From Nitrospirota bacterium (GTDB lineage: Bacteria; Nitrospirota; Nitrospiria; Nitrospirales; Nitrospiraceae), in NCBI GenBank assembly GCA_030645475.1, contig JAUSMA010000069.1, forward strand, positions 62,001 through 126,000: 64,000 nucleotides of DNA. The letters are read 5' to 3'. Positions 1 to 64,000 of this stretch are shown here, piece after piece. How positions within the stretch are numbered: the first letter of the stretch is position 1; every line of letters starts with the position of its first letter. Both the position numbers and the translations under genes were made by a program. Below the pieces are notes generated by a model that was not told where the DNA came from, did not search any database, and saw only the letters and a list, made by a program, of their open reading frames with translations.

Positions 1-211
1 CGAGGTCCCCAAGAGTCAAGCCGACCGTCTCGAATCGGGAGTGCTCGGCGAATATGCTCTCGGATTCGGGAAGGGCTATTTTATCCACGGTACGCTCTAT
101 ACCCGCCTCCTTGGTAAAAATGTGACGCATGGCTGTATCCGACTCAACGACGAGGATCTAAAAAGTGTGTATCGGCTTGCCAAGGTCGGCACACCGATCT
201 TGATTTTCTAA
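1..211 (+). CDS. L,D-transpeptidase (YkuD domain), C-terminal part
   Basis: The window opens inside this gene, and frame 2 reads 69 codons to TAA at 209-211. The fragment carries the YkuD catalytic signature: an HGT block (FIHGTLYT) followed by THGCIRLNDED, which supplies the active-site His and Cys and the conserved Arg. Family knowledge: such enzymes make 3-3 or lipoprotein cross-links in the periplasmic peptidoglycan using the Cys as nucleophile. The protein ends soon after the motif with GTPILIF, as is usual for the family. The next gene follows after 27 bp on the same strand. The N-terminus and any peptidoglycan-binding domain lie outside the window. Confidence 0.85.
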   Translation, partial: EVPKSQADRLESGVLGEYALGFGKGYFIHGTLYTRLLGKNVTHGCIRLNDEDLKSVYRLAKVGTPILIF

Positions 212-238
212 CCGGCCTCGCACTGGCGCAGTCCCCCT

Positions 239-880
239 ATGATTTTTCTCTGCGCAGTACTCTCCATTTTCCTCTCCCTTACGTCGGTAAGCTGGGCTGC
301 TGAACCAGACGTAATCCCTACAGTAGACATAACCGATCCCGTCGCGCTCCAAGAAGCCACCCGCGTGTTAGAAGAAGAGATCAAGCTTGCGGCCCGGCCA
401 CAGACCTATGTGTTCATTGACCTCGCGTCCAACGTTATCCTGATCAAGGGCCGGGGCGTCGAACTCCACCGCATTCCAATCGAAAGTTGGTCGGCCTCAC
501 ACCTCGATCAATTTATGACCGCATACCGACTACGCGAACGTCCTCCGGTGAATCGTCGAAAAATTGATCCCGCGGCCGGAGCGGAACAGGAGCCCATCTC
601 ACTTGGGGATATACCGACAACGTTTACACTGCTGTTCTCACCCCCGCTGAGGATCCTCGTGTTCTCGAATACCGATGGCGATCCCTGGCAATGGACCATG
701 CAACGAGGGCGCGCATGGTGGCGGAGGCTCACAGTATGGGGAAACATGCTGAGGACGGGAGACCCAACTCTGTCTCCCCCGTCCCTTGACCTCACGGTGT
801 CTCACGAGCATGCACAATCTCTCGCCTGGACGGTCGTAGAAGGCATGCCCTTTCTTATCCGTCGATCCACGACGCCATAG
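239..880 (+). CDS. secreted hypothetical protein downstream of L,D-transpeptidase
   Basis: I do not recognise this 213-residue protein. Residues 1-20 are a hydrophobic signal peptide (FLCAVLSIFLSLTSVSWA) with a likely cleavage before AEPDV, so it should be exported. The mature part has no Cys cluster, repeat or membrane segment. It contains the phrase TYVFIDLASNVILIKGRGVEL, which resembles the opening strand of many L,D-transpeptidase-associated proteins. It lies 27 bp after the L,D-transpeptidase and is probably co-transcribed, so a cell-envelope role is inferred from context only. No clear ribosome binding site precedes the ATG. Confidence 0.6.
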   Translation: MIFLCAVLSIFLSLTSVSWAAEPDVIPTVDITDPVALQEATRVLEEEIKLAARPQTYVFIDLASNVILIKGRGVELHRIPIESWSASHLDQFMTAYRLRERPPVNRRKIDPAAGAEQEPISLGDIPTTFTLLFSPPLRILVFSNTDGDPWQWTMQRGRAWWRRLTVWGNMLRTGDPTLSPPSLDLTVSHEHAQSLAWTVVEGMPFLIRRSTTP

Positions 881-939
881 GTGAGGTCTTATGTTTGTGT
901 TTCACTCATCCGATATCTAAGATGTACGGAAGGGTTATC

Positions 940-2640
940 ATGAAGGTTAAGACTGATCGATCGTTTTCCTTGGAGCTGCTATCCCTGGTTGCCGCGGCAC
1001 AGGTACGGCTCACTGCCGGCCATGCGGTCGAGCGGCTATGGGCGCGAGACCATCGACTATGGAAACAAGACCCTACCGACATCACCAATCGTCTCGGCTG
1101 GCTGACCGTCATCGACGATATGAAAGATCGAACCGAGGAATTGCGGGCCTTCGCAACCTCGGTGAAGAATCGCGGCATCCGCGATGTCGTCCTGCTGGGA
1201 ATGGGCGGCAGCAGTTTGGGACCGGAAGTGCTGCGGGCTTCGTTTGGATCAGGCCGTGGCTTCCCGCGCCTGTGGGTCCTCGACTCCACGGTCCCGGGAT
1301 GGGTTGGACAGGTCACGAAGGCGATCGACCCTGCTCGAAGTCTGTTCATCCTCGCGAGCAAGTCCGGCGGAACCATCGAGGTCATGTCCCTCTTCGCCCA
1401 CTTTTGGGATCTTGTGCAGAACACCACAGGCCATCAAGGCGGGAAACAATTTATCGCCATTACCGATCCGGGCACGGGGTTAGAAACACTCGCAACGGAG
1501 CATCAGTTCTTGCGCATCTTTACCAGCCCTCCGGACATCGGTGGGAGGTACTCGGTTCTGTCCTATTTCGGATTAGTCCCGGCGGCGTTGATGGGTATCG
1601 ATGTGGCAGAGTTGCTGGCACGCGCTGCAATGATGGCTCGAGTCTGCCATGTTCAGTCTCCGCTCGAACACAACCCCGGCGCCGACCTTGGCGCGACGAT
1701 GGCCGCACTCGCCCAAGCGGGACGAAACAAAATCACACTCATTACCTCACCTCAGATCTCGGCATTTGGTTTGTGGGCGGAGCAGCTTCTCGCAGAAAGC
1801 ACAGGCAAGGAAGGAACCGGCCTGATCCCCGTCGCACATGAACCAATCGTCTCGCCGACCGCCTATGGCACCGACCGGCTCTTTGTGTATCTCCGGCTCA
1901 AAAACGATCTCAATCGGCCGCTCGACCACCAGGTCGCCAAACTCGCGCGACAGGGACATCCGGTCCTGACCTTCACGCTCAAAGACCGCTACGATCTCGC
2001 GACAGAATTTTTCCGGTGGGAAGTTGCTACAGCCGTCGCAGGCCATCTGTTGGGAATTCACCCGTTCGATCAACCGAACGTCCAGGAAAGCAAAGACAAC
2101 ACCGCCCGCGTGCTGAAAACAATTGAGTCTACCGGCACGTTACCAAAACAGGTCACCGTCACTCCGGCGAAAGCTGCGGTACAGCTGCAGCGACAATGCC
2201 GTCCCGGTGTCTATGTCGCGATCTTGGCCTATACGACGCCTTCCCTCAAGATGGAGCAGGCCATTCGTTCGCTGCGGAGAATGCTTGTCTCCCGTCACCA
2301 TGTGACCACGACGGCCGGTTATGGACCGCGCTATCTCCATTCGACAGGCCAGCTCCATAAAGGAGGCCCGAGTAGCGGAGTATTTCTGCAGCTCCTGGAC
2401 CAGATGAGTCCCGATATGGCTATCCCGGGAGCAGCCGTGACCTTTGGCACCCTCGCTCGCGCGCAAGCAGCCGGCGACATACAGGCTCTACATGCGCACG
2501 ATCGACAAGCCATCGTCCTGCCCCTGGGCAAGAACCCGATTGCCACGATACAGGCGCTTACGAAATCCCTTGCGCCTCATGCTCCAACAGGTCGTTCCGC
2601 CACGACCCGTACCGGAACCGGCCGCGCCCGTCAGAACTAG
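940..2640 (+). CDS. pgi: glucose-6-phosphate isomerase
   Basis: This 566-residue protein interconverts glucose 6-phosphate and fructose 6-phosphate in the cytoplasm. Visible sugar-isomerase (SIS) landmarks are GMGGSSLGPEV (about residue 87), SKSGGTIE, DIGGRYSVLSYFG, AESTGKEGTG and FDQPNVQESK near the C-terminal catalytic region. The sequence type (ESTGKEGTGLIPV, then SGVFLQLL) resembles the isomerase half of bifunctional transaldolase/isomerase proteins, but no transaldolase domain precedes it. TTG 895 and ATG 922 are possible upstream starts. ATG 940 was chosen because GGAAGGG lies 6 bases before it. The gene is followed immediately by pgl. Confidence 0.87.
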   Translation: MKVKTDRSFSLELLSLVAAAQVRLTAGHAVERLWARDHRLWKQDPTDITNRLGWLTVIDDMKDRTEELRAFATSVKNRGIRDVVLLGMGGSSLGPEVLRASFGSGRGFPRLWVLDSTVPGWVGQVTKAIDPARSLFILASKSGGTIEVMSLFAHFWDLVQNTTGHQGGKQFIAITDPGTGLETLATEHQFLRIFTSPPDIGGRYSVLSYFGLVPAALMGIDVAELLARAAMMARVCHVQSPLEHNPGADLGATMAALAQAGRNKITLITSPQISAFGLWAEQLLAESTGKEGTGLIPVAHEPIVSPTAYGTDRLFVYLRLKNDLNRPLDHQVAKLARQGHPVLTFTLKDRYDLATEFFRWEVATAVAGHLLGIHPFDQPNVQESKDNTARVLKTIESTGTLPKQVTVTPAKAAVQLQRQCRPGVYVAILAYTTPSLKMEQAIRSLRRMLVSRHHVTTTAGYGPRYLHSTGQLHKGGPSSGVFLQLLDQMSPDMAIPGAAVTFGTLARAQAAGDIQALHAHDRQAIVLPLGKNPIATIQALTKSLAPHAPTGRSATTRTGTGRARQN

Positions 2641-2641
2641 G

Positions 2642-3400
2642 ATGCATGCCGTCCCCGACATCCGCATCTCACAGAACAACCACACCTGGGCTGTCGCAGC
2701 AGCAGAGTTTGTGCAGGCGGTGGGTCACGAGGCTATTCGCGCGAAGGGACAATTCCTCATCGCGCTCTCCGGCGGCAAGACGCCGGAAATTCTGTACCGG
2801 GCGCTTACCTCCCCTTCTTACGCCGGGCGATTCGATTGGTCCAGAACCGTATTTTTCTTTAGCGACGAACGGTGCGTCCTTCCAGATGACCCTCGGAGTA
2901 ACTACGCGCTTGCGTACAACACGCTGTTCACTCCTCTGCACATTGCGCCCTCACAGGTCTATCGTATGGCAGGGGAATCACCTGACCCGCGGGCGGCGGC
3001 CTTTGAATATGAACAGCAGTTGAGGCGCGCTACCAAGACGACAGCCCTGACTCAGCCACGTCTGGATCTTATCCTCTTAGGGTTGGGAGAGGATGGCCAT
3101 ACGGCTTCCCTCTTTCCCGGAACACCACCTCTGCAGGACCGTCAATGTGCAATTGCAGTCACCCAATCTCCGAAAGATCCACCGACCAGATTAACCATGA
3201 CCCTAGGTGTGATCAACCGGGCGAGTGTGATACTGTTTCTCGTCGCGGGAGTCGGCAAAGCCGGAGCCGTGAGAGCCATACTCGATCCGAAGACCGAGGC
3301 TGAACGACAGCTCCCGGCTGCGTTGGTCAGACCAGAGGACGGGCGCCTTGTCTGGCTTCTCGATCAAGCGGCTGCCGCGGAGCTTCCGATGGATCGATAG
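2642..3400 (+). CDS. pgl: 6-phosphogluconolactonase
   Basis: This 252-residue enzyme hydrolyses 6-phosphogluconolactone in the oxidative pentose phosphate pathway. The DevB/SOL family signatures are visible: ALSGGKTPEILYRAL, FFSDERCVLPDDPRSN and LGLGEDGHTASLFPGT. The same frame is open further upstream into pgi, but ATG 2642 lies one base after the pgi stop and gives the normal family length. The tight spacing implies translational coupling with pgi. Glucose-6-phosphate dehydrogenase and 6-phosphogluconate dehydrogenase are not in the window. Confidence 0.9.
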   Translation: MHAVPDIRISQNNHTWAVAAAEFVQAVGHEAIRAKGQFLIALSGGKTPEILYRALTSPSYAGRFDWSRTVFFFSDERCVLPDDPRSNYALAYNTLFTPLHIAPSQVYRMAGESPDPRAAAFEYEQQLRRATKTTALTQPRLDLILLGLGEDGHTASLFPGTPPLQDRQCAIAVTQSPKDPPTRLTMTLGVINRASVILFLVAGVGKAGAVRAILDPKTEAERQLPAALVRPEDGRLVWLLDQAAAAELPMDR

Positions 3401-3424
3401 TGGACGATTCCACATGAGGACTCG

Positions 3425-4495
3425 ATGATTGTTGCCGGTGATATTGGGGGCACGAAAACTCACTTAGCGCTGTACGACTGGAAGAAGGACCGCGTCGACC
3501 CTGTCCGACTAGAGTCGTTTCACAGTGCCGACTACACCTCCCTTGAGGACATGCTCACGGAATTTCTTGTCCCGCCGAAACCTCCGACACCGATCGACGA
3601 ATACGAAGCCGGGAAGGACGGCGCTGCCGAACCAGAAGAAGAGCGTCCAGCGGAGGTCCCGCTGAAGATCGAGGCGGCCTGTTTCGGTATTGCCGGCCCC
3701 GTCATTCAGAACCATTGCCAAACGACCAACCTCCCTTGGGTAGTCGATGGCGCAGTGCTGGCGAAACGTTTCGAGATCCCGAACGTGCGGCTCCTCAACG
3801 ATCTCGAAGCTATGGCCCACGGCATCTTGCTACTCCGAGCGGACGAAGTCGAAGTGCTGAATGCCGGAACTCCTCCGCCGCACAATCAGGCGCTTGCCCT
3901 GATTGCAGCGGGAACCGGATTGGGTGAAGCTATCCTCTTCTGGAACGGCTCCCGCTATCAACCGATGCCGTCGGAAGGCGGGCATGCGGACTTTGCGCCG
4001 AACAACGATAACGAGATCGGACTCTTGCATCATTTGCGTGGCCATTATATGCACGTCAGTTACGAGCGGGTGCTGTCAGGTCCAGGCCTGCATGCCATCT
4101 ATGACTATGTTCGTGACAGCAGGAAGAATGAGCCCACCTGGCTTTCAGAGCAAATCAAAGCCGGTGACCCGGCGGCGGTGATTGCAGAAGCCGGGCTCAA
4201 AGGCCAGGCGGAGATCGCTAAGCAGGCACTCGATCTGTTTGCCTCTATCTACGGCGCCGAAGCCGGCAATCTTGCGTTGAAAGCGATGTCACTCAACGGC
4301 GTCTATCTGGGCGGCGGCATCGCACCGAAGCTGCTCGCGAAACTCAAGGACGGTACGTTTATGAAGTCGTTTACCAATAAGGGCCGCTACAAGCGTTTGA
4401 TGAGTTCAATCCCGGTCAAGGTCGTGATGAACCAACATACTGCCTTGCTCGGCGCCGCCGCATTTGCAGCCCACCTTGCACGGCAGACCTCATAA
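3425..4495 (+). CDS. glk: glucokinase
   Basis: The 356-residue protein is an ATP-dependent glucokinase of the Glk family. The phosphate-binding motif DIGGTKTHLALYDW is at residues 6-19, with ACFGIAGPV, LLNDLEAMAHG (catalytic Asp), AAGTGLGEA and the C-terminal GVYLGGGIAPK. It is about 35 residues longer than the E. coli enzyme because of an acidic, proline-rich insert near residues 56-82 (PPKPPTPIDEYEAG followed by EPEEERPAEVP). It starts 24 bp after pgl, and its TAA overlaps the ATG of rpiA. With its neighbours it feeds glucose into the pentose phosphate pathway. Confidence 0.9.
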   Translation: MIVAGDIGGTKTHLALYDWKKDRVDPVRLESFHSADYTSLEDMLTEFLVPPKPPTPIDEYEAGKDGAAEPEEERPAEVPLKIEAACFGIAGPVIQNHCQTTNLPWVVDGAVLAKRFEIPNVRLLNDLEAMAHGILLLRADEVEVLNAGTPPPHNQALALIAAGTGLGEAILFWNGSRYQPMPSEGGHADFAPNNDNEIGLLHHLRGHYMHVSYERVLSGPGLHAIYDYVRDSRKNEPTWLSEQIKAGDPAAVIAEAGLKGQAEIAKQALDLFASIYGAEAGNLALKAMSLNGVYLGGGIAPKLLAKLKDGTFMKSFTNKGRYKRLMSSIPVKVVMNQHTALLGAAAFAAHLARQTS

Positions 4496-5190
4496 TGGCC
4501 ACAGATCTCGATTCGCTGAAACGGGCGGCGGCGTTAGCTGCCGTTGAATATGTTCGTGATGGGATGGTCGTGGGACTCGGGACCGGTTCAACGGCAAAAC
4601 ATATGATCGTCGCGCTGGGGGCCAAGGTTCGTTCTGGCATGAGACTCCGCGGAGTGCCCACGTCCAAGGAAACGGCTACGCTCGCCAAGCAACAGGGGAT
4701 TACGCTCATCGATGCCGATAATGCCTGGGTGATCGATGTGGCGATCGACGGGGCGGACCAGGTCGACCCCGGCTTCAATCTCATCAAGGGCGGCGGCGGC
4801 GCGCTCCTGAAAGAAAAGATCGTGGCGGCTTCGGCTAAACAGTTCATCGTTCTGGTCGATCAGACCAAACGAGTGCCGGTACTGGGGGGATCATTTCCTC
4901 TTCCGGTCGAGGTGATCCCCTTCGGCTGGGGCAGTACGGCCAGAGAAATCGAAGCCCTGACGAAGAGTCCGGTGGTACTCCGTGAACGGGACGGATCGCC
5001 CTTCAACACGGAAGCAGGCCACGTGATTCTGGATGTCCATCTCCCACGGATCGACAATCCGCGAGAACTGGAGATCGCCTTGAACCTCATTCCAGGCGTC
5101 GTTGAGACCGGTCTCTTTGTCGGACGAACAGACCTGCTCATCGTGGGCACCGCCAACGGAGTTGAAACATATCCTGCAACGAGGACATGA
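4495..5190 (+). CDS. rpiA: ribose-5-phosphate isomerase A
   Basis: This 231-residue enzyme interconverts ribose 5-phosphate and ribulose 5-phosphate. RpiA landmarks are GLGTGSTAKHM, DGADQVD (catalytic Asp region) and KGGGGALLKEKI. The start codon shares its A with the stop codon of glk (TAATG), so it is the last gene of the pgi-pgl-glk-rpiA operon. The length is normal for the family. A 145-bp gap with no recognisable feature follows. Confidence 0.93.
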   Translation: MATDLDSLKRAAALAAVEYVRDGMVVGLGTGSTAKHMIVALGAKVRSGMRLRGVPTSKETATLAKQQGITLIDADNAWVIDVAIDGADQVDPGFNLIKGGGGALLKEKIVAASAKQFIVLVDQTKRVPVLGGSFPLPVEVIPFGWGSTAREIEALTKSPVVLRERDGSPFNTEAGHVILDVHLPRIDNPRELEIALNLIPGVVETGLFVGRTDLLIVGTANGVETYPATRT

Positions 5191-5335
5191 CCGAGCCGCT
5201 CAGCAGACGGCAACCGTACAGCGCCTCACCGCACATGTCAGATTCATTCTGGCCCTTCCACTCGCACCATTCTTCAGCTCGTGCTTCTAGAGTCCCTTTG
5301 CGAATACGATGACCGAACGACCGAAAGGTGAAACG

Positions 5336-7933
5336 ATGAACCAGGCCTCTTCTCCAGGCGTGCTTGATCCATACCGGCTTCCCAGGCATGTGGTCCCGAC
5401 TCGATACGATTTGAGATTGGAGCCAGACCTGGCGACCGCGAGATTTGCTGGTCAAGAAACCATTACCGTCACGGTCCATCGGCCGACCTCTGACATCGTC
5501 CTCAATGCCATAGACCTGGACATCGCTTCGGCGAAGATTGAAGGAGAATCAGGTCCAGCGAGAGGGGCGACGATTGCCTTGGATGCAACGCTCCAACGCT
5601 GCCATCTCACGTTCGCCGAGCCACTCTCGCCAGGTAGATGGAGACTGACAATTAGTTTCTCAGGCACCCTCAACGACAAACTCCGAGGTTTCTATCGCAG
5701 CACCTACAAAGATGAGAATGGGGTGACACGCAATATGGCGGCGACACAGTTCGAGGCCACTGATGCCCGCCGAGCCTTTCCCTGTTGGGATGAACCGGAC
5801 TTTAAAGCCGTCTTTGCGACCACGTTGGTTATCGACCCAACCTTGACCGCTGTTTCCAACAGCACGATCGCATCTGAAACGCGTGAGGGTGGGAAGAAGA
5901 CGGTGCGGTTTGCGGACACCATGAAAATGTCGACGTACCTGGTTGCCTTCATCGTGGGGAAGATCGAGCCGACTGAACCGACTATGGTAGGCCAGACTCC
6001 GCTTCGCCTCTGGGCCGTTCCCGGCAAGGGGCATCTTGCGCGATTTGGGCAAGACATTGCGGCAGCGTCGCTCTCATTTTTTGAGCAATATTATGGAATC
6101 CCTTATCCAGGGGACAAGTTGGATCTGCTCGCCATTCCTGACTTTGCCTCCGGTGCCATGGAAAACCTTGGGGCTATCACCTATCGTGAAACGGCTTTAC
6201 TGGTCGATCGACAGAGCGCCACGCATAGCGAACTGGAACGTGTGGCCGATGTGGTGGCCCATGAAAACGCGCATATGTGGTTCGGAGACTTGGTTACCAT
6301 GTCCTGGTGGAACGGTCTGTGGCTGAACGAAGCCTTTGCCACATTTATGGAAATGCTGGCCGTGGATGCCTGGAAGCCGGAATGGAAACGATGGGACAGC
6401 TTTGGCGTCTCGCGCGCCGCGGCGTTTTCTGTCGACGGATTGCATAGCACCAGACCGATCGAATATCCGGTGCAAGCGCCCAAGGACGCCGACGCCATGT
6501 TCGACGTGTTGACCTATGAAAAGGGCGCGTCGGTACTGCGCATGTTGGAGCAACATATCGGTCCAACGGTCTTCCGCGACGGGGTCCGGGATTACTTGCA
6601 CGCACATGCCTACGGGAATGCGGACACGAACGATCTCTGGGTTTCGCTGGGCAAGATCGCCAAACAGCCGGTGCCGGAACTCATGAACGGATGGATTTTC
6701 CAGCCAGGGTTTCCGCTCGTGACCGCCCACGTGAGTCCGTCGTCCAAATTGACCATCACCCAACAACGGTTCAGCTATCTGGGCGATGAGCCATCCAGTC
6801 CATCATCGGGCCAGCGGTGGCAGATTCCCCTCCAGCTGCGCATTACAATCGGCGGTAAGAGCCGTACCACCCGCATGCTTCTGACGGAGAAAGACATGAC
6901 CATTCCCCTCCCGAAAGACTGGGAATCTGTGCTGCTGAATGAGGGGGGCCATGGGTTCTATCGAGTGTGCTATGCGCCGGATCTGCTCAGTCGTCTTCTG
7001 AACGGTGGCATGGATCAGCTTGCCGCTACCGAGCGGTTCAATCTGATCAACGACGCCTGGGCCACGACCGTCGCAGGTCTCATGCCCCTCACGGAATATC
7101 TGGATCTGACCGCCCGTTTCACTGCGGAGCGGGACAAGAATGTCTGGGCTGTCTTGTTAGACTCCTTTTCATCTCTCAACAAGGTCATTGCAGGGGAGGA
7201 TCGACCAGCCCTGGAAGCGTTTGTTCGTGCGCGCCTCGGTCCCGCCGTGGCAGAGTTGGGGTGGGTCCCTCGGAGCGGCGAGAGCGAAGGGACGAAGCAA
7301 TTACGGGGTGAGTTGATCGGGGCGCTAGGAAAACTTGGCAACGATGCCGCGATTCAAGCTCGCGCAGCAGAGCTGTATGTGACTTACAGGCAGGATGCGG
7401 CAGCAGTCGATCCCAATGTCGTGCCCGCGCTTGTTGCGATCCTCGCGCATAGAGGCGATGCAACCAGGTACGAGGAATTTAACGCATGCTTTCTTAGCGC
7501 CTCTACACCTCAGGAAGAACGGCGCTATCTCTTCTCGCTCGCGGCATTCCAGTCTCCGGCATTGCTTGAACGCACACTCGCCCGCACCATTAGCGGAGAA
7601 ATCCGCACACAAGATGCGCCGTTCCTCGTCAGCGCCATCCTAGGCAACGTGTATGGCAGAGAATTGGCCTGGGACTTTGTGAAAATGAACTGGGAGAAGA
7701 TGGACCAGTTATTCCCCAAGCAAGGTTTGCGTCGCATGTGTGGGGGGATTGTCAACCTGGCAACCCTAACACTCGAACGAGATGTGCGAGAGTTCTTTGC
7801 CTCACGGAAGATCGATCTCGGTGGGAAAACCTTGGAACAGTACCTGGAGCAGCTACGGGTTACGGTAAACGTGCGGGAACGGGATGGGGTCGTGCTACGT
7901 CAGTATCTCAAGGCCGTTGATGAACGATCGTAA
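5336..7933 (+). CDS. pepN: M1 family zinc aminopeptidase (PepN/ERAP-like)
   Basis: This 865-residue metallopeptidase removes N-terminal residues from peptides. The GAMEN substrate-anchoring motif is near residue 273. The zinc site HENAH begins near residue 309, with the third ligand Glu in WLNEAFATF 18 residues on. An N-terminal beta domain and a C-terminal alpha-helical ERAP1-like domain complete the family architecture. No signal peptide is seen. ATG 5309 is an alternative start nine codons upstream; 5336 was preferred because AAAGGTG precedes it. The closest relatives by layout are the tricorn-interacting-factor/ERAP type rather than E. coli PepN. It appears to be monocistronic. Confidence 0.88.
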   Translation: MNQASSPGVLDPYRLPRHVVPTRYDLRLEPDLATARFAGQETITVTVHRPTSDIVLNAIDLDIASAKIEGESGPARGATIALDATLQRCHLTFAEPLSPGRWRLTISFSGTLNDKLRGFYRSTYKDENGVTRNMAATQFEATDARRAFPCWDEPDFKAVFATTLVIDPTLTAVSNSTIASETREGGKKTVRFADTMKMSTYLVAFIVGKIEPTEPTMVGQTPLRLWAVPGKGHLARFGQDIAAASLSFFEQYYGIPYPGDKLDLLAIPDFASGAMENLGAITYRETALLVDRQSATHSELERVADVVAHENAHMWFGDLVTMSWWNGLWLNEAFATFMEMLAVDAWKPEWKRWDSFGVSRAAAFSVDGLHSTRPIEYPVQAPKDADAMFDVLTYEKGASVLRMLEQHIGPTVFRDGVRDYLHAHAYGNADTNDLWVSLGKIAKQPVPELMNGWIFQPGFPLVTAHVSPSSKLTITQQRFSYLGDEPSSPSSGQRWQIPLQLRITIGGKSRTTRMLLTEKDMTIPLPKDWESVLLNEGGHGFYRVCYAPDLLSRLLNGGMDQLAATERFNLINDAWATTVAGLMPLTEYLDLTARFTAERDKNVWAVLLDSFSSLNKVIAGEDRPALEAFVRARLGPAVAELGWVPRSGESEGTKQLRGELIGALGKLGNDAAIQARAAELYVTYRQDAAAVDPNVVPALVAILAHRGDATRYEEFNACFLSASTPQEERRYLFSLAAFQSPALLERTLARTISGEIRTQDAPFLVSAILGNVYGRELAWDFVKMNWEKMDQLFPKQGLRRMCGGIVNLATLTLERDVREFFASRKIDLGGKTLEQYLEQLRVTVNVRERDGVVLRQYLKAVDERS

Positions 7934-8126
7934 AAGGCGAGGGGGCAGGGGCAGCTGTGACCCATTCACAATAGGGCTGACAGGACGTAGGCTGATGTCC
8001 ACCTTCGCCTCACGCCCCCCCTGAATGAGGGCTTGTTGTGTGGCAGAAGGTGTCGGTACACTATCTCCTCTGTTGAATGGACTGACATCGTCTCTCAACG
8101 GCGAATCACGGGAGTGTTGACCGACC

Positions 8127-8621
8127 ATGCGCACTGCGAACTGTCCGAAGTGCGGGACCGCGAAAACAAAATTGGCCCCTCGATCAGGAGTCACAGAGCG
8201 ACTCCTTAGCACCTTGACCATCTACCCCTTTCGCTGTCAGCTCTGTGCCCATCGGTTTACCACCTTCCTCGGCAAGCTCACAACGAACCCTCGTCGAAAC
8301 TATGAGCGTGTGCCTGTTCAGTATCCAGCACAGGTTCGGCCCGTTCACGATCCGACCCAACGGGTCGTGGTTGAAGGGACCATGGTGAATTTGTCGCTGC
8401 GAGGATGCCGTATCAGAACGAATCAACGACTCCCGATGGGATGCCACGTGATGCTGGAGCTTCAGTCTGGTGAGTATGATCTCCCCATCATGATCGATGA
8501 GGCGATCGTGCGGGCCCGCTTTACCGACGGTGTTGGTCTCAGGTTTTCAGGATTTCTCCATTCAGAGGAACGCCGTATTCGCCGTATTCTCGACCTGCGC
8601 TTGCCAGATTACGCAGTCTGA
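8127..8621 (+). CDS. zinc-ribbon plus PilZ domain protein
   Basis: This 164-residue protein has an N-terminal zinc ribbon (CPKC at residues 6-9 and CQLC near 37-40) and a C-terminal PilZ domain. The cyclic-di-GMP binding signature is recognisable as RRNYERVPV (RxxxR) and NLSLRGCRI (N/DxSxxG). Family knowledge: PilZ domains bind c-di-GMP and alter motility, polysaccharide or transcriptional outputs. The target is unknown here. It stands alone, convergent with the ABC permease gene. A weak 6-bp hairpin (8645-8666) lies between the two gene ends. Confidence 0.8.
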   Translation: MRTANCPKCGTAKTKLAPRSGVTERLLSTLTIYPFRCQLCAHRFTTFLGKLTTNPRRNYERVPVQYPAQVRPVHDPTQRVVVEGTMVNLSLRGCRIRTNQRLPMGCHVMLELQSGEYDLPIMIDEAIVRARFTDGVGLRFSGFLHSEERRIRRILDLRLPDYAV

Positions 8622-8711
8622 TTGCCTGCCCGTTTTCTTCACACGAGCCAATCGGTCCGCTGGCTCGCCCTACGCATGCACGAACAACAGGGACATGCCC
8701 TTGGGTGCACC

Positions 8712-11378
8712 TTACTCATGTCGAAGTACGGCGAGCGGCCGTTGGCCTAGAATCCGATATGTGCTGGCAAACCCTACGACCAGCGTCAATAACATGGTCA
8801 GGAAGAGCCCGATGCCAAGCACCCGTGGATGCAGGCTCCAGGGGAGATCGAACAGATATCGCAACACCGCCCATGACAAGACTGTCCCGAGCGACAGACC
8901 AATGAGCCCCGCCACGGTGCCTAACAAGACATACTCGATGGCAAACGCACGCCCTATCAGACCGCGAGTGGCGCCGAGCGCTTTCAGGATCACCGATTCA
9001 TAGAGGCGCCGATATCGTGTTGCGGCGAGCGCCGCTGCCATGACCAACCCGCCGGCCACGACGCAAAATAATGCGACTGCCCTGATTGCCAGAGACAGGC
9101 GATCGAGTACCCGCGCAAAACTATCGAGTACGTCGCCGATATGAATCGCGCTGACGTTGGGAAATAAGGCGACCACGGCCTGTTGCAGCGGCACTTCTTG
9201 ATCCGGCGAGACCCGCACGGTCGCCACATAGGTAAACGGCGCCCCTTCGAGCGCTCCGGGAGAGAAGATCATGTAGAAGTTTGTCGAGAAATTCCCCCAC
9301 TCGACTTTCCGGATACTGCTCACTTCTGCCGACAGGGTGGTCCCCTGAATATCGAGCTCCACGAGTGAACCGATCTCGAGACCCAAGTGCATGGCGGCCT
9401 CTTCCTCTACTGAGACGTGAGGGGTTGAGAAGACCTGCCCAGGTTTCCACCATTCCCCTTTGACGAGCCGATTATCTTTCGGGAGCTGTTCGAGAAAGGT
9501 CAACACATATTCCCGGGTGAGGTACCATTGTTTCCCCCGTTCTTCTTTTCCCTCTGATCGCTTCTCGTCCTTCTGAATTCCCTCTTCTGCGGTGACGATG
9601 TGCCCATTGATTGCATGGAGACGTGAACGCACCAGTGGCGTCAGTTCAGGAATTACCTGTCCGATCTGGCGACGTACCAGCGATACGAACTCCTGTGCTT
9701 GATCAGGCTGAATATCGATAAAGAAGAAGGTTGGGGCATCCGCCGGTCGACTCTCCTGCACTTGGTGAAGCAACGCCTGCTCCACCAACGTCACCGTGAC
9801 AATCATCATGGCGCCGATACCGATGGCGACCATGATGCCGGCTGCCTGCCCTCCTGGCCGCACGACATTGCCAACGGCATAGCGAAGGCTCAAGACGCGA
9901 GGCAACGGCATCCAGCCCAGCAATCGCATGAACATCCGCGCGCAGACGAAGAGGAGGACGATGGCGAAAGACAATGCTCCGAGAAACAGGAACCCGATCG
10001 ACCATGAGCCGGCTTGCCATACCGAAAGCGCGCAGAGCCCGAGGATGATTCCTGCGGCCGTGCCAACATTTAAGCGATCGGTCAGCCCCCATCTCACCCA
10101 CCATTGTAAAGGAGCGGTCTGCTGCTTGACCGCCGCCTGTTCAGCATCACGCCGAAAGATTGCACCAGGGTGAATGTCTCGAGTTTTCAAGAGAGGCCAG
10201 AGGGTAAATAGTAGCGTCGACAACAGTCCCAGCGCTGCCCCTTTCATCAAGGGCCACATCGAGGACCACGATAGTTCTGAGGAGACGCCCAATTGGTCGA
10301 GGAGGTCGGACGAAAATAGACCGGTCATAAGGGGAGGGAGTATCCGTTGAAGCCCGATCCCCAAGAGGATTCCCGCGAAGCTTCCCACTGATCCTAAGAT
10401 GATTGTTTGCACCACATAAGTCGAGACGACCATGGTCGAATCGGTGCCAAGCGCTTTCAAGATCGCGATCGTTCGCAGTTTGTCACGCAAGAACGCGTGA
10501 ATCGAGGTCCCGACCCCCAGTCCGCCGATGAATAGTGCCGTGAGACCAATCAGCCCGAGGTAACGGGAGAGCTGGTCGAGAAATTGTCTCAGCTGTGGCT
10601 GGGCCGTGCGATAGCTGGATATGCGCACGGAGTCTGTCGCCAGCCGACCACGCAGTTCAGTGAGGAGCGGTTCCAGCGGTATGCCGGGCGGTATCTTCAC
10701 GAGATACCGCTCTCGTACCCGGCTCCCCGGCTTGATCAGCTCCGCTGCCCGTAGCCCCTCCTGGGCAATCATCACCCGTGGGCCTAAGCTGAACGCATTG
10801 GCCATTCGATCCGGCTCGGTCCTGACTATACCGGCAATTAAAAATCTCACGTGACCGATCTTGAAATCATCTCCCACGGAGAGGCCCATCCGGATCAGCA
10901 GCGACTCCTGCACCACGGCCCCAAAGCAGGCCTGTCCGCCACAGCGATGTTCATCCGGGTGGAGTAGGACATCGAGCGATTGCGCCATGTCGAGCCGGAT
11001 CGCCCCGTACAGGGGATAGGCCGATTCGATTGCTTTGAGTTCGATGATCTGAGTCGATTGGGCTTCGGAGGGCTGTTGAGTGGTGCGCGCAGCCATGGCG
11101 ATGAGTTCGCTCACATGGGTGAAGACGATGTTTCGCTCGCCCAGCGAGTCCAGGACCGTCTGGCCGGCAAGACTCAGGGGATGTGTCAGACGAATTTCGA
11201 GATCGCCGCCTAATAGGCCGCGCGCTTCTTTCGTGACGGCGCGATCTACGTTCAAGCTAAACAGCGATACCCCGACCAAGGCTCCGACGCCGATCGCAAT
11301 GCAAGCGAAGAAATACAGAAAGTGGCGCCACGCGCCTCTGGTTTCCCGCCAGGCCATTTTGAAGATGAAGGGGTTCAC
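8712..11378 (-). CDS. ybbP: ABC transporter permease, FtsX/YbbP family
   Basis: This 888-residue inner-membrane protein is built like YbbP-type permeases. It has an N-terminal membrane anchor (residues about 20-42), a large periplasmic domain, and two sets of FtsX-type membrane segments (around 275-400 and in the last 130 residues). The middle of the protein holds a second membrane pair around the stretch ILGLCALSVWQ. A charged insert near residues 605-620 (EEGIQKDEKRSEGKEERGK) is unusual. Its ATG overlaps the TGA of the ATPase gene, so the two are translationally coupled. With the divergent TesA-like gene it forms the conserved YbbA-YbbP-TesA neighbourhood. The substrate is unknown; lipid or lipoprotein handling is inferred. 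Confidence 0.87.
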   Translation of the reverse strand: MNPFIFKMAWRETRGAWRHFLYFFACIAIGVGALVGVSLFSLNVDRAVTKEARGLLGGDLEIRLTHPLSLAGQTVLDSLGERNIVFTHVSELIAMAARTTQQPSEAQSTQIIELKAIESAYPLYGAIRLDMAQSLDVLLHPDEHRCGGQACFGAVVQESLLIRMGLSVGDDFKIGHVRFLIAGIVRTEPDRMANAFSLGPRVMIAQEGLRAAELIKPGSRVRERYLVKIPPGIPLEPLLTELRGRLATDSVRISSYRTAQPQLRQFLDQLSRYLGLIGLTALFIGGLGVGTSIHAFLRDKLRTIAILKALGTDSTMVVSTYVVQTIILGSVGSFAGILLGIGLQRILPPLMTGLFSSDLLDQLGVSSELSWSSMWPLMKGAALGLLSTLLFTLWPLLKTRDIHPGAIFRRDAEQAAVKQQTAPLQWWVRWGLTDRLNVGTAAGIILGLCALSVWQAGSWSIGFLFLGALSFAIVLLFVCARMFMRLLGWMPLPRVLSLRYAVGNVVRPGGQAAGIMVAIGIGAMMIVTVTLVEQALLHQVQESRPADAPTFFFIDIQPDQAQEFVSLVRRQIGQVIPELTPLVRSRLHAINGHIVTAEEGIQKDEKRSEGKEERGKQWYLTREYVLTFLEQLPKDNRLVKGEWWKPGQVFSTPHVSVEEEAAMHLGLEIGSLVELDIQGTTLSAEVSSIRKVEWGNFSTNFYMIFSPGALEGAPFTYVATVRVSPDQEVPLQQAVVALFPNVSAIHIGDVLDSFARVLDRLSLAIRAVALFCVVAGGLVMAAALAATRYRRLYESVILKALGATRGLIGRAFAIEYVLLGTVAGLIGLSLGTVLSWAVLRYLFDLPWSLHPRVLGIGLFLTMLLTLVVGFASTYRILGQRPLAVLRHE

Positions 11379-12079
11379 CGTGGTGACTCTACGACCGGAG
11401 GCTCTGAGTCATTGAGGCTATCGGATTCGATGCGACCGTCGCGCAACGCAATGATTCGTTCCATCGAAGAGGCCATGGCTCGATCGTGCGTGACGAGGAC
11501 GAGGGTGGTGCCGAAATCGCGATGAAGCGACAGAAGCAGACTCATGATGTGTTGCCCTGTGGCCGAATCCAAATTGCCGGTTGGTTCGTCCGCTAACAGG
11601 ATCGGTGGGCGACAGGCGAAGGCTCTGGCCACAGCCACCCGCTGCTGTTCGCCTCCCGACAGTTGGACGGGATAATGGGACAAGCGACCAGCAAGACCAA
11701 CAGCCCCTAACAGGTCCGTGGCACGAGCCTGCGCTCCATGTATCCCAGCCAACTCTAATGGCACCAGGACATTTTCCAGGGCCGTGAGGGTGGGAATGAG
11801 GTGAAAGGATTGGAAGATATAGCCGATGTGATCGCGGCGATATCGCGCCAAGGCGTTCTCTCGCATTGTAGAGATCTCGACTCCGTCTATCGTGATGGAT
11901 CCAGACGTTGGCTGATCCAGCCCCGCGATGAGGCCTAGCAAGGTGGACTTGCCGCTTCCCGATGGACCGACGATGGCCACGCGTTGCTTGTCAGGGATTG
12001 CGACGGTGATATCATCAAGGATCGTGATCTGATGCCCGCCGCCGGCCAAGCGCATCGTGAGGTGATCGAGTGTGATCAT
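11375..12079 (-). CDS. ybbA: ABC transporter ATP-binding protein, YbbA/LolD type
   Basis: This 234-residue ATPase powers the adjacent FtsX-type permease. Walker A is [12 protein letters not shown], the signature is [15 protein letters not shown] and Walker B is [16 protein letters not shown]. The family (LolD/MacB/YbbA) works mechanically with permeases that do not move substrate through a channel. The frame stays open to 12133, but [11 protein letters not shown] at 12079 is the normal start, with AGGAG about 8-10 bases upstream. It overlaps the permease gene by four bases. Confidence 0.92.
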
Positions 12080-12135
12080 GTTCGTCAGGCTCCTACCATA
12101 TCGTCTGCGTGAAGCCTGTATTATACTCAACAAAT

Positions 12136-12876
12136 ATGCGTCACTTATGGCTACTCACAAAACTATTATTCTGCCTGTCCCTCATCGTCTTCTACGGGTG
12201 TGACCGTGCCAATGCACCCTCTTCTCCCTCTTCAAGTGCTCATCGTGAAGGCGTTGGGCAACAGCTGGGAACCGACGTCACGGCACAGCCGGGTCGATCG
12301 AAGGCCCAAGTCTCTGCCGGCCGCCCACGGATTGTCGCCTTCGGCAACAGTCTGACGGCCGGCTTAGGTGTGGCACAGCATGAATCCTACCCCGCCCAAC
12401 TACAGCAGAAGCTCGACGTGGTCGGCTATTCCTATCGGGTCATCAATGCGGGAGTCAGTGGTGAGACGACGGCCGGTGGACTGAGGAGGGTACCATGGGT
12501 CCTGAATAGTAAGCCTTCGATCGTCATTGTAGAGTTAGGCGGCAATGACGGGCTTCGTGGCCTCAGTCTTCAAGAGACGAAGGGCAACCTTGAGCGGATC
12601 ATTCAGCAATTTCAACAGTCGTCGGTCACGGTTGTCTTAGCCGGGATGAAACTCCCCCCTAATTATGGTACGGAGTATACCGCCGGATTTGAGGCGCTCT
12701 ATCGCGCGTTGGCGAACCAATATCATCTCACGATGATTCCATTTTTTCTCGATGGTGTGGCGGGCTCCTCTCTGCTCAATCAAGCAGACGGTATTCATCC
12801 GACGGGAGAGGGCTATCGCGTAATTGTTGAAAAGATCTTCCCAGCGCTTGAGCCATTGCTCCAGCGGAACCGGTGA
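12136..12876 (+). CDS. tesA: TesA-like arylesterase / GDSL lipase, lipoprotein
   Basis: The 246-residue SGNH hydrolase has block I FGNSLTAGLG (nucleophile Ser in a GNSL variant of GDSL), block II GVSGETTAGG, block III ELGGNDGLRG and block V DGIHPTGEGY. A lipoprotein signal with lipobox VFYGC precedes a low-complexity Ser/Pro linker, so it is probably membrane anchored and periplasmic. GTG 12109 is an alternative start; ATG 12136 gives a clean signal peptide. A TATTATA box sits just upstream and there is no Shine-Dalgarno, so the mRNA may be leaderless. It is divergent from the YbbA/YbbP genes, as in other bacteria. Confidence 0.85.
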   Translation: MRHLWLLTKLLFCLSLIVFYGCDRANAPSSPSSSAHREGVGQQLGTDVTAQPGRSKAQVSAGRPRIVAFGNSLTAGLGVAQHESYPAQLQQKLDVVGYSYRVINAGVSGETTAGGLRRVPWVLNSKPSIVIVELGGNDGLRGLSLQETKGNLERIIQQFQQSSVTVVLAGMKLPPNYGTEYTAGFEALYRALANQYHLTMIPFFLDGVAGSSLLNQADGIHPTGEGYRVIVEKIFPALEPLLQRNR

Positions 12877-12911
12877 CCGGGGCTCATGAAGAGGAAAGCA
12901 GGGGGGAGAAA

Positions 12912-12946
12912 GTCCCTGCCCAATACAAACGACATCGGGCAGGGAC
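12912..12946. terminator. bidirectional hairpin between convergent genes
   Basis: A perfect 10-bp stem (GTCCCTGCCC / GGGCAGGGAC) with a 15-base loop lies between the end of tesA (+) and the end of the small membrane protein gene (-). The position suits a terminator serving both strands. No strong T tract follows on either strand, so efficiency is uncertain. Confidence 0.5.
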
Positions 12947-12971
12947 CGAACTCAATTGATCTGTGTATGGC

Positions 12972-13163
12972 CTAGGACTTCTTGAGGAAGGAGTCGTAGA
13001 AGCCGTAGGCAAGAATCAACCCGATCAATGTGTAATATATGGTGGAGATCCCGCTATAGTCTGGCGCGCCTTCACCCTTCGTTTCATTCGCCAGAACATA
13101 GGTGACGCCAGTCAACAGGACCATGCCAGCCGCTGCGAGAACCTCTGCGCCGATCTTTTTCAT
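12972..13163 (-). CDS. small membrane protein (hypothetical)
   Basis: This 63-residue protein has two hydrophobic segments. The first is near residues 6-25 (AEVLAAAGMVLLTGVTYVLA) and could be a signal peptide or a helix; the second is near 42-57 (IYYTLIGLILAYGFYDSF). The frame also opens with GTG 13166 directly before the ATG. The ATG at 13163 was chosen because GGGAGGG lies about 7 bases upstream. No function is known to me. The strong ribosome binding site and separate terminator suggest a genuine, independently expressed gene. Confidence 0.7.
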   Translation of the reverse strand: MKKIGAEVLAAAGMVLLTGVTYVLANETKGEGAPDYSGISTIYYTLIGLILAYGFYDSFLKKS

Positions 13164-13283
13164 CACTCGACCCTCCCTTCATCAATAGACGAACAAGGGC
13201 CGCATTATACTGAAATTGACTGGCAATTCGCAATGGTTTTGGTTACGAGGGTAGAGAACCGGAGAGGGTGCGAACGGTATGGG

Positions 13284-14186
13284 CTAGGAGGTGCCGGAGG
13301 GCTTGGTCAGCGCCTTCAATGCCGTTGAGACTTCCCTGAATGAATTGGCAAGCTTGTCGAGCTGTGCCCCTTTTGATAAGACCTCACCTGCCAGAGACTT
13401 CAGCTGACTGTCATAACTCCCGACCTCGGACGCCACCTCAGAAACCTTCGCCAGCATCTCCTTGCAAGCTGATAGTTCTTGCTGCAGGCTCTGAGTGCTG
13501 GCTTGGGTGGCCTTGATCTCTTCCATGGAGGCTTGCAGCTGTTGCGTCAAGCGGCCGACATAGGCCTCTCGGTCCCGCATATCGGATTCCAAGTTGATCC
13601 GCACATCTTCGCTCTCGCGGCGGCGTTCCTCTAAATTGCGAATGGCTTGAGTCCAGGGAGCCAGTTCGCCACCGAGTTTTGGCGAATCAGGCAACGGTTG
13701 GCCTCGCTCCAACGCTTTGATCGTAGGTTGTAGCCATTCGATGAAGGCCATCACCTCGCCCAGCTTGAAGTCTGTTGTCGTCGCGAAATTTGGTGTGGTC
13801 GCACCATTGCTATGCGGAGGGGCCTGTGCCGACTGCGGGGCTGCGGATGGCTTCGTCTTCTTTTGTTGACCGTTCCTTGGCTGTGCCCACCGATGATACT
13901 CCAGCAGAACTGCGATGCAATGGCGGCACATGGGCTCTTCGGGCAGTGAGCAACTGCACTTGGAGATGAGATGCCCCTCCTTGAGACGGATCGTCTGTTC
14001 GTAGAGGCCGGAATTCCCAATGACGGCGGACGAAATCTGCGCGTCATCGGCCTCGACAATCCGAACGCGATTCTCGGAGAGGTACTGACTGCCAATGTGA
14101 AAGGCATTGCGATCGACCACTGCCTGGATCATGGGAGGGTCCAGGAGGCTTAACCGCTCAGCAGAGCAGGGGATCTTATTTCGCAT
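13284..14186 (-). CDS. SWIM zinc-finger protein with coiled coil
   Basis: This protein of about 300 residues has an N-terminal SWIM-type zinc finger (CSCSLPEEPMCRHC; CxC then CxH, near residues 77-90). A Pro/Gln/Ala-rich linker follows. The C-terminal half has long charged coiled-coil segments (NLEERRRESEDVRINLES, then QLQASMEEIKATQ and further repeats). SWIM domains mediate DNA or protein contacts; no enzymatic domain is seen. The start is uncertain: TTG 14201, ATG 14186 and ATG 14132 are all in frame and none has a good ribosome binding site. The gene stands alone in a region of small monocistronic genes. Confidence 0.7.
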   Translation of the reverse strand: MRNKIPCSAERLSLLDPPMIQAVVDRNAFHIGSQYLSENRVRIVEADDAQISSAVIGNSGLYEQTIRLKEGHLISKCSCSLPEEPMCRHCIAVLLEYHRWAQPRNGQQKKTKPSAAPQSAQAPPHSNGATTPNFATTTDFKLGEVMAFIEWLQPTIKALERGQPLPDSPKLGGELAPWTQAIRNLEERRRESEDVRINLESDMRDREAYVGRLTQQLQASMEEIKATQASTQSLQQELSACKEMLAKVSEVASEVGSYDSQLKSLAGEVLSKGAQLDKLANSFREVSTALKALTKPSGTS

Positions 14187-14375
14187 GCGCTGTGTTCCCA
14201 ATCGCGAATGACTCCAACTGATGTTCCCGCGTAGTCTGAGACGGGTCGACTAAACTGTCAAGAGTTCGTCGGTTTTTCACCGGCAGTCATGATGCCTCGA
14301 GATTCTCCGTCGTTATCAACGTGCCATCCTCAGAAATCAGATAGTGCAGTCTCACGTCAGACGAAGGGCGATTCG

Positions 14376-14615
14376 TTAGATCTTCGAGTGGGAGCCGTCG
14401 CAGAAAGGCGGCTTCTTCGTGTGTTTACAGCCACAAAGTGAGACTTGTTTTTTTTCTTCGAAATGGACTTCCATCGGTGAGAACTCAGTCCCCGTATGGG
14501 ATCCATCGCAAAACGGTTGTGTCTTCGAGCGACCACATCGACACCAATAGACGGTTCCCGGACCAACTTCTAACGTGCAGGGAGTTCGCTGGGCAATCAC
14601 TGGTTTTTCAGACAT
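14376..14615 (-). CDS. double CDGSH iron-sulfur domain protein
   Basis: This 79-residue protein has two CDGSH iron-sulfur motifs, CRCGRSKTQPFCDGSH and CGCKHTKKPPFCDGSH. Each should ligate a [2Fe-2S] cluster through three Cys and one His, as in mitoNEET-type proteins. No membrane anchor is present, so it should be a soluble cytoplasmic redox or cluster-transfer protein. An in-frame GTG precedes the ATG; the ATG at 14615 is preferred, with AGGAG five bases upstream. The partner is unknown. Confidence 0.9.
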   Translation of the reverse strand: MSEKPVIAQRTPCTLEVGPGTVYWCRCGRSKTQPFCDGSHTGTEFSPMEVHFEEKKQVSLCGCKHTKKPPFCDGSHSKI

Positions 14616-14685
14616 CACTTCTCCTTATATTATATGTGAGAGGCGACCCCCACGAAGTGCTCGGTGCCACTTACGACTCATGTTT

Positions 14686-15711
14686 CTATCGGCATCGGCG
14701 TGGCGGCCCCTGTGCACTGACAGGAGTCAGCCAGAGATAATCTGCAATTTTTTCACGGATCATCTCTTGTAGTTCCTCGATACGCCCCACCTCGAACGAC
14801 GTCATATAGACGCTCATTTGGCGGACTGGATCAGTCAGGCGGCGGATCACTCGCTTTGGAACCGGAAGGTTATGCTGAATATGTCCGCCTCCGGTGTAGC
14901 TCACCAGCGGTCCGGCCATCAGATCAGTTCCCGAGCGAATCCGGTTGAGGCGATTGACTAAGGTCTTGGCCATTCCTTCGTCTCGGACCATGGAGGCTTC
15001 ATACATTGTCTGATAGAGGCTATCATTCCCGCCGCCATGACAGGCCTGGAGTTGTTCGAGAATGCGGGCTCGGTAGACCGGATCATCGACGATGGCTTCG
15101 TCCTTCATGCCCCATTCCGACATGACCGAATCAGACTGTGCCTGAGCCAATCCATGTTGGGCGACGCTTCGGATCAACGCCTTTGGGGGATTCATGGCGC
15201 TAACCGTCCAATGTTGCTCCTTTGCCAACAGGACCAACGGCTCATAGTCCTCGTAAGAACCTCCCCAGTTTTGTGTCCAGCGGACGGCCTCGAGGAATTC
15301 CTGTCGGGCCGGTACGGAACCGGAAAGATACAAATCCAATGCTGCTTGGCCGTCCCAGCCGAACATTTCCATGGCCAAGACCGGTGTGCGCCCCTCCGTC
15401 TTCAACCTCCGGAGCAGCGTTATTGCTGCATCAATGTGAAATCGATTGTGATGCTCCTCGCCCAGATAGATGATGTCCTGCTGCAGTAACAGCGAGTTCC
15501 ACTGGTCGAGAGATACCGGTTGACCCGTCGCCGTGTCGATGATTTGCCATTCCTGGAACGGAGTACGGTGGTTATCTTGCGAGGAGACAGAAGATATGCT
15601 TCCGTCTCCACTCGCGCAGGCCACGGAGCCCCACAAGACCCCAACGACCAATAGCAGTTGGCACATAGCAAAGATCGCGTGCCTCGCGAACGGTACAGCA
15701 GTGTTAGGCAT
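14686..15711 (-). CDS. ChaN-family lipoprotein
   Basis: This 341-residue protein has a lipoprotein signal (LLLVVGVLWGSVAC, lipobox Cys near residue 32) and a ChaN/DUF399 domain beginning IIYLGEEHHNRFHIDAA. Family knowledge: Campylobacter ChaN binds haem and is linked to iron uptake; the conserved GEEHHN and the later YTGGGHIQHNLPVP blocks are family hallmarks. It is probably anchored in a membrane facing the periplasm. It is divergent from the next gene. An iron or haem role here is inferred from the family. Confidence 0.82.
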   Translation of the reverse strand: MPNTAVPFARHAIFAMCQLLLVVGVLWGSVACASGDGSISSVSSQDNHRTPFQEWQIIDTATGQPVSLDQWNSLLLQQDIIYLGEEHHNRFHIDAAITLLRRLKTEGRTPVLAMEMFGWDGQAALDLYLSGSVPARQEFLEAVRWTQNWGGSYEDYEPLVLLAKEQHWTVSAMNPPKALIRSVAQHGLAQAQSDSVMSEWGMKDEAIVDDPVYRARILEQLQACHGGGNDSLYQTMYEASMVRDEGMAKTLVNRLNRIRSGTDLMAGPLVSYTGGGHIQHNLPVPKRVIRRLTDPVRQMSVYMTSFEVGRIEELQEMIREKIADYLWLTPVSAQGPPRRCR

Positions 15712-15756
15712 GATCTCTACCTAACATAGGTCTCGCGATGCGGCAAGACGTGATCC

Positions 15757-15785
15757 TTGACGCTCATGGTTCAGGTCGTTATGCT
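15757..15785 (+). promoter_or_regulatory. candidate sigma-70 promoter
   Basis: TTGACG (15757-15762), a 17-bp spacer and TATGCT (15780-15785) form a plausible housekeeping promoter. If used, transcription starts near 15792, which excludes an earlier start codon at 15738 and supports translation of the downstream gene from ATG 15849. Confidence 0.4.
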
Positions 15786-15848
15786 GACAGACATTCGCCA
15801 GCTGAACATCGACTGATCTACCAACACGAACCTCGCACCAACCAACTC

Positions 15849-17162
15849 ATGAATTCCACCGCACAGGTCCTTGCAGACTTCCGTTCACAGGTCACACAGC
15901 TCTTGCAGGAACGAGAGAAGGAGTGGGAGGCCTCACGCAAACTTGTTGAGGCGAGTCGGCTCACTGCGACGTTGAAACGGTTGATTGAGGAAGCTCATCG
16001 TGCCGATCTGTCTGTCACTATCCGCGATGCCATTACCGTGGCGCTGGGAAATGCAGAAGCCGCACGGATTCAGGATCTTCCCGGCCCCCGACTGAAGGAA
16101 CTCACAGGCCTACCCCCGACAAAAGCCGTGCGGGCTTTGTGTGTATGGCTCGGTGTTGTTGAGGGTCCGACGTCCCAATGGCCAATGACCTCTCTGCGGA
16201 GCGAAGAGATTGATGCATTCGCTCATTCCCACGAAAATCCTTTTGACTTGTTGCTCGATGCGGATGTGGCGTCCCTGCTCGATGTGGGTGCTGGCGACCT
16301 CTCGTTTGCCACTGAACTGGTCGAGCAATATGTGGCTCCCCTTCAACAGCGACAGCGCGAGTTGATTCTCCATGCACTTGATCGCCTTCAGCCAGGCTCA
16401 CAGCTGGGCGGCCCACTCCATCCGGAACGGGAGCGACTCAACGGCTTGCGGTCCCGGACCGGGCTCTCGTTTCAATTCTTTGGAAACCACGACATGTTTG
16501 ATCTGGGTAACCTGGATCAAGCCGGGAAGCTTGCACCACGCTATACAATCGCAACCTGCTGGGCTCCTGCGACCCCCACATTTGCCTACGAACCGACCAG
16601 ATTATCCGATCAGACCATCACGCAAGAGCTCCATCGAACCAAAGGCACGTTCCGGCAAACCCATTACGTAGGAGAGCCGGCCCTGGAGGTTCAGCATGGG
16701 GACCGTGCATTGCTCTTTCCTCCCTGGAAGTTTGAGATTCGAGGTCCCCTGGCCCTGCTCGACTTGTTGTCGCGCCGCGGCCTCCTCTGTGTCCTTGGAG
16801 CCGTGGATACCCAGGTCTTCTGGGAAGTCCTCGCACAACTTCTCGACGAGGCCCGCTATCGACCGGACAATCAGCCGTTCACAGCAGCGAATCTCCCGAC
16901 GATTTTCGGCGTGATCTTCGAGCGACTCTCGAGCCTTGCGCAAGGCGAGACCCTGAACCTCTCAGATTGCAGCCCCTTACGAAGGCAGATTCCACGCGTG
17001 CTCCCCCTTCTCCCGATGCAGAGCCCGACCTATCGTTTCCGCTCCGTTCATATTCGCCGTGGAGCCGTCTTCCCAGGCATCCCTTCCAGTAGTACCGCCC
17101 GGCGGTTTTCTGACATGGTCGAGGAGACCCCTCCTTGGATGCTGATCCTCGTGCCGGAATAG
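15849..17162 (+). CDS. unrecognised 437-residue cytoplasmic protein
   Basis: I do not recognise a family. The first 40 residues are a charged helix (VTQLLQEREKEWEASRKLVE). The middle region is helical and contains a short DLLLDADVASLLDVGAGDLS stretch that superficially resembles a methyltransferase motif I. This is followed by FFGNHDMFDLGNLDQAGKL, and the C-terminus is FSDMVEETPPWMLILVPE. No signal peptide or membrane segment is visible. The methyltransferase-like phrase plus a late KFEIRGPLALLDLL segment leaves an S-adenosylmethionine-dependent activity possible but unproven. An alternative start is ATG 15738. Confidence 0.6.
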   Translation: MNSTAQVLADFRSQVTQLLQEREKEWEASRKLVEASRLTATLKRLIEEAHRADLSVTIRDAITVALGNAEAARIQDLPGPRLKELTGLPPTKAVRALCVWLGVVEGPTSQWPMTSLRSEEIDAFAHSHENPFDLLLDADVASLLDVGAGDLSFATELVEQYVAPLQQRQRELILHALDRLQPGSQLGGPLHPERERLNGLRSRTGLSFQFFGNHDMFDLGNLDQAGKLAPRYTIATCWAPATPTFAYEPTRLSDQTITQELHRTKGTFRQTHYVGEPALEVQHGDRALLFPPWKFEIRGPLALLDLLSRRGLLCVLGAVDTQVFWEVLAQLLDEARYRPDNQPFTAANLPTIFGVIFERLSSLAQGETLNLSDCSPLRRQIPRVLPLLPMQSPTYRFRSVHIRRGAVFPGIPSSSTARRFSDMVEETPPWMLILVPE

Positions 17163-17206
17163 ACCGAGAATAGAATCGTCCCACCATCGCAAACCCTTAT
17201 GCGTCA

Positions 17207-17261
17207 CCGTCTCCAGACTGGTCGATGCAAAAACTCACGTGAAAATTGACCGTCTCCAGAC
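17207..17261. promoter_or_regulatory. 13-bp direct repeat pair upstream of moxR
   Basis: ACCGTCTCCAGAC occurs at 17207-17219 and again at 17249-17261. The start-to-start spacing is 42 bp, about four helical turns, and the second copy overlaps the candidate -35 element. This is the arrangement expected of a cooperatively bound operator. Confidence 0.4.
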
Positions 17262-17274
17262 CCTTTGTTAGACT
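17246..17274 (+). promoter_or_regulatory. candidate sigma-70 promoter of the moxR operon
   Basis: TTGACC (17246-17251), a 17-bp spacer and TAGACT (17269-17274) lie 56 bp before the moxR start. The -35 matches five of six consensus bases and the -10 four of six. Confidence 0.5.
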
Positions 17275-17329
17275 TCGATCGTGTCAGATCACCATGCACG
17301 CCTGAATCACCAGGACCACTAATCTCAAC

Positions 17330-18271
17330 ATGAGTTCAGCTCACACCATCCGGGCAATCCAGGACAATATTGGGCTGGTCATCAAGGGGAAGACCCATGT
17401 GATTGAAATGGCGGTGGTCTGCCTTCTGGCCCGTGGCCATCTTCTGCTCGAAGATGTGCCGGGGGTCGGTAAAACCACGTTGGCACACAGCTTGGCTAGG
17501 TCACTCGACTGTTCGTTCAAGCGCATTCAATTCACCAGCGATCTCTTGCCCTCCGACATCGTCGGCGTCTCCATGTTCAATCGGCAAAAACAGGGGTTCG
17601 AGTTCATACCGGGTCCAATCTTTGCCAATGTTGTACTGGCCGACGAGATCAATCGCACCACGCCGAAGACTCAGAGCAGTCTTCTGGAAGCGATGAGCGA
17701 GGCACAGATTTCCGTCGATAATCAGACCCATCCGCTTGAGCAGCCCTTTATGGTCATCGCGACGCAGAACCCCGCCGAATATCATGGGACATTTCCCCTT
17801 CCGGAATCTCAACTTGACCGGTTTCTGATGCGCCTCTCTATCGGGTACCCCTCACTTGAGGAAGAGCGAAAGGTCCTCGACCGTCCGCATTCGTTGCATC
17901 CGGCTGAAGCATTGGAAGCGGTATTGACGGCTCACGAAGTATTGGCATTACAGGCCCGCGTCGATCGGGTACATATGGAAGAGAGCTTGACTGATTATCT
18001 GCTCGCGATTGTGCAAGCAACCCGTCAGAGTGAACTTCTTTCTCTGGGCGTCAGCACCCGAGGGGCACTAGCCCTGAGCAAGGCTGCCAAGGCATTGGCG
18101 GTCGTCCGGGGACGCGACTATTGCCTTCCTGACGACATCAAGGAGCTGGCGCCGATCGTGCTGTCCCACCGTGTCATGCTGAATCGGACCCACGGGATGC
18201 GGACCCAGAGCTTCGAACAGGCCGAACGCATGGTCCTCGATATTGTTGAGACAGTTTCCGTCCCCGTATAG
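17330..18271 (+). CDS. moxR: MoxR-family AAA+ ATPase
   Basis: This 313-residue AAA+ ATPase has Walker A in EDVPGVGKTTLAHSL, Walker B in VVLADEINRTTPKTQS, sensor 1 ATQNPAEYHGTFPLPESQLD and the C-terminal lid. MoxR proteins act as chaperone-like ATPases and are almost always next to DUF58 and transglutaminase genes, as here. Inferred role: maturation or assembly of an envelope or periplasmic complex. It is the first gene of a three-gene operon. Confidence 0.93.
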   Translation: MSSAHTIRAIQDNIGLVIKGKTHVIEMAVVCLLARGHLLLEDVPGVGKTTLAHSLARSLDCSFKRIQFTSDLLPSDIVGVSMFNRQKQGFEFIPGPIFANVVLADEINRTTPKTQSSLLEAMSEAQISVDNQTHPLEQPFMVIATQNPAEYHGTFPLPESQLDRFLMRLSIGYPSLEEERKVLDRPHSLHPAEALEAVLTAHEVLALQARVDRVHMEESLTDYLLAIVQATRQSELLSLGVSTRGALALSKAAKALAVVRGRDYCLPDDIKELAPIVLSHRVMLNRTHGMRTQSFEQAERMVLDIVETVSVPV

Positions 18272-18281
18272 CCTGTCACGG

Positions 18282-19463
18282 ATGGACGCCTCGGCCAACT
18301 GGATGAAGTCCCGCGTGAAGCATCCACTTCTCACCCTCCGTGTCTTTTCGGTCTTCTCGTCCCTGCGAGGTCTGTCCCGTCGGCGGTCGATTCGACTTAC
18401 GTCTGAAGGGACCAGGTTTCTTCTATTTACATTCGGGATCGGGCTTGCCGCCATTAACACCGGGAACAATCTATTTTATTTACTGCTGGCGATGATGCTC
18501 AGCCTCATCGTGATATCCGGACTGCTCTCCGAGCATTGTCTCCGCCGATTGGAAATCCGCCGGCATGTGCCCGATCTCATCATGGCCAATGAGCCGGCCA
18601 CCCTCACGCTCTCAGTCGCCAACCGGCATCGGCACCTGCCCAGCTTTTCCCTGCGTTTGCTCGATGTTGTCGAAGGCCAGGATGTCGACCGAGGACTCGC
18701 CATTCACCTCCTCCCTGCACAGAGCTCGATGCTCTTGTCCTATCCATTCCTGGCGACAAAACGGGGCTGGATTCGGTTTGAAGGCATCCGGGCGCAGACG
18801 CTATTTCCATTTGGGTTATTTCTCAAGAAAGGGTTTTACGCAACGGAAGCTCATCTGCTTGTCAGTCCTCCCATCAAGCCACTCGCCCTGCGATTCATGG
18901 ATGAATTGGTCAGCGAAGGACAAGGCGAGTCCCTCTCACGACGAGGACATGGGACCCAACTCTACAACTTACGTCTGTATAAACCGGGCGATGACTCGCG
19001 ATCCATTCATTGGATGACAACGGCCCGCACATCCCAGCTCATTGTGCGGGAAACCGAAGCAGAAGATCAGCGTCGCATCCTGGTCATTCTTTCGATCGTG
19101 GCTCCCGACGAAAGCGAACCGCTATTCGAACGAAGTGTGACATTCGTCGCATCGCTCCTCTGGCAACTGACAGAACGGGCTTACCCCGTGCGACTGATCG
19201 TTGGGAGGGAGGACTCGGGGCTCGGATCGGGATCCGCCCATCTCTTTGCGATGCTACGCCTGTTGGCGCTTTGCGAACGGCATCCACCTGAAACGAGTGA
19301 GGCCAACCAAGGCGGCGAGCACCTATTGCTCCCCCACGAAGCCGATCGAGGTCACACTGTGGCGGTTGTCCCCTGGTCGGAGCAGGCGGCATCTACAAAC
19401 ACGGCACAGGCCGATCGAGTGCTCCACGCGGCGCAACTCGAAGAATTAACCCATGCCTTTTGA
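18282..19463 (+). CDS. DUF58 domain protein
   Basis: This protein of about 393 residues has two adjacent membrane helices near the N-terminus (FLLFTFGIGLAAINTGN and NLFYLLLAMMLSLIVISG). The DUF58 signature follows in the cytoplasmic C-terminal half (YKPGDDSRSIHWMTTART, then LIVRETEAED). DUF58 proteins work with MoxR ATPases and have a von Willebrand A-like fold. TTG 18243 (overlapping moxR) and ATG 18303 are alternative starts. The 3' end overlaps the transglutaminase gene by 11 bases, indicating coupling. Confidence 0.87.
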   Translation: MDASANWMKSRVKHPLLTLRVFSVFSSLRGLSRRRSIRLTSEGTRFLLFTFGIGLAAINTGNNLFYLLLAMMLSLIVISGLLSEHCLRRLEIRRHVPDLIMANEPATLTLSVANRHRHLPSFSLRLLDVVEGQDVDRGLAIHLLPAQSSMLLSYPFLATKRGWIRFEGIRAQTLFPFGLFLKKGFYATEAHLLVSPPIKPLALRFMDELVSEGQGESLSRRGHGTQLYNLRLYKPGDDSRSIHWMTTARTSQLIVRETEAEDQRRILVILSIVAPDESEPLFERSVTFVASLLWQLTERAYPVRLIVGREDSGLGSGSAHLFAMLRLLALCERHPPETSEANQGGEHLLLPHEADRGHTVAVVPWSEQAASTNTAQADRVLHAAQLEELTHAF

Positions 19464-21645
19464 TCAAGCCTTTAAGCTCAGCTCCGTCCTCCTCGCCATC
19501 ATCGCATTCAGCGGACTGGTGTTTGCGCAAAGTGTCCCCTTCTGGATCGCCCTTCCGACGGCGATCATCCTCATCGTCACGTTGTGTGATGCGGGAGGGA
19601 TTTCTTTTGTTCGGCGGGCGATGGCACGGGTCACTGTCTCCCCAGCCATTTGGAACGTTCTGTTGATCGGCGCCTTTGTCATATTTCTGATCGATCTGAC
19701 GGTGGTATCACAAGATCTTCTCCCGGCTGGTATCCATTTCTTGGTCATGTTACTGGGCATCAAGTTGCTCACCCTTCAACAGCGGTGTGATTATCGGCAC
19801 CTCTATGCCATCGGCCTCATGGCAATCCTGGCCTCTGCCGCACTCACAACCGATGCGTGGTATCTGCCGATTTTTCTGCTGTATCTGCTCGGGGCGGTCT
19901 GGACACTCTTGCTGTATCACTTGACCCAGGAAACGGTCGAAGCCTCTGCCGTCGTCACACCCACGAGCACGTCAGCCTGTCACGCAACATTCCCGAGCAG
20001 GATCACTCACCGCTTCTTTTGGTTGACGAACGGAACCGCCGTCATGACGGTTGGTCTGACGCTTACCATCTTCTTTGTGATCCCTCGTATCGGGGCCGGC
20101 GTGTTACAAAAAACACATGGAGAAGCTCTGCGGACGACGGGGTTTTCCGATCGGGTTGACCTGGGGACGATTGGGTCTGTCAAACAGGATCCTCAGATCG
20201 TCATGCGGGTTGAATTGCCTGACCAACCCACTGTTGAGAAAGATCGCCTCTACCTGAGAGGCCTCGCCTACGATCAATACAATGGACGATCATGGAGCCA
20301 CAGCGGAACCCGTCGCCGTTCATTGAGTCTCGTGGCGGAGGGGGTGTTCCTTGCTCGTCCAGCTGGCAGCCGTCTCCCGGACAGCCTGTCCGTGCCGATC
20401 CGCCAAGATATTCTGCTGGAAACGCTCGATACCCCAGTCCTGTTTGCCGCTCCATTCGCGGAACTTGTGAGCGGCGATTTTCTTGCCGTACAGGTTGATG
20501 CCATGAGTGGCCTCCACTTGCCGCTCCCTCCTTCTTCTCGTGCCCGATACTCCGTCACCTCTCAGGTCCCGCAGCTCGTCGCAGGCGACCGGGCCGCGAT
20601 GGCTCTGGCCTATCCAGACTCAATTCGTTCCCGCTACCTCCAAGTTCCCGTAGAATCACAGCAGGTTGCTGGCCTAGCGCATCGGGTCGTTCAGCAGGTC
20701 TCGACCCCATTTGGACAAACGCTCGCGATCCAGCAGCATCTTTTGGAAAACTATCGGTACAGCCTTGAGGCCGATACGGCGACACTGAGTCATCCGCTCG
20801 ATGAATTTCTATTCGTACGTAAGACGGGATACTGCGAGCATTACGCAACGGCGATGGTCATGATGCTACGCACGATAGGGATTCCTGCGCGACTGGTGAC
20901 AGGATTCCTGGCCACAGAATGGAACGAGTTTGGAGGGTATTTCACTGTGCGTCAGCGGGACGCGCATGCCTGGGTTGAGGTCTACTTCCCGCAATCAGGC
21001 TGGATCACGATGGATCCCACACCCAGCGTCAGTGCAGCGGTCGGAACCTCTCGATGGGAGTCTATCCGAAGATTTGGGGAATCCTTTCGATTACAGTGGG
21101 ATCGTCTGTTCGTGCGTTATAGCGGGAAGGATCAATTGGCAGTTGTTCACGGAGTTCGAGAAGGCAGTGATGCATTGCGTGAGAGAGTGAGTGTCTGGGT
21201 TTCGGCGTTGAGCGTCCCAATAGGCCATGTACTCAATCGGCTGGCGCGCATGTCCCGAATCGTCCAGCCGGGGGTGTTGGACCTTATTACGGGAATGGTG
21301 GTGGTCGGCTTGGCCTTGCTCACACTTATGCTCCGGGACAGGATAGGCCTCTGGGCCAGTATGCATCTCTCGATTGCGCCCTCACAGCATGCGATCGTAC
21401 AGCTCTATGCCCGCATGCTTCGTACGTTGGAGAAGAAGGGTATGGCCAAGCTTCCAGCCGCTACTGCCGCTGAATTTTCCAGACAGGTGGAGCGGAAATG
21501 GGGGGCGGCCGGGCCTGTGGTGGCGGACGTGACCGCCCTCTATTGTCAGGGACGATTTAGTCGCGTCCCTCTCCTACCGGAAGAGCTTTCCCGCGCAGCC
21601 GAACAAGTAGGACGACTGCAATCCCTCCTGCGTACAATTCACTAA
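19453..21645 (+). CDS. TgpA-like membrane transglutaminase-domain protein
   Basis: This 730-residue protein has about five to six N-terminal membrane helices (residues 10-210, DUF3488 type), then a periplasmic transglutaminase-like core with catalytic Cys461 (KTGYCEHYA), His505 (RDAHAWVEVY) and Asp521 (ITMDPTPS). One more helix (about 612-632) and a C-terminal cytoplasmic tail follow. All three catalytic residues are intact. It resembles Pseudomonas TgpA, which is essential there, although its substrate is unclear. It is the last gene of the moxR-DUF58-tgpA operon. Confidence 0.88.
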   Translation: MPFDQAFKLSSVLLAIIAFSGLVFAQSVPFWIALPTAIILIVTLCDAGGISFVRRAMARVTVSPAIWNVLLIGAFVIFLIDLTVVSQDLLPAGIHFLVMLLGIKLLTLQQRCDYRHLYAIGLMAILASAALTTDAWYLPIFLLYLLGAVWTLLLYHLTQETVEASAVVTPTSTSACHATFPSRITHRFFWLTNGTAVMTVGLTLTIFFVIPRIGAGVLQKTHGEALRTTGFSDRVDLGTIGSVKQDPQIVMRVELPDQPTVEKDRLYLRGLAYDQYNGRSWSHSGTRRRSLSLVAEGVFLARPAGSRLPDSLSVPIRQDILLETLDTPVLFAAPFAELVSGDFLAVQVDAMSGLHLPLPPSSRARYSVTSQVPQLVAGDRAAMALAYPDSIRSRYLQVPVESQQVAGLAHRVVQQVSTPFGQTLAIQQHLLENYRYSLEADTATLSHPLDEFLFVRKTGYCEHYATAMVMMLRTIGIPARLVTGFLATEWNEFGGYFTVRQRDAHAWVEVYFPQSGWITMDPTPSVSAAVGTSRWESIRRFGESFRLQWDRLFVRYSGKDQLAVVHGVREGSDALRERVSVWVSALSVPIGHVLNRLARMSRIVQPGVLDLITGMVVVGLALLTLMLRDRIGLWASMHLSIAPSQHAIVQLYARMLRTLEKKGMAKLPAATAAEFSRQVERKWGAAGPVVADVTALYCQGRFSRVPLLPEELSRAAEQVGRLQSLLRTIH

Positions 21646-21953
21646 CAAGCCAAACTACTAGACTGATTTTCACGACTTTGATTAAGCATGGCTAGGACCG
21701 TGTGTCCATTACACGTTCCCTCCCGGTAAGTACCCTGCCCGCCTGCTGGACGTCCTGCGCTTCCTCATCTGGGATGACCTCACAGTACATCAGTAAAATA
21801 GCGAAGCGGTACCTGTGTCGGCAGGCTGTTGAATAGTTTCGACGGAGAGTTAGGTCTATCAGAGAATTGTGAAAAAGAAGGGGTGTTGAGGCCTGAGCAT
21901 TTGTTGATGGAATATCTTTGAGGAAGTATCTAAAACGTGACCGACAGTAAAAT
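21646..21953. other. intergenic region without recognised gene
   Basis: This is a 308-bp gap between the transglutaminase stop and the tRNA-Gly 3' end. I see no credible ORF. Around 21825-21845 the phrase GCAGGCTGTTGAA resembles the outer arm of the ~130-bp palindromic repeats found elsewhere in the window, but no matching second arm is present. It may be a degraded solo end. Confidence 0.4.
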
Positions 21954-22028
21954 TGGAGCGGGAAACGAGATTTGAACTCGCGACCCTCGCCTTGGCAAGG
22001 CGATGCTCTACCACTGAGCTATTCCCGC
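21954..22028 (-). tRNA. tRNA-Gly (GCC)
   Basis: On the minus strand a 75-base cloverleaf reads from GCGGGAA (22028-22022) to CCA (21956-21954). The acceptor stem GCGGGAA/TTCCCGC is perfect. The anticodon loop is TTGCCAA with anticodon GCC (Gly). The T arm has GAGTTCAAATC, and the 3' CCA is encoded. It lies about 350 bp upstream of the nxr leader on the opposite strand. Confidence 0.96.
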
Positions 22029-22111
22029 CCAATCACAGTCGGTGCAAGGGGTGGGATTCTACTGAGTAGGAACGAGCCTGTCAAGCGACCAGAACAACAT
22101 CGTTCTTCCTC

Positions 22112-22157
22112 CGTTACCTTCGTTACAATCACTCTGAAGTGCTACCGAAAGGTAACG
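22112..22157. repeat. inverted repeat upstream of the nxr region
   Basis: CGTTACCTT (22112-22120) is matched by AAGGTAACG (22149-22157), nine perfect base pairs separated by 28 bases. It lies between tRNA-Gly and nxrA. It could be an operator for a dimeric regulator or part of a structured transcript; the sequence does not decide which. Confidence 0.35.
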
Positions 22158-22290
22158 CTCGATTTATTCATGCAAAGCATTGATTTATTAGGAATTGGTA
22201 AATGTCGGTAGCTCGTGGTTGAGAATGTGATACGGCAAGTACCCACATGCGAATATCCGTCGCGATTTAAATAGCTAATAAAATGTAATA

Positions 22291-22318
22291 TTTATATTAT
22301 TTTCCATCAACTTATACT
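22291..22318 (+). promoter_or_regulatory. candidate sigma-70 promoter for nxrAB
   Basis: TTTATA (22291-22296), a 16-bp spacer and TATACT (22313-22318) lie in the most AT-rich stretch of the window. Transcription from here would start near 22325 and would include the leader ORF with its ribosome binding site. Confidence 0.35.
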
Positions 22319-22349
22319 GATTTTCTTCAGACGGATTGTTTTCAGGGTT

Positions 22350-22365
22350 TGGTGCGAATATTGCG
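22350..22365 (+). promoter_or_regulatory. candidate sigma-54 promoter for nxrAB
   Basis: TGGTGCG-N4-TTGCG fits the sigma-54 -24/-12 consensus (TGGCACG-N4-TTGCA), with the invariant GG (22351-22352) and GC (22363-22364) separated by exactly 10 bases. The predicted start is near 22376, giving a leader of about 180 bases for nxrA that would begin at the end of the AGGAGG of the small leader ORF. Confidence 0.45.
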
Positions 22366-22382
22366 AACTTAGGAGGCCCATG

Positions 22383-22511
22383 ATGCCTGGCATTCATAAT
22401 AAATCGACAAGTTCGGCCGATACGTCGTTCGAAAACTATTCGATTATTCTGTTTTCTTGCATCGCTCTGAAGGAAGGGGGGTGGTCTGAACTTTCCGCTG
22501 TGCGTCAGTGA
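22383..22511 (+). CDS. short leader ORF upstream of nxrA
   Basis: A 42-codon ORF (MPGIHNKSTSSADTSFENYS..., ending AVRQ) starts at ATG 22383, with a perfect AGGAGG at 22371-22376, six bases upstream. A second in-frame ATG directly precedes it (22380). It ends 47 bases before nxrA. The ribosome binding site context CTTAGGAGG is the same as that of nxrA. The peptide has a modest hydrophobic segment (SIILFSCIAL) and no recognised family. It may be a regulatory leader peptide or a small protein. A 6-bp hairpin (22520-22535) sits between its stop and the nxrA ribosome binding site. Confidence 0.4.
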   Translation: MPGIHNKSTSSADTSFENYSIILFSCIALKEGGWSELSAVRQ

Positions 22512-22558
22512 AGTCGCGTGGGCTTATTGAAGCCCTCAACTCTTAGGAGGTGTCACCA

Positions 22559-25500
22559 ATGTTTTTGTCACGTAGGCAGTTCTTAAAAGTCTCCGTGGGA
22601 ACCGTCGCCGCCGTCGCGGTCGCGGACAAAGTCCTGGCGTTGACCGCGCTTCAGCCGGTCATCGAAGTGGGCAATCCCTTGGGAGATTATCCGGATCGGT
22701 CGTGGGAGCGTGTCTATCACGACCAGTACCGATACGATTCGTCGTTTACCTGGTGTTGTTCTCCGAACGACACGCACGCCTGCCGCATCCGGGCCTTCGT
22801 CCGGAACGGTGTGGTCATGCGGGTCGAGCAGAACTATGACCACCAGACCTATGAAGATCTCTATGGCAACCGCGGGACGTTCGCGCACAACCCGCGCATG
22901 TGCTTGAAGGGGTTTACCTTCCATCGCCGCGTCTATGGCCCCTATCGCTTGAAGGGTCCCTTGATGCGGAAGGGCTGGAAGGAATGGATGGATGCTGGCT
23001 CACCGGAGCTGACGCCGGAAACGAAGCGGAAGTACAAGTTCGATAGCCGCTTCCTGGACGACATGCTGCGTGTGTCTTGGGACACGGCCTTCACCTATGC
23101 CGCCAAGGCGATGATCATCATTGCCACGCGGTACAGCGGTGAAGCCGGTGCCCGTCGTCTGCGCGAGCAGGGCTATGCGCCGGAAATGATCGAAATGATG
23201 AAGGGTGCGGGAACCCGGACCTTCAAGCATCGTGCGGGTATGCCGGTCCTCGGCATCATCGGCAAGATGGGCAACACCCGGATGAACGGCGGCGTCAACG
23301 CGTTGCTGGACACCTGGATTCGCAAAGTCAGTCCGGATCAGGCACAGGGCGGCCGTTATTGGTCGAACTACACCTGGCACGGCGACCAGAACCCCGCCCA
23401 CCCCTGGTGGTGCGGTGCCCAGGGTTCCGACATCGACCTCTCCGACATGCGCTTCTCCAAGCTGAACACCAGTTGGGGAAAGAACTTCGTCGAAAACAAG
23501 ATGCCGGAAGCGCACTGGAAGTTGGAATGTATCGAACGGGGCGCCCGGGTCGTGGTCATCACGCCTGAGTATAACCCCACCGCCTATCGTGCCGACTACT
23601 GGATGCCGTTACGGCCCGCGTCGGACGGCGCCATTTTCTTGGGTGCCATGAAGATCATCGTCGATGAGAATATGCACGACGTGGACTTCTTGAAGGGGTA
23701 TACCGATTCGCCGGTGCTCGTTCGTACGGACACCCTGCAGTTCCTCGATCCGCGCGATGTGGTGGCGGATTACAAGTTCCCGGACTTCTCGAAGAGCTAT
23801 TCGGGCCGAGTCCAGTCATTGAAGCCAGAGCAGGTTGAGCGGCTCGGCGGCATGATGGTCTGGGACCTGAACAAGAAGGCAGCTGTTCCGCTCCATCGTG
23901 AGCAGGTTGGCTGGCATTATCAGAACAGCGGTATTGACGCGGCCCTCACCGGGACCTACCGGGTGAAGTTGCTCAATGGCCGTGAAATTGACGCGATGCC
24001 GGTCTGGCAGATGTACTTGGTACACTTCCAGGATTACGATCTGGACACCTGTCATCAGATCTGCCGGACGCCGAAGGACCTCCTGGTCCGTTGGGCGCGT
24101 GACTCAGGTTCGATCAAGCCTGCCGCCATCCATAACGGCGAAGGTACGAACCACTATTTCCATCAGACCATCAATTCCCGCGGCGCCGCGATGGTGCTCA
24201 TCGTCACCGGCAACGTCGGGAAGTTCGGTACCGGGCAGCATACCTGGGCCGGTAACTACAAGGCTGGAACCTGGACGGCCACGCCTTGGTCCGGTGCTGG
24301 TATTGCCGTGCACACGGGTGAGGATCCATTCAACATCACGTTGGATCCGAACGCGCACGGGAAGGAAATCAAAACCAAGTCGTATTACTACGGCGAGGAA
24401 GTCGGTTACTGGAACCACGGCGACACCGCCCTGATCGTCAGCACCCCGAAGTACGGGCGCAAGGTGTTCACGGGTAAGACGCACATGCCGACCCCGAGCA
24501 AGTTCCGTTGGGTGGTCAACGTGAACGTGCTCAACAACGCCAAACACCATTATGACATGGTGCGTAACGTCGATCCGAACATCGAGACCCTGATCACTCA
24601 GGACATTGAGATGACCTCGGACGTGAACCACAACGATATCGCCTTCGCGGCGAACTCGTGGATGGAGTTCACCTATCCGGAAATGACCGTCACGGTTTCC
24701 AATCCGTGGGTGCAGATCTGGAAGGGCGGCATCCGGCCCTTGTACGACACGCGTAACGACCTCGATACCTTCGCAGGCGTGGCGGCCAAGTTGTCGGACA
24801 TGACCGGTGACAAGCGTATGCGCGATTACTTCAAGTTCGTTTACGAGAACCGCGTGGACGTCTATGCGCAGCGCATGCTCGATGCCTCCAGCACCTTCTA
24901 CGGCTACAGCGCAGACGTCATGCTGAAGTCGGAAAAGGGCTGGATGGTCATGGTGCGGACCTATCCGCGCACCCCATTCTGGGAAGAGACCAACGAGTCG
25001 AAGCCCATGTGGACGCGGACCGGCCGGTACGAAAATTACCGGACTGAGCCAGAGGCGATCGAATACGGCGAAAACTTCATCTCTCACCGTGAGGGCACGG
25101 AAGCGACACCGTATCTGCCGAACGCCATCATGACGAGCAACCCGTACGTCCGTCCGGACGACTACGGTATTCCGATCACGGCGCAGCACCATGACGACAA
25201 AACGGTGCGGAACATCAAGTTGCCGTGGCAGGAAATCAAGCGGCACAGCAACCCGTTGTGGGAGAAGGGGTACCAGTTCTACTGCGTCACTCCGAAGACC
25301 CGGCATCGGGTGCACAGCCAATGGTCGGTGAATGACTGGGTTCAGATTTACGAGTCGAACTTCGGCGATCCGTACCGCATGGACAAGCGGACGCCTGGTG
25401 TCGGCGAACACCAGTTGCACATCAACCCGCAGGCAGCGAAAGACCGCGGCATCAACGACGGCGACTACGTCTACGTAGACGGTAATCCGGTGGACCGGCC

Positions 25501-25996
25501 CTATCGAGGCTGGAAGCCTTCGGATCCGTACTATAAGGTGGCGCGCCTCATGATCCGCGCTAAGTACAACCCGGCCTATCCGTACCACGTGACGATGTCG
25601 AAGCACGCACCGTACGTGGCCACGCCGAAGTCGGTCAAAGGCCACGAGACGCGCCCAGACGGACGCGCCATCGCGGTGGACACCGGTTATCAGTCCAACT
25701 TCCGGTACGGGGCCCAACAGTCCTTTACCAGAAACTGGTTGATGCCGATGCACCAGACTGACTCGTTGCCGGGCAAGCATGCCATCGCTTGGAAGTTCAA
25801 GTGGGGCTATCAGGTCGACCACCATGCGATCAACACGGTGCCGAAGGAATGTCTCATCCGCATCACCAAGGCGGAAGACGGCGGCATCGGAGCTCGTGGT
25901 CCATGGGAGCCGGTCCGGACCGGATTTACACCGGGCCAAGAGAACGAGTTCATGATCAAGTGGCTCAAAGGCGAACACATCAAGATCAAGGTGTAA
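22559..25996 (+). CDS. nxrA: nitrite oxidoreductase alpha subunit
   Basis: This 1145-residue molybdopterin enzyme oxidises nitrite to nitrate and is the key energy enzyme of Nitrospira. A twin-arginine signal SRRQFLK at residues 4-10 sends it to the periplasm. The N-terminal Fe-S site reads C67-x3-D71-x3-C75 and then C115 (RMCLKG), with Asp in place of one Cys. The candidate Mo ligand Asp lies in TWHGDQNPAHPWW near residue 276, by comparison with NarG. The length matches Nitrospira NxrA. ATG 22559 has TAGGAGG eight bases upstream; an earlier in-frame start at 22550 would lie on the ribosome binding site. nxrB follows 85 bp on. Codons are strongly C/G-ending, as in highly expressed genes. Confidence 0.97.
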   Translation: MFLSRRQFLKVSVGTVAAVAVADKVLALTALQPVIEVGNPLGDYPDRSWERVYHDQYRYDSSFTWCCSPNDTHACRIRAFVRNGVVMRVEQNYDHQTYEDLYGNRGTFAHNPRMCLKGFTFHRRVYGPYRLKGPLMRKGWKEWMDAGSPELTPETKRKYKFDSRFLDDMLRVSWDTAFTYAAKAMIIIATRYSGEAGARRLREQGYAPEMIEMMKGAGTRTFKHRAGMPVLGIIGKMGNTRMNGGVNALLDTWIRKVSPDQAQGGRYWSNYTWHGDQNPAHPWWCGAQGSDIDLSDMRFSKLNTSWGKNFVENKMPEAHWKLECIERGARVVVITPEYNPTAYRADYWMPLRPASDGAIFLGAMKIIVDENMHDVDFLKGYTDSPVLVRTDTLQFLDPRDVVADYKFPDFSKSYSGRVQSLKPEQVERLGGMMVWDLNKKAAVPLHREQVGWHYQNSGIDAALTGTYRVKLLNGREIDAMPVWQMYLVHFQDYDLDTCHQICRTPKDLLVRWARDSGSIKPAAIHNGEGTNHYFHQTINSRGAAMVLIVTGNVGKFGTGQHTWAGNYKAGTWTATPWSGAGIAVHTGEDPFNITLDPNAHGKEIKTKSYYYGEEVGYWNHGDTALIVSTPKYGRKVFTGKTHMPTPSKFRWVVNVNVLNNAKHHYDMVRNVDPNIETLITQDIEMTSDVNHNDIAFAANSWMEFTYPEMTVTVSNPWVQIWKGGIRPLYDTRNDLDTFAGVAAKLSDMTGDKRMRDYFKFVYENRVDVYAQRMLDASSTFYGYSADVMLKSEKGWMVMVRTYPRTPFWEETNESKPMWTRTGRYENYRTEPEAIEYGENFISHREGTEATPYLPNAIMTSNPYVRPDDYGIPITAQHHDDKTVRNIKLPWQEIKRHSNPLWEKGYQFYCVTPKTRHRVHSQWSVNDWVQIYESNFGDPYRMDKRTPGVGEHQLHINPQAAKDRGINDGDYVYVDGNPVDRPYRGWKPSDPYYKVARLMIRAKYNPAYPYHVTMSKHAPYVATPKSVKGHETRPDGRAIAVDTGYQSNFRYGAQQSFTRNWLMPMHQTDSLPGKHAIAWKFKWGYQVDHHAINTVPKECLIRITKAEDGGIGARGPWEPVRTGFTPGQENEFMIKWLKGEHIKIKV

Positions 25997-26081
25997 GGGT
26001 CGCACAACTTTCACCGTGACGATGATGTATAGCTGATGAGATTCACGAATTAACTGATCATGACTACAAGGAGGATTGACA

Positions 26082-27371
26082 ATGCCTGAAGTGTATAACT
26101 GGCAACTGGGACGAAAGATGCTGTATCCCTACGAGGAACGGCATCCGAAGTGGCAGTTTGCCTTTGTGTTCAACATCAACCGGTGCTTGGCCTGTCAGAC
26201 CTGTTCGATGGCAGACAAGTCCACCTGGCTCTTCTCGAAGGGTCAGGAATACATGTGGTGGAACAACGTGGAAACCAAGCCGTACGGCGGGTACCCACAG
26301 TTCTACGATGTGAAGATCACCCAGCTCATCGAGCAGGTGAATCCGGGCGGCCAGGTGTGGAACGTCCGTGTCGGACGCAAGCACCATGCGCCGTACGGCG
26401 TGTTCGAAGGCATGACCATTTTCGACGCGGGCGCCAAAGTGGGCCAGGCGGCGATCGGGTACATTCCGACGGACCAAGAATGGCGGTTCGTGAATATCTA
26501 TGAAGACACGGCGACCTCGATGCGCGCCCTCGTGGAAGGCATCGACAAGACCGGGTTCTCACGGGACGAACCGTGGAAGATGACGGGCAGCAGTCTGCCG
26601 GAGCATGAAACGTTCTTTTTCTATCTCCAGCGGATTTGCAACCACTGCACGTATCCTGGCTGCTTGGCAGCCTGCCCGCGGAAGGCGATCTACAAGAGAC
26701 CCGAAGACGGGATCGTGCTGATCGACCAGAACCGGTGCCGCGGGTACAAGAAGTGCGTGGAGCAGTGCCCATTCAAGAAGCCGATGTATCGTGGAACCAC
26801 ACGCGTGTCTGAAAAGTGCATCGCATGTTATCCGCGCATCGAAGGTAAAGACCCGTTGACGGGCGGCGAGCCGATGGAAACGCGTTGTATGGCAGCCTGC
26901 GTCGGAAAGATCCGGATGCAGAGCCTGATGCGCATCGGCGAAGACGGCCTGTGGGCGGAAGACCGGTGGCACCCGCTCTACTACGCGATTCGCGTGGAGC
27001 AGGTGGCGCTTCCACTGTACCCACAGTGGGGCACCGAGCCCAACGGCTTCTACATCCCACCGCGGCACAGCCCTCGTGGCTATGCACGGCAGATGTTTGG
27101 CCCGGGCGTCGACAATGCCATCGAGAAGTATCTCGTGCCCAGCCGTGAGCTGTTGGCGGTCCTCCAGTTGTGGAGAGCCAGCCAGCAGATCATCTTCCGG
27201 TACGATGTCATTCCTGGTCCGAAAGTGTTTGAGACCCAGATCCACGGGAAGCGTTTCGAGATGTACAACGATACCGTGTTGGGCTTCAACAAGTCGGGCA
27301 AGGAAGTGGCGCGTATTCAGGTCGAAGAGCCGATCTACATTCGGCCGGCCGAGCGCGTAACCTGGCTGTAA
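26082..27371 (+). CDS. nxrB: nitrite oxidoreductase beta subunit
   Basis: This 429-residue electron-transfer subunit relays electrons from NxrA through four Fe-S clusters. Cysteine groups are CLACQTCSMAD (cluster I, fourth ligand position is Asp instead of Cys), CNHCTYPGCLAACP, CRGYKKCVEQCP, and CIACYP with the distal CMAACVGKIR. This follows the NarH pattern. There is no signal peptide, so export as a Tat hitchhiker with NxrA is expected. GGAGG lies just upstream of ATG 26082. No gamma subunit gene or chaperone is adjacent. The gene is widely used as a Nitrospira marker. Confidence 0.97.
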   Translation: MPEVYNWQLGRKMLYPYEERHPKWQFAFVFNINRCLACQTCSMADKSTWLFSKGQEYMWWNNVETKPYGGYPQFYDVKITQLIEQVNPGGQVWNVRVGRKHHAPYGVFEGMTIFDAGAKVGQAAIGYIPTDQEWRFVNIYEDTATSMRALVEGIDKTGFSRDEPWKMTGSSLPEHETFFFYLQRICNHCTYPGCLAACPRKAIYKRPEDGIVLIDQNRCRGYKKCVEQCPFKKPMYRGTTRVSEKCIACYPRIEGKDPLTGGEPMETRCMAACVGKIRMQSLMRIGEDGLWAEDRWHPLYYAIRVEQVALPLYPQWGTEPNGFYIPPRHSPRGYARQMFGPGVDNAIEKYLVPSRELLAVLQLWRASQQIIFRYDVIPGPKVFETQIHGKRFEMYNDTVLGFNKSGKEVARIQVEEPIYIRPAERVTWL

Positions 27372-27398
27372 GTCACAGCTAGGGTCTCGTGTCAGCAA

Positions 27399-27438
27399 GG
27401 GGGGCGGAGTGCCAAACGGCACTTCGCCCCTTCTGTTT
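27399..27438 (+). terminator. rho-independent terminator of nxrAB
   Basis: A 13-bp stem GGGGCGGAGTGCC / GGCACTTCGCCCC with one G-T pair and an AAAC loop is followed by TTCTGTTT. It lies 30 bp after the nxrB stop and should end the nxr transcript. Confidence 0.85.
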
Positions 27439-27501
27439 GAACAGGCCCCTTGAATCGTCGACGGCCTTTCGGCTCAGGCCTTGAATGCTCCTTTTGCGCA
27501 C

Positions 27502-27530
27502 TTGACGCGCCATAGGTGGTCCAGTAGAGT
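27502..27530 (+). promoter_or_regulatory. candidate sigma-70 promoter
   Basis: TTGACG (27502-27507), 17 bp, then TAGAGT (27525-27530) precede the small gene at 27580. TATAAA at 27531 overlaps but is spaced 23 bp from this -35. Confidence 0.4.
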
Positions 27531-27579
27531 TATAAAAGTATTTGAACGGTCTTTCATTACAAGCTAGGATACCATCGGC

Positions 27580-27909
27580 GTGACCTCTCCTCAGCAGCAA
27601 TCAACTCCATTTGCTGCGCAAGCCATACCCTTCGGCGAGTTTCTGGCTTCAGGAAAACTCCCGGATGGCTACCTCGCCAGCGAATATATCGCTCAGCAAT
27701 TTGTCGAGCGCCTCGTCCACTATGTCCTCAGTGTCCCGACCGGCAGTTACACCATGGCTCAATTGAGCCATCTACTGGAACAGTTGGACCCGCGCGCACA
27801 GGTGTTTTTCTTCAAGCGTCTTAAGGAAACCAGCCCCGAGAGTCTGAAAGATTTCGCCCCCCTCTATTACGGTTTCATGAATGAGTTTCATTCCCTCCTG
27901 TTTACCTAG
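27580..27909 (+). CDS. small helical protein (hypothetical), paralogue of the 35124 gene
   Basis: This 109-residue cytoplasmic protein of unknown function starts at GTG 27580. The core FVERLVHYVLSVPTG, then LSHLLEQLDPRAQVFF and KRLKETSPE, aligns by eye with the 75-residue protein at 35124 (FLKTRMAHALES, LHYLLAQLDDYHSYMW, NKLAKDRPE). Both look like short alpha-helical hairpins. No metal site or membrane segment is seen. It is the first gene after the nxrAB terminator and appears to have its own promoter. Confidence 0.6.
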   Translation: MTSPQQQSTPFAAQAIPFGEFLASGKLPDGYLASEYIAQQFVERLVHYVLSVPTGSYTMAQLSHLLEQLDPRAQVFFFKRLKETSPESLKDFAPLYYGFMNEFHSLLFT

Positions 27910-27925
27910 TGCTATAACTTTTTCC

Positions 27926-27953
27926 TTGTCGCCTGAGCTTTCTCATGTATAAT
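27926..27953 (+). promoter_or_regulatory. candidate sigma-70 promoter
   Basis: TTGTCG (27926-27931), a 16-bp spacer and a perfect TATAAT (27948-27953) lie 33 bp before the next start codon. Confidence 0.6.
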
Positions 27954-27985
27954 CGAGTGGTTAATAACTTGCGCAAAGGAGCGAC

Positions 27986-28357
27986 ATGAATCCTACCCTA
28001 CAGCGAGCCGTGACCAGCTTTTACAATTTGATTTACGAGGCCCAGACATTTGCGACCACGATGTCACGGATTGACACGGGTGAGCAGGAGCATTATTCCG
28101 GACGCATCGAAGGGTTGAACTGGGTCCTTGATCGCTGCCAAGAGCTCGAAGACATGGATGCGAATTTGACCCCCTCTTCCCTTCAGCGGGTGCTCACAGA
28201 GGTCAAGTCAGACCTCGATCACGAATTGTCAGTCCAGCGCCGAGAAAAGGGGCGTCGGGCAGATGGCCGGGAGGAAGCCCTCAACTTTGTTGCCGATTAT
28301 CTGTCGAGCCTGATTACAGCAACTGAGATAGAGTCGGCCAAGACGCCAGCGGTATAA
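27986..28357 (+). CDS. conserved-looking hypothetical protein
   Basis: This 123-residue, highly charged helical protein has no recognised domain. It contains HYSGRIEGLNWVLDRCQELED and a C-terminal helix EALNFVADYLSSLITATEIES. AAAGGAG lies five bases before the ATG and a good promoter lies upstream, so expression is well supported. It is probably soluble and cytoplasmic. Confidence 0.65.
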   Translation: MNPTLQRAVTSFYNLIYEAQTFATTMSRIDTGEQEHYSGRIEGLNWVLDRCQELEDMDANLTPSSLQRVLTEVKSDLDHELSVQRREKGRRADGREEALNFVADYLSSLITATEIESAKTPAV

Positions 28358-28432
28358 CGCTGGTGCGTTCGATACTGGTCCCGCGTGCCAGTTTCACTCC
28401 TCGCTTCCCATGACACCTGGGCAATCATTACA

Positions 28433-28663
28433 ATGATGCGAGAATGGATTGTTTTCGCACTGTGCATGGGGATCGGGGGTCATATCGCTCTCGGTGTTGT
28501 GTTGCACGCTCCAGACCTCTGGCCATGGAGTACGGCCTGGTTCTACGGCTTGCTAAGCGGGGTTGCCGTGTATGGGCTGGTGCAAGGAGGACGGGGAATC
28601 TGGAGGCTGCTTCGGCCCTGTCCTAAGCTTCCGTCGAAGAACAGCCCCAACGCCTCCTGGTGA
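28433..28663 (+). CDS. two-helix membrane protein (hypothetical)
   Basis: This 76-residue protein has two predicted membrane helices, WIVFALCMGIGGHIALGVVL and FYGLLSGVAVYGLVQGG, then a basic tail. GTG 28385 is an alternative start 16 codons upstream. Neither start has a clear ribosome binding site. Function unknown. Confidence 0.5.
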   Translation: MMREWIVFALCMGIGGHIALGVVLHAPDLWPWSTAWFYGLLSGVAVYGLVQGGRGIWRLLRPCPKLPSKNSPNASW

Positions 28664-28729
28664 ATCCGCCGCTTAACATTCGCGCTCTCGTTATTGACCT
28701 CCATAGGCCTACCCGAATACAATTCCTTC

Positions 28730-28990
28730 ATGCAAGGACCTCCGCGTAAATCAATCGGTCAAGCTTGGCCGCCAGGCATGTCCCCCAGGATGACTCGGCC
28801 TAAACAAGGCGTTCCTCAACAGGTAGACCAGTTCAAATCGCTCAACGCTTCCCTGCTCTACTGCCCTCAGTGCCGCGTGGCTACTCCAACACGCGAACGA
28901 CTCCTCCTTGTTCTCCCGACCGGCAACCTATACGAGTATCTGTGTCAGCATTGTGGTGCGTCGACCGGATCCAAAACCGACCATCAATAG
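28730..28990 (+). CDS. small zinc-ribbon protein (hypothetical)
   Basis: The protein of about 86 residues has two CxxC pairs (CPQC and CQHC) about 30 residues apart, which should form a zinc ribbon. The N-terminal half is basic and proline-rich. An upstream in-frame TTG at 28694 is possible. No partner is evident. Confidence 0.5.
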   Translation: MQGPPRKSIGQAWPPGMSPRMTRPKQGVPQQVDQFKSLNASLLYCPQCRVATPTRERLLLVLPTGNLYEYLCQHCGASTGSKTDHQ

Positions 28991-29129
28991 ATAGCTGTGG
29001 GTATAGTCGTGGGTCGGCATCGACGATCAAGGTCGCGAGGAGATCCTTCCCCTTATTACCAGGGGAAAATATAGTGTAGAAAAGTGAGAATACTGTCGTG
29101 CAGAAGAAGGAGTTTGTGAAACAACCTGG

Positions 29130-29420
29130 CTAGATCACTCCCTCCAGAGGAATGCCTTCTTCGATGAGCATGACCGGGATGTCTTCTCGGATAGGATACA
29201 GGATCTTCCTGTCGCCTCTGACTAAACCCCCGTCGAGTGGTTCGGTGACCGGTTTACTTGCCTTATTTTTTAATTGCCCACGGGTGACGGCCTCATTTAA
29301 CTTGGCAATCAGGGCGTCATCAGCCAAGCTCACATCCTGCTTCGTGTCCGGGCAACAGAGAATGGCGAGAAGATCCTTGTCGATGTTGACCGGACGCCTT
29401 GCTTCCGCATGATCTGCCAT
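29130..29420 (-). CDS. Trm112 family protein
   Basis: This 96-residue protein matches the Trm112/YcaR family: LLAILCCPDTKQDVSL near the N-terminus and LYPIREDIPVMLIEEG near the C-terminus. Trm112-type proteins bind and stabilise methyltransferases; bacterial members are poorly characterised. One Cys pair (CC) is present in place of the four zinc Cys found in some homologues. Confidence 0.85.
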   Translation of the reverse strand: MADHAEARRPVNIDKDLLAILCCPDTKQDVSLADDALIAKLNEAVTRGQLKNKASKPVTEPLDGGLVRGDRKILYPIREDIPVMLIEEGIPLEGVI

Positions 29421-29573
29421 AACGCACCCCTCTTGTGTGGCTCAAGTGAATCCTATATTTTTACAATAGATCACCGATATCGAAGAGATCAAGTCCTGTG
29501 TACGTCGCACTGTGGTCATACGGATTCTGTTAGGCTAGTATCTTGCTGAACGTCTGTGAGGGAGCCAGCGGCG

Positions 29574-30188
29574 ATGTCGAAGACTATATGGCAGTATTCC
29601 ATAGCTGGCCTGCTGGTCCTTGTGCCGGCCTGGGCAACGCTCATCATATTTTCCACATTATTCCATACTCTTAATGAATTGATTCATGATCTTCCCTGGC
29701 ATATCGGCGAGGTCCAGACCCCCGGATTCAGCGTAGTCTTGTTTCTGTTCCTCGTTGTGGTGATTGGGATGATCGCCACCCATGTCGTTGGGCGGCGTGT
29801 AATCACCAAGACAGAGCGATGGATCGAGCAGATTCCCCTGGTCCGTAGTGTCTATGTCACCCTCAAAGGGATGACCGATCTGCTTCATTTCCGTTCTCGC
29901 TTTGGGCGTAGCACCGTCGTGGTGTTCCCATTTCCTCGAGACGGTCTCTGGGCAATCGGTTTTGTCATCGGGGCTGCACCGTTGGCGCTCCAAGTGGCGC
30001 CAGCCAGTTTACTCATGGTCTTTGTGCCCACGGCGATTCATCCCTTCACCGGTTTTCTCGCGTTTATCCCGCAGCCGCAGCTTCGACCCATTCATCTATC
30101 AGCGGAAGATGCCATTAAAATGGAGTTCACGGCTGGACTATACAAGCCGGAAGCTGGATGGCTCCAAGCTCCGAAGACGAGGGCCTAA
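29574..30188 (+). CDS. DUF502 family membrane protein
   Basis: This 204-residue inner-membrane protein has two N-terminal helices (SIAGLLVLVPAWATLIIFS and FSVVLFLFLVVVIGMIATHVV), then the DUF502 region with IPLVRSVYVTLKGMTDLL and VFVPTAIHPFTGFLAFIP. GTG 29556 is an earlier possible start; ATG 29574 is the natural protein start. The function of the family is not established. A GNAT gene follows after four bases. Confidence 0.85.
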   Translation: MSKTIWQYSIAGLLVLVPAWATLIIFSTLFHTLNELIHDLPWHIGEVQTPGFSVVLFLFLVVVIGMIATHVVGRRVITKTERWIEQIPLVRSVYVTLKGMTDLLHFRSRFGRSTVVVFPFPRDGLWAIGFVIGAAPLALQVAPASLLMVFVPTAIHPFTGFLAFIPQPQLRPIHLSAEDAIKMEFTAGLYKPEAGWLQAPKTRA

Positions 30189-30192
30189 TCCC

Positions 30193-30714
30193 ATGTCAAT
30201 CGTTGACCACCTGAACGTCCGCCTTGCCACACGAGGAGATGCAGAAAAAATTGCGTCCTTCAGTGCCGCTATGGCCTTTGAGACCGAAGGCCGCCGCCTC
30301 GATCTTGAGCGGCTATCAGAGGGAACGAGGGCCCTCCTGGAATCTCCTGATCGAGGATTTTTCATGGTCGCCGAGCTGGAAGAAAGTGAGAACCGCCAGC
30401 TGCTGGGCCAGCTCATGATCACTTATGAATGGAGCGATTGGCGGAACGGCTCGTTCTGGTGGATACAGAGCCTGTATGTGGACCCCGCCTGGCGTCGCCA
30501 AAATGTGTTTCGCCGGATGCATGAAGCCGTCATGGCTAGGGCCAAGACAAGCCCGAATGTGTGCGGAGTTCGTCTCTACGTCGAGGAGAGCAACAGCTTG
30601 GCCCAGGCCGTGTACCGTCGAGTGGGGCTCACTCCATCATCCTATGCCATCTTTGAAACCGACTTTGTTCTGGCAGGCCACAAAGGATTAGAGGATCGTC
30701 CTCACGAAGCTTAA
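30193..30714 (+). CDS. GNAT family N-acetyltransferase
   Basis: This 173-residue acetyltransferase has the GNAT core QSLYVDPAWRRQNVFRRMHE (acetyl-CoA loop) and the late motif LYVEESNSLAQAVYRRVGL. The frame is open further upstream, but ATG 30193 gives the domain start and sits four bases after the DUF502 gene. The substrate cannot be told from sequence. Confidence 0.85.
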   Translation: MSIVDHLNVRLATRGDAEKIASFSAAMAFETEGRRLDLERLSEGTRALLESPDRGFFMVAELEESENRQLLGQLMITYEWSDWRNGSFWWIQSLYVDPAWRRQNVFRRMHEAVMARAKTSPNVCGVRLYVEESNSLAQAVYRRVGLTPSSYAIFETDFVLAGHKGLEDRPHEA

Positions 30715-30727
30715 CCAAGGAGTACTC

Positions 30728-31120
30728 GTGGTATCGTTCAAGCCAATGATTGGTATCATCATCGTCCTCGTGATGACCCTCACCCAAGGTTGTGTCGTGA
30801 CCAGGGGGACAATAGGCGAGCCGCTTCAAGAAGACGCCATTTCTCGCATCAAAAAAGGCACGACGACTATGGCAGAAGTTGTCTCAATGATCGGCGCGCC
30901 AGATCGCATTGTCCGGGGCTACGAACGCGAGATCTTTCACTACTATTACTACGATGGGAAATCGCCCGCGATGTTACTCATATTACTCAATTTCATTCGG
31001 ATGGATATCAAGAGCGATAACCTCTATGTGTTTTTCAACCGAAATGGGATCGCCGAGGAAGTGGTCTACGGAAAACGAACTGGCCGCACACAGTTCCGAT
31101 TGTGGCCCTTTGGTGACTAA
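30728..31120 (+). CDS. SmpA/OmlA-like lipoprotein, first of a pair
   Basis: This 130-residue lipoprotein starts at GTG 30728, with AAGGAG five bases upstream. It has a signal and lipobox (LTQGC). The mature domain has a SmpA/BamE-like pattern: IKKGTTTMAEVVSMIGAPDRI, then a beta-rich end. It ends RLWPFGD. The next gene encodes a second protein of the same design. Role in outer-membrane assembly is only a fold-level suggestion. Confidence 0.7.
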   Translation: MVSFKPMIGIIIVLVMTLTQGCVVTRGTIGEPLQEDAISRIKKGTTTMAEVVSMIGAPDRIVRGYEREIFHYYYYDGKSPAMLLILLNFIRMDIKSDNLYVFFNRNGIAEEVVYGKRTGRTQFRLWPFGD

Positions 31121-31550
31121 CGTGGCAGCATGCTTCCCCTCCATCAGGCTCGTCATCGGCATGCTGTCTGTCCTTCTCCTCTGTGCCGGATGTAGCGTCC
31201 GCCGAGTGGTCTTCAACGACGTTGTGACTTCAGAACAGGTCAATTTTATCCGTATCGGAGAGACGACGATGCTCGAGCTGGCTGACCATATCGGAGCTCC
31301 GGATGAAGTTGCAGAATCTGAATTCGGCGTCGTGGCGCTCTACAATTGGAGCGATACCAAGTCCGCAGCAGTCGACTTCGGTGCCCTCGCCCGTCTCATT
31401 TTGCCGTATGCTCCAACGATGACCCTAAACAAGACTGGAATCACTCCCGAACAATTCCAGGTGATATTCGATCCTCAGTGGGCCGTGCGCGCCTACGGAT
31501 TTTCACGACGAACCACGGATGAGCCAATCGTGTGGTTTTGGCCCTTCTAG
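31113..31550 (+). CDS. SmpA/OmlA-like lipoprotein, second of a pair
   Basis: This protein of about 145 residues has a lipobox (LLLCAGC) and the motif IRIGETTMLELADHIGAPDEV, clearly parallel to the preceding protein. It likewise ends in an aromatic WFWPF tail. The start is uncertain: GTG 31113 overlaps the upstream gene by eight bases, GTG 31122 and ATG 31161 are alternatives, and only the two GTGs give a normal signal peptide. The pair probably arose by tandem duplication. Confidence 0.65.
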   Translation: MTNVAACFPSIRLVIGMLSVLLLCAGCSVRRVVFNDVVTSEQVNFIRIGETTMLELADHIGAPDEVAESEFGVVALYNWSDTKSAAVDFGALARLILPYAPTMTLNKTGITPEQFQVIFDPQWAVRAYGFSRRTTDEPIVWFWPF

Positions 31551-31594
31551 GCCAGCGCCTCGCATCATGAATTGCCGGACGTCTATGCGCCAGC

Positions 31595-31600
31595 TATAAT
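31595..31600 (+). promoter_or_regulatory. TATAAT box seven bases from a start codon
   Basis: A perfect TATAAT ends seven bases before ATG 31608, placing the predicted transcription start at or next to the start codon. This is the typical spacing of a leaderless mRNA. No convincing -35 was found. Confidence 0.4.
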
Positions 31601-31607
31601 CGCCCTC

Positions 31608-32447
31608 ATGAGTCTTCTATCTGGTTCAGATTCAAGCACCCCCGACCCCTCCTATATTCCAGCCGATCGCGATTCAGAGTTTCTCCAGCGGGAAGAACTC
31701 CGTTCCGTCCGCATTGGGCTGGAACTCCTAAAGCCCGAGTTGATCCAACGTGAAGAGGGCATACAATCGACCATCGTCGTGTTCGGCAGCGCAAGACTGC
31801 AAGAACCGACTGCGGCGAATGATGCACTCGAGGCAGCAGAGAGGGATGCGGCTCAAGCCCCGAACGACTCGACACAGCAGCAACGGGTCGCCATCGCGCG
31901 ACGACAACTCACACTCTCCAAATACTATGACATGGCTCGTGAGTTCGGGCGCCTGGTCTCATCAACCTGCCAAGTCGATGGCCGCTGCGACTATGTGATT
32001 GTGACCGGCGGAGGGCCCGGCATCATGGAGGCCGCCAATCGTGGCGCGGCAGACGTGGGAGCCAAATCAATCGGTTTGAACATCACCCTCCCGCATGAAC
32101 AACGCCCGAATCCCTACATTACGCCAGGGCTGAATTTTCAGTTTCGGTATTTTGCGATCAGGAAAATGCACTTCTTGATCCGTGCCAAGGCGCTCGTTGC
32201 CTTTCCAGGAGGATTCGGCACGCTCGATGAGTTATTCGAAACGCTGACACTCATCCAAACCGGCAAGACGAACAGCGTCATGGTCGTGCTAGTCGGGCGC
32301 GACTTTTGGGAGCGCGCGATCAACTGGCAATGGCTTGTCGACAACGGACTCATCGCACAACAAGATCTTCACCTATTCCACTATGCTGAAACCGCCCAGG
32401 AAGCCTGGGATCTGATCGGACGTCATAATGGCGTGACACCATCATGA
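31608..32447 (+). CDS. LOG family protein (lysine decarboxylase-like fold)
   Basis: This 279-residue protein has the LOG/TIGR00730 signatures GGGPGIMEAANRGA and PGGFGTLDELFETLT. Family members are cytokinin-type riboside monophosphate phosphoribohydrolases or nucleotide hydrolases. TTG 31572 is an alternative start, but a TATAAT box lies between the two candidates. Its stop overlaps the start of the nuclease gene (ATGA). Confidence 0.88.
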   Translation: MSLLSGSDSSTPDPSYIPADRDSEFLQREELRSVRIGLELLKPELIQREEGIQSTIVVFGSARLQEPTAANDALEAAERDAAQAPNDSTQQQRVAIARRQLTLSKYYDMAREFGRLVSSTCQVDGRCDYVIVTGGGPGIMEAANRGAADVGAKSIGLNITLPHEQRPNPYITPGLNFQFRYFAIRKMHFLIRAKALVAFPGGFGTLDELFETLTLIQTGKTNSVMVVLVGRDFWERAINWQWLVDNGLIAQQDLHLFHYAETAQEAWDLIGRHNGVTPS

Positions 32448-33841
32448 AGCTCTCCTTTCACGGCGCAGCGAGATCCGTCACGGGCAGTCGCCACCTCGTG
32501 GAACTCCCCGGACGACGGCTCTTGCTCGATTGTGGGCTATTTCAGGGACGCCGAGAAGAGGCATTTGAACAGAATCGAGACTTGGGTTTCGATCCCAAGT
32601 CAGTCAATGCCGTCTTGCTGTCTCATGCCCATGTCGACCATTCCGGCGCCCTCCCGGTTCTTCCACAACATGGATTTTCGGGGAAAGTCTTCCTCACCAG
32701 AGCCACCGCCGACTTAACGCAACTCATGCTGGAAGACTCAGCGCACGTGCAAGTGAGTGACTGCAGCTACGTCAACAAGAAGGAGCACCGGAAGGGAAGA
32801 GCCTCTGTCCGGCCACTCTACAATACCGACGACGTTCGCAAGCTGGTCCGCCGTTTCGAAGGCATGCGGTACGGAGATCTGCTCAAGATCTCTCCACGTG
32901 TGACCGCAAGCTTTCATGACGCAGGCCATATCTTAGGGTCGGCAGCCATTCGAGTGAAATATACGGCGCGGGGCAATACAACCACCCTGCTCTTTAGCGG
33001 AGATCTGGGCCGCTCCAACATGCCGATTCTCCGTGATCCTGAACCACCGCCGCCATGCGACATCTTAATACTGGAGTCGACCTACGGCGATCGCCTGCAC
33101 GAAACCGACCGTGAGCTCATGAAACAGAAGGCGCTAGACCTTCTCACCCATGCCAAAACCCACAAGAGCAAGATTATCGTCCCGGCATTCGCCGTTGGAC
33201 GGACTCAGGACTTGGTCATGCGAATCAAGGAACTCGTCAGTGAGGGTCGCCTCGATCCCATTCCGATCTATATCGACTCACCTCTGGCCTCGCGAGCCAC
33301 GGAGGTCTTTCGTCGCCACCCGGAATGTTACGACGAAGAAACGACCAAAACGTTCACCTCCTCTGGAGACCTCTTCGCGTCCCGCTATATCCATTTTGTC
33401 TCCTCGCCGGAAGAGAGCATTCGCCTGAATAAGATGAAGGGCCCTTGCGTCATTATCTCCGCCTCCGGCATGTGCGAGGGCGGTCGTGTCGTGCACCATC
33501 TCAAGCATGCGATTCAAGACGAAGCCAACGTGATCGTCTTCGTAGGCTTTCAAGCCGAGCATACCCTCGGACGCAAACTCGTTGAAGGGTGGGATGTCGT
33601 GCCGATTTTCGGCGTCCCCACTCCACGTCGAGCGCAGATCGTCACATTCAACGGGCTCTCGGCCCATGCTGACCGCAACGATCTTCTGGCCTATGTCCGG
33701 GCCATCAATCCATTACCGGCCAAGGTCTTCATCGTGCATGGCGAAGAGAAACAGGCGTTGTCACTTGGCACAGCCATTCAAACCGAACATCCTGGCATTG
33801 ACGTCCAGATTCCCCATCGAGGATCCACCCATGACATATAG
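32444..33841 (+). CDS. beta-CASP metallo-beta-lactamase RNA-processing exonuclease
   Basis: This 465-residue protein has the metallo-beta-lactamase site SHAHVDHSG near residue 62, DAGHILGSA, SGDLG and the beta-CASP motifs, including SASGMCEGGRVVHHLKH and the closing GLSAHAD. This is the YSH1/CPSF73-like bacterial family that cleaves RNA. It overlaps the LOG gene by four bases and the next gene by 11, suggesting an operon. Confidence 0.9.
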   Translation: MKLSFHGAARSVTGSRHLVELPGRRLLLDCGLFQGRREEAFEQNRDLGFDPKSVNAVLLSHAHVDHSGALPVLPQHGFSGKVFLTRATADLTQLMLEDSAHVQVSDCSYVNKKEHRKGRASVRPLYNTDDVRKLVRRFEGMRYGDLLKISPRVTASFHDAGHILGSAAIRVKYTARGNTTTLLFSGDLGRSNMPILRDPEPPPPCDILILESTYGDRLHETDRELMKQKALDLLTHAKTHKSKIIVPAFAVGRTQDLVMRIKELVSEGRLDPIPIYIDSPLASRATEVFRRHPECYDEETTKTFTSSGDLFASRYIHFVSSPEESIRLNKMKGPCVIISASGMCEGGRVVHHLKHAIQDEANVIVFVGFQAEHTLGRKLVEGWDVVPIFGVPTPRRAQIVTFNGLSAHADRNDLLAYVRAINPLPAKVFIVHGEEKQALSLGTAIQTEHPGIDVQIPHRGSTHDI

Positions 33842-35021
33842 CCGCAACATGATAGCGGTCCTGGCCTCTGTGTCCATGTTGTGTGGATGTTTGTCGGCAA
33901 GCGCAGCCGATGGTCCTGAGCCGCGTCAGCGAGTCCGTGACCTAGGAATAGTCATCGGGCAATATTCGACCGGAGCACAGAACGCCATCACCGATGTCGC
34001 AGGGGTCAAAGTCGGACAGGCCACGCTCGTGGTCGGCGAAGGTGCGCTTGTGCCGGGCCATGGTCCGGTACGCACCGGCGTGACAGTCGTCATCCCCCGC
34101 GATGACGTCTGGCACAAGAAAGTGTCGGCCGGTTCGTTCATTCTCAATGGAACCGGTGAGATGACCGGCCTTGCCTGGGTCAGCGAATCCGGTTTTCTCG
34201 AATATCCAATCGCCCTCACCAATACATTGAACGTGCCGCGAGTCGCCAACGGGGTCATGAACTGGATGATTGCGCGTTATCCGGAGGTCGGCATTACCGA
34301 CGATACGCTGACGCCGGTCGTCGCTGAATGCGACGATGGACGGCTGAACGACATTCAAGGGCGCCATGTTTCGGAAGCAGACGTGGTCAAGGCGATCGAC
34401 AGTGCCTCATCCGGAGCGGTACAGGAGGGCACGGTTGGCGCTGGAACAGGGATGGTGTCCTACGGATTCAAAGGGGGCATCGGGACCTCGTCCCGGCGAG
34501 TATCAGAGACCGAGGGCGGGTATACGGTTGGTGTGCTCGTCAATGCGAACCATGGCCGCAGGCCCGAGCTCGTCGTAGGCGGCGTTCCAGTCGGCCGGCT
34601 CTATGAGGCGGTACCTCCCGTCGCACAGGCTCTGTCACCAGGGCAAAGCGAAGGCTCGATCATCGTCATCATCGCCACCGATGCTCCACTCGATGGCCGT
34701 CAGCTCACGCGGCTGGCGAAACGTGCGGCACTGGGGCTGGCACGCACCGGCTCCACCGCGCGGCATGGCAGCGGCGACTTCATGCTGGCCTTCTCGACGG
34801 CCAACGTTATCCCGCATTATCCGACAGATCGAACCTACAGTTTGACTCAGTTGGCAGACACCCATATGAACCCGCTGATCACCGCAACCGTTGAAGCGAC
34901 GGAGGAGGCAATCCTCAATGCCCTTACGATGGCCAGCACCGTTGTGGGGCGCGACGGCCATCGTGTCGAAGCCATCTCCCTCGCCAAGCTTCGTACCATT
35001 CTCGATCGACAGCCCAAGTAA
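33831..35021 (+). CDS. P1 family (DmpA-like) aminopeptidase, exported
   Basis: This 396-residue N-terminal-nucleophile hydrolase starts at ATG 33831, overlapping the upstream stop. It has a signal peptide with a possible lipobox (SMLCGC). It has the P1 family blocks ITDVAGVKVGQ and VRTGVTVV, the glycine-rich GTVGAGTGMVSYGFKGG, and the autocleavage region RHGSGDFMLAFST. Family members process D-amino or beta-peptidyl substrates after self-cleavage before the Ser. Location is probably periplasmic. Confidence 0.87.
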   Translation: MTYSRNMIAVLASVSMLCGCLSASAADGPEPRQRVRDLGIVIGQYSTGAQNAITDVAGVKVGQATLVVGEGALVPGHGPVRTGVTVVIPRDDVWHKKVSAGSFILNGTGEMTGLAWVSESGFLEYPIALTNTLNVPRVANGVMNWMIARYPEVGITDDTLTPVVAECDDGRLNDIQGRHVSEADVVKAIDSASSGAVQEGTVGAGTGMVSYGFKGGIGTSSRRVSETEGGYTVGVLVNANHGRRPELVVGGVPVGRLYEAVPPVAQALSPGQSEGSIIVIIATDAPLDGRQLTRLAKRAALGLARTGSTARHGSGDFMLAFSTANVIPHYPTDRTYSLTQLADTHMNPLITATVEATEEAILNALTMASTVVGRDGHRVEAISLAKLRTILDRQPK

Positions 35022-35123
35022 CTTGCGAAACATGGTCCTGCAAGGCCAGCGGATTCTCTGACTTGCATTTCCCTCTCGCCCCTCGCTATCCTCTTTCGAC
35101 GCTCTTGCGACTGGAGGAATGGC

Positions 35124-35351
35124 ATGAACGAATATCAACTCGGTGGCGGTTTGAATCTCTTGACTGCATTGGGGAAAACCAATGCGTTCACTGAGTTTTT
35201 GAAAACCCGCATGGCCCATGCCTTGGAATCAGAAGATCCCACGGAGCTGCATTACCTCCTGGCGCAACTCGATGACTACCATTCCTACATGTGGCGCTAC
35301 TACAACAAGCTGGCTAAGGACCGCCCTGAACGGATGGACCCAGGGGTCTAG
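35124..35351 (+). CDS. small helical protein (hypothetical), paralogue of the 27580 gene
   Basis: This 75-residue protein has GGAGG seven bases upstream of its ATG. Its core (FLKTRMAHALES, LHYLLAQLDDYHSYMW, NKLAKDRPE) parallels the 109-residue protein at 27580. It lies just before the FIST-domain gene and may be co-transcribed with it. No known domain. Confidence 0.65.
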   Translation: MNEYQLGGGLNLLTALGKTNAFTEFLKTRMAHALESEDPTELHYLLAQLDDYHSYMWRYYNKLAKDRPERMDPGV

Positions 35352-35384
35352 CTGATCGACGACCATCGGAAAGCCATTCGTAAC

Positions 35385-36608
35385 ATGATGATATTGCCCA
35401 CGAGCACGACTATTCCCTCCACGCTTCAGTTCGCAACCGCAGTCTCGCGCAAGACCGATACGGAAGCTGCCACTCGAGATCTTGCCGATGCCATCTTGAT
35501 GCAAGTCGGCACGGCCCCTATCGATCTGGCGTTCGTGTTTTTCTCCTCTCATCATGCAGCCAAAACCTCCATGATCTCTGCCATGTTGCAGAAGGACTTG
35601 CGGGCAAAGGTCTGTCTGGGCTGTTCCGGCGAAGGGGTGATTGCCGGCGCCGAAGAGATTGAAGCCGCGGCAGCCATGACCATCTGGGTGGCCTGCCTTC
35701 CAGGGGTTACCGTGACCCCGCTCCAGCTCTCCGTCTCTCAACTGCAGGACCAAATCCGCATGCCAGGGTGGCCGGAACCGGGACTCGAGGCGTCGACGTT
35801 TCTTCTTCTCGCTGATCCCTTCTCGACACCGATGCAGGAAGTCCTTTCCCTCATGACCGACCGGTATCCTCAGGGCAAAGTTGTCGGGGGCCTCGCCGGG
35901 GGAGGTCGGGATGCAGGAGAGAATCGGCTCCTCCTCAACGATCAGGTGTTCGACGGGGGCATGGTGGGGGCGCAACTCACGGGACCGATCGCGGTGCGAA
36001 CCGTGACCTCGCAAGGCTGCAGGCCGATCGGTGAACGGTTTGTCGTCACGAGGGCTGAAGGCAATCTGATCCATGAACTCGGCGGGGTCTCAGCCTTAAA
36101 ACGGCTCCAGGACGTCTTCGAGTCTCTGGGAGGAGCCCAACGCCGTGATGCCCATCGCGCATTACACCTTGGCATCGTCATCGATGAGCACAAGAGTCAT
36201 TTCGAGCGGGGCGACTTCCTCGTTCGTAACCTCATCGGAGCGGATCAACAGGCCGGGGCCGTCGCTATCGGAGACGTGGTTCAGGAAGGCCAGACCGTAC
36301 AATTTCATCTCCGCGATGCAAAATCGGCCAGCGACGACTTGCACTTTCTCCTGGCTGCGGATCGAGCGAAGCACCAGAATCCCCCGCTCGGAGCCCTCTT
36401 GTTCAGTTGTTGCGGGCGTGGAGAGGGACTCTTTGGCCAGCCCCATCACGATAGTGGAGTCGTGCAAGAGCGCCTCGGGTCTCTCCCGACGGCTGGTTTT
36501 TTCGCGCAAGGAGAGATTGGTCCGGTCGGGGGGCGCAATTTCCTGCACGGCTACACGGCCAGCGTGGTCATTTTCTCTGAACCGGACTCCCGTACGCCAC
36601 ATCCGTGA
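35385..36608 (+). CDS. FIST domain protein
   Basis: This 407-residue protein shows the FIST_N pattern (DLAFVFFSSHHAAK, LGCSGEGVIAGAEEIE, LLADPFSTP and VGGLAGGG) and the FIST_C region (FLVRNLIGADQQAGAVAIG, ALLFSCCGRGEGLFG, GFFAQGEIGPVGGRNFLHGYT). FIST domains are proposed small-ligand sensors in signal transduction. No output domain is attached. It follows the small 75-residue gene by 33 bp. Confidence 0.88.
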   Translation: MMILPTSTTIPSTLQFATAVSRKTDTEAATRDLADAILMQVGTAPIDLAFVFFSSHHAAKTSMISAMLQKDLRAKVCLGCSGEGVIAGAEEIEAAAAMTIWVACLPGVTVTPLQLSVSQLQDQIRMPGWPEPGLEASTFLLLADPFSTPMQEVLSLMTDRYPQGKVVGGLAGGGRDAGENRLLLNDQVFDGGMVGAQLTGPIAVRTVTSQGCRPIGERFVVTRAEGNLIHELGGVSALKRLQDVFESLGGAQRRDAHRALHLGIVIDEHKSHFERGDFLVRNLIGADQQAGAVAIGDVVQEGQTVQFHLRDAKSASDDLHFLLAADRAKHQNPPLGALLFSCCGRGEGLFGQPHHDSGVVQERLGSLPTAGFFAQGEIGPVGGRNFLHGYTASVVIFSEPDSRTPHP

Positions 36609-36637
36609 GCGTCGTGCCTTGAGCGCTCGACCGAGAT

Positions 36638-36657
36638 TGCCGGCCTAGCTGCCGGCA
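36638..36657 (+). terminator. weak hairpin after the FIST gene
   Basis: TGCCGGC (36638-36644) pairs with GCCGGCA (36651-36657) around a six-base loop, 30 bp after the FIST stop. No T tract follows, so termination is uncertain. Confidence 0.35.
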
Positions 36658-36694
36658 GGAGAGTCTACGCATCGCACTCTATGAGTCTATTGCC

Positions 36695-36718
36695 GTCCAC
36701 CTGAATGTTCGGGTGGAC
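36695..36718 (+). promoter_or_regulatory. hairpin just upstream of the FKBP ribosome binding site
   Basis: GTCCACC (36695-36701) pairs with GGTGGAC (36712-36718). It lies about ten bases before AAAGGAG and could be a 5' UTR structure or a terminator of the upstream transcript. Confidence 0.3.
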
Positions 36719-36740
36719 AACGATCACGAAAGGAGTAGGT

Positions 36741-37109
36741 ATGCCGCATCAAGAAGCAGGCGCTGAAGGGAATGAAGTGACGACGTCATCGGGGTTGCAG
36801 TATGTCGATCTCACGGTCGGAACCGGAGCCACGGCAGAGGCGGGACAGACGGTCATCGTGCATTACACCGGCTGGTTGGAAAACGGGAAGAAGTTCGATA
36901 GTTCCGTGGATCGGGGTCAGCCCTTCTCTTTCCCCTTGGGAGCCGGGCGAGTCATCAAAGGCTGGGACGAAGGTGTGAAGGGCATGAAAGTGGGCGGCAA
37001 GCGAAAGCTGACCATTCCGTCAAAGCTTGGGTATGGCGCACAGGGGGCGGGCGGCCTGATTCCTCCACATGCCACGTTGATTTTCGACGTCGAACTGCTG
37101 GGTCTGTGA
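36741..37109 (+). CDS. FKBP-type peptidyl-prolyl isomerase
   Basis: This 122-residue protein is a single FKBP domain: [56 protein letters not shown] and FDVELL are all typical. No signal peptide is present, so it is cytoplasmic. AAAGGAG precedes ATG 36741; an earlier frame-open start is not needed. Its TGA overlaps a possible GTG start of gcvT. Confidence 0.95.
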
Positions 37110-37117
37110 GCCACGTC

Positions 37118-38218
37118 ATGCAACGTACCCCACTGATCACGCATCATCAAGCCTGCGGCGCTAAACTCGTCGATTTTGCCGGATGGGAGATGCCGATTCA
37201 GTACAGCGGTGTTGTGGACGAGTACCACACCGTCCGCTTCCATGTCGGCCTCTTCGATGTGAGCCATATGGGGCGCCTGCGGGTCGCCGGCTCCGGCGCC
37301 ATCCCGTTCCTCCAGCGAGTCACGACGAACGACGTCGACAAGATCGCGGTTTCGCAAGCTCAATATTCCATGGTCTGTAACGAACACGCGGGCATCAAAG
37401 ACGACATCTTTGTCTATCGGCTCGGGTCGGATGAATTTCTTTTGTGCGTGAATGCCTCGAACCGCGAGAAGATCCTGTCGTGGCTCCAAGCACAGCTTGG
37501 CCAGGATAAGACGGTTCGGCTCGAAGATCGGTCGGTTGAATTGGCTCAGGTGGCCGTCCAGGGTCCCAAGTCTCGCGAGCTACTCATGAGTCTTGGCGGG
37601 ACGGCTCTTGAAGGGCTTAAGCTCCATCACACCTGTGAGGGTGCGATCGGCGGCCTGTCTTGCTTGCTGGCCCGAACAGGCTACAGTGGTGAGTTGGGCT
37701 ATGAGATTTATATCGACGCAGACAAGGTCGGTCGCCTCTGGGACCTGCTCATCGACAAGGGAAAGGCCTGGGGGCTCAAACCGGCAGGGCTCGGCGCAAG
37801 AGATCTTCTCCGATTGGAAATGGGCTATCTGCTCTATGGCAACGACATGGGTGAAGACACGACGCCACTCGAAGCCAATGCGGATTGGACTGTCAGCTTC
37901 CAGAAAGGCCCATTCATCGGCAGCCAGACGCTCTTGGCGCAGAAGCAGGCCGGGGTCGCTCGTCGTTTCGTGGCGTTCGAACTGGTTGAGAAGGCCGTGC
38001 CACGCCACGGATTCAAAATCCTCGACCCCGCAACGTCCCAACCGATCGGCGAGGTGACCAGCGGCAACCTTTCGCCACTCCTTCAAAAGGGCATCGGGTT
38101 GGGGTACGTGCCTCTGCGCTATGCGGAACCAGGCACGTCCATCCTGATCGAAATTCGCAGCAAGAACGTTCTCGCACAGATCGTCAAGCCACCGTTCTAC
38201 AAAAAGCGCAAGGCGTAG
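37118..38218 (+). CDS. gcvT: glycine cleavage T protein (aminomethyltransferase)
   Basis: This 366-residue enzyme transfers the methylene group from aminomethylated GcvH to tetrahydrofolate. Typical blocks are RTPLITHHQACGAKLVDFAG, the GLFDVSHMG-like LFDVSHMGRLRV, RTGYSGELGYEIY and LEMGYLLYGNDM. ATG 37118 aligns with the usual GcvT N-terminus; GTG 37106, overlapping the FKBP stop, is an alternative. gcvP lies 4.5 kb away on the other strand and gcvH is not in the window. Confidence 0.93.
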   Translation: MQRTPLITHHQACGAKLVDFAGWEMPIQYSGVVDEYHTVRFHVGLFDVSHMGRLRVAGSGAIPFLQRVTTNDVDKIAVSQAQYSMVCNEHAGIKDDIFVYRLGSDEFLLCVNASNREKILSWLQAQLGQDKTVRLEDRSVELAQVAVQGPKSRELLMSLGGTALEGLKLHHTCEGAIGGLSCLLARTGYSGELGYEIYIDADKVGRLWDLLIDKGKAWGLKPAGLGARDLLRLEMGYLLYGNDMGEDTTPLEANADWTVSFQKGPFIGSQTLLAQKQAGVARRFVAFELVEKAVPRHGFKILDPATSQPIGEVTSGNLSPLLQKGIGLGYVPLRYAEPGTSILIEIRSKNVLAQIVKPPFYKKRKA

Positions 38219-38232
38219 TCATGCTCAGGTAC

Positions 38233-38325
38233 GAGGCAATGGGCGAGAGGCGAAAGGAACCGAGATGATGTCGAGCATTTACTTGCATCTAATTCTTCGC
38301 CCCTTGCCTCTCGCCTCAAGCCTCT
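38233..38325. repeat. imperfect palindrome, GGCGAGAGGC type
   Basis: The left arm GAGGCAATGGGCGAGAGGC and the right arm, whose complement reads GGCGAGAGGCAAGGGGCGAA, form an imperfect palindrome filling the gcvT-Nudix gap. The same arm sequence recurs in a palindrome near tRNA-Val at 59830. Confidence 0.6.
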
Positions 38326-38329
38326 AGCC

Positions 38330-38890
38330 ATGCCTATACAGACCAAACGCATGTACACCGGCATCATCGTGAACGTGAACGTCGACACCGTTACGTTGCC
38401 GAACGGTCTCACGGTCGACTTAGAGGTGGTTCGCCATCCCGGAGCAGCCGCGGTGGTGCCGCTGAAAGACGATGGCACGGTCGTCTTGATTCGGCAGTTC
38501 CGCCAGGCGGCGGGAGGGTTCATCTACGAAATTCCAGCGGGAAAACTTCACCCTGGTGAAGACCCGATGGCCTGCGCAGCACGAGAACTAGAAGAAGAAA
38601 TAGGCTACCGGGCCGGCAAGCTGGAGCTTCTTTCCAGTATCTTGACCGCACCAGGGTTCACCGACGAGGTGATCCACGTCTACAAGGGAACCGGGTTGAC
38701 GGCGGGGAAGCAACAGCTCGATCTGGATGAAGTTCTTGAAGTGATCGAACTGCCCCTACTGGACGCAATCAGCATGATTGAGACTGGTGCGATCAGGGAT
38801 GCGAAATCGATCGTGGGATTGCAGGCGGTCTATCTTCGGGAGAAGAGCAGGTCAGGTAGGGAAGAAGACACGAAGGGTCTCCCGCTTTAG
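38330..38890 (+). CDS. Nudix hydrolase, ADP-ribose pyrophosphatase type
   Basis: This 186-residue hydrolase has a complete Nudix box (GKLHPGEDPMACAARELEEE followed by IGYRAG) near residues 70-93. IRQFRQAAGGFIYEIPAGKL just before it is typical of ADP-ribose pyrophosphatases (NudF). ATG 38351 is an alternative start. The gene begins four bases after a palindromic element. Confidence 0.9.
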   Translation: MPIQTKRMYTGIIVNVNVDTVTLPNGLTVDLEVVRHPGAAAVVPLKDDGTVVLIRQFRQAAGGFIYEIPAGKLHPGEDPMACAARELEEEIGYRAGKLELLSSILTAPGFTDEVIHVYKGTGLTAGKQQLDLDEVLEVIELPLLDAISMIETGAIRDAKSIVGLQAVYLREKSRSGREEDTKGLPL

Positions 38891-38934
38891 GCAGGAGACC
38901 CCTCAAGACAACTAGCCTCGCCAGAGAAAAGGGA

Positions 38935-39165
38935 TTACTTGCCCTTCTCGTCTTTCTTCTTCTCGTCTTTCTTGTCATCGCCGAACGTATCGGCGTGGCC
39001 GCCCTTCTTTTCGTCCTTCTTGTCCTTCTTCTCTTCGCCGTACACGAGGACGTGGCCGCCCTTCTTCTCATCCTTCTTGTCCTTCTTCTCTTCGCCGGCG
39101 AAGGAAGGCGCGCTGAACGACACTGCCACTGCCACTGCCATGATTGCCATCAACATGCTCTTCAT
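38935..39165 (-). CDS. secreted Lys/Asp-rich repeat protein
   Basis: This 76-residue protein has a signal peptide (LMAIMAVAVAVSFSAPSFA) and a mature part made almost entirely of a charged repeat. The unit GEEKKDKKDEKKGGH occurs twice, then a shorter GDDKKDEKKKDEKGK ends the protein. The repeat is also visible in DNA. ATG 39165 was chosen because a purine-rich AGGGGGG box precedes it. Function unknown; the composition suggests a disordered polyampholyte in the periplasm or outside the cell. Confidence 0.7.
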   Translation of the reverse strand: MKSMLMAIMAVAVAVSFSAPSFAGEEKKDKKDEKKGGHVLVYGEEKKDKKDEKKGGHADTFGDDKKDEKKKDEKGK

Positions 39166-39432
39166 AGTATGTGACCCCCTGTTAGTGATTGAATATGGTG
39201 CCATGATCGGCACTCGCTGGTACTGTTCAGCAAGCTTAGTGCCGGAACTGAAAAAGCTACAACTTTATAACTTTATCAATACTTTATGAACAATCTACAG
39301 ATTGGAGCCGAAGGGCCACACCTTCGCTTTTCTGTGGCAGGATGGCTGAACAACGGCTAAACCGCCCCAAAACAAGAAAGGCACATCCTGGTCGAACTTG
39401 AGATGGAATGAACCAGCGATTTGACCGAAACG

Positions 39433-39993
39433 ATGATCCGCACAGCTGTACATCAACGACCCAAAACTCACCTCCATAAGGGGCTCTCAGACTATATTCA
39501 GCCTGGGGTCAGGATCCTCTTCGTCGGCATCAATCCAGGACTTCGCTCAGCAGCCATGGGTCATCATTTTGCCGGTCACTCGAATCGGTTCTGGAAACTC
39601 TTGTATGAGTCGAAGCTCGTCTCTGAGCCATTGACCTACCAAGACGATTGGCGCCTGCCAGAGATGGGTCTCGGTTTGACCAACATCATCCAACGACCCA
39701 GCGCAGGAATTGATGAGCTCAAACCGATTGAATATGCCACTGGACGAAAGAGGCTTGTTGCTACCGTACAACGCTATCGCCCACAGATCGTCGCCCTGCT
39801 GGGGGTGACTATTTACAGGACGCTCTTTCCCGTCACCAGGGGGCAACGAGTGAACTTGGGACTCCAGCTTGCACAATTGGCCGATGTCCCGGTCTTCGTC
39901 CTTCCAAATCCCAGTGGACGAAACGCGCATTATTCATACAACGTCATGCTTGGCGCATTCCAAGCCCTCTGTAAGGAAGCTGATTCACTCTGA
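39433..39993 (+). CDS. mug: uracil/mismatch DNA glycosylase (Mug/TDG-like)
   Basis: This 186-residue protein has the Mug/TDG landmarks: the active-site region LFVGINPGLRSAAMGHHFAG, the FWKLL block, GLGLTNIIQRPSAG and the C-terminal VFVLPNPSGRNAHY. Such enzymes remove uracil or thymine from G-U or G-T mispairs in base excision repair. TTG 39421 is an alternative start. Confidence 0.88.
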   Translation: MIRTAVHQRPKTHLHKGLSDYIQPGVRILFVGINPGLRSAAMGHHFAGHSNRFWKLLYESKLVSEPLTYQDDWRLPEMGLGLTNIIQRPSAGIDELKPIEYATGRKRLVATVQRYRPQIVALLGVTIYRTLFPVTRGQRVNLGLQLAQLADVPVFVLPNPSGRNAHYSYNVMLGAFQALCKEADSL

Positions 39994-40067
39994 CCGCAAA
40001 TCGTGCTATCTTCACTTTTCGGAGCGAAGAGGTAGCTCGACTCTCACCATTCTTGTAGGAGTGCCAG

Positions 40068-40847
40068 ATGTTATTAGACGGCAAAACAGGACTGATCATC
40101 GGGGTCGCAAACAAGCACAGCATCGCCTGGGCTATCGCGCAATCGGCGGCCAGCCAGGGCGCCAAGTTGTTCTTTAATTATCAGGGCGAGCGGCTACGGG
40201 AGAATGTCGAAGAGCTGGTCGCCACGATGCCAGGCGCAAAAGCCTTTCCTTGCGACGTGGGAGACGATGCACAAATTGCCGCCTTGATGCAGAATGTCGG
40301 GAAGGAAACTCCGAAGATCGACTTCCTCGTCCATTCGGTCGCCTTTGCTCCGCGGGAAGAACTAACTGGTCAGTTTGTGAATACCACGAGGCAAGGATTC
40401 GCGACAGCCCTCGACGTGAGTGCCTATTCGCTCGTTGCCGTTACCAAGGCGGCGCTGCCCCTCATGACCGACGGTGGTTCCGTCGTCACGCTCACCTATC
40501 TTGGCGCGGAACGGGTCGTGCCCCATTACAATGTGATGGGTGTCGCCAAGGCCGCCCTCGAAGCCACCGTCCGTTACCTGGCCCACGATCTCGGCCCCAA
40601 GAACATTCGGGTGAATGCCATTTCCGCCGGTCCGATCAAGACCCTTGCGGCTCGCGGAGTCTCCGGCATCAGTAAAATGGTGGACCACCACAGAGAATTT
40701 GCCCCGCTACGCCGTGCAACCGAGCAAGGCGAAGTTGGCGACACGGCCTTGTTCTTGGTCAGCTCGCTAGGGCGTGGGATTACCGGAGAAGTGATCTACG
40801 TCGATGGCGGGTATCATATTCTTGGGTCGCTTGCGTCACCGGACTAA
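40068..40847 (+). CDS. fabI: enoyl-[acyl-carrier-protein] reductase
   Basis: This 259-residue short-chain dehydrogenase completes each fatty-acid elongation cycle. The N-terminal GVANKHSIAWAIAQSAA nucleotide site, VHSVAFAPREEL, the catalytic Tyr-x6-Lys arrangement (YNVMGVAKAALEATVRYLA) and ISAGPIKTLAARG are FabI features. TAGGAG precedes the ATG. A palindromic element begins immediately after its stop. Confidence 0.94.
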   Translation: MLLDGKTGLIIGVANKHSIAWAIAQSAASQGAKLFFNYQGERLRENVEELVATMPGAKAFPCDVGDDAQIAALMQNVGKETPKIDFLVHSVAFAPREELTGQFVNTTRQGFATALDVSAYSLVAVTKAALPLMTDGGSVVTLTYLGAERVVPHYNVMGVAKAALEATVRYLAHDLGPKNIRVNAISAGPIKTLAARGVSGISKMVDHHREFAPLRRATEQGEVGDTALFLVSSLGRGITGEVIYVDGGYHILGSLASPD

Positions 40848-41027
40848 CGTGAAGCGTCATTCGTATCTCGTCCGAAGAAAAGAGCGTATAGCGTATGGCT
40901 AGGAGTCAGAGCTGGAACTGCCGAAACCAATGATCAACTCTTCTTCACGAGAGACGGTGCTTTTTCCGAGCCATCAGCTATAAGCCATACGCTATCAGCT
41001 CCGTCCTCACACGAGATACGCTTCACG
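40848..41027. repeat. 180-bp imperfect inverted repeat between convergent fabI and arfB
   Basis: The outer arms are CGTGAAGCG plus TATCTCGT on the left (with a six-base insertion between the two parts) and the complement CGTGAAGCGTATCTCGTG on the right. Inner arms share ATAGCGTATGGCT (left about 40886-40898, right complement). The element starts directly after the fabI stop and ends 13 bp before the arfB stop, so it fills the space between two convergent genes and may act as a bidirectional terminator. Confidence 0.6.
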
Positions 41028-41040
41028 GCTTTCACTCCGG

Positions 41041-41451
41041 TTACTCCAGCGTTCGCCTGAGGGTCTTTAACTTTCCTCGTTTTGTCTTGCTCTCCAACCG
41101 CCGCTGCTTCGACCCCTTCGTCGGTTTCGTCGCTCTGCGCTTCTTGCGCGGAATCGCCACGCTCTGAATGAGCTCTTGCAGTCGCGTGAGCGCATCCTCT
41201 CGATTCTGCTCCTGACTCCGATGTTGCTGGGCTTTGATCGTAATCAGCCCCCCCTCTGAGATGCGATGATCTTTGAGCTTCAGCAGTTCTTCTTTATAGA
41301 AGGGGGGCAGTGAGGAGGCAGCAATATCGAACTGTAAATGAATCGCGGACGACACTTTATTGACGTTCTGGCCGCCAGCACCCTGCGACCGCATCGCATG
41401 GATGTCGATTTCGTTATCGGGGATGATGACGTGTGAAGAGATTTGCAGCAT
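41041..41451 (-). CDS. arfB: alternative ribosome-rescue peptidyl-tRNA hydrolase ArfB (YaeJ)
   Basis: This 136-residue protein has the class I release-factor motif MRSQGAGGQNVNKVSSAIHL, with the GGQ loop that hydrolyses peptidyl-tRNA. The C-terminal tail is highly basic (RKKRRATKPTKGSKQRRLES), as needed to enter the empty mRNA channel of stalled ribosomes. It lacks the stop-codon recognition domain of RF1/RF2. Convergent with fabI. Confidence 0.93.
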   Translation of the reverse strand: MLQISSHVIIPDNEIDIHAMRSQGAGGQNVNKVSSAIHLQFDIAASSLPPFYKEELLKLKDHRISEGGLITIKAQQHRSQEQNREDALTRLQELIQSVAIPRKKRRATKPTKGSKQRRLESKTKRGKLKTLRRTLE

Positions 41452-41541
41452 CAGGAATATTAGATGTTCAGCCCAGATATTTTATCTAGCGCGCTTAGCG
41501 TGCTGAGAATCTAGGTGTGTGAATCAGGTCAAAAGATGCTC

Positions 41542-41988
41542 TCACTCCCAGACCTTACAAGTGCCGTGGTACTGGCTTGGTATGGGTGAGCCGAGGCCAC
41601 CCATGTGGCGAGAGTGCACAACCACGAAATCACGCGTTCCCTTTGCATAATCAGAGAACACAGTGGTTACCGCAATATTCCCAAAGCCTGTTTCTTCGAT
41701 AAAAGTCACTCCTGCGGATGTCACTAACGCGGCGACATCAGAAGCTCCCTGATTACCGATTAGGCGAGCTTTCTTGGCCTTAAAATCGATTGAATCAAAT
41801 TGCAGAACCACATCAAATTTATCTTCTTTCATAAATGGCTTGCCACTCTTCCAGTCCACGCTTGCGCCAGGCCCCAACGTACATTGAAGACTTCGGGAGC
41901 CAACGAGTCGTGAAAATGTATCCTCGGAGGCAGTTGCCAATGACGCGAAGCTTGTAGCAAGGACACACACAACAGCAAATAGTTTCAT
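41542..41988 (-). CDS. secreted hypothetical protein
   Basis: This 148-residue protein has a signal peptide (LFAVVCVLATSFASLATA) and two Cys residues in the mature part (LQCTLGP and GTCKVWE) that could form a disulphide. No family recognised. It is monocistronic and has somewhat lower GC than its neighbours. Confidence 0.6.
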   Translation of the reverse strand: MKLFAVVCVLATSFASLATASEDTFSRLVGSRSLQCTLGPGASVDWKSGKPFMKEDKFDVVLQFDSIDFKAKKARLIGNQGASDVAALVTSAGVTFIEETGFGNIAVTTVFSDYAKGTRDFVVVHSRHMGGLGSPIPSQYHGTCKVWE

Positions 41989-42368
41989 GAATACCTAGCT
42001 TGGTAATTTGTTTGCGATATGCCTCTTTCCGAGAAAGACAGCCTCTACCTGTCCACTGACGAGCAAGTCTACTGCAAAGCTCAACATCTATCCAGCGATG
42101 GAGCTCCCCAATGATTGGGAGGTTGACTGTCGACCTTATCCAGTGAACGGGAACTCGCCGAGGGTTTGGAAGGTAGGAAGGCGGAAACTAACCGCTTCCG
42201 CGAGGGGGAATTCGAAGAATTCCCCCTCGCATGACCAGGAAAATCGGTCCGAGGGGAACGGAGGCGGATAGCCTCTGCCTGATTGACGTCGGTGAGTTTA
42301 TCGTTACCGGCAGTCTAGAGGCATGTGCCTATAACGGGATCTAACGAAAAATAAAGCTGAGCAGAAAT
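41989..42368. other. intergenic region with a perfect hairpin
   Basis: This is a 380-bp gap. The only open frame (42008-42271) reads through a perfect palindrome and has no ribosome binding site or coding character, so I do not call a gene. The hairpin at 42200-42230 is listed separately. Confidence 0.4.
42200..42230. repeat. perfect 14-bp stem hairpin
   Basis: GCGAGGGGGAATTC is followed by GAA and its exact complement GAATTCCCCCTCGC. No T tract follows on either strand and no gene ends nearby. It may be a terminator for an unrecognised transcript or a decayed mobile-element end. Confidence 0.5.
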
Positions 42369-42593
42369 TTAAGAAAGTTCCGGAAGACGATTGATAATTT
42401 TTAACCGCACTTCATCTCCCACCTGCATTTGCACCATCTTGGTTGCGAGGTTCTCGCGAACGCGATGGGCATCTTCCAGTTTGAACTGCACCTGACCGCC
42501 GTTTTGTTCAACGAGGTGATACAGCAACAGGGTGGTCAGGTGTTTGAGATCTTCGTCGGTCGTGTGGGCACTCAGATTCAAGATATTCGACAT
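42369..42593 (-). CDS. small hypothetical protein
   Basis: This 74-residue cytoplasmic protein (MSNILNLSAHTTDEDLKHL..., ending NRLPELS) has an amphipathic helical N-terminal half and a beta-like MVQMQVGDEVRLKIINRL end. No recognised family. It lies downstream of gcvP on the same strand, beyond the repeat element. Confidence 0.5.
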   Translation of the reverse strand: MSNILNLSAHTTDEDLKHLTTLLLYHLVEQNGGQVQFKLEDAHRVRENLATKMVQMQVGDEVRLKIINRLPELS

Positions 42594-42718
42594 GGAATAG
42601 GCCTCACCGTGAGAATTGGTCAGGCTCCTTTATCGCTGACTGGCCGGTCGTATCACAATGCCCCAAAGGAGGGGGAATTGCTCTGGCAGGGGGTTCCATG
42701 AACGGGATCGGGAGAAGA

Positions 42719-42787
42719 CTAGCGGGTTATCAAGAAATTACCGCGCCGCGAGAACGCCGTTGGCGGCCTTTATCAATAGCATGCTAG
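42719..42787. repeat. short diverged member of the palindromic repeat family at the gcvP stop
   Basis: The left end CTAGCGGGTTATCAAGAAAT and the right end, whose complement reads CTAGCATGCTATTGATAAAG, form a 69-bp imperfect palindrome. The block CGAGAACGCCGTTGGCGG matches the right arms of the ~130-bp copies. The terminal CTAG at 42784-42787 contains the TAG stop of gcvP. Confidence 0.5.
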
Positions 42788-45672
42788 CTGGAATAGGCCT
42801 CTATCGGTGGACAGGTACAGATCAAGTTCCGGTCTCCATAGGCTTCGTCGATCCGGCTGACGCTGGGCCAGAACTTATGGTCGCGGACCCAGGAAGCGGG
42901 GAACGCGGCCTGCTCACGGCTATAGGGCCTGGCCCATTCATTACCCGTCACCACCTGCGCCGTATGTGGGGCGTTCTTCAGCAGATTGTTCGTGCGGGGC
43001 TGGCGGCCCTCGACGATGTCTTGGATCTCGGCATGGATCAACATCATCGCCTCGCAGAACCGGTCCAGCTCGGCTCTGGATTCGCTTTCAGTCGGCTCGA
43101 TCATGAGTGTCCCGGCAACCGGAAACGAGACCGTGGGAGCATGGAACCCGTAATCCATCAATCGCTTCGCCACGTCCATCGCTTCGACTCCCGCAGTCTC
43201 CTTGAACTGACGAAGGTCGAGAATGAACTCGTGCGCGACGAACCCGGACGTTCCCCTGTACAAAATGGGGTAATATTTTTCCAGCCGCTTGGCCATGTAA
43301 TTCGCGTTCAAGATGGCCACCTGCGTCGCCTTGGTCAATCCGTCCCGTCCCATCAGGGCGATGTAGACCCAGGAAATCGTGACGATGCTGGGGCTGCCAT
43401 AGGGCGCCGCCGATACCGGTCCGATGGATTCTTGGCCGCCTAACTTCGTGACCGGATGGCCGGGAAGAAATGGGGCCAGATGGCGAGCCACACCGATCGG
43501 CCCCATCCCGGGACCGCCCCCTCCATGGGGGATACAGAACGTCTTATGCAGGTTGAGGTGGCACACATCTGCGCCGATGTCGCCAGGGCGGCAGAGTCCC
43601 ACCTGGGCATTCATGTTGGCGCCATCCATATACACTTGCCCGCCATGGGTATGAACGATCTGGCAGATGCGGCGCACGCCTGCTTCAAAGACGCCATGGG
43701 TCGAAGGATAGGTCAGCATGAGGGCCGAGAGCCGATCTCGATACTGGGCCGCCTTCGCTTCAAGATCGGCTAAATCCACATTGCCCTGACGATCGCAGGC
43801 AACGACGACCACCGTCATGCCAGCCATGGCCGCACTGGCCGGATTCGTGCCGTGCGCGGATACGGGAATCAAGCAGACGTCTCGATGTGTTTCACCCTGG
43901 CTCCGGTGATAGGCCCTGATCACCATCAGTCCCGCATATTCGCCCTGCGAACCTGCGTTCGGCTGCAAGGAGACGGCGGAAAACCCCGTGATCTCCACCA
44001 ACCAGGACTCTAATTGACGGAACAGTTCCTGATACCCCTTGGTCTGGTCAGCTGGGGCAAAAGGATGTAGCCGTGAAAACTCCGGCCAGGTCACCGGTAA
44101 CATCTCGGACGTCGCATTCAGCTTCATGGTGCAGGATCCCAACGGGATCATCGAATGGACGAGCGACAGATCTTTCGCTACGAGGCGATGGATATATCGC
44201 AGCATCTCATGTTCGGTGTGGTAACGATTGAAGACCTCATGGGTCAGGTACGTGCTGGTGCGGGCGAGATGCGCTGGGAAACCGGTGGTGACGTTCTGGC
44301 ACAAGTCTCTTACCTGAAACGGCAGACGGTCATGGCCGACGAAGATTTCCATCAGGCGTTGGATTTCGTCCTCCGAGCTCAGTTCATCCAGGGCAATCCC
44401 GATCGAGTGGTCCTCATGTCGGCGAAGATTGATGCCGGCTTCGTTGGCCCTGAGCAAAATGGGCTCAGACTGCATCTTCGTCAGTCGAACCCGAATCGTA
44501 TCGAAGTACTCTTCCGCTCCGACATCGAATCCGAGCTGACGCAGCCCCGCCGACAGGAGCACGGCCAAGCCATGCACGCGCTCGGCAATCCGCCGCAAGC
44601 CCTCCGGCCCATGGTAGACCGCATACATACTGGCCATAATGGCCAAGAGGACCTGCGCCGTACAAATGTTGCTCGTCGCCTTCTCACGCCGGATATGTTG
44701 TTCGCGGGTCTGCAGCGAGAGTCGGGCGGCCGGTTTCCCCGTGACGTCTTTGGACACTCCGACGATGCGTCCAGGCATCTGCCGTTTGAAAGTCTCAGCC
44801 GTTGAAAGGAATGCGGCATGGGGGCCGCCGAATCCGATCGGGACTCCGAATCGCTGGCTGGAGCCTATGGCGATATCGGCCCCGAATTCTCCCGGCGCCT
44901 TCAACAGGGTTAAGGCCAATAGGTCGGTGGCCACCACCACCAGCACTCCGGCCGCGTGGGCCCGGGATACGAGCGCACTGTAGTCTCCAACATAGCCGTC
45001 GGTGGCCGGGTACTGGAGTAGAATGCCGGCCAGCTGAGGATTGGAGAAGTCGATGGCCTGCGTCCGCCCTATGCGCAGCGTCATACCGAGGGGCTCCGCC
45101 CGCGTTTGCATCACCGCAATGGTTTGCGGATGACAATCCTGTGAGGCGAAGAACTCTGTCCGCTCAAGGCCGGACGAACGGGAGACGGCGAGACACATCG
45201 CCATGGCCTCTGCCGCAGCCGTGGCTTCATCCAGGAGCGACGCATTGGCTAAGGGCAAGCCAGTGAGGTCGGCCACCACGGTTTGAAAATTCACGAGGGC
45301 TTCCAAGCGGCCTTGGGCGATCTCCGCCTGGTAGGGCGTGTACTGGGTGTACCAGGCCGGGTTTTCGAAAATGTTGCGTTGGATGACGCCGGGTGTGAGG
45401 CAGTCGTGATAACCCATGCCGATCAACGATCGGTAAAGCCGGTTTTTTGCAGCGATGGAGCGGATGTCTTGCAGCACGGCCTGCTCGCCGCGGTGCAGCG
45501 GTAGGTCCAATTCGTTTCGCAGGCGAATATCCGCAGGCACAATGGCCTCGCTCAGCTCCTCCAGCGACTGCAGGTCGAGCGTCGCCAGCATGTGATGAAC
45601 CTCTGCGTCGGTGGAACCGAGATGGCGATGGATGAAGGTGTCGGTGGGGCTGAGGAAGTCCGGTGTGGCCAT
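42784..45672 (-). CDS. gcvP: glycine dehydrogenase (P protein), full-length
   Basis: This 962-residue PLP enzyme decarboxylates glycine in the glycine cleavage system; it can also run in the synthetic direction. It is the fused long form. The PLP lysine is in [19 protein letters not shown], preceded by [13 protein letters not shown]. The N-terminal half shows [14 protein letters not shown] and [20 protein letters not shown]. The frame is open to 45759, but [19 protein letters not shown] at 45672 is the natural start. Its TAG stop is formed by the end of a palindromic element. No glycine riboswitch was recognised upstream. Confidence 0.94.
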
Positions 45673-45937
45673 GGCGTTCGTCTTGTCCTTCGGAGTAAGT
45701 GGCGTCTGTGGAGCGCGCTGGTCTATGGCCGGCCCCCTTTGCGGCCAGCAGAGTATCATGCTCTCCCCCTATTCTCCAAGGGTCGGATCAAGTGTTCCAG
45801 ACTTGCCTTCAAGCTGAGAGTCACGTATGAGTGCAGGCTATAAGTAGGATAAGGGGCTCGTCGGGCCATCAGAGGACAAGGTATATGAATAAGAGATCGA
45901 TAGCCTGTACGTCCGAGATAAGAATGGAACGGCCACG
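45673..45937. other. intergenic region between divergent gcvP and the flavoprotein gene
   Basis: About 265 bp with no credible ORF precede the repeat at 45938. It should contain the gcvP promoter on the minus strand. I see only a weak TTGGAG-N16-GATACT candidate and no riboswitch-like conserved core. Confidence 0.3.
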
Positions 45938-46064
45938 AAGGATGCTCAAAAAGTTCGTCAGCAAGGCCGCAGCCGATGAAAGCACCGGAGGCGTAGCCTC
46001 GTGGCTACGTTGAGGATGCTTTCGAGGCGAGAACGACGCTGGCGAGCTTTTTCAGCATTCTGCT
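45938..46064. repeat. ~130-bp palindromic repeat, copy 1
   Basis: This copy runs from AAGGATGCTCAAAAAGTTCG to GCTTTTTCAGCATTCTGCT. The internal nested stems are GAAAGCA/TGCTTTC and CGTAGCC/GGCTACG. It lies between divergent gcvP and the flavoprotein gene and ends 15 bp before the flavoprotein start codon. About 80 percent or more of its bases are shared with the copies at 51751 and 52816. Confidence 0.85.
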
Positions 46065-46079
46065 GGACGTGCAGACACC

Positions 46080-47735
46080 ATGAAACTACACGACATTCTG
46101 ATTATCGGAGCCGGTCTGGCAGGGATGAGGGCGGCGGTGGCCGCATCGCCAGACCTCGACGTCGCCGTGATGTCGAAGGTCCATCCGGTCCGGAGCCATT
46201 CCGTGGCCGCCCAAGGGGGCATCAACGCGGCACTGGGAGAAGACGACTCCTGGGAAGCCCATGCGTATGACACGACCAAGGGAGGGCTCTATCTCGGCGA
46301 TCAGGATGCCATCGAGGCCATGTGCCGCGAAGCGCCTGAGGATATTCTCGAATTAGAACGCCTCGGGGTCATTTTCAGTCGAAACGAAGAGGGACGTATC
46401 GCCCAGCGACCGTTCGGTGGAGCGGGTTTTCCCCGGACCTGTTACGCCGCCGACCGTACGGGGCATGCCATCCTGCATGCGATGTACGAACAGCTGCTCA
46501 AGCGGCGTATCGCGGTGTATGAAGAATGGTACGTCACGACCTTGATCGTGGAAGACGGTGTTTGCCGGGGTGTCGTGGCCTGGGACCTGATCCATGGGGG
46601 GCTGCATGCGATCAGAGCCAAAGCGGTCATCTTGGCCACAGGAGGCAGCGGACGTGTCTTCCTGACGAGCACGAACGCCGTGATCAATACCGGAGACGGT
46701 ATGGCGCTCGCGTACCGTGCCGGTGCCCCATTAGCGGATATGGAATTTGTCCAATTCCACCCCACCACCCTGAAGGGTACGGGCATCCTCATCACCGAAG
46801 GGGCTCGCGGGGAAGGTGGTTACCTCCTGAATACCCTGGGCGAACGGTTCATGAAAGTCTATGCCCCGCAGCAGATGGAATTGGCGACTCGCTCCACCGT
46901 TTCGTTGGCGATCGGGCAAGAAATCCTCGAAGGCCGCGGGGTCGACGGCTGCGTGTTATTGGACTTACGGCACCTTGGCCGCCAGCGTATTCTCGAACGG
47001 CTTCCCCAGATCAGGGCACTTGCCATGGAATTCGCCGGTCTCGATCCGATCGAGACCCCCATTCCCGTTCGCCCCGGTGCGCATTATCAGATGGGCGGCG
47101 TCCGCACCAACCAATGGACCGAAACGGGCATCGCCGGGCTCTATGCGGCCGGCGAATGTGCCTGTGTCAGTGTACACGGCGCCAACCGGCTCGGAGGCAA
47201 CTCACTTCTTGAAACAATTGTGTTCGGTCGGCGCGCTGGGGTTCGAGCCGGAGAGTATGTCCGCACCGTTGCGCCACAGGCACTCAAAAATGACCAGCTC
47301 ATTACTGAGCAGGCTCGCGTTCAGCGTCTGTTGGCACAGGAGGGATCGGTCCGAGCCTGGCAGCTTCGCGAGGAACTCGGTCAGACGATGAGTCTCAATC
47401 TGGGCCTCGTCAGGACTCAGGAGTCCATGTCTGCCGCGATCTCGGCCATCTCGGTATTGACCCACCGCGCTTCCTCCATGACGGTGCAAGACAAAGGGCA
47501 GGTGTTTAATACGGACCTTGTGCAGGCCTTGGAACTCGAATGCCTGCTCGACGTCGCGGAGACCATCGTTACCAGTGCGCTCGCGAGGCAGGAAAGCCGT
47601 GGGGCCCATTACCGGTCGGATTACCCCGTCCGCGACGATCAACATTGGTTGAAACATAGCCTCATCCGTCGGACCCCCGAAGGAACGGCGCTGACCCACG
47701 AACCTGTGACCGTCACGCGCTTTCCGCCGACGTAA
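46080..47735 (+). CDS. sdhA: succinate dehydrogenase/fumarate reductase flavoprotein subunit
   Basis: This 551-residue FAD protein interconverts succinate and fumarate. Visible features are the dinucleotide site [15 protein letters not shown], the covalent-FAD histidine region [13 protein letters not shown], the substrate region [25 protein letters not shown] (catalytic His/Arg), [10 protein letters not shown] and [12 protein letters not shown]. In Nitrospira such proteins can serve the oxidative or the reductive TCA cycle, so frdA is an equally valid name. No iron-sulfur or membrane-anchor subunit gene is adjacent. Confidence 0.92.
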
Positions 47736-47765
47736 GCTGCAGGCGATTAGTCGACGGAGCTCTGG

Positions 47766-47771
47766 TATAAT
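47766..47771 (+). promoter_or_regulatory. extended -10 promoter of the two-component operon
   Basis: TGGTATAAT gives an extended -10 with a perfect TATAAT hexamer, 15 bases before the ATG of the response regulator gene. The resulting 5' leader would be under ten bases and has no ribosome binding site. GATTAG at 47745-47750, the complement of CTAATC seen upstream of degQ, lies near the -35 position. Confidence 0.5.
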
Positions 47772-47786
47772 CACGCGGCGAATACT

Positions 47787-48458
47787 ATGCGTATCCTCGT
47801 TATTGAAGACGAAACGAAAGTCGGCTGTTTCATCAAGCGCGCGCTTGATGAGGAGAGTTACGCCGTCGATCTCTGTGAAGATGGGGCGAAGGGCCTTCAG
47901 ATGGCCTTTGCCACGAACTACGACCTTCTGATCGTCGACTTGATGCTGCCGTCATTGCCCGGCCTGGATGTGCTGAAGGGAGTCCGTCAGGCCAAGATTC
48001 AAACCCCCATCCTGATTCTGACCGCCCAATCCCAAGTCGATCAGCGAGTCAAGGGTCTTGACGCCGGCGCAGACGATTACCTCACCAAGCCCTTTGCCAT
48101 CGACGAACTGCTCGCCCGTATTCGCGCCCTGCTTCGCCGCGGCGCGACCGAGGGTTCCGGCGTCCTCCAGATCGACGATCTGGTCTTGAACCCGGCCACG
48201 CGAGAGGTGACCAGAGACGGCCAACGGATCGACCTCACCTCGAAGGAATATGCGCTGCTCGAATATCTGATGCGTCATACGGGGCGTGTCTTGACCCGTC
48301 CCATGATTTCAGAACATGTGTGGAATCAGGACTTCGACACGTTTACCAATGTCATCGATGTCTACGTGAATTATCTCCGGAACAAGATTGACCGGGGACG
48401 CTCGAAGAAGCTGATTCATACGATTCGCGGAAGCGGATATATGCTGAAGGCCGACTGA
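47787..48458 (+). CDS. OmpR/PhoB-family response regulator
   Basis: This 223-residue regulator has a receiver domain with the acidic pair at residues 8-9, phospho-acceptor Asp51 (LLIVDLMLP) and Lys101 region (DDYLTKPF). A winged-helix DNA-binding domain follows (LTSKEYALLEYLMRHTGRVL, then NVIDVYVNYLRNKID). Overall it resembles CusR/CopR-like regulators. Its TGA overlaps the ATG of the histidine kinase gene. Confidence 0.94.
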   Translation: MRILVIEDETKVGCFIKRALDEESYAVDLCEDGAKGLQMAFATNYDLLIVDLMLPSLPGLDVLKGVRQAKIQTPILILTAQSQVDQRVKGLDAGADDYLTKPFAIDELLARIRALLRRGATEGSGVLQIDDLVLNPATREVTRDGQRIDLTSKEYALLEYLMRHTGRVLTRPMISEHVWNQDFDTFTNVIDVYVNYLRNKIDRGRSKKLIHTIRGSGYMLKAD

Positions 48459-49861
48459 TGCCGCTTCGCGTCCGCCTCACTCTGTGGTATGGCACTGCCC
48501 TCGCGCTCATCCTCATCATCTTTTCAACCATCTTGTATGTCATTACCGCGCGAAGCCTCCGCGATGCGGTCGATCAATCGCTGGAGGAAACCGCGGCGGC
48601 GGCTGTGCGGTCGCTAGAAGAGCGCGGGTTCCTCCCGCTCATCGACGAAACCGAACTAATGTCCCAGTTCCCCGAACTGGCGCGCATCGACAAGTTCTTT
48701 CAGATTTTCAGTCCTTCCGGCACCATCACCATTCGTTCGCCGAACGTCAAACAACAGGAGATGCCGTTGAGCCGCCAGGCGTTGGAAGTGGCTTACTCAG
48801 GCCACACGCTGTTCGAATCCGCGAAGTATCCCAAGGAACCACCCTTACGCCTCATTTCTGTTCCCATCATCTATCGGGGCAGTCTGCTCTATATTGTCCA
48901 GGTCGGCACCACGATGGACTCGGTCGAGCATACGTTGAACCGCCTCCTGTTAGTCCTATTAGTGAGTATGCCTGTCGCGCTGGCCGTGTCGCTCGCCGGC
49001 GGCTGGTTCATGGCGGGCCGTGCCCTTCGCCCCGTCGATGCCATTACGCTGGCTGCGCAACGCATTGCCGGAGGTGATCTGACTCAACGGCTGACGGCCC
49101 CGGCCTCCGCCGATGAAATCGGCCGTCTCACGAATACATTCAATGACATGATCGACCGGCTGGAAACCTCCTTTCGGCAGATCCGCCAGTTCAGCAGCGA
49201 TGCCTCGCACGAACTGCGCACACCGTTGACGGTCATGAAGGGGGAAACGGAACTCGCGCTTCGACGTCCCCGCGAAACGGACGACTACAAAATCGTTCTG
49301 GAGAGTAACCTCGAAGAGATCGACCGCATGACGCGGATTGTAGACGAGTTGCTCTTTCTCTCACGAGCGGACATGGGCGAAGTGAAGATGGAGCATCTGC
49401 CGGTTCAATTGGATCTGCTCATCGAAGACGTCCATCGGCAAGCCTCCCTGCTAGGGCAGGAACGGGACATTCAGGTCGTGCTCAGCGCTACGACGTCAGC
49501 CGTGGTCTTGGGAGACGAACTTCGCTTGCGCGAGCTTTTCCTGAATCTGCTCGATAATGCCGTCAAGTACTCTCGTCCCAGCGGCACCGTCGATATCGCG
49601 TTGACGATCTACCAAGGACAGGCGCGAGTGTCGGTGACCGATCACGGCATCGGGATCGCGCAGGAAGATCAGCCACAGATTTTTGACCGCTTCTATCGTA
49701 CCGATGATGCGCGAGCCCATACCAAGAAGGGCACGGGACTTGGCCTGTCTATTTGCGCCTGGATTGCCGAATCCCATCGAGGACAGATCGAGGTTCAGAG
49801 CCAGGTTGGCGAAGGTTCTACCTTTACCGTGATGCTCCCTTTGGTTTCTCCATCGGCATAA
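48458..49861 (+). CDS. sensor histidine kinase
   Basis: This 467-residue membrane kinase has a helix at about residues 10-30, a periplasmic sensor region of about 135 residues, a second helix (about 165-190), HAMP, the HisKA box with phospho-acceptor His251 (SSDASHELRTPLTVMKGE) and a HATPase domain (NLLDNAVKYSRPSG, DHGIGIA, GTGLGLSICAWI). The layout matches the CusS/heavy-metal type, but the signal is unknown. It is coupled to the response regulator gene. Its TAA stop is the first three bases of a terminal inverted repeat. Confidence 0.93.
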   Translation: MPLRVRLTLWYGTALALILIIFSTILYVITARSLRDAVDQSLEETAAAAVRSLEERGFLPLIDETELMSQFPELARIDKFFQIFSPSGTITIRSPNVKQQEMPLSRQALEVAYSGHTLFESAKYPKEPPLRLISVPIIYRGSLLYIVQVGTTMDSVEHTLNRLLLVLLVSMPVALAVSLAGGWFMAGRALRPVDAITLAAQRIAGGDLTQRLTAPASADEIGRLTNTFNDMIDRLETSFRQIRQFSSDASHELRTPLTVMKGETELALRRPRETDDYKIVLESNLEEIDRMTRIVDELLFLSRADMGEVKMEHLPVQLDLLIEDVHRQASLLGQERDIQVVLSATTSAVVLGDELRLRELFLNLLDNAVKYSRPSGTVDIALTIYQGQARVSVTDHGIGIAQEDQPQIFDRFYRTDDARAHTKKGTGLGLSICAWIAESHRGQIEVQSQVGEGSTFTVMLPLVSPSA

Positions 49862-50040
49862 GCCACACTATTCATGACGCTTCTGCTGCAAGCGCGGAGA
49901 CGCGGCTGCGACAGGCAGTCTCGCGGCTCAGCCCTTCGACATACTGCACGAGTATGCCTCAGGGCTTCACCGCTCCGAGTGCCCGTCTCGCTGTGCGTCC
50001 GCACGCTTTCGCGACGAACCTTCATGAATAGTGCGGCTTA
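49859..50040. repeat. 182-bp element with 19-bp terminal inverted repeats
   Basis: The left end TAAGCCACACTATTCATGA (49859-49877) is repeated inverted at 50022-50040 with one mismatch. The interior contains further stems, for example AGCCCT/AGGGCT and ACATACT/AGTATG. There is no ORF. The first three bases form the stop codon of the histidine kinase gene. The structure is MITE-like, but no transposase is seen. Confidence 0.7.
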
Positions 50041-50047
50041 ACCACTT

Positions 50048-50075
50048 CTAATCCCCTCCTAATCGTCCTCTCATT
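50048..50075 (+). promoter_or_regulatory. candidate response-regulator binding repeats upstream of degQ
   Basis: CTAATC (50048-50053) and CTAATC (50059-50064) are direct repeats with an 11-bp period, and a weaker third unit CTCATT follows at 50070-50075. Direct repeats with about 11-bp spacing are the usual sites of OmpR/PhoB-family regulators. An OmpR-type regulator is encoded 2.3 kb upstream. Confidence 0.45.
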
Positions 50076-50153
50076 GCCGACTGATACCTTGTTCAGAGTA
50101 TCGAACATCGTCATCGGTCTTTATCCCGGTCGATCAATCGCAAGGAGGGAATT

Positions 50154-51671
50154 ATGAGACAGCCTGTTCGTCAGACCCTTGGAACCGCCGCAGCGGTCGC
50201 AACATTGAGCGCGCTGTTGATCTGGGGAGGCCAATCGCTCGCTCCTTCCCATGCATCGAGTCCCGCTGTGTCGACGGCGACGCCGGTGGCTCTCACGATG
50301 AGCTCCGCGCCATCGAATGGCTTTACAGAAGTGGCGAAAGCCGTCACACCGGCTGTGGTGAACATTACAACCGTCACCGTCGAGAAGATGTCGGATAGTC
50401 GAGGCATACCAGACGAATTGCGGGAACGCATGGAAGAGTTCTTTGGCGGACCGGGGGGACCGTCCGGTCCTCGTGGATTCCGCGGGCCGCAAGGTCCTGG
50501 TCCTGGCGAGCCACGGGAGCATCGGGGCGGTGGGCAGGGGTCCGGCGTGATCGTTTCACCGGATGGGTACATCCTCACCAACAACCATGTGATTGACGGA
50601 GCACGGACCGTCACGATCACGTTGCCGGACAAGAGGGAATTCACGGGGAAGATTATTGGCGCCGATCCCAAAACGGATCTGGCCGTCGTGAAGATCGAGG
50701 GACAGAACCTTCCTACGGTCTCCTGGGGTGATGCGACTAAACTGCAGGTTGGTGAATATGTCTTGGCAGTCGGAAATCCCTTCGGGTTGAATTCGACCGT
50801 GACACTCGGGATCGTGAGCGCGTTGGGCCGCGGTCGTATGGGCATTACTCAGTATGAAGACTTCATCCAAACCGATGCAGCCATCAATCCTGGGAATTCT
50901 GGCGGCGCCTTGGTGAATACCAGGGGTGAACTGGTGGGCATCAACACCGCCATCTTTTCTCAGACCGGTGGGTATCAGGGTGTAGGCTTCGCTGTCCCAA
51001 CCAGTATGAGCAAGCCGATCTATGAAAGCCTGGTGAAGAATGGGAAGGTGGTACGAGGATTCCTGGGAGTCTCCATTCAGGATCTCAACCAGGAACTGGC
51101 CAAATCGTTCAGCCTCAAAGACGCGAAAGGGGCTCTCGTCAGCGACGTGAAGGACGACGGCCCTGCAGGGCAAGCAGGTCTGAAGCAAGGCGATATCATC
51201 ATCGCCTATCAAGGTTCGCCAGTGGAAGACGCGGTGTCGCTCCAACGGCAGGTGACCAAGACGGCGGTGGGCACGAAAGTCACTATCCGGGTGATCCGTG
51301 ATGGCCATGAGAAAGACGTGACCGTGACGATCGGCGAGCAACCGGACAGCACAAAAGTCGCCAAGGTTGAGAGCGGCGAGACCGACTATGCTTTCGCTGG
51401 AGTGGCGGTGCAGGACCTCGATCGGGAAACAGCCAAGGAACTAGGCGTGAAGGGCAAGGCCCAGGGGGTCGTCGTCACCGCGGTTGAACCGGAGAGCAGC
51501 GCAGAAAAGGCCGGAGTGATGCGGGGTGACGTGATTCGTGAAATCAACCGGCAGCCAGTGAAGTCGGTGAAGGAATTTGAGAAAGTTTCGTCAGGACTGA
51601 AGAAGGGAGAGAATGTCTTGATCCTGATCGACCGGCGAGGCAACGCATTGTTCCTCAGCGCGAAGGTCTGA
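50154..51671 (+). CDS. degQ: Do-family periplasmic serine protease (DegQ/HtrA)
   Basis: This 505-residue protease/chaperone has an N-terminal membrane/signal segment (VATLSALLIWGGQSLA), a trypsin-like domain with His145 (TNNHVIDGA), Asp175 (TDLAVVKI) and Ser249 (NPGNSGGAL), and two PDZ domains. A Gly/Pro-rich loop (GGPGGPSGPRGFRGPQGPG, residues about 100-120) replaces the usual Q-linker. AAGGAGG precedes the ATG. Direct repeats at 50048 suggest control by the neighbouring two-component system. Confidence 0.94.
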   Translation: MRQPVRQTLGTAAAVATLSALLIWGGQSLAPSHASSPAVSTATPVALTMSSAPSNGFTEVAKAVTPAVVNITTVTVEKMSDSRGIPDELRERMEEFFGGPGGPSGPRGFRGPQGPGPGEPREHRGGGQGSGVIVSPDGYILTNNHVIDGARTVTITLPDKREFTGKIIGADPKTDLAVVKIEGQNLPTVSWGDATKLQVGEYVLAVGNPFGLNSTVTLGIVSALGRGRMGITQYEDFIQTDAAINPGNSGGALVNTRGELVGINTAIFSQTGGYQGVGFAVPTSMSKPIYESLVKNGKVVRGFLGVSIQDLNQELAKSFSLKDAKGALVSDVKDDGPAGQAGLKQGDIIIAYQGSPVEDAVSLQRQVTKTAVGTKVTIRVIRDGHEKDVTVTIGEQPDSTKVAKVESGETDYAFAGVAVQDLDRETAKELGVKGKAQGVVVTAVEPESSAEKAGVMRGDVIREINRQPVKSVKEFEKVSSGLKKGENVLILIDRRGNALFLSAKV

Positions 51672-51684
51672 CGATTATCAGAAC

Positions 51685-51711
51685 GATGGGGCAGCATTCT
51701 GCTGCCCCATC
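51685..51711 (+). terminator. hairpin after degQ
   Basis: A perfect 12-bp stem GATGGGGCAGCA / TGCTGCCCCATC with a three-base loop lies 13 bp after the degQ stop. The T tract that follows is interrupted, so it is a likely but not classical terminator. Confidence 0.65.
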
Positions 51712-51750
51712 GCCCCTGCTTTGATCTTACTGGATCTAGCAAGCCCACTG

Positions 51751-51881
51751 AGCAGGATACTCAAAAAGTCCGTCCAACAAGGCCGCAGCCGATGAAAGCA
51801 CCGGAGGCGTAGCCTCAGGGCTACGTCGAGGATGCTTTCGAGGCGAGAACGAAGCTGGCGGGATTTTTCAGTATCCTGCTA
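51751..51881. repeat. ~130-bp palindromic repeat, copy 2
   Basis: It runs from GAGCAGGATACTCAAAAAGT to ATTTTTCAGTATCCTGCTAG. The outer arms GCAGGATACT/AGTATCCTGC are perfectly paired. Internal nested stems are GAAAGCA/TGCTTTC and CGTAGCC/GGCTACG. The terminal CTAG (51879-51882) contains the stop codon of purU. Only the degQ hairpin separates it from degQ. Confidence 0.88.
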
Positions 51882-52742
51882 GTCGAAGACGACGGTTTTC
51901 CTGCCATACACCAACACCCGTCGTTCGACGTGGCGGCGCACCGCGCGGGCCAGCACAATCTCCTCCAGATCCCGTCCCTTCCTCACCAGGTCGTCAACGG
52001 TGTCCCTGTGGCCCACATGCATGACATCTTGCTCGATGATCGGACCTTCATCCAGATCTTCTGTAGCATAATGTGCCGTGGCTCCGATGATTTTCACGCC
52101 ACGGTCATAGGCCTGCCGATAGGGGTTCGCGCCCATAAACGCAGGCAGGAAGGAGTGATGGATATTGATGACCGGGCAGCCGACCTGTGCAAGAAAGCTG
52201 GCGCTGAGGATTTGCATGTAGCGGGCCATGACCACAAGCTCGATATTATGGTCCTTCAGGAGGGAGAGTACGGCTTGCTCCTGCTGGGGTTTCGTTTCCT
52301 TGGTCACAGGACAGACAGAGAAGGGAATCTTGAAGAGTTCAGCCCAGCTTGCGCAGGTGTCGTGATTGGAGATAATCACGGGGACATCGATGTGCAACTC
52401 ATCGCGTTTGTGCCGTTGGAGCAAGTCCGCCAGGCAGTGATCCTGTTTCGAGACCAACATCGCGACTCTTGTTCGGCGGCTTGAGGGACGAACCTCGTAG
52501 CGCATCTCGAAGGTCTTCGCGACCGGAGCGAACGCGGTTGCGATTTCATCGACCGGAATCTGCAGGCCCTCTGTGGCAAACTCCATGCGCATGAGAAACT
52601 CGTTGGTCTCTTCATCTGTATGGTGCTCCGAGTCGAGGATATTCCCGCCGAAGTCGTGAATGAAACCAGAGACCCGGGCCACAATGCCCCTTCGATCCTT
52701 GCAATGAATCAGAAGAACAACAGATTCTTTTCGCTGTGCCAT
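51879..52742 (-). CDS. purU: formyltetrahydrofolate deformylase
   Basis: This 287-residue enzyme hydrolyses 10-formyltetrahydrofolate to formate and tetrahydrofolate. It has an N-terminal ACT domain (LLIHCKDRRGIVARVSGF) and a formyltransferase-like domain with NIHHSFLPAFMGANPY and GATAHYATEDLDEGPIIEQD. The TAG stop is supplied by the outer end of a palindromic repeat (copy 2). It links one-carbon supply with the glycine cleavage genes nearby. Confidence 0.94.
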   Translation of the reverse strand: MAQRKESVVLLIHCKDRRGIVARVSGFIHDFGGNILDSEHHTDEETNEFLMRMEFATEGLQIPVDEIATAFAPVAKTFEMRYEVRPSSRRTRVAMLVSKQDHCLADLLQRHKRDELHIDVPVIISNHDTCASWAELFKIPFSVCPVTKETKPQQEQAVLSLLKDHNIELVVMARYMQILSASFLAQVGCPVINIHHSFLPAFMGANPYRQAYDRGVKIIGATAHYATEDLDEGPIIEQDVMHVGHRDTVDDLVRKGRDLEEIVLARAVRRHVERRVLVYGRKTVVFD

Positions 52743-52815
52743 TGTAGGGCAATGCTCCCAAATAGAGTGGTTAGTTCAGGCGTCTTAGACAGGGAGCGAT
52801 CCAGCCAGTCGTGCA

Positions 52816-52946
52816 AACAGGCTGCTCAAAAAGGCCATCCAGCAAGGCCGTAGCCGATGGAAGCACCGGAGGCGTAGCCCCTGGCTACGTTGAGGATGCT
52901 TTCGAGGCGAGAACGACGCGGGTGGGCTTTTTCAGCAGCCTGCTAA
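52816..52946. repeat. ~130-bp palindromic repeat, copy 3
   Basis: It runs from AACAGGCTGCTCAAAAAGGC to GCTTTTTCAGCAGCCTGCTA. The outer arms CAGGCTGCT/AGCAGCCTG are perfectly paired and differ from copy 2 on both sides in a compensating manner. It fills most of the purU-rimO gap, and its outer CTA forms the stop codon of rimO (52943-52945). Confidence 0.88.
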
Positions 52947-54322
52947 GGGACGATGTGGCCTACCAGGTCATACAGCGCCGCATCGGTGATCTCGACCTTG
53001 ACGACGTCCCCTGCCGCGGCTGCCCCGTCATTGATATAGACGACGCCGTCGATCTCCGGAGCCAGACCTTCATGGCGGCCCTCGAGCAACAATTCCGTCT
53101 CTTCTGAAACCCCTTCGACCAGAACCTCCATGATGGAGCCGATACGGGCCTGGCCCCGGGCCGCCGCAATCTCTTCTTGCACAGCCAGAAGTTCGTTCCG
53201 CCGTTCGTCCATGACCGACCGTTCGATCTTGTCGTCTAACCCAAGGGCCGGCGTATCTTCTTCATCCGAATACAAAAACACCGCCACGCGATCGAACTCG
53301 GCCTCTGCCACGTAGCTTCGTAGTTCGTCGAACGCCTGTTCCGTCTCCCCTGGAAATCCCACGATGAAGGCTGTGCGAAACGTAACCGCGGGAATGCGCG
53401 TCCGGATTCGCTCAACGAGAGAGGTGATGGTGTTCCGATCACCCAGCCGGTGCATCCGCTTGAGCATGCGATCGTTGATGTGCTGCAGCGGCATGTCGAT
53501 GTACTTAGTGATCTTTTCTTCTCCCGCGTACAGATCCAACAAGTCGTCCGATACTTGTTGCGGGTAGAGATAGAACGGCCTGATCCAATGGAGGTCTTTC
53601 ACCTTCACCAACTCGCGAAGCAGTGTGGTGAGGCCTTGGCGCAATCCAAGATCGACGCCGTAATTCACGGTGTCTTGGGAAATGAGGTTGATTTCCTTCA
53701 CGCCTTCTGCTGCGAGACGCGTGGCTTCGGCGACGATCGATTCCACGGGTCGGCTTCGCTGTTTGCCCCTCATCAAGGGAATCGCGCAGAACGCACAGTT
53801 CCGGTTACAGCCTTCGGCGATTTTCACATAGGCGCTATGGGCTTTCCCGAGACGGAGCCGTGGCGCATCTGCGTCATAGAGATAGGGAGGCTCGCTGATC
53901 CAGAGCCGTTGTTGCCGTTTTTTCGGCGCCAAGAGATCCCGGCAAATTTCCGCGATCTTTCCGAACTCACCGGTTCCCACCACTCCATCTAGTTCCGGCA
54001 ACTGCTTGAGGAGATCTCCCTGATACCGCTGTGCCAGACAGCCGGCGGCAATCAACACGCGACAGGATCCATTGTCTTTGAGTTTGCCGTGCGCAATGAT
54101 CGTATCGATCGACTCCTGCTTGGCTTCTTCGATGAAGCCACACGTATTAATGATCACCACTTCGGCTTTCTTCGGATCGGCGGTTAGGGCAAACCCGTCT
54201 GCCACCAAGGTGCCTAACATGACTTCGGAATCGACCTGGTTTTTTGAACAACCCAGGTTGACGAAGCCGATGGTGGTTTTCTTTTTGCTCGGGCGAGAGG
54301 GCGTGATCAATCGTGTAGCCAT
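52943..54322 (-). CDS. rimO: ribosomal protein S12 methylthiotransferase
   Basis: This 459-residue radical-SAM enzyme methylthiolates an Asp of ribosomal protein S12. It has the N-terminal UPF0004 cluster region (VNLGCSKNQVDSEVMLG), the radical-SAM motif GCNRNCAFCAIPLMRG and a C-terminal TRAM domain. PFYLYPQQVSDDLLDLYAGEEKI is RimO-typical, which separates it from MiaB. The stop codon lies in repeat copy 3. Confidence 0.94.
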   Translation of the reverse strand: MATRLITPSRPSKKKTTIGFVNLGCSKNQVDSEVMLGTLVADGFALTADPKKAEVVIINTCGFIEEAKQESIDTIIAHGKLKDNGSCRVLIAAGCLAQRYQGDLLKQLPELDGVVGTGEFGKIAEICRDLLAPKKRQQRLWISEPPYLYDADAPRLRLGKAHSAYVKIAEGCNRNCAFCAIPLMRGKQRSRPVESIVAEATRLAAEGVKEINLISQDTVNYGVDLGLRQGLTTLLRELVKVKDLHWIRPFYLYPQQVSDDLLDLYAGEEKITKYIDMPLQHINDRMLKRMHRLGDRNTITSLVERIRTRIPAVTFRTAFIVGFPGETEQAFDELRSYVAEAEFDRVAVFLYSDEEDTPALGLDDKIERSVMDERRNELLAVQEEIAAARGQARIGSIMEVLVEGVSEETELLLEGRHEGLAPEIDGVVYINDGAAAAGDVVKVEITDAALYDLVGHIVP

Positions 54323-54404
54323 GGGGCTAGTCTACGGGACGCTTGAAAAGCCTGTCAATCAACCGCCTCTTGCAGGTCAGGGGACGATTCCCCTACAGTA
54401 GCCT

Positions 54405-54944
54405 ATGATCCGCACTTTTCAGGGCATCAAACCCATTGTCCCGACCTCCTGTTTTATCGAAGAGACCGGGATCGTCATCGGGGATGTCGTGTTGGGCGAA
54501 CAGTGCAGCGTCTGGTTCCATGCTGTCATTCGCGGGGATGTACATTATATCCGGATCGGTGACCGGACCAACGTGCAGGACCTCTGCATGTTGCATGTCT
54601 CCCACGACACCCATCCGCTCATCATCGGCAATGAGGTGACCATCGGCCATGGCGTGATCCTCCACGGTTGCACGATTCACGATCGCGTGCTGATCGGCAT
54701 GGGCGCCATCATTATGGATGGCGCTGTGATCGGAGAAGATTCTGTCGTCGGGGCTGGTGCCTTGATCACAGAACAGACCATCGTTCCACCCAATAGCCTA
54801 GTCCTTGGATCACCGGCAAAGGTCAAACGGTCGGTCACAGCGGAAGAGCTTGCCTGGATTAAGTCGTCAGCGGAGAACTATGTGAAGTACGCCAGCCAGT
54901 ATTTAGACAATACGTCAAAATCAAAACCAGGCTTCAGAATTTAG
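54405..54944 (+). CDS. gamma-type carbonic anhydrase-like protein
   Basis: This 179-residue left-handed beta-helix protein has hexapeptide repeats and the metal-binding His pattern (LHVSHDTHPLII and TIGHGVILHGCTI). It belongs to the gamma carbonic anhydrase/YrdA/PaaY family; hydratase activity in individual members varies. It is divergent from rimO. Confidence 0.88.
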   Translation: MIRTFQGIKPIVPTSCFIEETGIVIGDVVLGEQCSVWFHAVIRGDVHYIRIGDRTNVQDLCMLHVSHDTHPLIIGNEVTIGHGVILHGCTIHDRVLIGMGAIIMDGAVIGEDSVVGAGALITEQTIVPPNSLVLGSPAKVKRSVTAEELAWIKSSAENYVKYASQYLDNTSKSKPGFRI

Positions 54945-54950
54945 CAGCCG

Positions 54951-55658
54951 CTAGTTTTTCTTGCCGATTTGAATGAAGCAAATCGGATCTCCTACCAGCG
55001 CAGTCGGATAGTAGCGCTTCCCAACTGTATAGGGAATTCGGTGCTTGTGGCACCACTCGGCAATCCAAATCACTTCTTCTGTGGTCGTCGTGACCAAGCC
55101 AGGGAGTGCAAGCTTGCCCATACAGAGGGAAACCAAAGCCCGTACGATGCGGCGCTCTTTCTCAAACTTCACAGGGTCGAGGGTGAGCGCATCGCCTCGT
55201 CCATAGGAGAGAGGCGACAGATTGGGGAATCGCTCAGGGTCGTTCAAGACGCTGACCATCCAGAGATGATCGAATCGGCCCGTCGCTTTTGCGGCATCGA
55301 CCGCACGGAATGCCAGAGGAATCGAGTGGCAGGCAGGGTTGAGGGCCGAGACCTCGGCTTTCCGGAGATTGTAGGGTTCTACGGTTCGATCCAGCTCCAG
55401 CATTTCCATCATCAATGCAGGAAGTTCTGCCACTCCGGCTCCGACATAGAGGCTGCGGCCACCCCGTCGCAGTTTTCGCCTCAAGACCACGGCGACGCGA
55501 CTCCCGAGACGCTCACAGGGCCCCCGCTTCGCCAGCCAAAACTCATCTCCGCCTTCATAACAATAGACCGGTCCCAGCGCGCCATAGTCGAGGCGATGAT
55601 AGACCTCGGTCACGAGACGACGAGTCGTGGGAGCCAGTTTGGTCCGGCTGGTCTTCAT
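54951..55658 (-). CDS. hypothetical protein, possible degenerate methyltransferase
   Basis: This 235-residue protein has a Rossmann-like phrase SLYVGAGVAELPALMMEMLE near residue 69, which resembles methyltransferase motif I. Later segments do not give a clear motif IV. The C-terminal part has EVIWIAEWCHKHRIPYTVG. It overlaps the M28 peptidase gene by four bases and is the last gene of the trmFO-led run. Function not assigned. Confidence 0.6.
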   Translation of the reverse strand: MKTSRTKLAPTTRRLVTEVYHRLDYGALGPVYCYEGGDEFWLAKRGPCERLGSRVAVVLRRKLRRGGRSLYVGAGVAELPALMMEMLELDRTVEPYNLRKAEVSALNPACHSIPLAFRAVDAAKATGRFDHLWMVSVLNDPERFPNLSPLSYGRGDALTLDPVKFEKERRIVRALVSLCMGKLALPGLVTTTTEEVIWIAEWCHKHRIPYTVGKRYYPTALVGDPICFIQIGKKN

Positions 55659-56530
55659 GGTCGTGCTCCGGCGATGTGAAGGACAGTAGCGGTGACGGTT
55701 GCTGCTACGTTGGAGAGAAACTCAAGATTCAAAGTGTCCATGGTATCGGTCTCACGATGGTAATGCGGATTTCTAAAATTTGCCGTATCGGTCAACATCA
55801 CAGCCGGATAGCCGGCATCCCAGAACGAGGCATGGTCGCTGCGTCTGGTATGAGGGATGTCCTCTCCTCGCCCTGGCACGAGCAATGACAGGGTCTTGAG
55901 CCGGGGCTCCTGTTGCCGGGCATCCTGTTCAAGTTGGAGCACCAACGCCTTGGATGCCTCGTTGCCTACCATGGCCAGAAAATCTCCCTGGGTCGGTACT
56001 GCGATCGGGACTCCTGGTGGAGCCTGCTGCGTCTCAGCCTCGGTTCTGGCAAACCCGACACATTCCAGGATAATGGCACCGGCCAATTCACGGCCTTCCT
56101 CTTTCAGGCGGGACGCAAAGGCCTGACTCCCCAACCGATCTTGTTCTTCGAGACAGAAGGCGACGAGCCAGACCGGTCGCGCAAGAGGTGTCTGGCTGAG
56201 CCATGAAGCCACTTCGAGAAGGACCACGAGTCCGCTGGCATTATCGTCCGCGCCTGGTGATCCGGATACAGTATCGTAGTGGGCTCCAATCAGGAGTGGG
56301 GCTAACGCCTCTCCCTGTCTCGGTCGTCTAGGATATTTCGTCGCCACAACATTGCGATAGGTCTTGCCCCAGGCATTGACGAACTGGCTGCTGGTGGACC
56401 ATTGAGACTTGGAAAATTGCGTGGCTAGATAATGCGCCGCCCTTCGAAGCGCGCGAGGGCTCGTCTCAGGATGACGCTCGCCCACGAGGGCTTCAAGATG
56501 GCGGGTGATTCGAACGTGCTGGTTCGCCAC
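55655..56530 (-). CDS. M28 family zinc peptidase
   Basis: This 291-residue metallopeptidase has the M28 zinc ligands in GAHYDTVSGSPGADDNASG and LVAFCLEEQDRLGSQAF, and the later RSDHASFWDAGYPAVML. No signal peptide is seen. It may act as an aminopeptidase or as a glutaminyl cyclase-type enzyme. It lies 26 bp after argB. Confidence 0.88.
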   Translation of the reverse strand: MANQHVRITRHLEALVGERHPETSPRALRRAAHYLATQFSKSQWSTSSQFVNAWGKTYRNVVATKYPRRPRQGEALAPLLIGAHYDTVSGSPGADDNASGLVVLLEVASWLSQTPLARPVWLVAFCLEEQDRLGSQAFASRLKEEGRELAGAIILECVGFARTEAETQQAPPGVPIAVPTQGDFLAMVGNEASKALVLQLEQDARQQEPRLKTLSLLVPGRGEDIPHTRRSDHASFWDAGYPAVMLTDTANFRNPHYHRETDTMDTLNLEFLSNVAATVTATVLHIAGARP

Positions 56531-56556
56531 AACAAGAGACTGACCGGATGAATCGA

Positions 56557-57453
56557 CTACGCTGTGATCTCGGTCCCAATACCTTTACGCGTGAATACTT
56601 CGAGGAGAATGGCATGGGATATTCGACCGTCGATGATATGGGCTTTGCCGACGCCGCCACCCAGCGCATCCAGGCAGGCATGCACCTTGGGCAACATCCC
56701 TTCGCTGATCGTGCCTTTCTTCACCATCCGCTGCACGTCTTTGCGTGAGACCGTGGAGAGATGGCGTCCATTTGCATCGCGAATACCCTTCACATCGGTC
56801 ATCATCACCAGCTTTTCCGCACCGAGCGCGGCGGCCATCGCTCCTGCCACGAGATCGGCATTAATGTTGTAGGTGTTCCCTTCACGGTTGGTGCCGATTG
56901 GCGCGATGACGGGAATGTAGTGATCCTGCTGGAGCTTCCGTACCAACGTGGGATCGATAGACTGGACTTCTCCGACACAGCCAAAATCCTCGTCCCCATC
57001 GCCGTCATCGAGATCTTTTTCCAGACTCGCTGCCCAGGCTTTGGCCGTGAGTGGCCGAGACAGGATGAGTCCGCCGTCCTTTCCGCTCAAACCGACTGCG
57101 AGGCCGCCATGGCGATTCAGGAGGTCCACGATTTCCATATTGATCTTACCGGCCAACACCATCTCCACGATTTCCATTGTGGCATCATCGGTAACCCGCA
57201 CCCCATGGCGAAACTTGGCTTCAATGCCCAAGCGGTGGAGCATCTTGTCGATCTGGGGCCCCCCGCCATGCACGATGACCGGATTGAGGCCCACATATTT
57301 CAAGAGCACGACATCCTGGGCGAAGCGCTCTTTTAGGACCGCATCGGTCATGGCATGACCGCCATATTTAATCACGATGGTTTTGCCTTTGAATGTCCGA
57401 ATGTAGGGCAACGCTTCGATCAGCACGTCCGCTTTCTTGATGAGTTTATTCAT
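56557..57453 (-). CDS. argB: acetylglutamate kinase
   Basis: This 298-residue enzyme phosphorylates N-acetylglutamate in arginine synthesis. Motifs are TIVIKYGGHAMTD, VIVHGGGPQIDKML, GLSGKDGGLI, INADLVAGAMAAALGAEKL and LMMTDVKGI-like VMMTDVKGIRD. An N-terminal helix of about 20 residues (MNKLIKKADVLIEALPYIRTF) is the arginine-sensing extension found in hexameric, feedback-inhibited kinases. Confidence 0.95.
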   Translation of the reverse strand: MNKLIKKADVLIEALPYIRTFKGKTIVIKYGGHAMTDAVLKERFAQDVVLLKYVGLNPVIVHGGGPQIDKMLHRLGIEAKFRHGVRVTDDATMEIVEMVLAGKINMEIVDLLNRHGGLAVGLSGKDGGLILSRPLTAKAWAASLEKDLDDGDGDEDFGCVGEVQSIDPTLVRKLQQDHYIPVIAPIGTNREGNTYNINADLVAGAMAAALGAEKLVMMTDVKGIRDANGRHLSTVSRKDVQRMVKKGTISEGMLPKVHACLDALGGGVGKAHIIDGRISHAILLEVFTRKGIGTEITA

Positions 57454-57520
57454 GCGTGGCTCCCGTTACGCGAAAATCTCGCGGCTGGCGTCCATGCCGG
57501 CCGCTGCAGCCCAATTCCGA

Positions 57521-58459
57521 TCATGCCTCGTCGTCTTTTATAACACGACCGCTGGCCGAACGACCGGCTCGCGGATGTGTCTTGTCGTATACGGCGAGGA
57601 GCTGATCCGTCGCCAGGTGCGTATATTTCTGTGTTGTGCTTAATGACACATGCCCCAGCATTTCTTGAATCGACCGCAGATCGGCCCCTTCATCGAGGAG
57701 ATGGGTGGCAAAGGAATGCCGCAGCGTGTGGGGGCTCACGGAGCCGCCGGCAAGCCGGTTCGAATAACAGGCTACGATACGAGCCACACTCCGAGTCGTC
57801 AGCCGGCCCCCTCGCACATTCAAAAAGACAGGGTCCGATGGTTGAGAGCTGAGGGCTGATGGTTTCAAGGACGCACGATAGCTGTGGATGGCCTTGAGGG
57901 CCACAGCTCCGATCGGTACGATGCGTTCTTTCCGGCCTTTCCCTCGCAGGTGGACCAGTCCCTCGGACAGCCGCAGATCTTCAAGGTTGATCCCCACGAG
58001 CTCACTCACGCGCGCCCCGGTCGAATAGAGCGTCTCCAGCAGCGCACAGTCCCGGAGGGACGATCCTGTTTGGCCGGCAGGAAAGTCCATCAGTGCAGCG
58101 GCGTCGTCCTTAGTCAACACACGCGGAAGATGTTTCGGCTGTTTCGGCGTCCTGATGGTCTCGGCAGGATTGAGGACGACGATGGCCTCTCGTTGGAGAA
58201 AGCGATAGAAGCTGCGGAGAGCCGCAAGCTTTCGGGCTATCGACGTGCTCTTTTCATGTTTGCGGTCCAACCAGTGAAGATAGGCCCGAACAGACTCTGT
58301 GGTTACCGTAGAGGGAATGAGCGTAGAGAGGCCGGGACGTTCCGCCTTCATGAACGTGTGAAACTGTCGGAGATCCGACCCATAGTTGCGGACGGTTTCA
58401 GGCGATGCGTGACGTTCCAGGTTCAGGAAGGTCATGAAATTTCGGATTGCGTCATCCAT
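57521..58459 (-). CDS. xerC: tyrosine recombinase XerC
   Basis: This 312-residue recombinase has the N-terminal SAM-like domain and the catalytic residues: Arg in STGARVSELVG, His and Arg in HTLRHSFATHLL, His in LGHVSLSTTQKYTH with Tyr. Xer proteins resolve chromosome dimers at dif. Its 5' end overlaps the 3' end of trmFO by 28 bases, a common pairing that supports the housekeeping XerC role over a phage integrase. Confidence 0.93.
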   Translation of the reverse strand: MDDAIRNFMTFLNLERHASPETVRNYGSDLRQFHTFMKAERPGLSTLIPSTVTTESVRAYLHWLDRKHEKSTSIARKLAALRSFYRFLQREAIVVLNPAETIRTPKQPKHLPRVLTKDDAAALMDFPAGQTGSSLRDCALLETLYSTGARVSELVGINLEDLRLSEGLVHLRGKGRKERIVPIGAVALKAIHSYRASLKPSALSSQPSDPVFLNVRGGRLTTRSVARIVACYSNRLAGGSVSPHTLRHSFATHLLDEGADLRSIQEMLGHVSLSTTQKYTHLATDQLLAVYDKTHPRAGRSASGRVIKDDEA

Positions 58460-59748
58460 GCCGTCAAGTCCTCAAGCGCCCGTTGCCCTGTGAGCCGTCG
58501 CTTACTCTCTTTATCTCTCGTCGCAGTGGCAAGGGGAGGAAAGAGCCCGAAATTCGTATTCATCGGCTGAAAATGACGAGGGTCTGCGGTGGTAATGTAG
58601 GTCGTCAAGCAGCCATGCGCCGTGGTGGGTGGAGGGGTGACCAATGGCAACCCTGCCAAACCGCGAGCCGCATTGATGCCGGCCAACCCTCCCATCGCGG
58701 CGGAGTCCACATAGCCCTCGACTCCGACCAGCTGTCCGGCAAAGAAGAGGGTGCCTCGCGCCTTGAACTGGAGGGTATTGCGCAGCAAAGAGGGAGAATT
58801 GATGAAGGTATTGCGATGGAGGCTGCCGTAGCGGAGAAACTCCGCTTGTTCGAGGCCTGGAATCATTCGAAACACCCGCTTCTGCTCCCCATAGGTTAGC
58901 TTCGTCTGGAACCCCACGAGGTTGTAACAGGAACGATGGGCGTTTTCTGTCCGGAGCTGCACCACCGCATAGGCTCTCTTCCCCGTCTTGGGATTCTCCA
59001 GGCCCACCGGTTTCAATGGACCGAACTGCATGGTCTGACGGCCTCGCTCGGCCATCACTTCGATGGGGATGCAGCCTTCGAAGTAGGCGGTCTTTTCGAA
59101 TTCTTTCGGTTGCACTTTCTCCGCGGCCAGTAAGGCTTCGTAAAAGGCATTGTAGGTCGCTTCGTCCATCGGGCAGTTGAGATAGTCGTCTCCGCCCTTG
59201 CCATAACGGGAGGCAAGGAAGACGACGTCCATATTAATGGAATCCGTATCCACGATCGGAGAGATCGCATCGTAAAAATATAAATGTTTCGTATGAGTCA
59301 ATTGCGCGATGGCCTGAGACAATTTGTCGGAGGTCAGAGGCCCGGTCGCCACAATACAGAGACAGTCCGTTGGAATGTCTGTGATCTCCTCACGCAGAAT
59401 GCGAATGTTCTGATGGCCTTCGAGCGCCTGGGTAATCTTGAGCGAAAACAGGTCCCGATCGACGGCCAGGGCCGATCCTGCCGGCACCCGCGCTTCATCT
59501 GCTGCCCGGATAATCAGCGAGTTGAGGTGGCGCATTTCCTCTTTCAAAATGCCGGGAGCATTCATCGGATCCGTAGAGCCGAGCGAATTCGAACAGACTA
59601 ACTCTGCCAAACCGCCAGTCTTGTGGGCCTTCGTCGTTTCCTTTGGGCGCATCTCATAGAGCGTTACTTTTGCGCCACGATTGGCCGCCTGCCACGCTGC
59701 CTCCGATCCGGCCAGACCGCCCCCGATAATGACAATGTCGTCGCGCAT
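58432..59748 (-). CDS. trmFO: folate-dependent tRNA m5U54 methyltransferase TrmFO
   Basis: This 438-residue flavoprotein methylates U54 of tRNA using methylenetetrahydrofolate. Motifs: IIGGGLAGSEAAWQ (FAD), CSNSLGSTDPMNAPGILKEE, GKGGDDYLNCPMDE, VQLRTEN and QLVGVEGYVDSAAMGGLAGIN. It heads a minus-strand run trmFO-xerC-argB-M28-hypothetical. Confidence 0.95.
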   Translation of the reverse strand: MRDDIVIIGGGLAGSEAAWQAANRGAKVTLYEMRPKETTKAHKTGGLAELVCSNSLGSTDPMNAPGILKEEMRHLNSLIIRAADEARVPAGSALAVDRDLFSLKITQALEGHQNIRILREEITDIPTDCLCIVATGPLTSDKLSQAIAQLTHTKHLYFYDAISPIVDTDSINMDVVFLASRYGKGGDDYLNCPMDEATYNAFYEALLAAEKVQPKEFEKTAYFEGCIPIEVMAERGRQTMQFGPLKPVGLENPKTGKRAYAVVQLRTENAHRSCYNLVGFQTKLTYGEQKRVFRMIPGLEQAEFLRYGSLHRNTFINSPSLLRNTLQFKARGTLFFAGQLVGVEGYVDSAAMGGLAGINAARGLAGLPLVTPPPTTAHGCLTTYITTADPRHFQPMNTNFGLFPPLATATRDKESKRRLTGQRALEDLTAWMTQSEIS

Positions 59749-59829
59749 GCGAGTGAAACTCCGTGAGAAAAGGTGAGAGGAGGGGCATTGTAGGAACCGT
59801 GTTTTAGTGATGTCAAGGCGACTGTGCGA

Positions 59830-59897
59830 TAGGCGAGAGGCAATGGGTCGATCATTATATCGATAGCCTTGTGCCCCGTGTCCCTAGCCTCTCGCCA
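59830..59897. repeat. imperfect palindrome, GGCGAGAGGC type
   Basis: TAGGCGAGAGGCAATGGG (left) and CCCTAGCCTCTCGCCA (right) pair across about 35 bases. The arm sequence matches the palindrome at 38233. It lies between trmFO and tRNA-Val. Confidence 0.55.
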
Positions 59898-59946
59898 GCG
59901 TTCTGTTGATCCATTCGGTTGGCCCATGCTAGACTTCGTGCCCTGT

Positions 59947-60021
59947 GGGCGATTAGCTCAGGGGTAGAGCGCTTCCTTCACACGGAAGAGGCCACTGGTT
60001 CGATACCAGTATCGCCCACCA
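59947..60021 (+). tRNA. tRNA-Val (CAC)
   Basis: A 75-base cloverleaf: acceptor GGGCGAT/ATCGCCC, D arm TAGCTCAGGGGTAGAGC, anticodon stem CTTCC/GGAAG around TTCACAC with anticodon CAC (Val), T arm CTGGTTCGATACCAG and an encoded 3' CCA. Confidence 0.96.
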
Positions 60022-60170
60022 CGTCTTCTTCATCTCTGTCCCAAAAATTCTCGGTTTTCATAGAGTTGCTTGAACCGTCCCATGCCTGGACAGAATCCGG
60101 GAGGTCGGCTACACTTCAGTCTGTTGAGTGAGCATAGGCCCTGAACCGTACCAGACAAGTGAGGTCAATA

Positions 60171-60512
60171 ATGCGGACAACAGCTCTTGCCGTAGGAATT
60201 CTCCTTCTGGCCAGTGCAGTCGGATGTGCTGGAAATCGCCAGCAGCAGGCCTTGGCCGACGCAGATGGAGGCTATACCGCCCCAGCCAGTATCTATAGTG
60301 TGATGGACCCCACATCCTTGGTTTACACCGATGTGGCGGCCGGAGCAGCCCCTAGCGATAACCCCTGGCGCTGGACCGGGTTCTTGCTGCACCCTGTCGG
60401 GGTCGCGATGGATTATGGCGTGAATCGACCGATATACGCACTCACCAGCAAGTTGCCGTATTTGTTCGGGTATACGACCGAAGATTCAATGCTGGATAGT
60501 CAGCGGCGATAA
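60171..60512 (+). CDS. small lipoprotein (hypothetical)
   Basis: This 113-residue protein has a lipoprotein signal (ALAVGILLLASAVGC). The mature part includes PWRWTGFLLHPVGVAMDYGV, with a YVLNRPIY-like VNRPIYALTSKLPYLFGYT, a pattern seen in small outer-membrane-associated lipoproteins. GTG 60159 is an alternative start. Function unknown. Confidence 0.65.
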   Translation: MRTTALAVGILLLASAVGCAGNRQQQALADADGGYTAPASIYSVMDPTSLVYTDVAAGAAPSDNPWRWTGFLLHPVGVAMDYGVNRPIYALTSKLPYLFGYTTEDSMLDSQRR

Positions 60513-60542
60513 CCTCTTGGCAAACCCTTCCACGTTTCGTGT

Positions 60543-61730
60543 ATGCTTCCCTTCGTGAGTCTGAAGCCACGTGATACGCAATCGCCCAATGCTGCACCAG
60601 TTTCCCTATGGCTGGTCTGTGGGCTAGGAATGATCCTCTCTCTGAGTGCCTGCGAAGCTCAGGTCCCCAAGCCGAATCTCCCACCATCCGAAAGCGATCT
60701 GGTCCTTCTCAAGTCCATCACGCTTTGTACCTCGAAACTCGATTTCCTCAAGACCCATCCCGCCGCTACCTTAAAGACTCAGGTCTGGGGCTCCGGCCAG
60801 GAGATGATCCTTCCTGCCGATCGAAGCCCATCACATGGCGATGAGTCTTATTTTTTCGATGAAGATGGCCTGCTGATCGGAACCCTTTTTACCTTTTCAT
60901 CAGGGCTTGACCTTAATCCCTATCCGATCCTTCGTCAGACCTTGACGATGCTGAAGCCGGCATTGGAGTTCTATCTCAACGTGGCGAATCTGTCTTCGAA
61001 GTCGAGTATGGATTCGAGCGCCTTATACGAAACCGGAGACGAGAAAACGACGACACAGTACTTGGTTCTTGGCTCACGCGAACAACCCTCGCTGCTTCAG
61101 GCCTCCGTGACGATCGACCCCTATGTACGCCTGTTTTCACCCTATCGGCGCGAGTTTCTGGAACGGCTGCGCCATCCAAGCGGGCAGAAGCCAGGGCAAC
61201 AGCTCGACAGTCAAGGGGCGGAGGATAAGGAGCCCTTCCCCTCGCTCCAGCAATTCGCGCGCGGGCAAACGGCACAACTCTTCTACTGTGGGGCTCAGAA
61301 CTACGATATCGCAGCCCATGCCTATCAGAAAGCGATCACGAGCGGATTTACGAACAAGGTGTGGCTGGCAGAGGCTCACCACAAATTAGGCCAGGCATGG
61401 AAAGGGAAGGGGCAGCAGGAGAAGGCCAAGACGGAGATGCTTCAATCGTTGGCCATCAGACCGAACACGCCAGAAGTTCTGAACAACCTCGGCACCGTGT
61501 ACACCGAGCTGGGAGATAAGGTGAATGCGCTCGTGTCATTTGAGAAAGCCGTCACGCTTCGACCCAATTATGCCATTGCCCGCTACAATTTAGCCGAAGC
61601 CATCGAGTCCACGAACCCCAAGCGGGCCCTCGCCGAGTACGAGACCTACCTCGCGCTGGTTGAGGGGATCCTCGATGAAGCTAGCCGTATTGCCCTCGTT
61701 CAGCAACGAGTGAAGGCACTCAAACACTAG
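60543..61730 (+). CDS. TPR-containing lipoprotein
   Basis: This 395-residue protein has a signal anchor and lipobox (LGMILSLSAC) after a 20-residue N-terminal extension. The N-terminal domain (about 40-230) is unrecognised; the C-terminal part has three to four tetratricopeptide repeats (AEAHHKLGQAWKGKGQQEKA, PEVLNNLGTVYTELGDKVNA and AIARYNLAEAIESTNPKRAL). TPRs mediate protein contacts. It probably faces the periplasm and follows the small lipoprotein gene by 30 bp. Confidence 0.75.
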   Translation: MLPFVSLKPRDTQSPNAAPVSLWLVCGLGMILSLSACEAQVPKPNLPPSESDLVLLKSITLCTSKLDFLKTHPAATLKTQVWGSGQEMILPADRSPSHGDESYFFDEDGLLIGTLFTFSSGLDLNPYPILRQTLTMLKPALEFYLNVANLSSKSSMDSSALYETGDEKTTTQYLVLGSREQPSLLQASVTIDPYVRLFSPYRREFLERLRHPSGQKPGQQLDSQGAEDKEPFPSLQQFARGQTAQLFYCGAQNYDIAAHAYQKAITSGFTNKVWLAEAHHKLGQAWKGKGQQEKAKTEMLQSLAIRPNTPEVLNNLGTVYTELGDKVNALVSFEKAVTLRPNYAIARYNLAEAIESTNPKRALAEYETYLALVEGILDEASRIALVQQRVKALKH

Positions 61731-61804
61731 TGCCCTTCCTCAAAATGGTGTTGCGGTGGATCACGCTTGCGTTGATGAACGGTGGCGAAGGGAAATCCTG
61801 ACGT

Positions 61805-62248
61805 TTACCGCCGAGCTTTCTCTTCCTGCTCTTCGAGGGTCTTGCAATCGATGCAGAGGGTAGTGACTGGGCGGGCTTTGAGTCTCGGGTAGGGGATCTC
61901 TTCTTCGCAGCGCTCACAGATGCCGTAGATGTTCTGGTCGATTCGACCAAGTGCTTCGTCTATCTTTTTGACCAGCCGTTGCTCGCGCTCACGGATCCTC
62001 ATCGAGAAATTCTGGTCGGCTTCCGCAGAGGCCTGATCGCTCACATCCGGGAGCGCCTCTTGCCCGTTTGGATTGGCCAAGCCCTCGACCGCTTCCGCTA
62101 AGATGATCCGTCGCTGTTGCTCGAGATCACGCCGAATGGCCGCATATTTATCCCCAGGAGCCGATGTCTTGGCTTTGCGTTTAGTAGCAACCGGTTTCGC
62201 CGCTGAGGGAGTGGGCGAGATGCGCTTGGTGGAAGGGCTTGCTTTCAT
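61805..62248 (-). CDS. DksA/TraR-type zinc-finger regulator
   Basis: This 147-residue protein has a central coiled coil and the C-terminal four-Cys zinc finger CERCEEEIPYPRLKARP...CIDC. The helix EADQNFSMRIREREQRLVKK precedes it. DksA-like proteins bind the RNA polymerase secondary channel and modulate transcription with ppGpp. A Lys/Ala/Thr-rich N-terminal extension (residues 1-30) is unusual. The acidic tip residues of true DksA were not verified. Confidence 0.85.
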   Translation of the reverse strand: MKASPSTKRISPTPSAAKPVATKRKAKTSAPGDKYAAIRRDLEQQRRIILAEAVEGLANPNGQEALPDVSDQASAEADQNFSMRIREREQRLVKKIDEALGRIDQNIYGICERCEEEIPYPRLKARPVTTLCIDCKTLEEQEEKARR

Positions 62249-62341
62249 ATCGCAGCCTGCCTAAGGAGTAAAAGGTCTAGAACGTCAGAAACTATAACAG
62301 GGGCCTGGAGGGGGGTCAATGGGAGATACTGGGCGGGGTTG

Positions 62342-62944
62342 CTAGAGATCCCGGCGGCCTTCGATCGATTTCAGCAATGTGACGTCGTCGGCATATTCGA
62401 TATCCATCCCGACCGGGATGCCATAGGCGATACGTGAAACACGGGCCCCGAGAGGTTTGAGTTGGTTCGTCAGATAGATGGCGGTTGCCTCCCCCTCGAT
62501 CGTCGGACTCGTCGCGAGAATGACCTCCTGAATGCCTCCACGCTTCACCCGATCGACCAGCTCCTCAGCCCTAATATCGGATGGTCCAACTCCATCCAAC
62601 GGAGACAAGGCGCCGAGTAACACATGATACAAGCCGCGGTACGCACCTGCTCGCTCGATGGCATAGGTCGTACTCGGTTCTTCGACCACGAGGATTCTTG
62701 TCTGGTCCCGTTTAGGGTCGAGACAAAACTCACAGAGTTCCCCCTCGGCGATGTTCCGGCATTGTCGGCAAAAGGAGAGGCCATCCTTGACGGCACGAAT
62801 CGCCTCAGCCAAGCGGAGTGCCTCTTCACGCTCGGCCTTCAAGACGTGAAAGGCCAATCGCTGCGCCGTCTTTTGTCCGATGCCGGGGAGACGGACTAAT
62901 TCGCGCACCAACCGTGCGAGTAATCCTTGCTGATCAACTGCCAT
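62342..62944 (-). CDS. recR: recombination protein RecR
   Basis: This 200-residue protein has the helix-hairpin-helix region (LVRLPGIGQKTAQRLAFHVL), a four-Cys zinc finger (FCRQCRNIAEGELCEFC) and a Toprim domain (ILVVEEPSTTYAIERAG). It loads RecA in the RecFOR pathway. It lies 14 bp downstream of ybaB. Confidence 0.96.
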   Translation of the reverse strand: MAVDQQGLLARLVRELVRLPGIGQKTAQRLAFHVLKAEREEALRLAEAIRAVKDGLSFCRQCRNIAEGELCEFCLDPKRDQTRILVVEEPSTTYAIERAGAYRGLYHVLLGALSPLDGVGPSDIRAEELVDRVKRGGIQEVILATSPTIEGEATAIYLTNQLKPLGARVSRIAYGIPVGMDIEYADDVTLLKSIEGRRDL

Positions 62945-62958
62945 ACGTTAATTGCCCG

Positions 62959-63282
62959 CTAGAACAGTCCGGGAACATTCATCCCGCCGGTCACGGCTTT
63001 CATTTCGTTCGCCATCATCTCGCGAGCTTTCTGAAGGGCGTCGTTCGACGCGGCCATGACCAGATCCTGCACCATCTCCACGTCCCCACTTTTCACGACT
63101 TCGGGATCGATGACGATGCCGAGCAGTTGCATGGCCCCATTGGCCGTGACGGTCACGCTGCCACCGCCCGCTGTTCCAGTTACGGTCTTCGCCGATGCTT
63201 GTTCCTGCACCTTGGCCATTTGTGCCTGCATCGCCTGCGCCTGCTTCAGGATATTGCCCATATTCGCTAACGGGTTCTTCAT
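62959..63282 (-). CDS. ybaB: YbaB/EbfC nucleoid-associated protein
   Basis: This 107-residue protein matches the YbaB/EbfC family: N-terminal helix GNILKQAQAMQAQMAKVQEQ, then VTVTANGAMQLLGIVIDPEV and a C-terminal helix AREMMANEMKAVTGGMNVPG. It binds DNA as a tweezer-like dimer. Its start overlaps the end of dnaX by four bases (dnaX-ybaB-recR order). Confidence 0.95.
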   Translation of the reverse strand: MKNPLANMGNILKQAQAMQAQMAKVQEQASAKTVTGTAGGGSVTVTANGAMQLLGIVIDPEVVKSGDVEMVQDLVMAASNDALQKAREMMANEMKAVTGGMNVPGLF

Positions 63283-64000
63283 GTCTCGACCTCCTTCTGG
63301 CTCGCTACCGGCCTGACTTCTGCGAGTTCTGCGCCGAACATTTCCAGGGCCTGTTTGACGACCGGATGTGCCTTTGCTTGCTCGAACAGGACCTGTTTTT
63401 GCTCTTTTTCCTTCGTCGCCCTGAGCTGCGCCATCGTCTGTCCCGGAGGATCAGACTCGGTCAATTCAACGATCCGCACCCGAACCGTTTGGCCGCTCAG
63501 TCGTTCGCAGATCGATGTCAGTACCGCCATATTATCAGCGTTCTCGATCATCCCTCGGGCCCCTGTCGCTTGCTTGGCAAACCCGATCGTCACGACATGG
63601 CCGTCTATGCCCACAAATCTCCCTCGCTCCAGGAAGGCAGCAATTCTCGAAGACACATTCGCCACTTCCTCTTGGACCTGCTCCCAATTCAATGTCACCA
63701 CCGCTCGTCCATCCTCAGCCGAAGGCGCTATCGAAGGCGACGAAGTGTTTACCTCGACGGCAGGGACAGGAGGTCGGGCGGTTGGAGGATTCGTGGGAAG
63801 ACTTCGCGGAGGCGCCGGATTTGTGGTGACGGCAGGCCTCAGGGGCATGGGAGTGGTCGGTAGCGGCGGCGTCGACTGGGACGTTCGAGGTGGTGGAGAG
63901 GAGAGCGTTGGCTCTGCAGAACGAGTTGGCGCAGGAGGTGGGCCTGTGCGGGCCGGAGCCGGCTGAGTCGGGCGTGCCGTCTGGGCTGGCGGGACCACTT
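63279..64000 (-). CDS. dnaX: DNA polymerase III subunit gamma/tau, C-terminal part
   Basis: The reading frame runs off the right edge; the visible part is the 3' end. It consists of a long Pro/Ala/Thr-rich linker (PAPARTGPPPAPTRSAEP and on) and a tau-like C-terminal domain (LNWEQVQEEVANVSSRIAAF, then VVTIGFAKQATGARGMIENA). The ATPase core lies outside the window. Identification rests on that domain and on the conserved order dnaX-ybaB-recR. Confidence 0.88.
   Translation of the reverse strand, partial: VVPPAQTARPTQPAPARTGPPPAPTRSAEPTLSSPPPRTSQSTPPLPTTPMPLRPAVTTNPAPPRSLPTNPPTARPPVPAVEVNTSSPSIAPSAEDGRAVVTLNWEQVQEEVANVSSRIAAFLERGRFVGIDGHVVTIGFAKQATGARGMIENADNMAVLTSICERLSGQTVRVRIVELTESDPPGQTMAQLRATKEKEQKQVLFEQAKAHPVVKQALEMFGAELAEVRPVASQKEVET

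Follow-up and report, generated by a model that had tools for sequence, protein, structure and literature searches.

The nxrAB locus and its upstream region

The control of nitrite oxidoreductase (NXR) in nitrite oxidisers is poorly understood, and these organisms are hard to manipulate genetically. The locus analysed here raised the question of which promoter drives nxrAB and which regulator acts on it. A preliminary description of the window (the whole stretch of 64,000 nucleotides that was analysed) had placed a sigma-54 promoter match at 22350-22365. Comparative analysis indicated that this string is very probably the -24/-12 box of an enhancer-dependent sigma-54 promoter driving nxrAB; this degree of confidence applies to the promoter and not to the choice of its activator.

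Contig C69, to which the window belongs, is part of a 3.7 Mb Nitrospira genome (G000) with a single nxrA match. The identity of nxrA was secure, the matched protein 7b04 being the solved nitrite oxidoreductase subunit A, and the nxrB match fell below the curated cut-off. A tRNA-Gly (GCC) gene was observed at 21954-22028 on the reverse strand, in the gap that precedes the promoter region of nxrA. A search of 22100-22800 against Rfam gave no match above the gathering score.

Table 1. Features of the nxrAB locus, in window coordinates.
Feature	Position	Strand	Remarks
Activator-like site TGATACGGCAAGTACCCA	22228-22245	+	Imperfect dyad TGATAC / GTACCCA; constant spacing to box
Sigma-70-like TTTATA-N16-TATACT	22291-22318	+	Overlaps IHF-like element; judged a chance match
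A+T-rich element TTATTTTCCATCAACTTA, genus form TTANTATTCAATNACTTA (ATTCAA-N4-TTA)	22297-22314	+	Conserved distance to box
Sigma-54 -24/-12 box TGGTGCG-N4-TTGCG	22350-22365	+	GG-N10-GC unselected at 40/42 motif-anchored loci; near-invariant TATTGC core
Predicted transcription start	22376 (about ±2)	+	Inferred from -12 position and sigma-54 promoter geometry
Predicted nxrA mRNA 5' untranslated leader, about 183 nt	22376-22558	+	Predicted start to ATG
43-codon leader ORF, probably untranslated	22380-22511	+	Not conserved; frameshift indels
Leader hairpin GGGCTT-ATTG-AAGCCC	22520-22535	+	Just before nxrA ribosome binding site AGGAGG (22545-22550)
nxrA, nitrite oxidoreductase alpha subunit	22559-25996	+	Full-length match to 7b04, E = 0
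nxrB, nitrite oxidoreductase beta subunit	26076-27371	+	Adjoins nxrA; related to DMSO reductase type II iron-sulfur subunits

Direct reading of the forward strand at 22350-22365 gave TGGTGCGAATATTGCG, with GG at 22351-22352, GC at 22363-22364 and a TTGC-type -12 core, which confirmed the exact GG-N10-GC spacing that had been claimed. The box is 209 nt from the nxrA ATG (22559) and differs at three positions from the textbook sigma-54 consensus, TGGCACG-N4-TTGCW. When three mismatches were tolerated, 84 matches were observed in the whole window compared to 96 expected from shuffled sequences, and the box was therefore not credible from the window sequence alone. A lone string of this kind is not above chance; it is conservation that makes it significant.

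Conservation of the sigma-54 box

A protein search of 32 genomes of the genus yielded 37 distinct nxrA upstream regions, 23 of which carried the box, with the consensus TGGTGCGNATATTGCG. Since this 23-locus set had been chosen by the box, the test was reversed: loci were anchored on the upstream motif (T/C)GNTAC-N6-TANYCA and GG-N10-GC was then looked for downstream. The spacing was found 122-130 nt downstream of the motif (bin 120-131) in 40 of 42 family nxrA loci, which are related, so that these counts are not independent events. The 40 loci comprised 23/23 from the genus, in which the motif had been defined, and 17/19 of the family loci that were fetched later. The other 12-nt bins mostly had GG-N10-GC in 0-5 of the 42 loci; the exceptions were bins near the start codon (up to 14/42), which cover the leader hairpin, a structure that has this spacing in its own sequence. 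Flanking sequence differed in large part between the anchored loci. The combined motif-plus-box pattern was found in 7 of 120 genomes, with one match each, and was absent from the reversed control.

The preliminary description had proposed a comparison with the promoters of other nxrAB copies and had made its reading depend on the conservation of GG and GC at other nxrA loci; the comparison upheld that reading, the spacing being kept in the family at a fixed distance from the upstream motif. It had also proposed a check of the genome for rpoN and an enhancer-binding protein, and both were found. The rpoN gene was present in 31 of the 32 genus genomes (in G000, a PF04552 match at 1e-55), and approximately 21 sigma-54 activators (PF00158) were encoded in G000, with a GAFTGA-type loop seen; none of these lay within the window. 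Taken as sequence evidence, the family-wide GG/GC pair, the upstream site at a fixed distance, rpoN and the many activators strongly support a sigma-54 promoter. That the GG-N10-GC block is instead another kind of binding site, with nxrA transcribed from an undetected sigma-70 promoter, is extremely improbable: the exact ten-base spacing, the TTGC core, the fixed distance to the dyad and the presence of rpoN all fit sigma-54, and a second class of nxr promoters, described below, has its own fixed-distance GG-N10-GC in 7/7 loci without the same activator-like site.

Elements upstream of the box

In the window the activator-like dyad begins 122 nt ahead of the T in the -24 box, and the spacing between dyad and box was 122-129 nt across the 23 genus loci. 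The candidate site would lie, at a conserved spacing, some 148-131 bp ahead of the predicted start; for sigma-54 upstream activator sites a distance of 80-150 bp is typical. Within the 3.7 Mb genome its core pattern was matched exactly once, at nxrA. When up to two mismatches were allowed in a search of the whole genome for a larger regulon, 32 matches were obtained compared to 47 in the reversed control, and there was therefore no sign of such a regulon. Matches to the activator-site pattern were also observed in other genomes on contigs that had no matched nxrA gene (G004:C27:72207, G013:C352:5352, G019:C198:2877 and G025:C204:11764); these four may be chance matches or further targets.

In most genus loci the A+T-rich element TTANTATTCAATNACTTA lies between the dyad and the box, 53-57 nt ahead of the -24 box. 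We take this element to resemble the IHF consensus; the window copy was weak (12/16).

The observed arrangement suggests the following mechanism. Sigma-54 RNA polymerase would bind the box as a closed complex and an NtrC-type activator would bind the dyad. The IHF-like element would bend the DNA, so that the activator could touch the polymerase and the promoter melt. In sigma-54 promoters transcription starts about 12 nt past the GC; here it would begin near 22376 and produce an untranslated leader whose terminal hairpin precedes the ribosome binding site of nxrA. This arrangement suggests that nxrAB expression depends on a dedicated activator protein and not on a housekeeping promoter of the ordinary kind.

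The sigma-70 candidate and the leader ORF

The preliminary description had also proposed that two promoters could be in use, with a sigma-70 promoter at 22291-22318 giving mRNA with a translated leader and the sigma-54 promoter giving mRNA without one. Both candidates exist in the sequence, and a TAGGAGG (22370-22376) precedes the ATG of the leader ORF. The predicted sigma-54 start lies inside this TAGGAGG, with the leader ATG (22380) at +5, so that the ORF would have no Shine-Dalgarno sequence if transcription starts at 22376. The geometry thus agrees with the earlier suggestion that a start at this point would exclude the ribosome binding site of the leader ORF.

The remainder of the proposal was not supported. 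The scan for sigma-70 promoters found three pairs, including that at 22291-22318, compared to 1.1 ± 0.9 in shuffled sequences. Of 49 loci with a sigma-54 box, only 5 had a sigma-70-like pair anywhere in the preceding 110 nt, and the window alone had one at this place. The -35 and -10 hexamers were not kept in relatives, and they overlap the conserved IHF-like element; the sigma-70 candidate was judged a chance match.

The leader ORF fared similarly. Many relatives lacked it or had only a short or unrelated ORF, and the peptides were dissimilar between clades. Substitutions at codon positions 1, 2 and 3 numbered 6, 9 and 5, respectively, when the three closest relatives were summed, which gives no third-position bias, and indels of 4 and 7 nt broke the frame among the closest relatives. 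An ORF of at least 30 codons was present in 22/49 leaders compared to 10% in shuffled sequences, an excess that is weak evidence, given the relatedness of the loci and a shuffle that preserves base composition only. On these sequence comparisons the leader ORF is probably not a translated gene, and a role as a leader peptide or in attenuation was not supported, as there was neither a conserved frame nor a coding signature. The switch between two promoters is probably wrong, and its alternating use of sigma-70 and sigma-54 starts was judged very unlikely.

The predicted leader was 115-204 nt long in the other loci of the window's promoter class (class 1). The leader hairpin was found again in many loci (for example L027, L160, L161 and L163), its stem differing in sequence; it may serve to stabilise the transcript or to govern translation.

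Candidate activators

Three activators were common to G000 and the small genomes G001 and G029, namely the L051 type (activator A), the NtrX-like L053, and L055. Activator A is a single-copy response regulator (G000:C15:25493-26929) encoded with a dCache-HAMP-PAS histidine kinase. In the six genomes read (G000, G029, G001, G002, G020 and G092), the neighbours of the pair encode an nxrC-like protein (PF09459), a TorD-like chaperone (PF02613), a WD40 protein and a ferredoxin whose start is Tat-like, so that activator A is syntenic with the nxrC-like, TorD-like and ferredoxin genes. A strong match to activator A was present in 112 of 120 family genomes; in G002 its gene and nxrA were approximately 10 kb apart, and in several others it lay within 12-41 kb of an nxrA gene. 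The nxrC-like cluster adjoining activator A was searched for class-1 promoters and gave scattered partial matches and no matching box-and-motif pair.

An attempt to narrow the candidates by their absence from particular genomes was discarded. The gaps in G017, G093 and G101 were contig ends, falling inside activator A in the first genome and inside the kinase in the other two, and G081, which had no match to activator A, also had no neighbouring secF.

Conservation does not single out activator A, because orthologues of L053 and L055 were also present in the reduced genomes G001, G029 and G093. These genomes carry class-1 nxr promoters, and L053 and L055 each have their kinase next to them. 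It is quite possible, with the chances slightly below even, that the same sigma-54 promoter answers to a different activator, most likely the L055 type or L053 with its NtrY-like kinase; this alternative contests only the activator and not the promoter. Neither candidate showed a link to nxr genes in the G000 neighbourhoods that were examined, whereas activator A sits in the nxrC-like neighbourhood and comes close to nxrA in other genomes. Activator A is favoured because the pair is kept beside the nxrC-like, TorD-like and Tat-ferredoxin genes; it appears to be the likeliest activator of nxrAB, with about an even chance of being the right one.

A second class of nxr promoters

Seven genus loci (L026, L027, L028, L032, L040, L042 and L045) had a second type of promoter (class 2), with the upstream motif GCATATNNNCATATTC. 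A GG-N10-GC (such as TGGCAACTCTCTTGCA) was located 132-134 nt from this motif in all seven. Class 2 therefore resembles the window promoter in combining GG-N10-GC with an upstream motif at a fixed distance, but differs in the motif itself and in having an activator gene close upstream, a response-regulator activator gene being located directly upstream in G020 and G027. Sigma-54 response-regulator activators were noted directly upstream of class-2 nxrA in L087 (10243-12048, forward strand) and L094 (716-2221, reverse strand). Neither class of promoter was found in seven genus nxrA upstream regions (L038, L022, L011, L029, L036, L043 and L044).

These two classes fit the published view (PMC6606698) that at least two regulatory systems serve the nxrAB copies of N. 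moscoviensis. The two classes also provide a sequence rule by which metagenomic nxr copies can be sorted into two regulatory classes.

Comparison with known systems

The nxrAB promoter resembles the sigma-54 (RpoN) promoters of nif, gln and nor genes in having a -24/-12 GG-N10-GC, an upstream dyad and, between them, an A+T-rich element that may be IHF-like. Unlike those promoters, it would drive the enzyme central to energy metabolism in a nitrite oxidiser, its box consensus departs from TGGCACG-N4-TTGCW and no known activator site was matched to its dyad.

Sigma-54 control of nxrAB has been proposed previously from neighbouring regulator genes in N. moscoviensis and Nitrospira KM1 (PMC6606698, PMC7522533), and sigma-54-dependent regulators near some nxrAB copies were reported in the N. 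moscoviensis transcriptome (PMC6606698). In the text searched, regulators are named rather than promoters or activator sites. In contrast to the N. moscoviensis and KM1 copies, the window nxrAB has no adjoining regulator, and the candidate activator is located beside the nxrC-like cluster. No published nxr sigma-54 promoter or activator site was found in the papers searched, which came mostly from outside the subscription literature and which themselves cite Lucker 2010 and Koch 2015 on this point.

A broader reading can be put forward only tentatively, and the chances are somewhat against it. Across the family there may be a dedicated, nearly single-target sigma-54 regulon. A two-component pair encoded with the NXR accessory genes would sense a signal through its Cache domain, perhaps nitrite or nitrate, and would activate nxrAB alone; the second nxr set would answer to a different sigma-54 activator. 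With a conserved promoter, an activator-like site and a named two-component candidate, the control of NXR becomes testable in vitro or in a surrogate host.

During the comparison, two nxrA reading frames were found to be interrupted, as assembled, by a frameshift or stop (G003:C15:82966-86401 and G074:C9:101437-104872); each may represent a pseudogene or a sequencing error.
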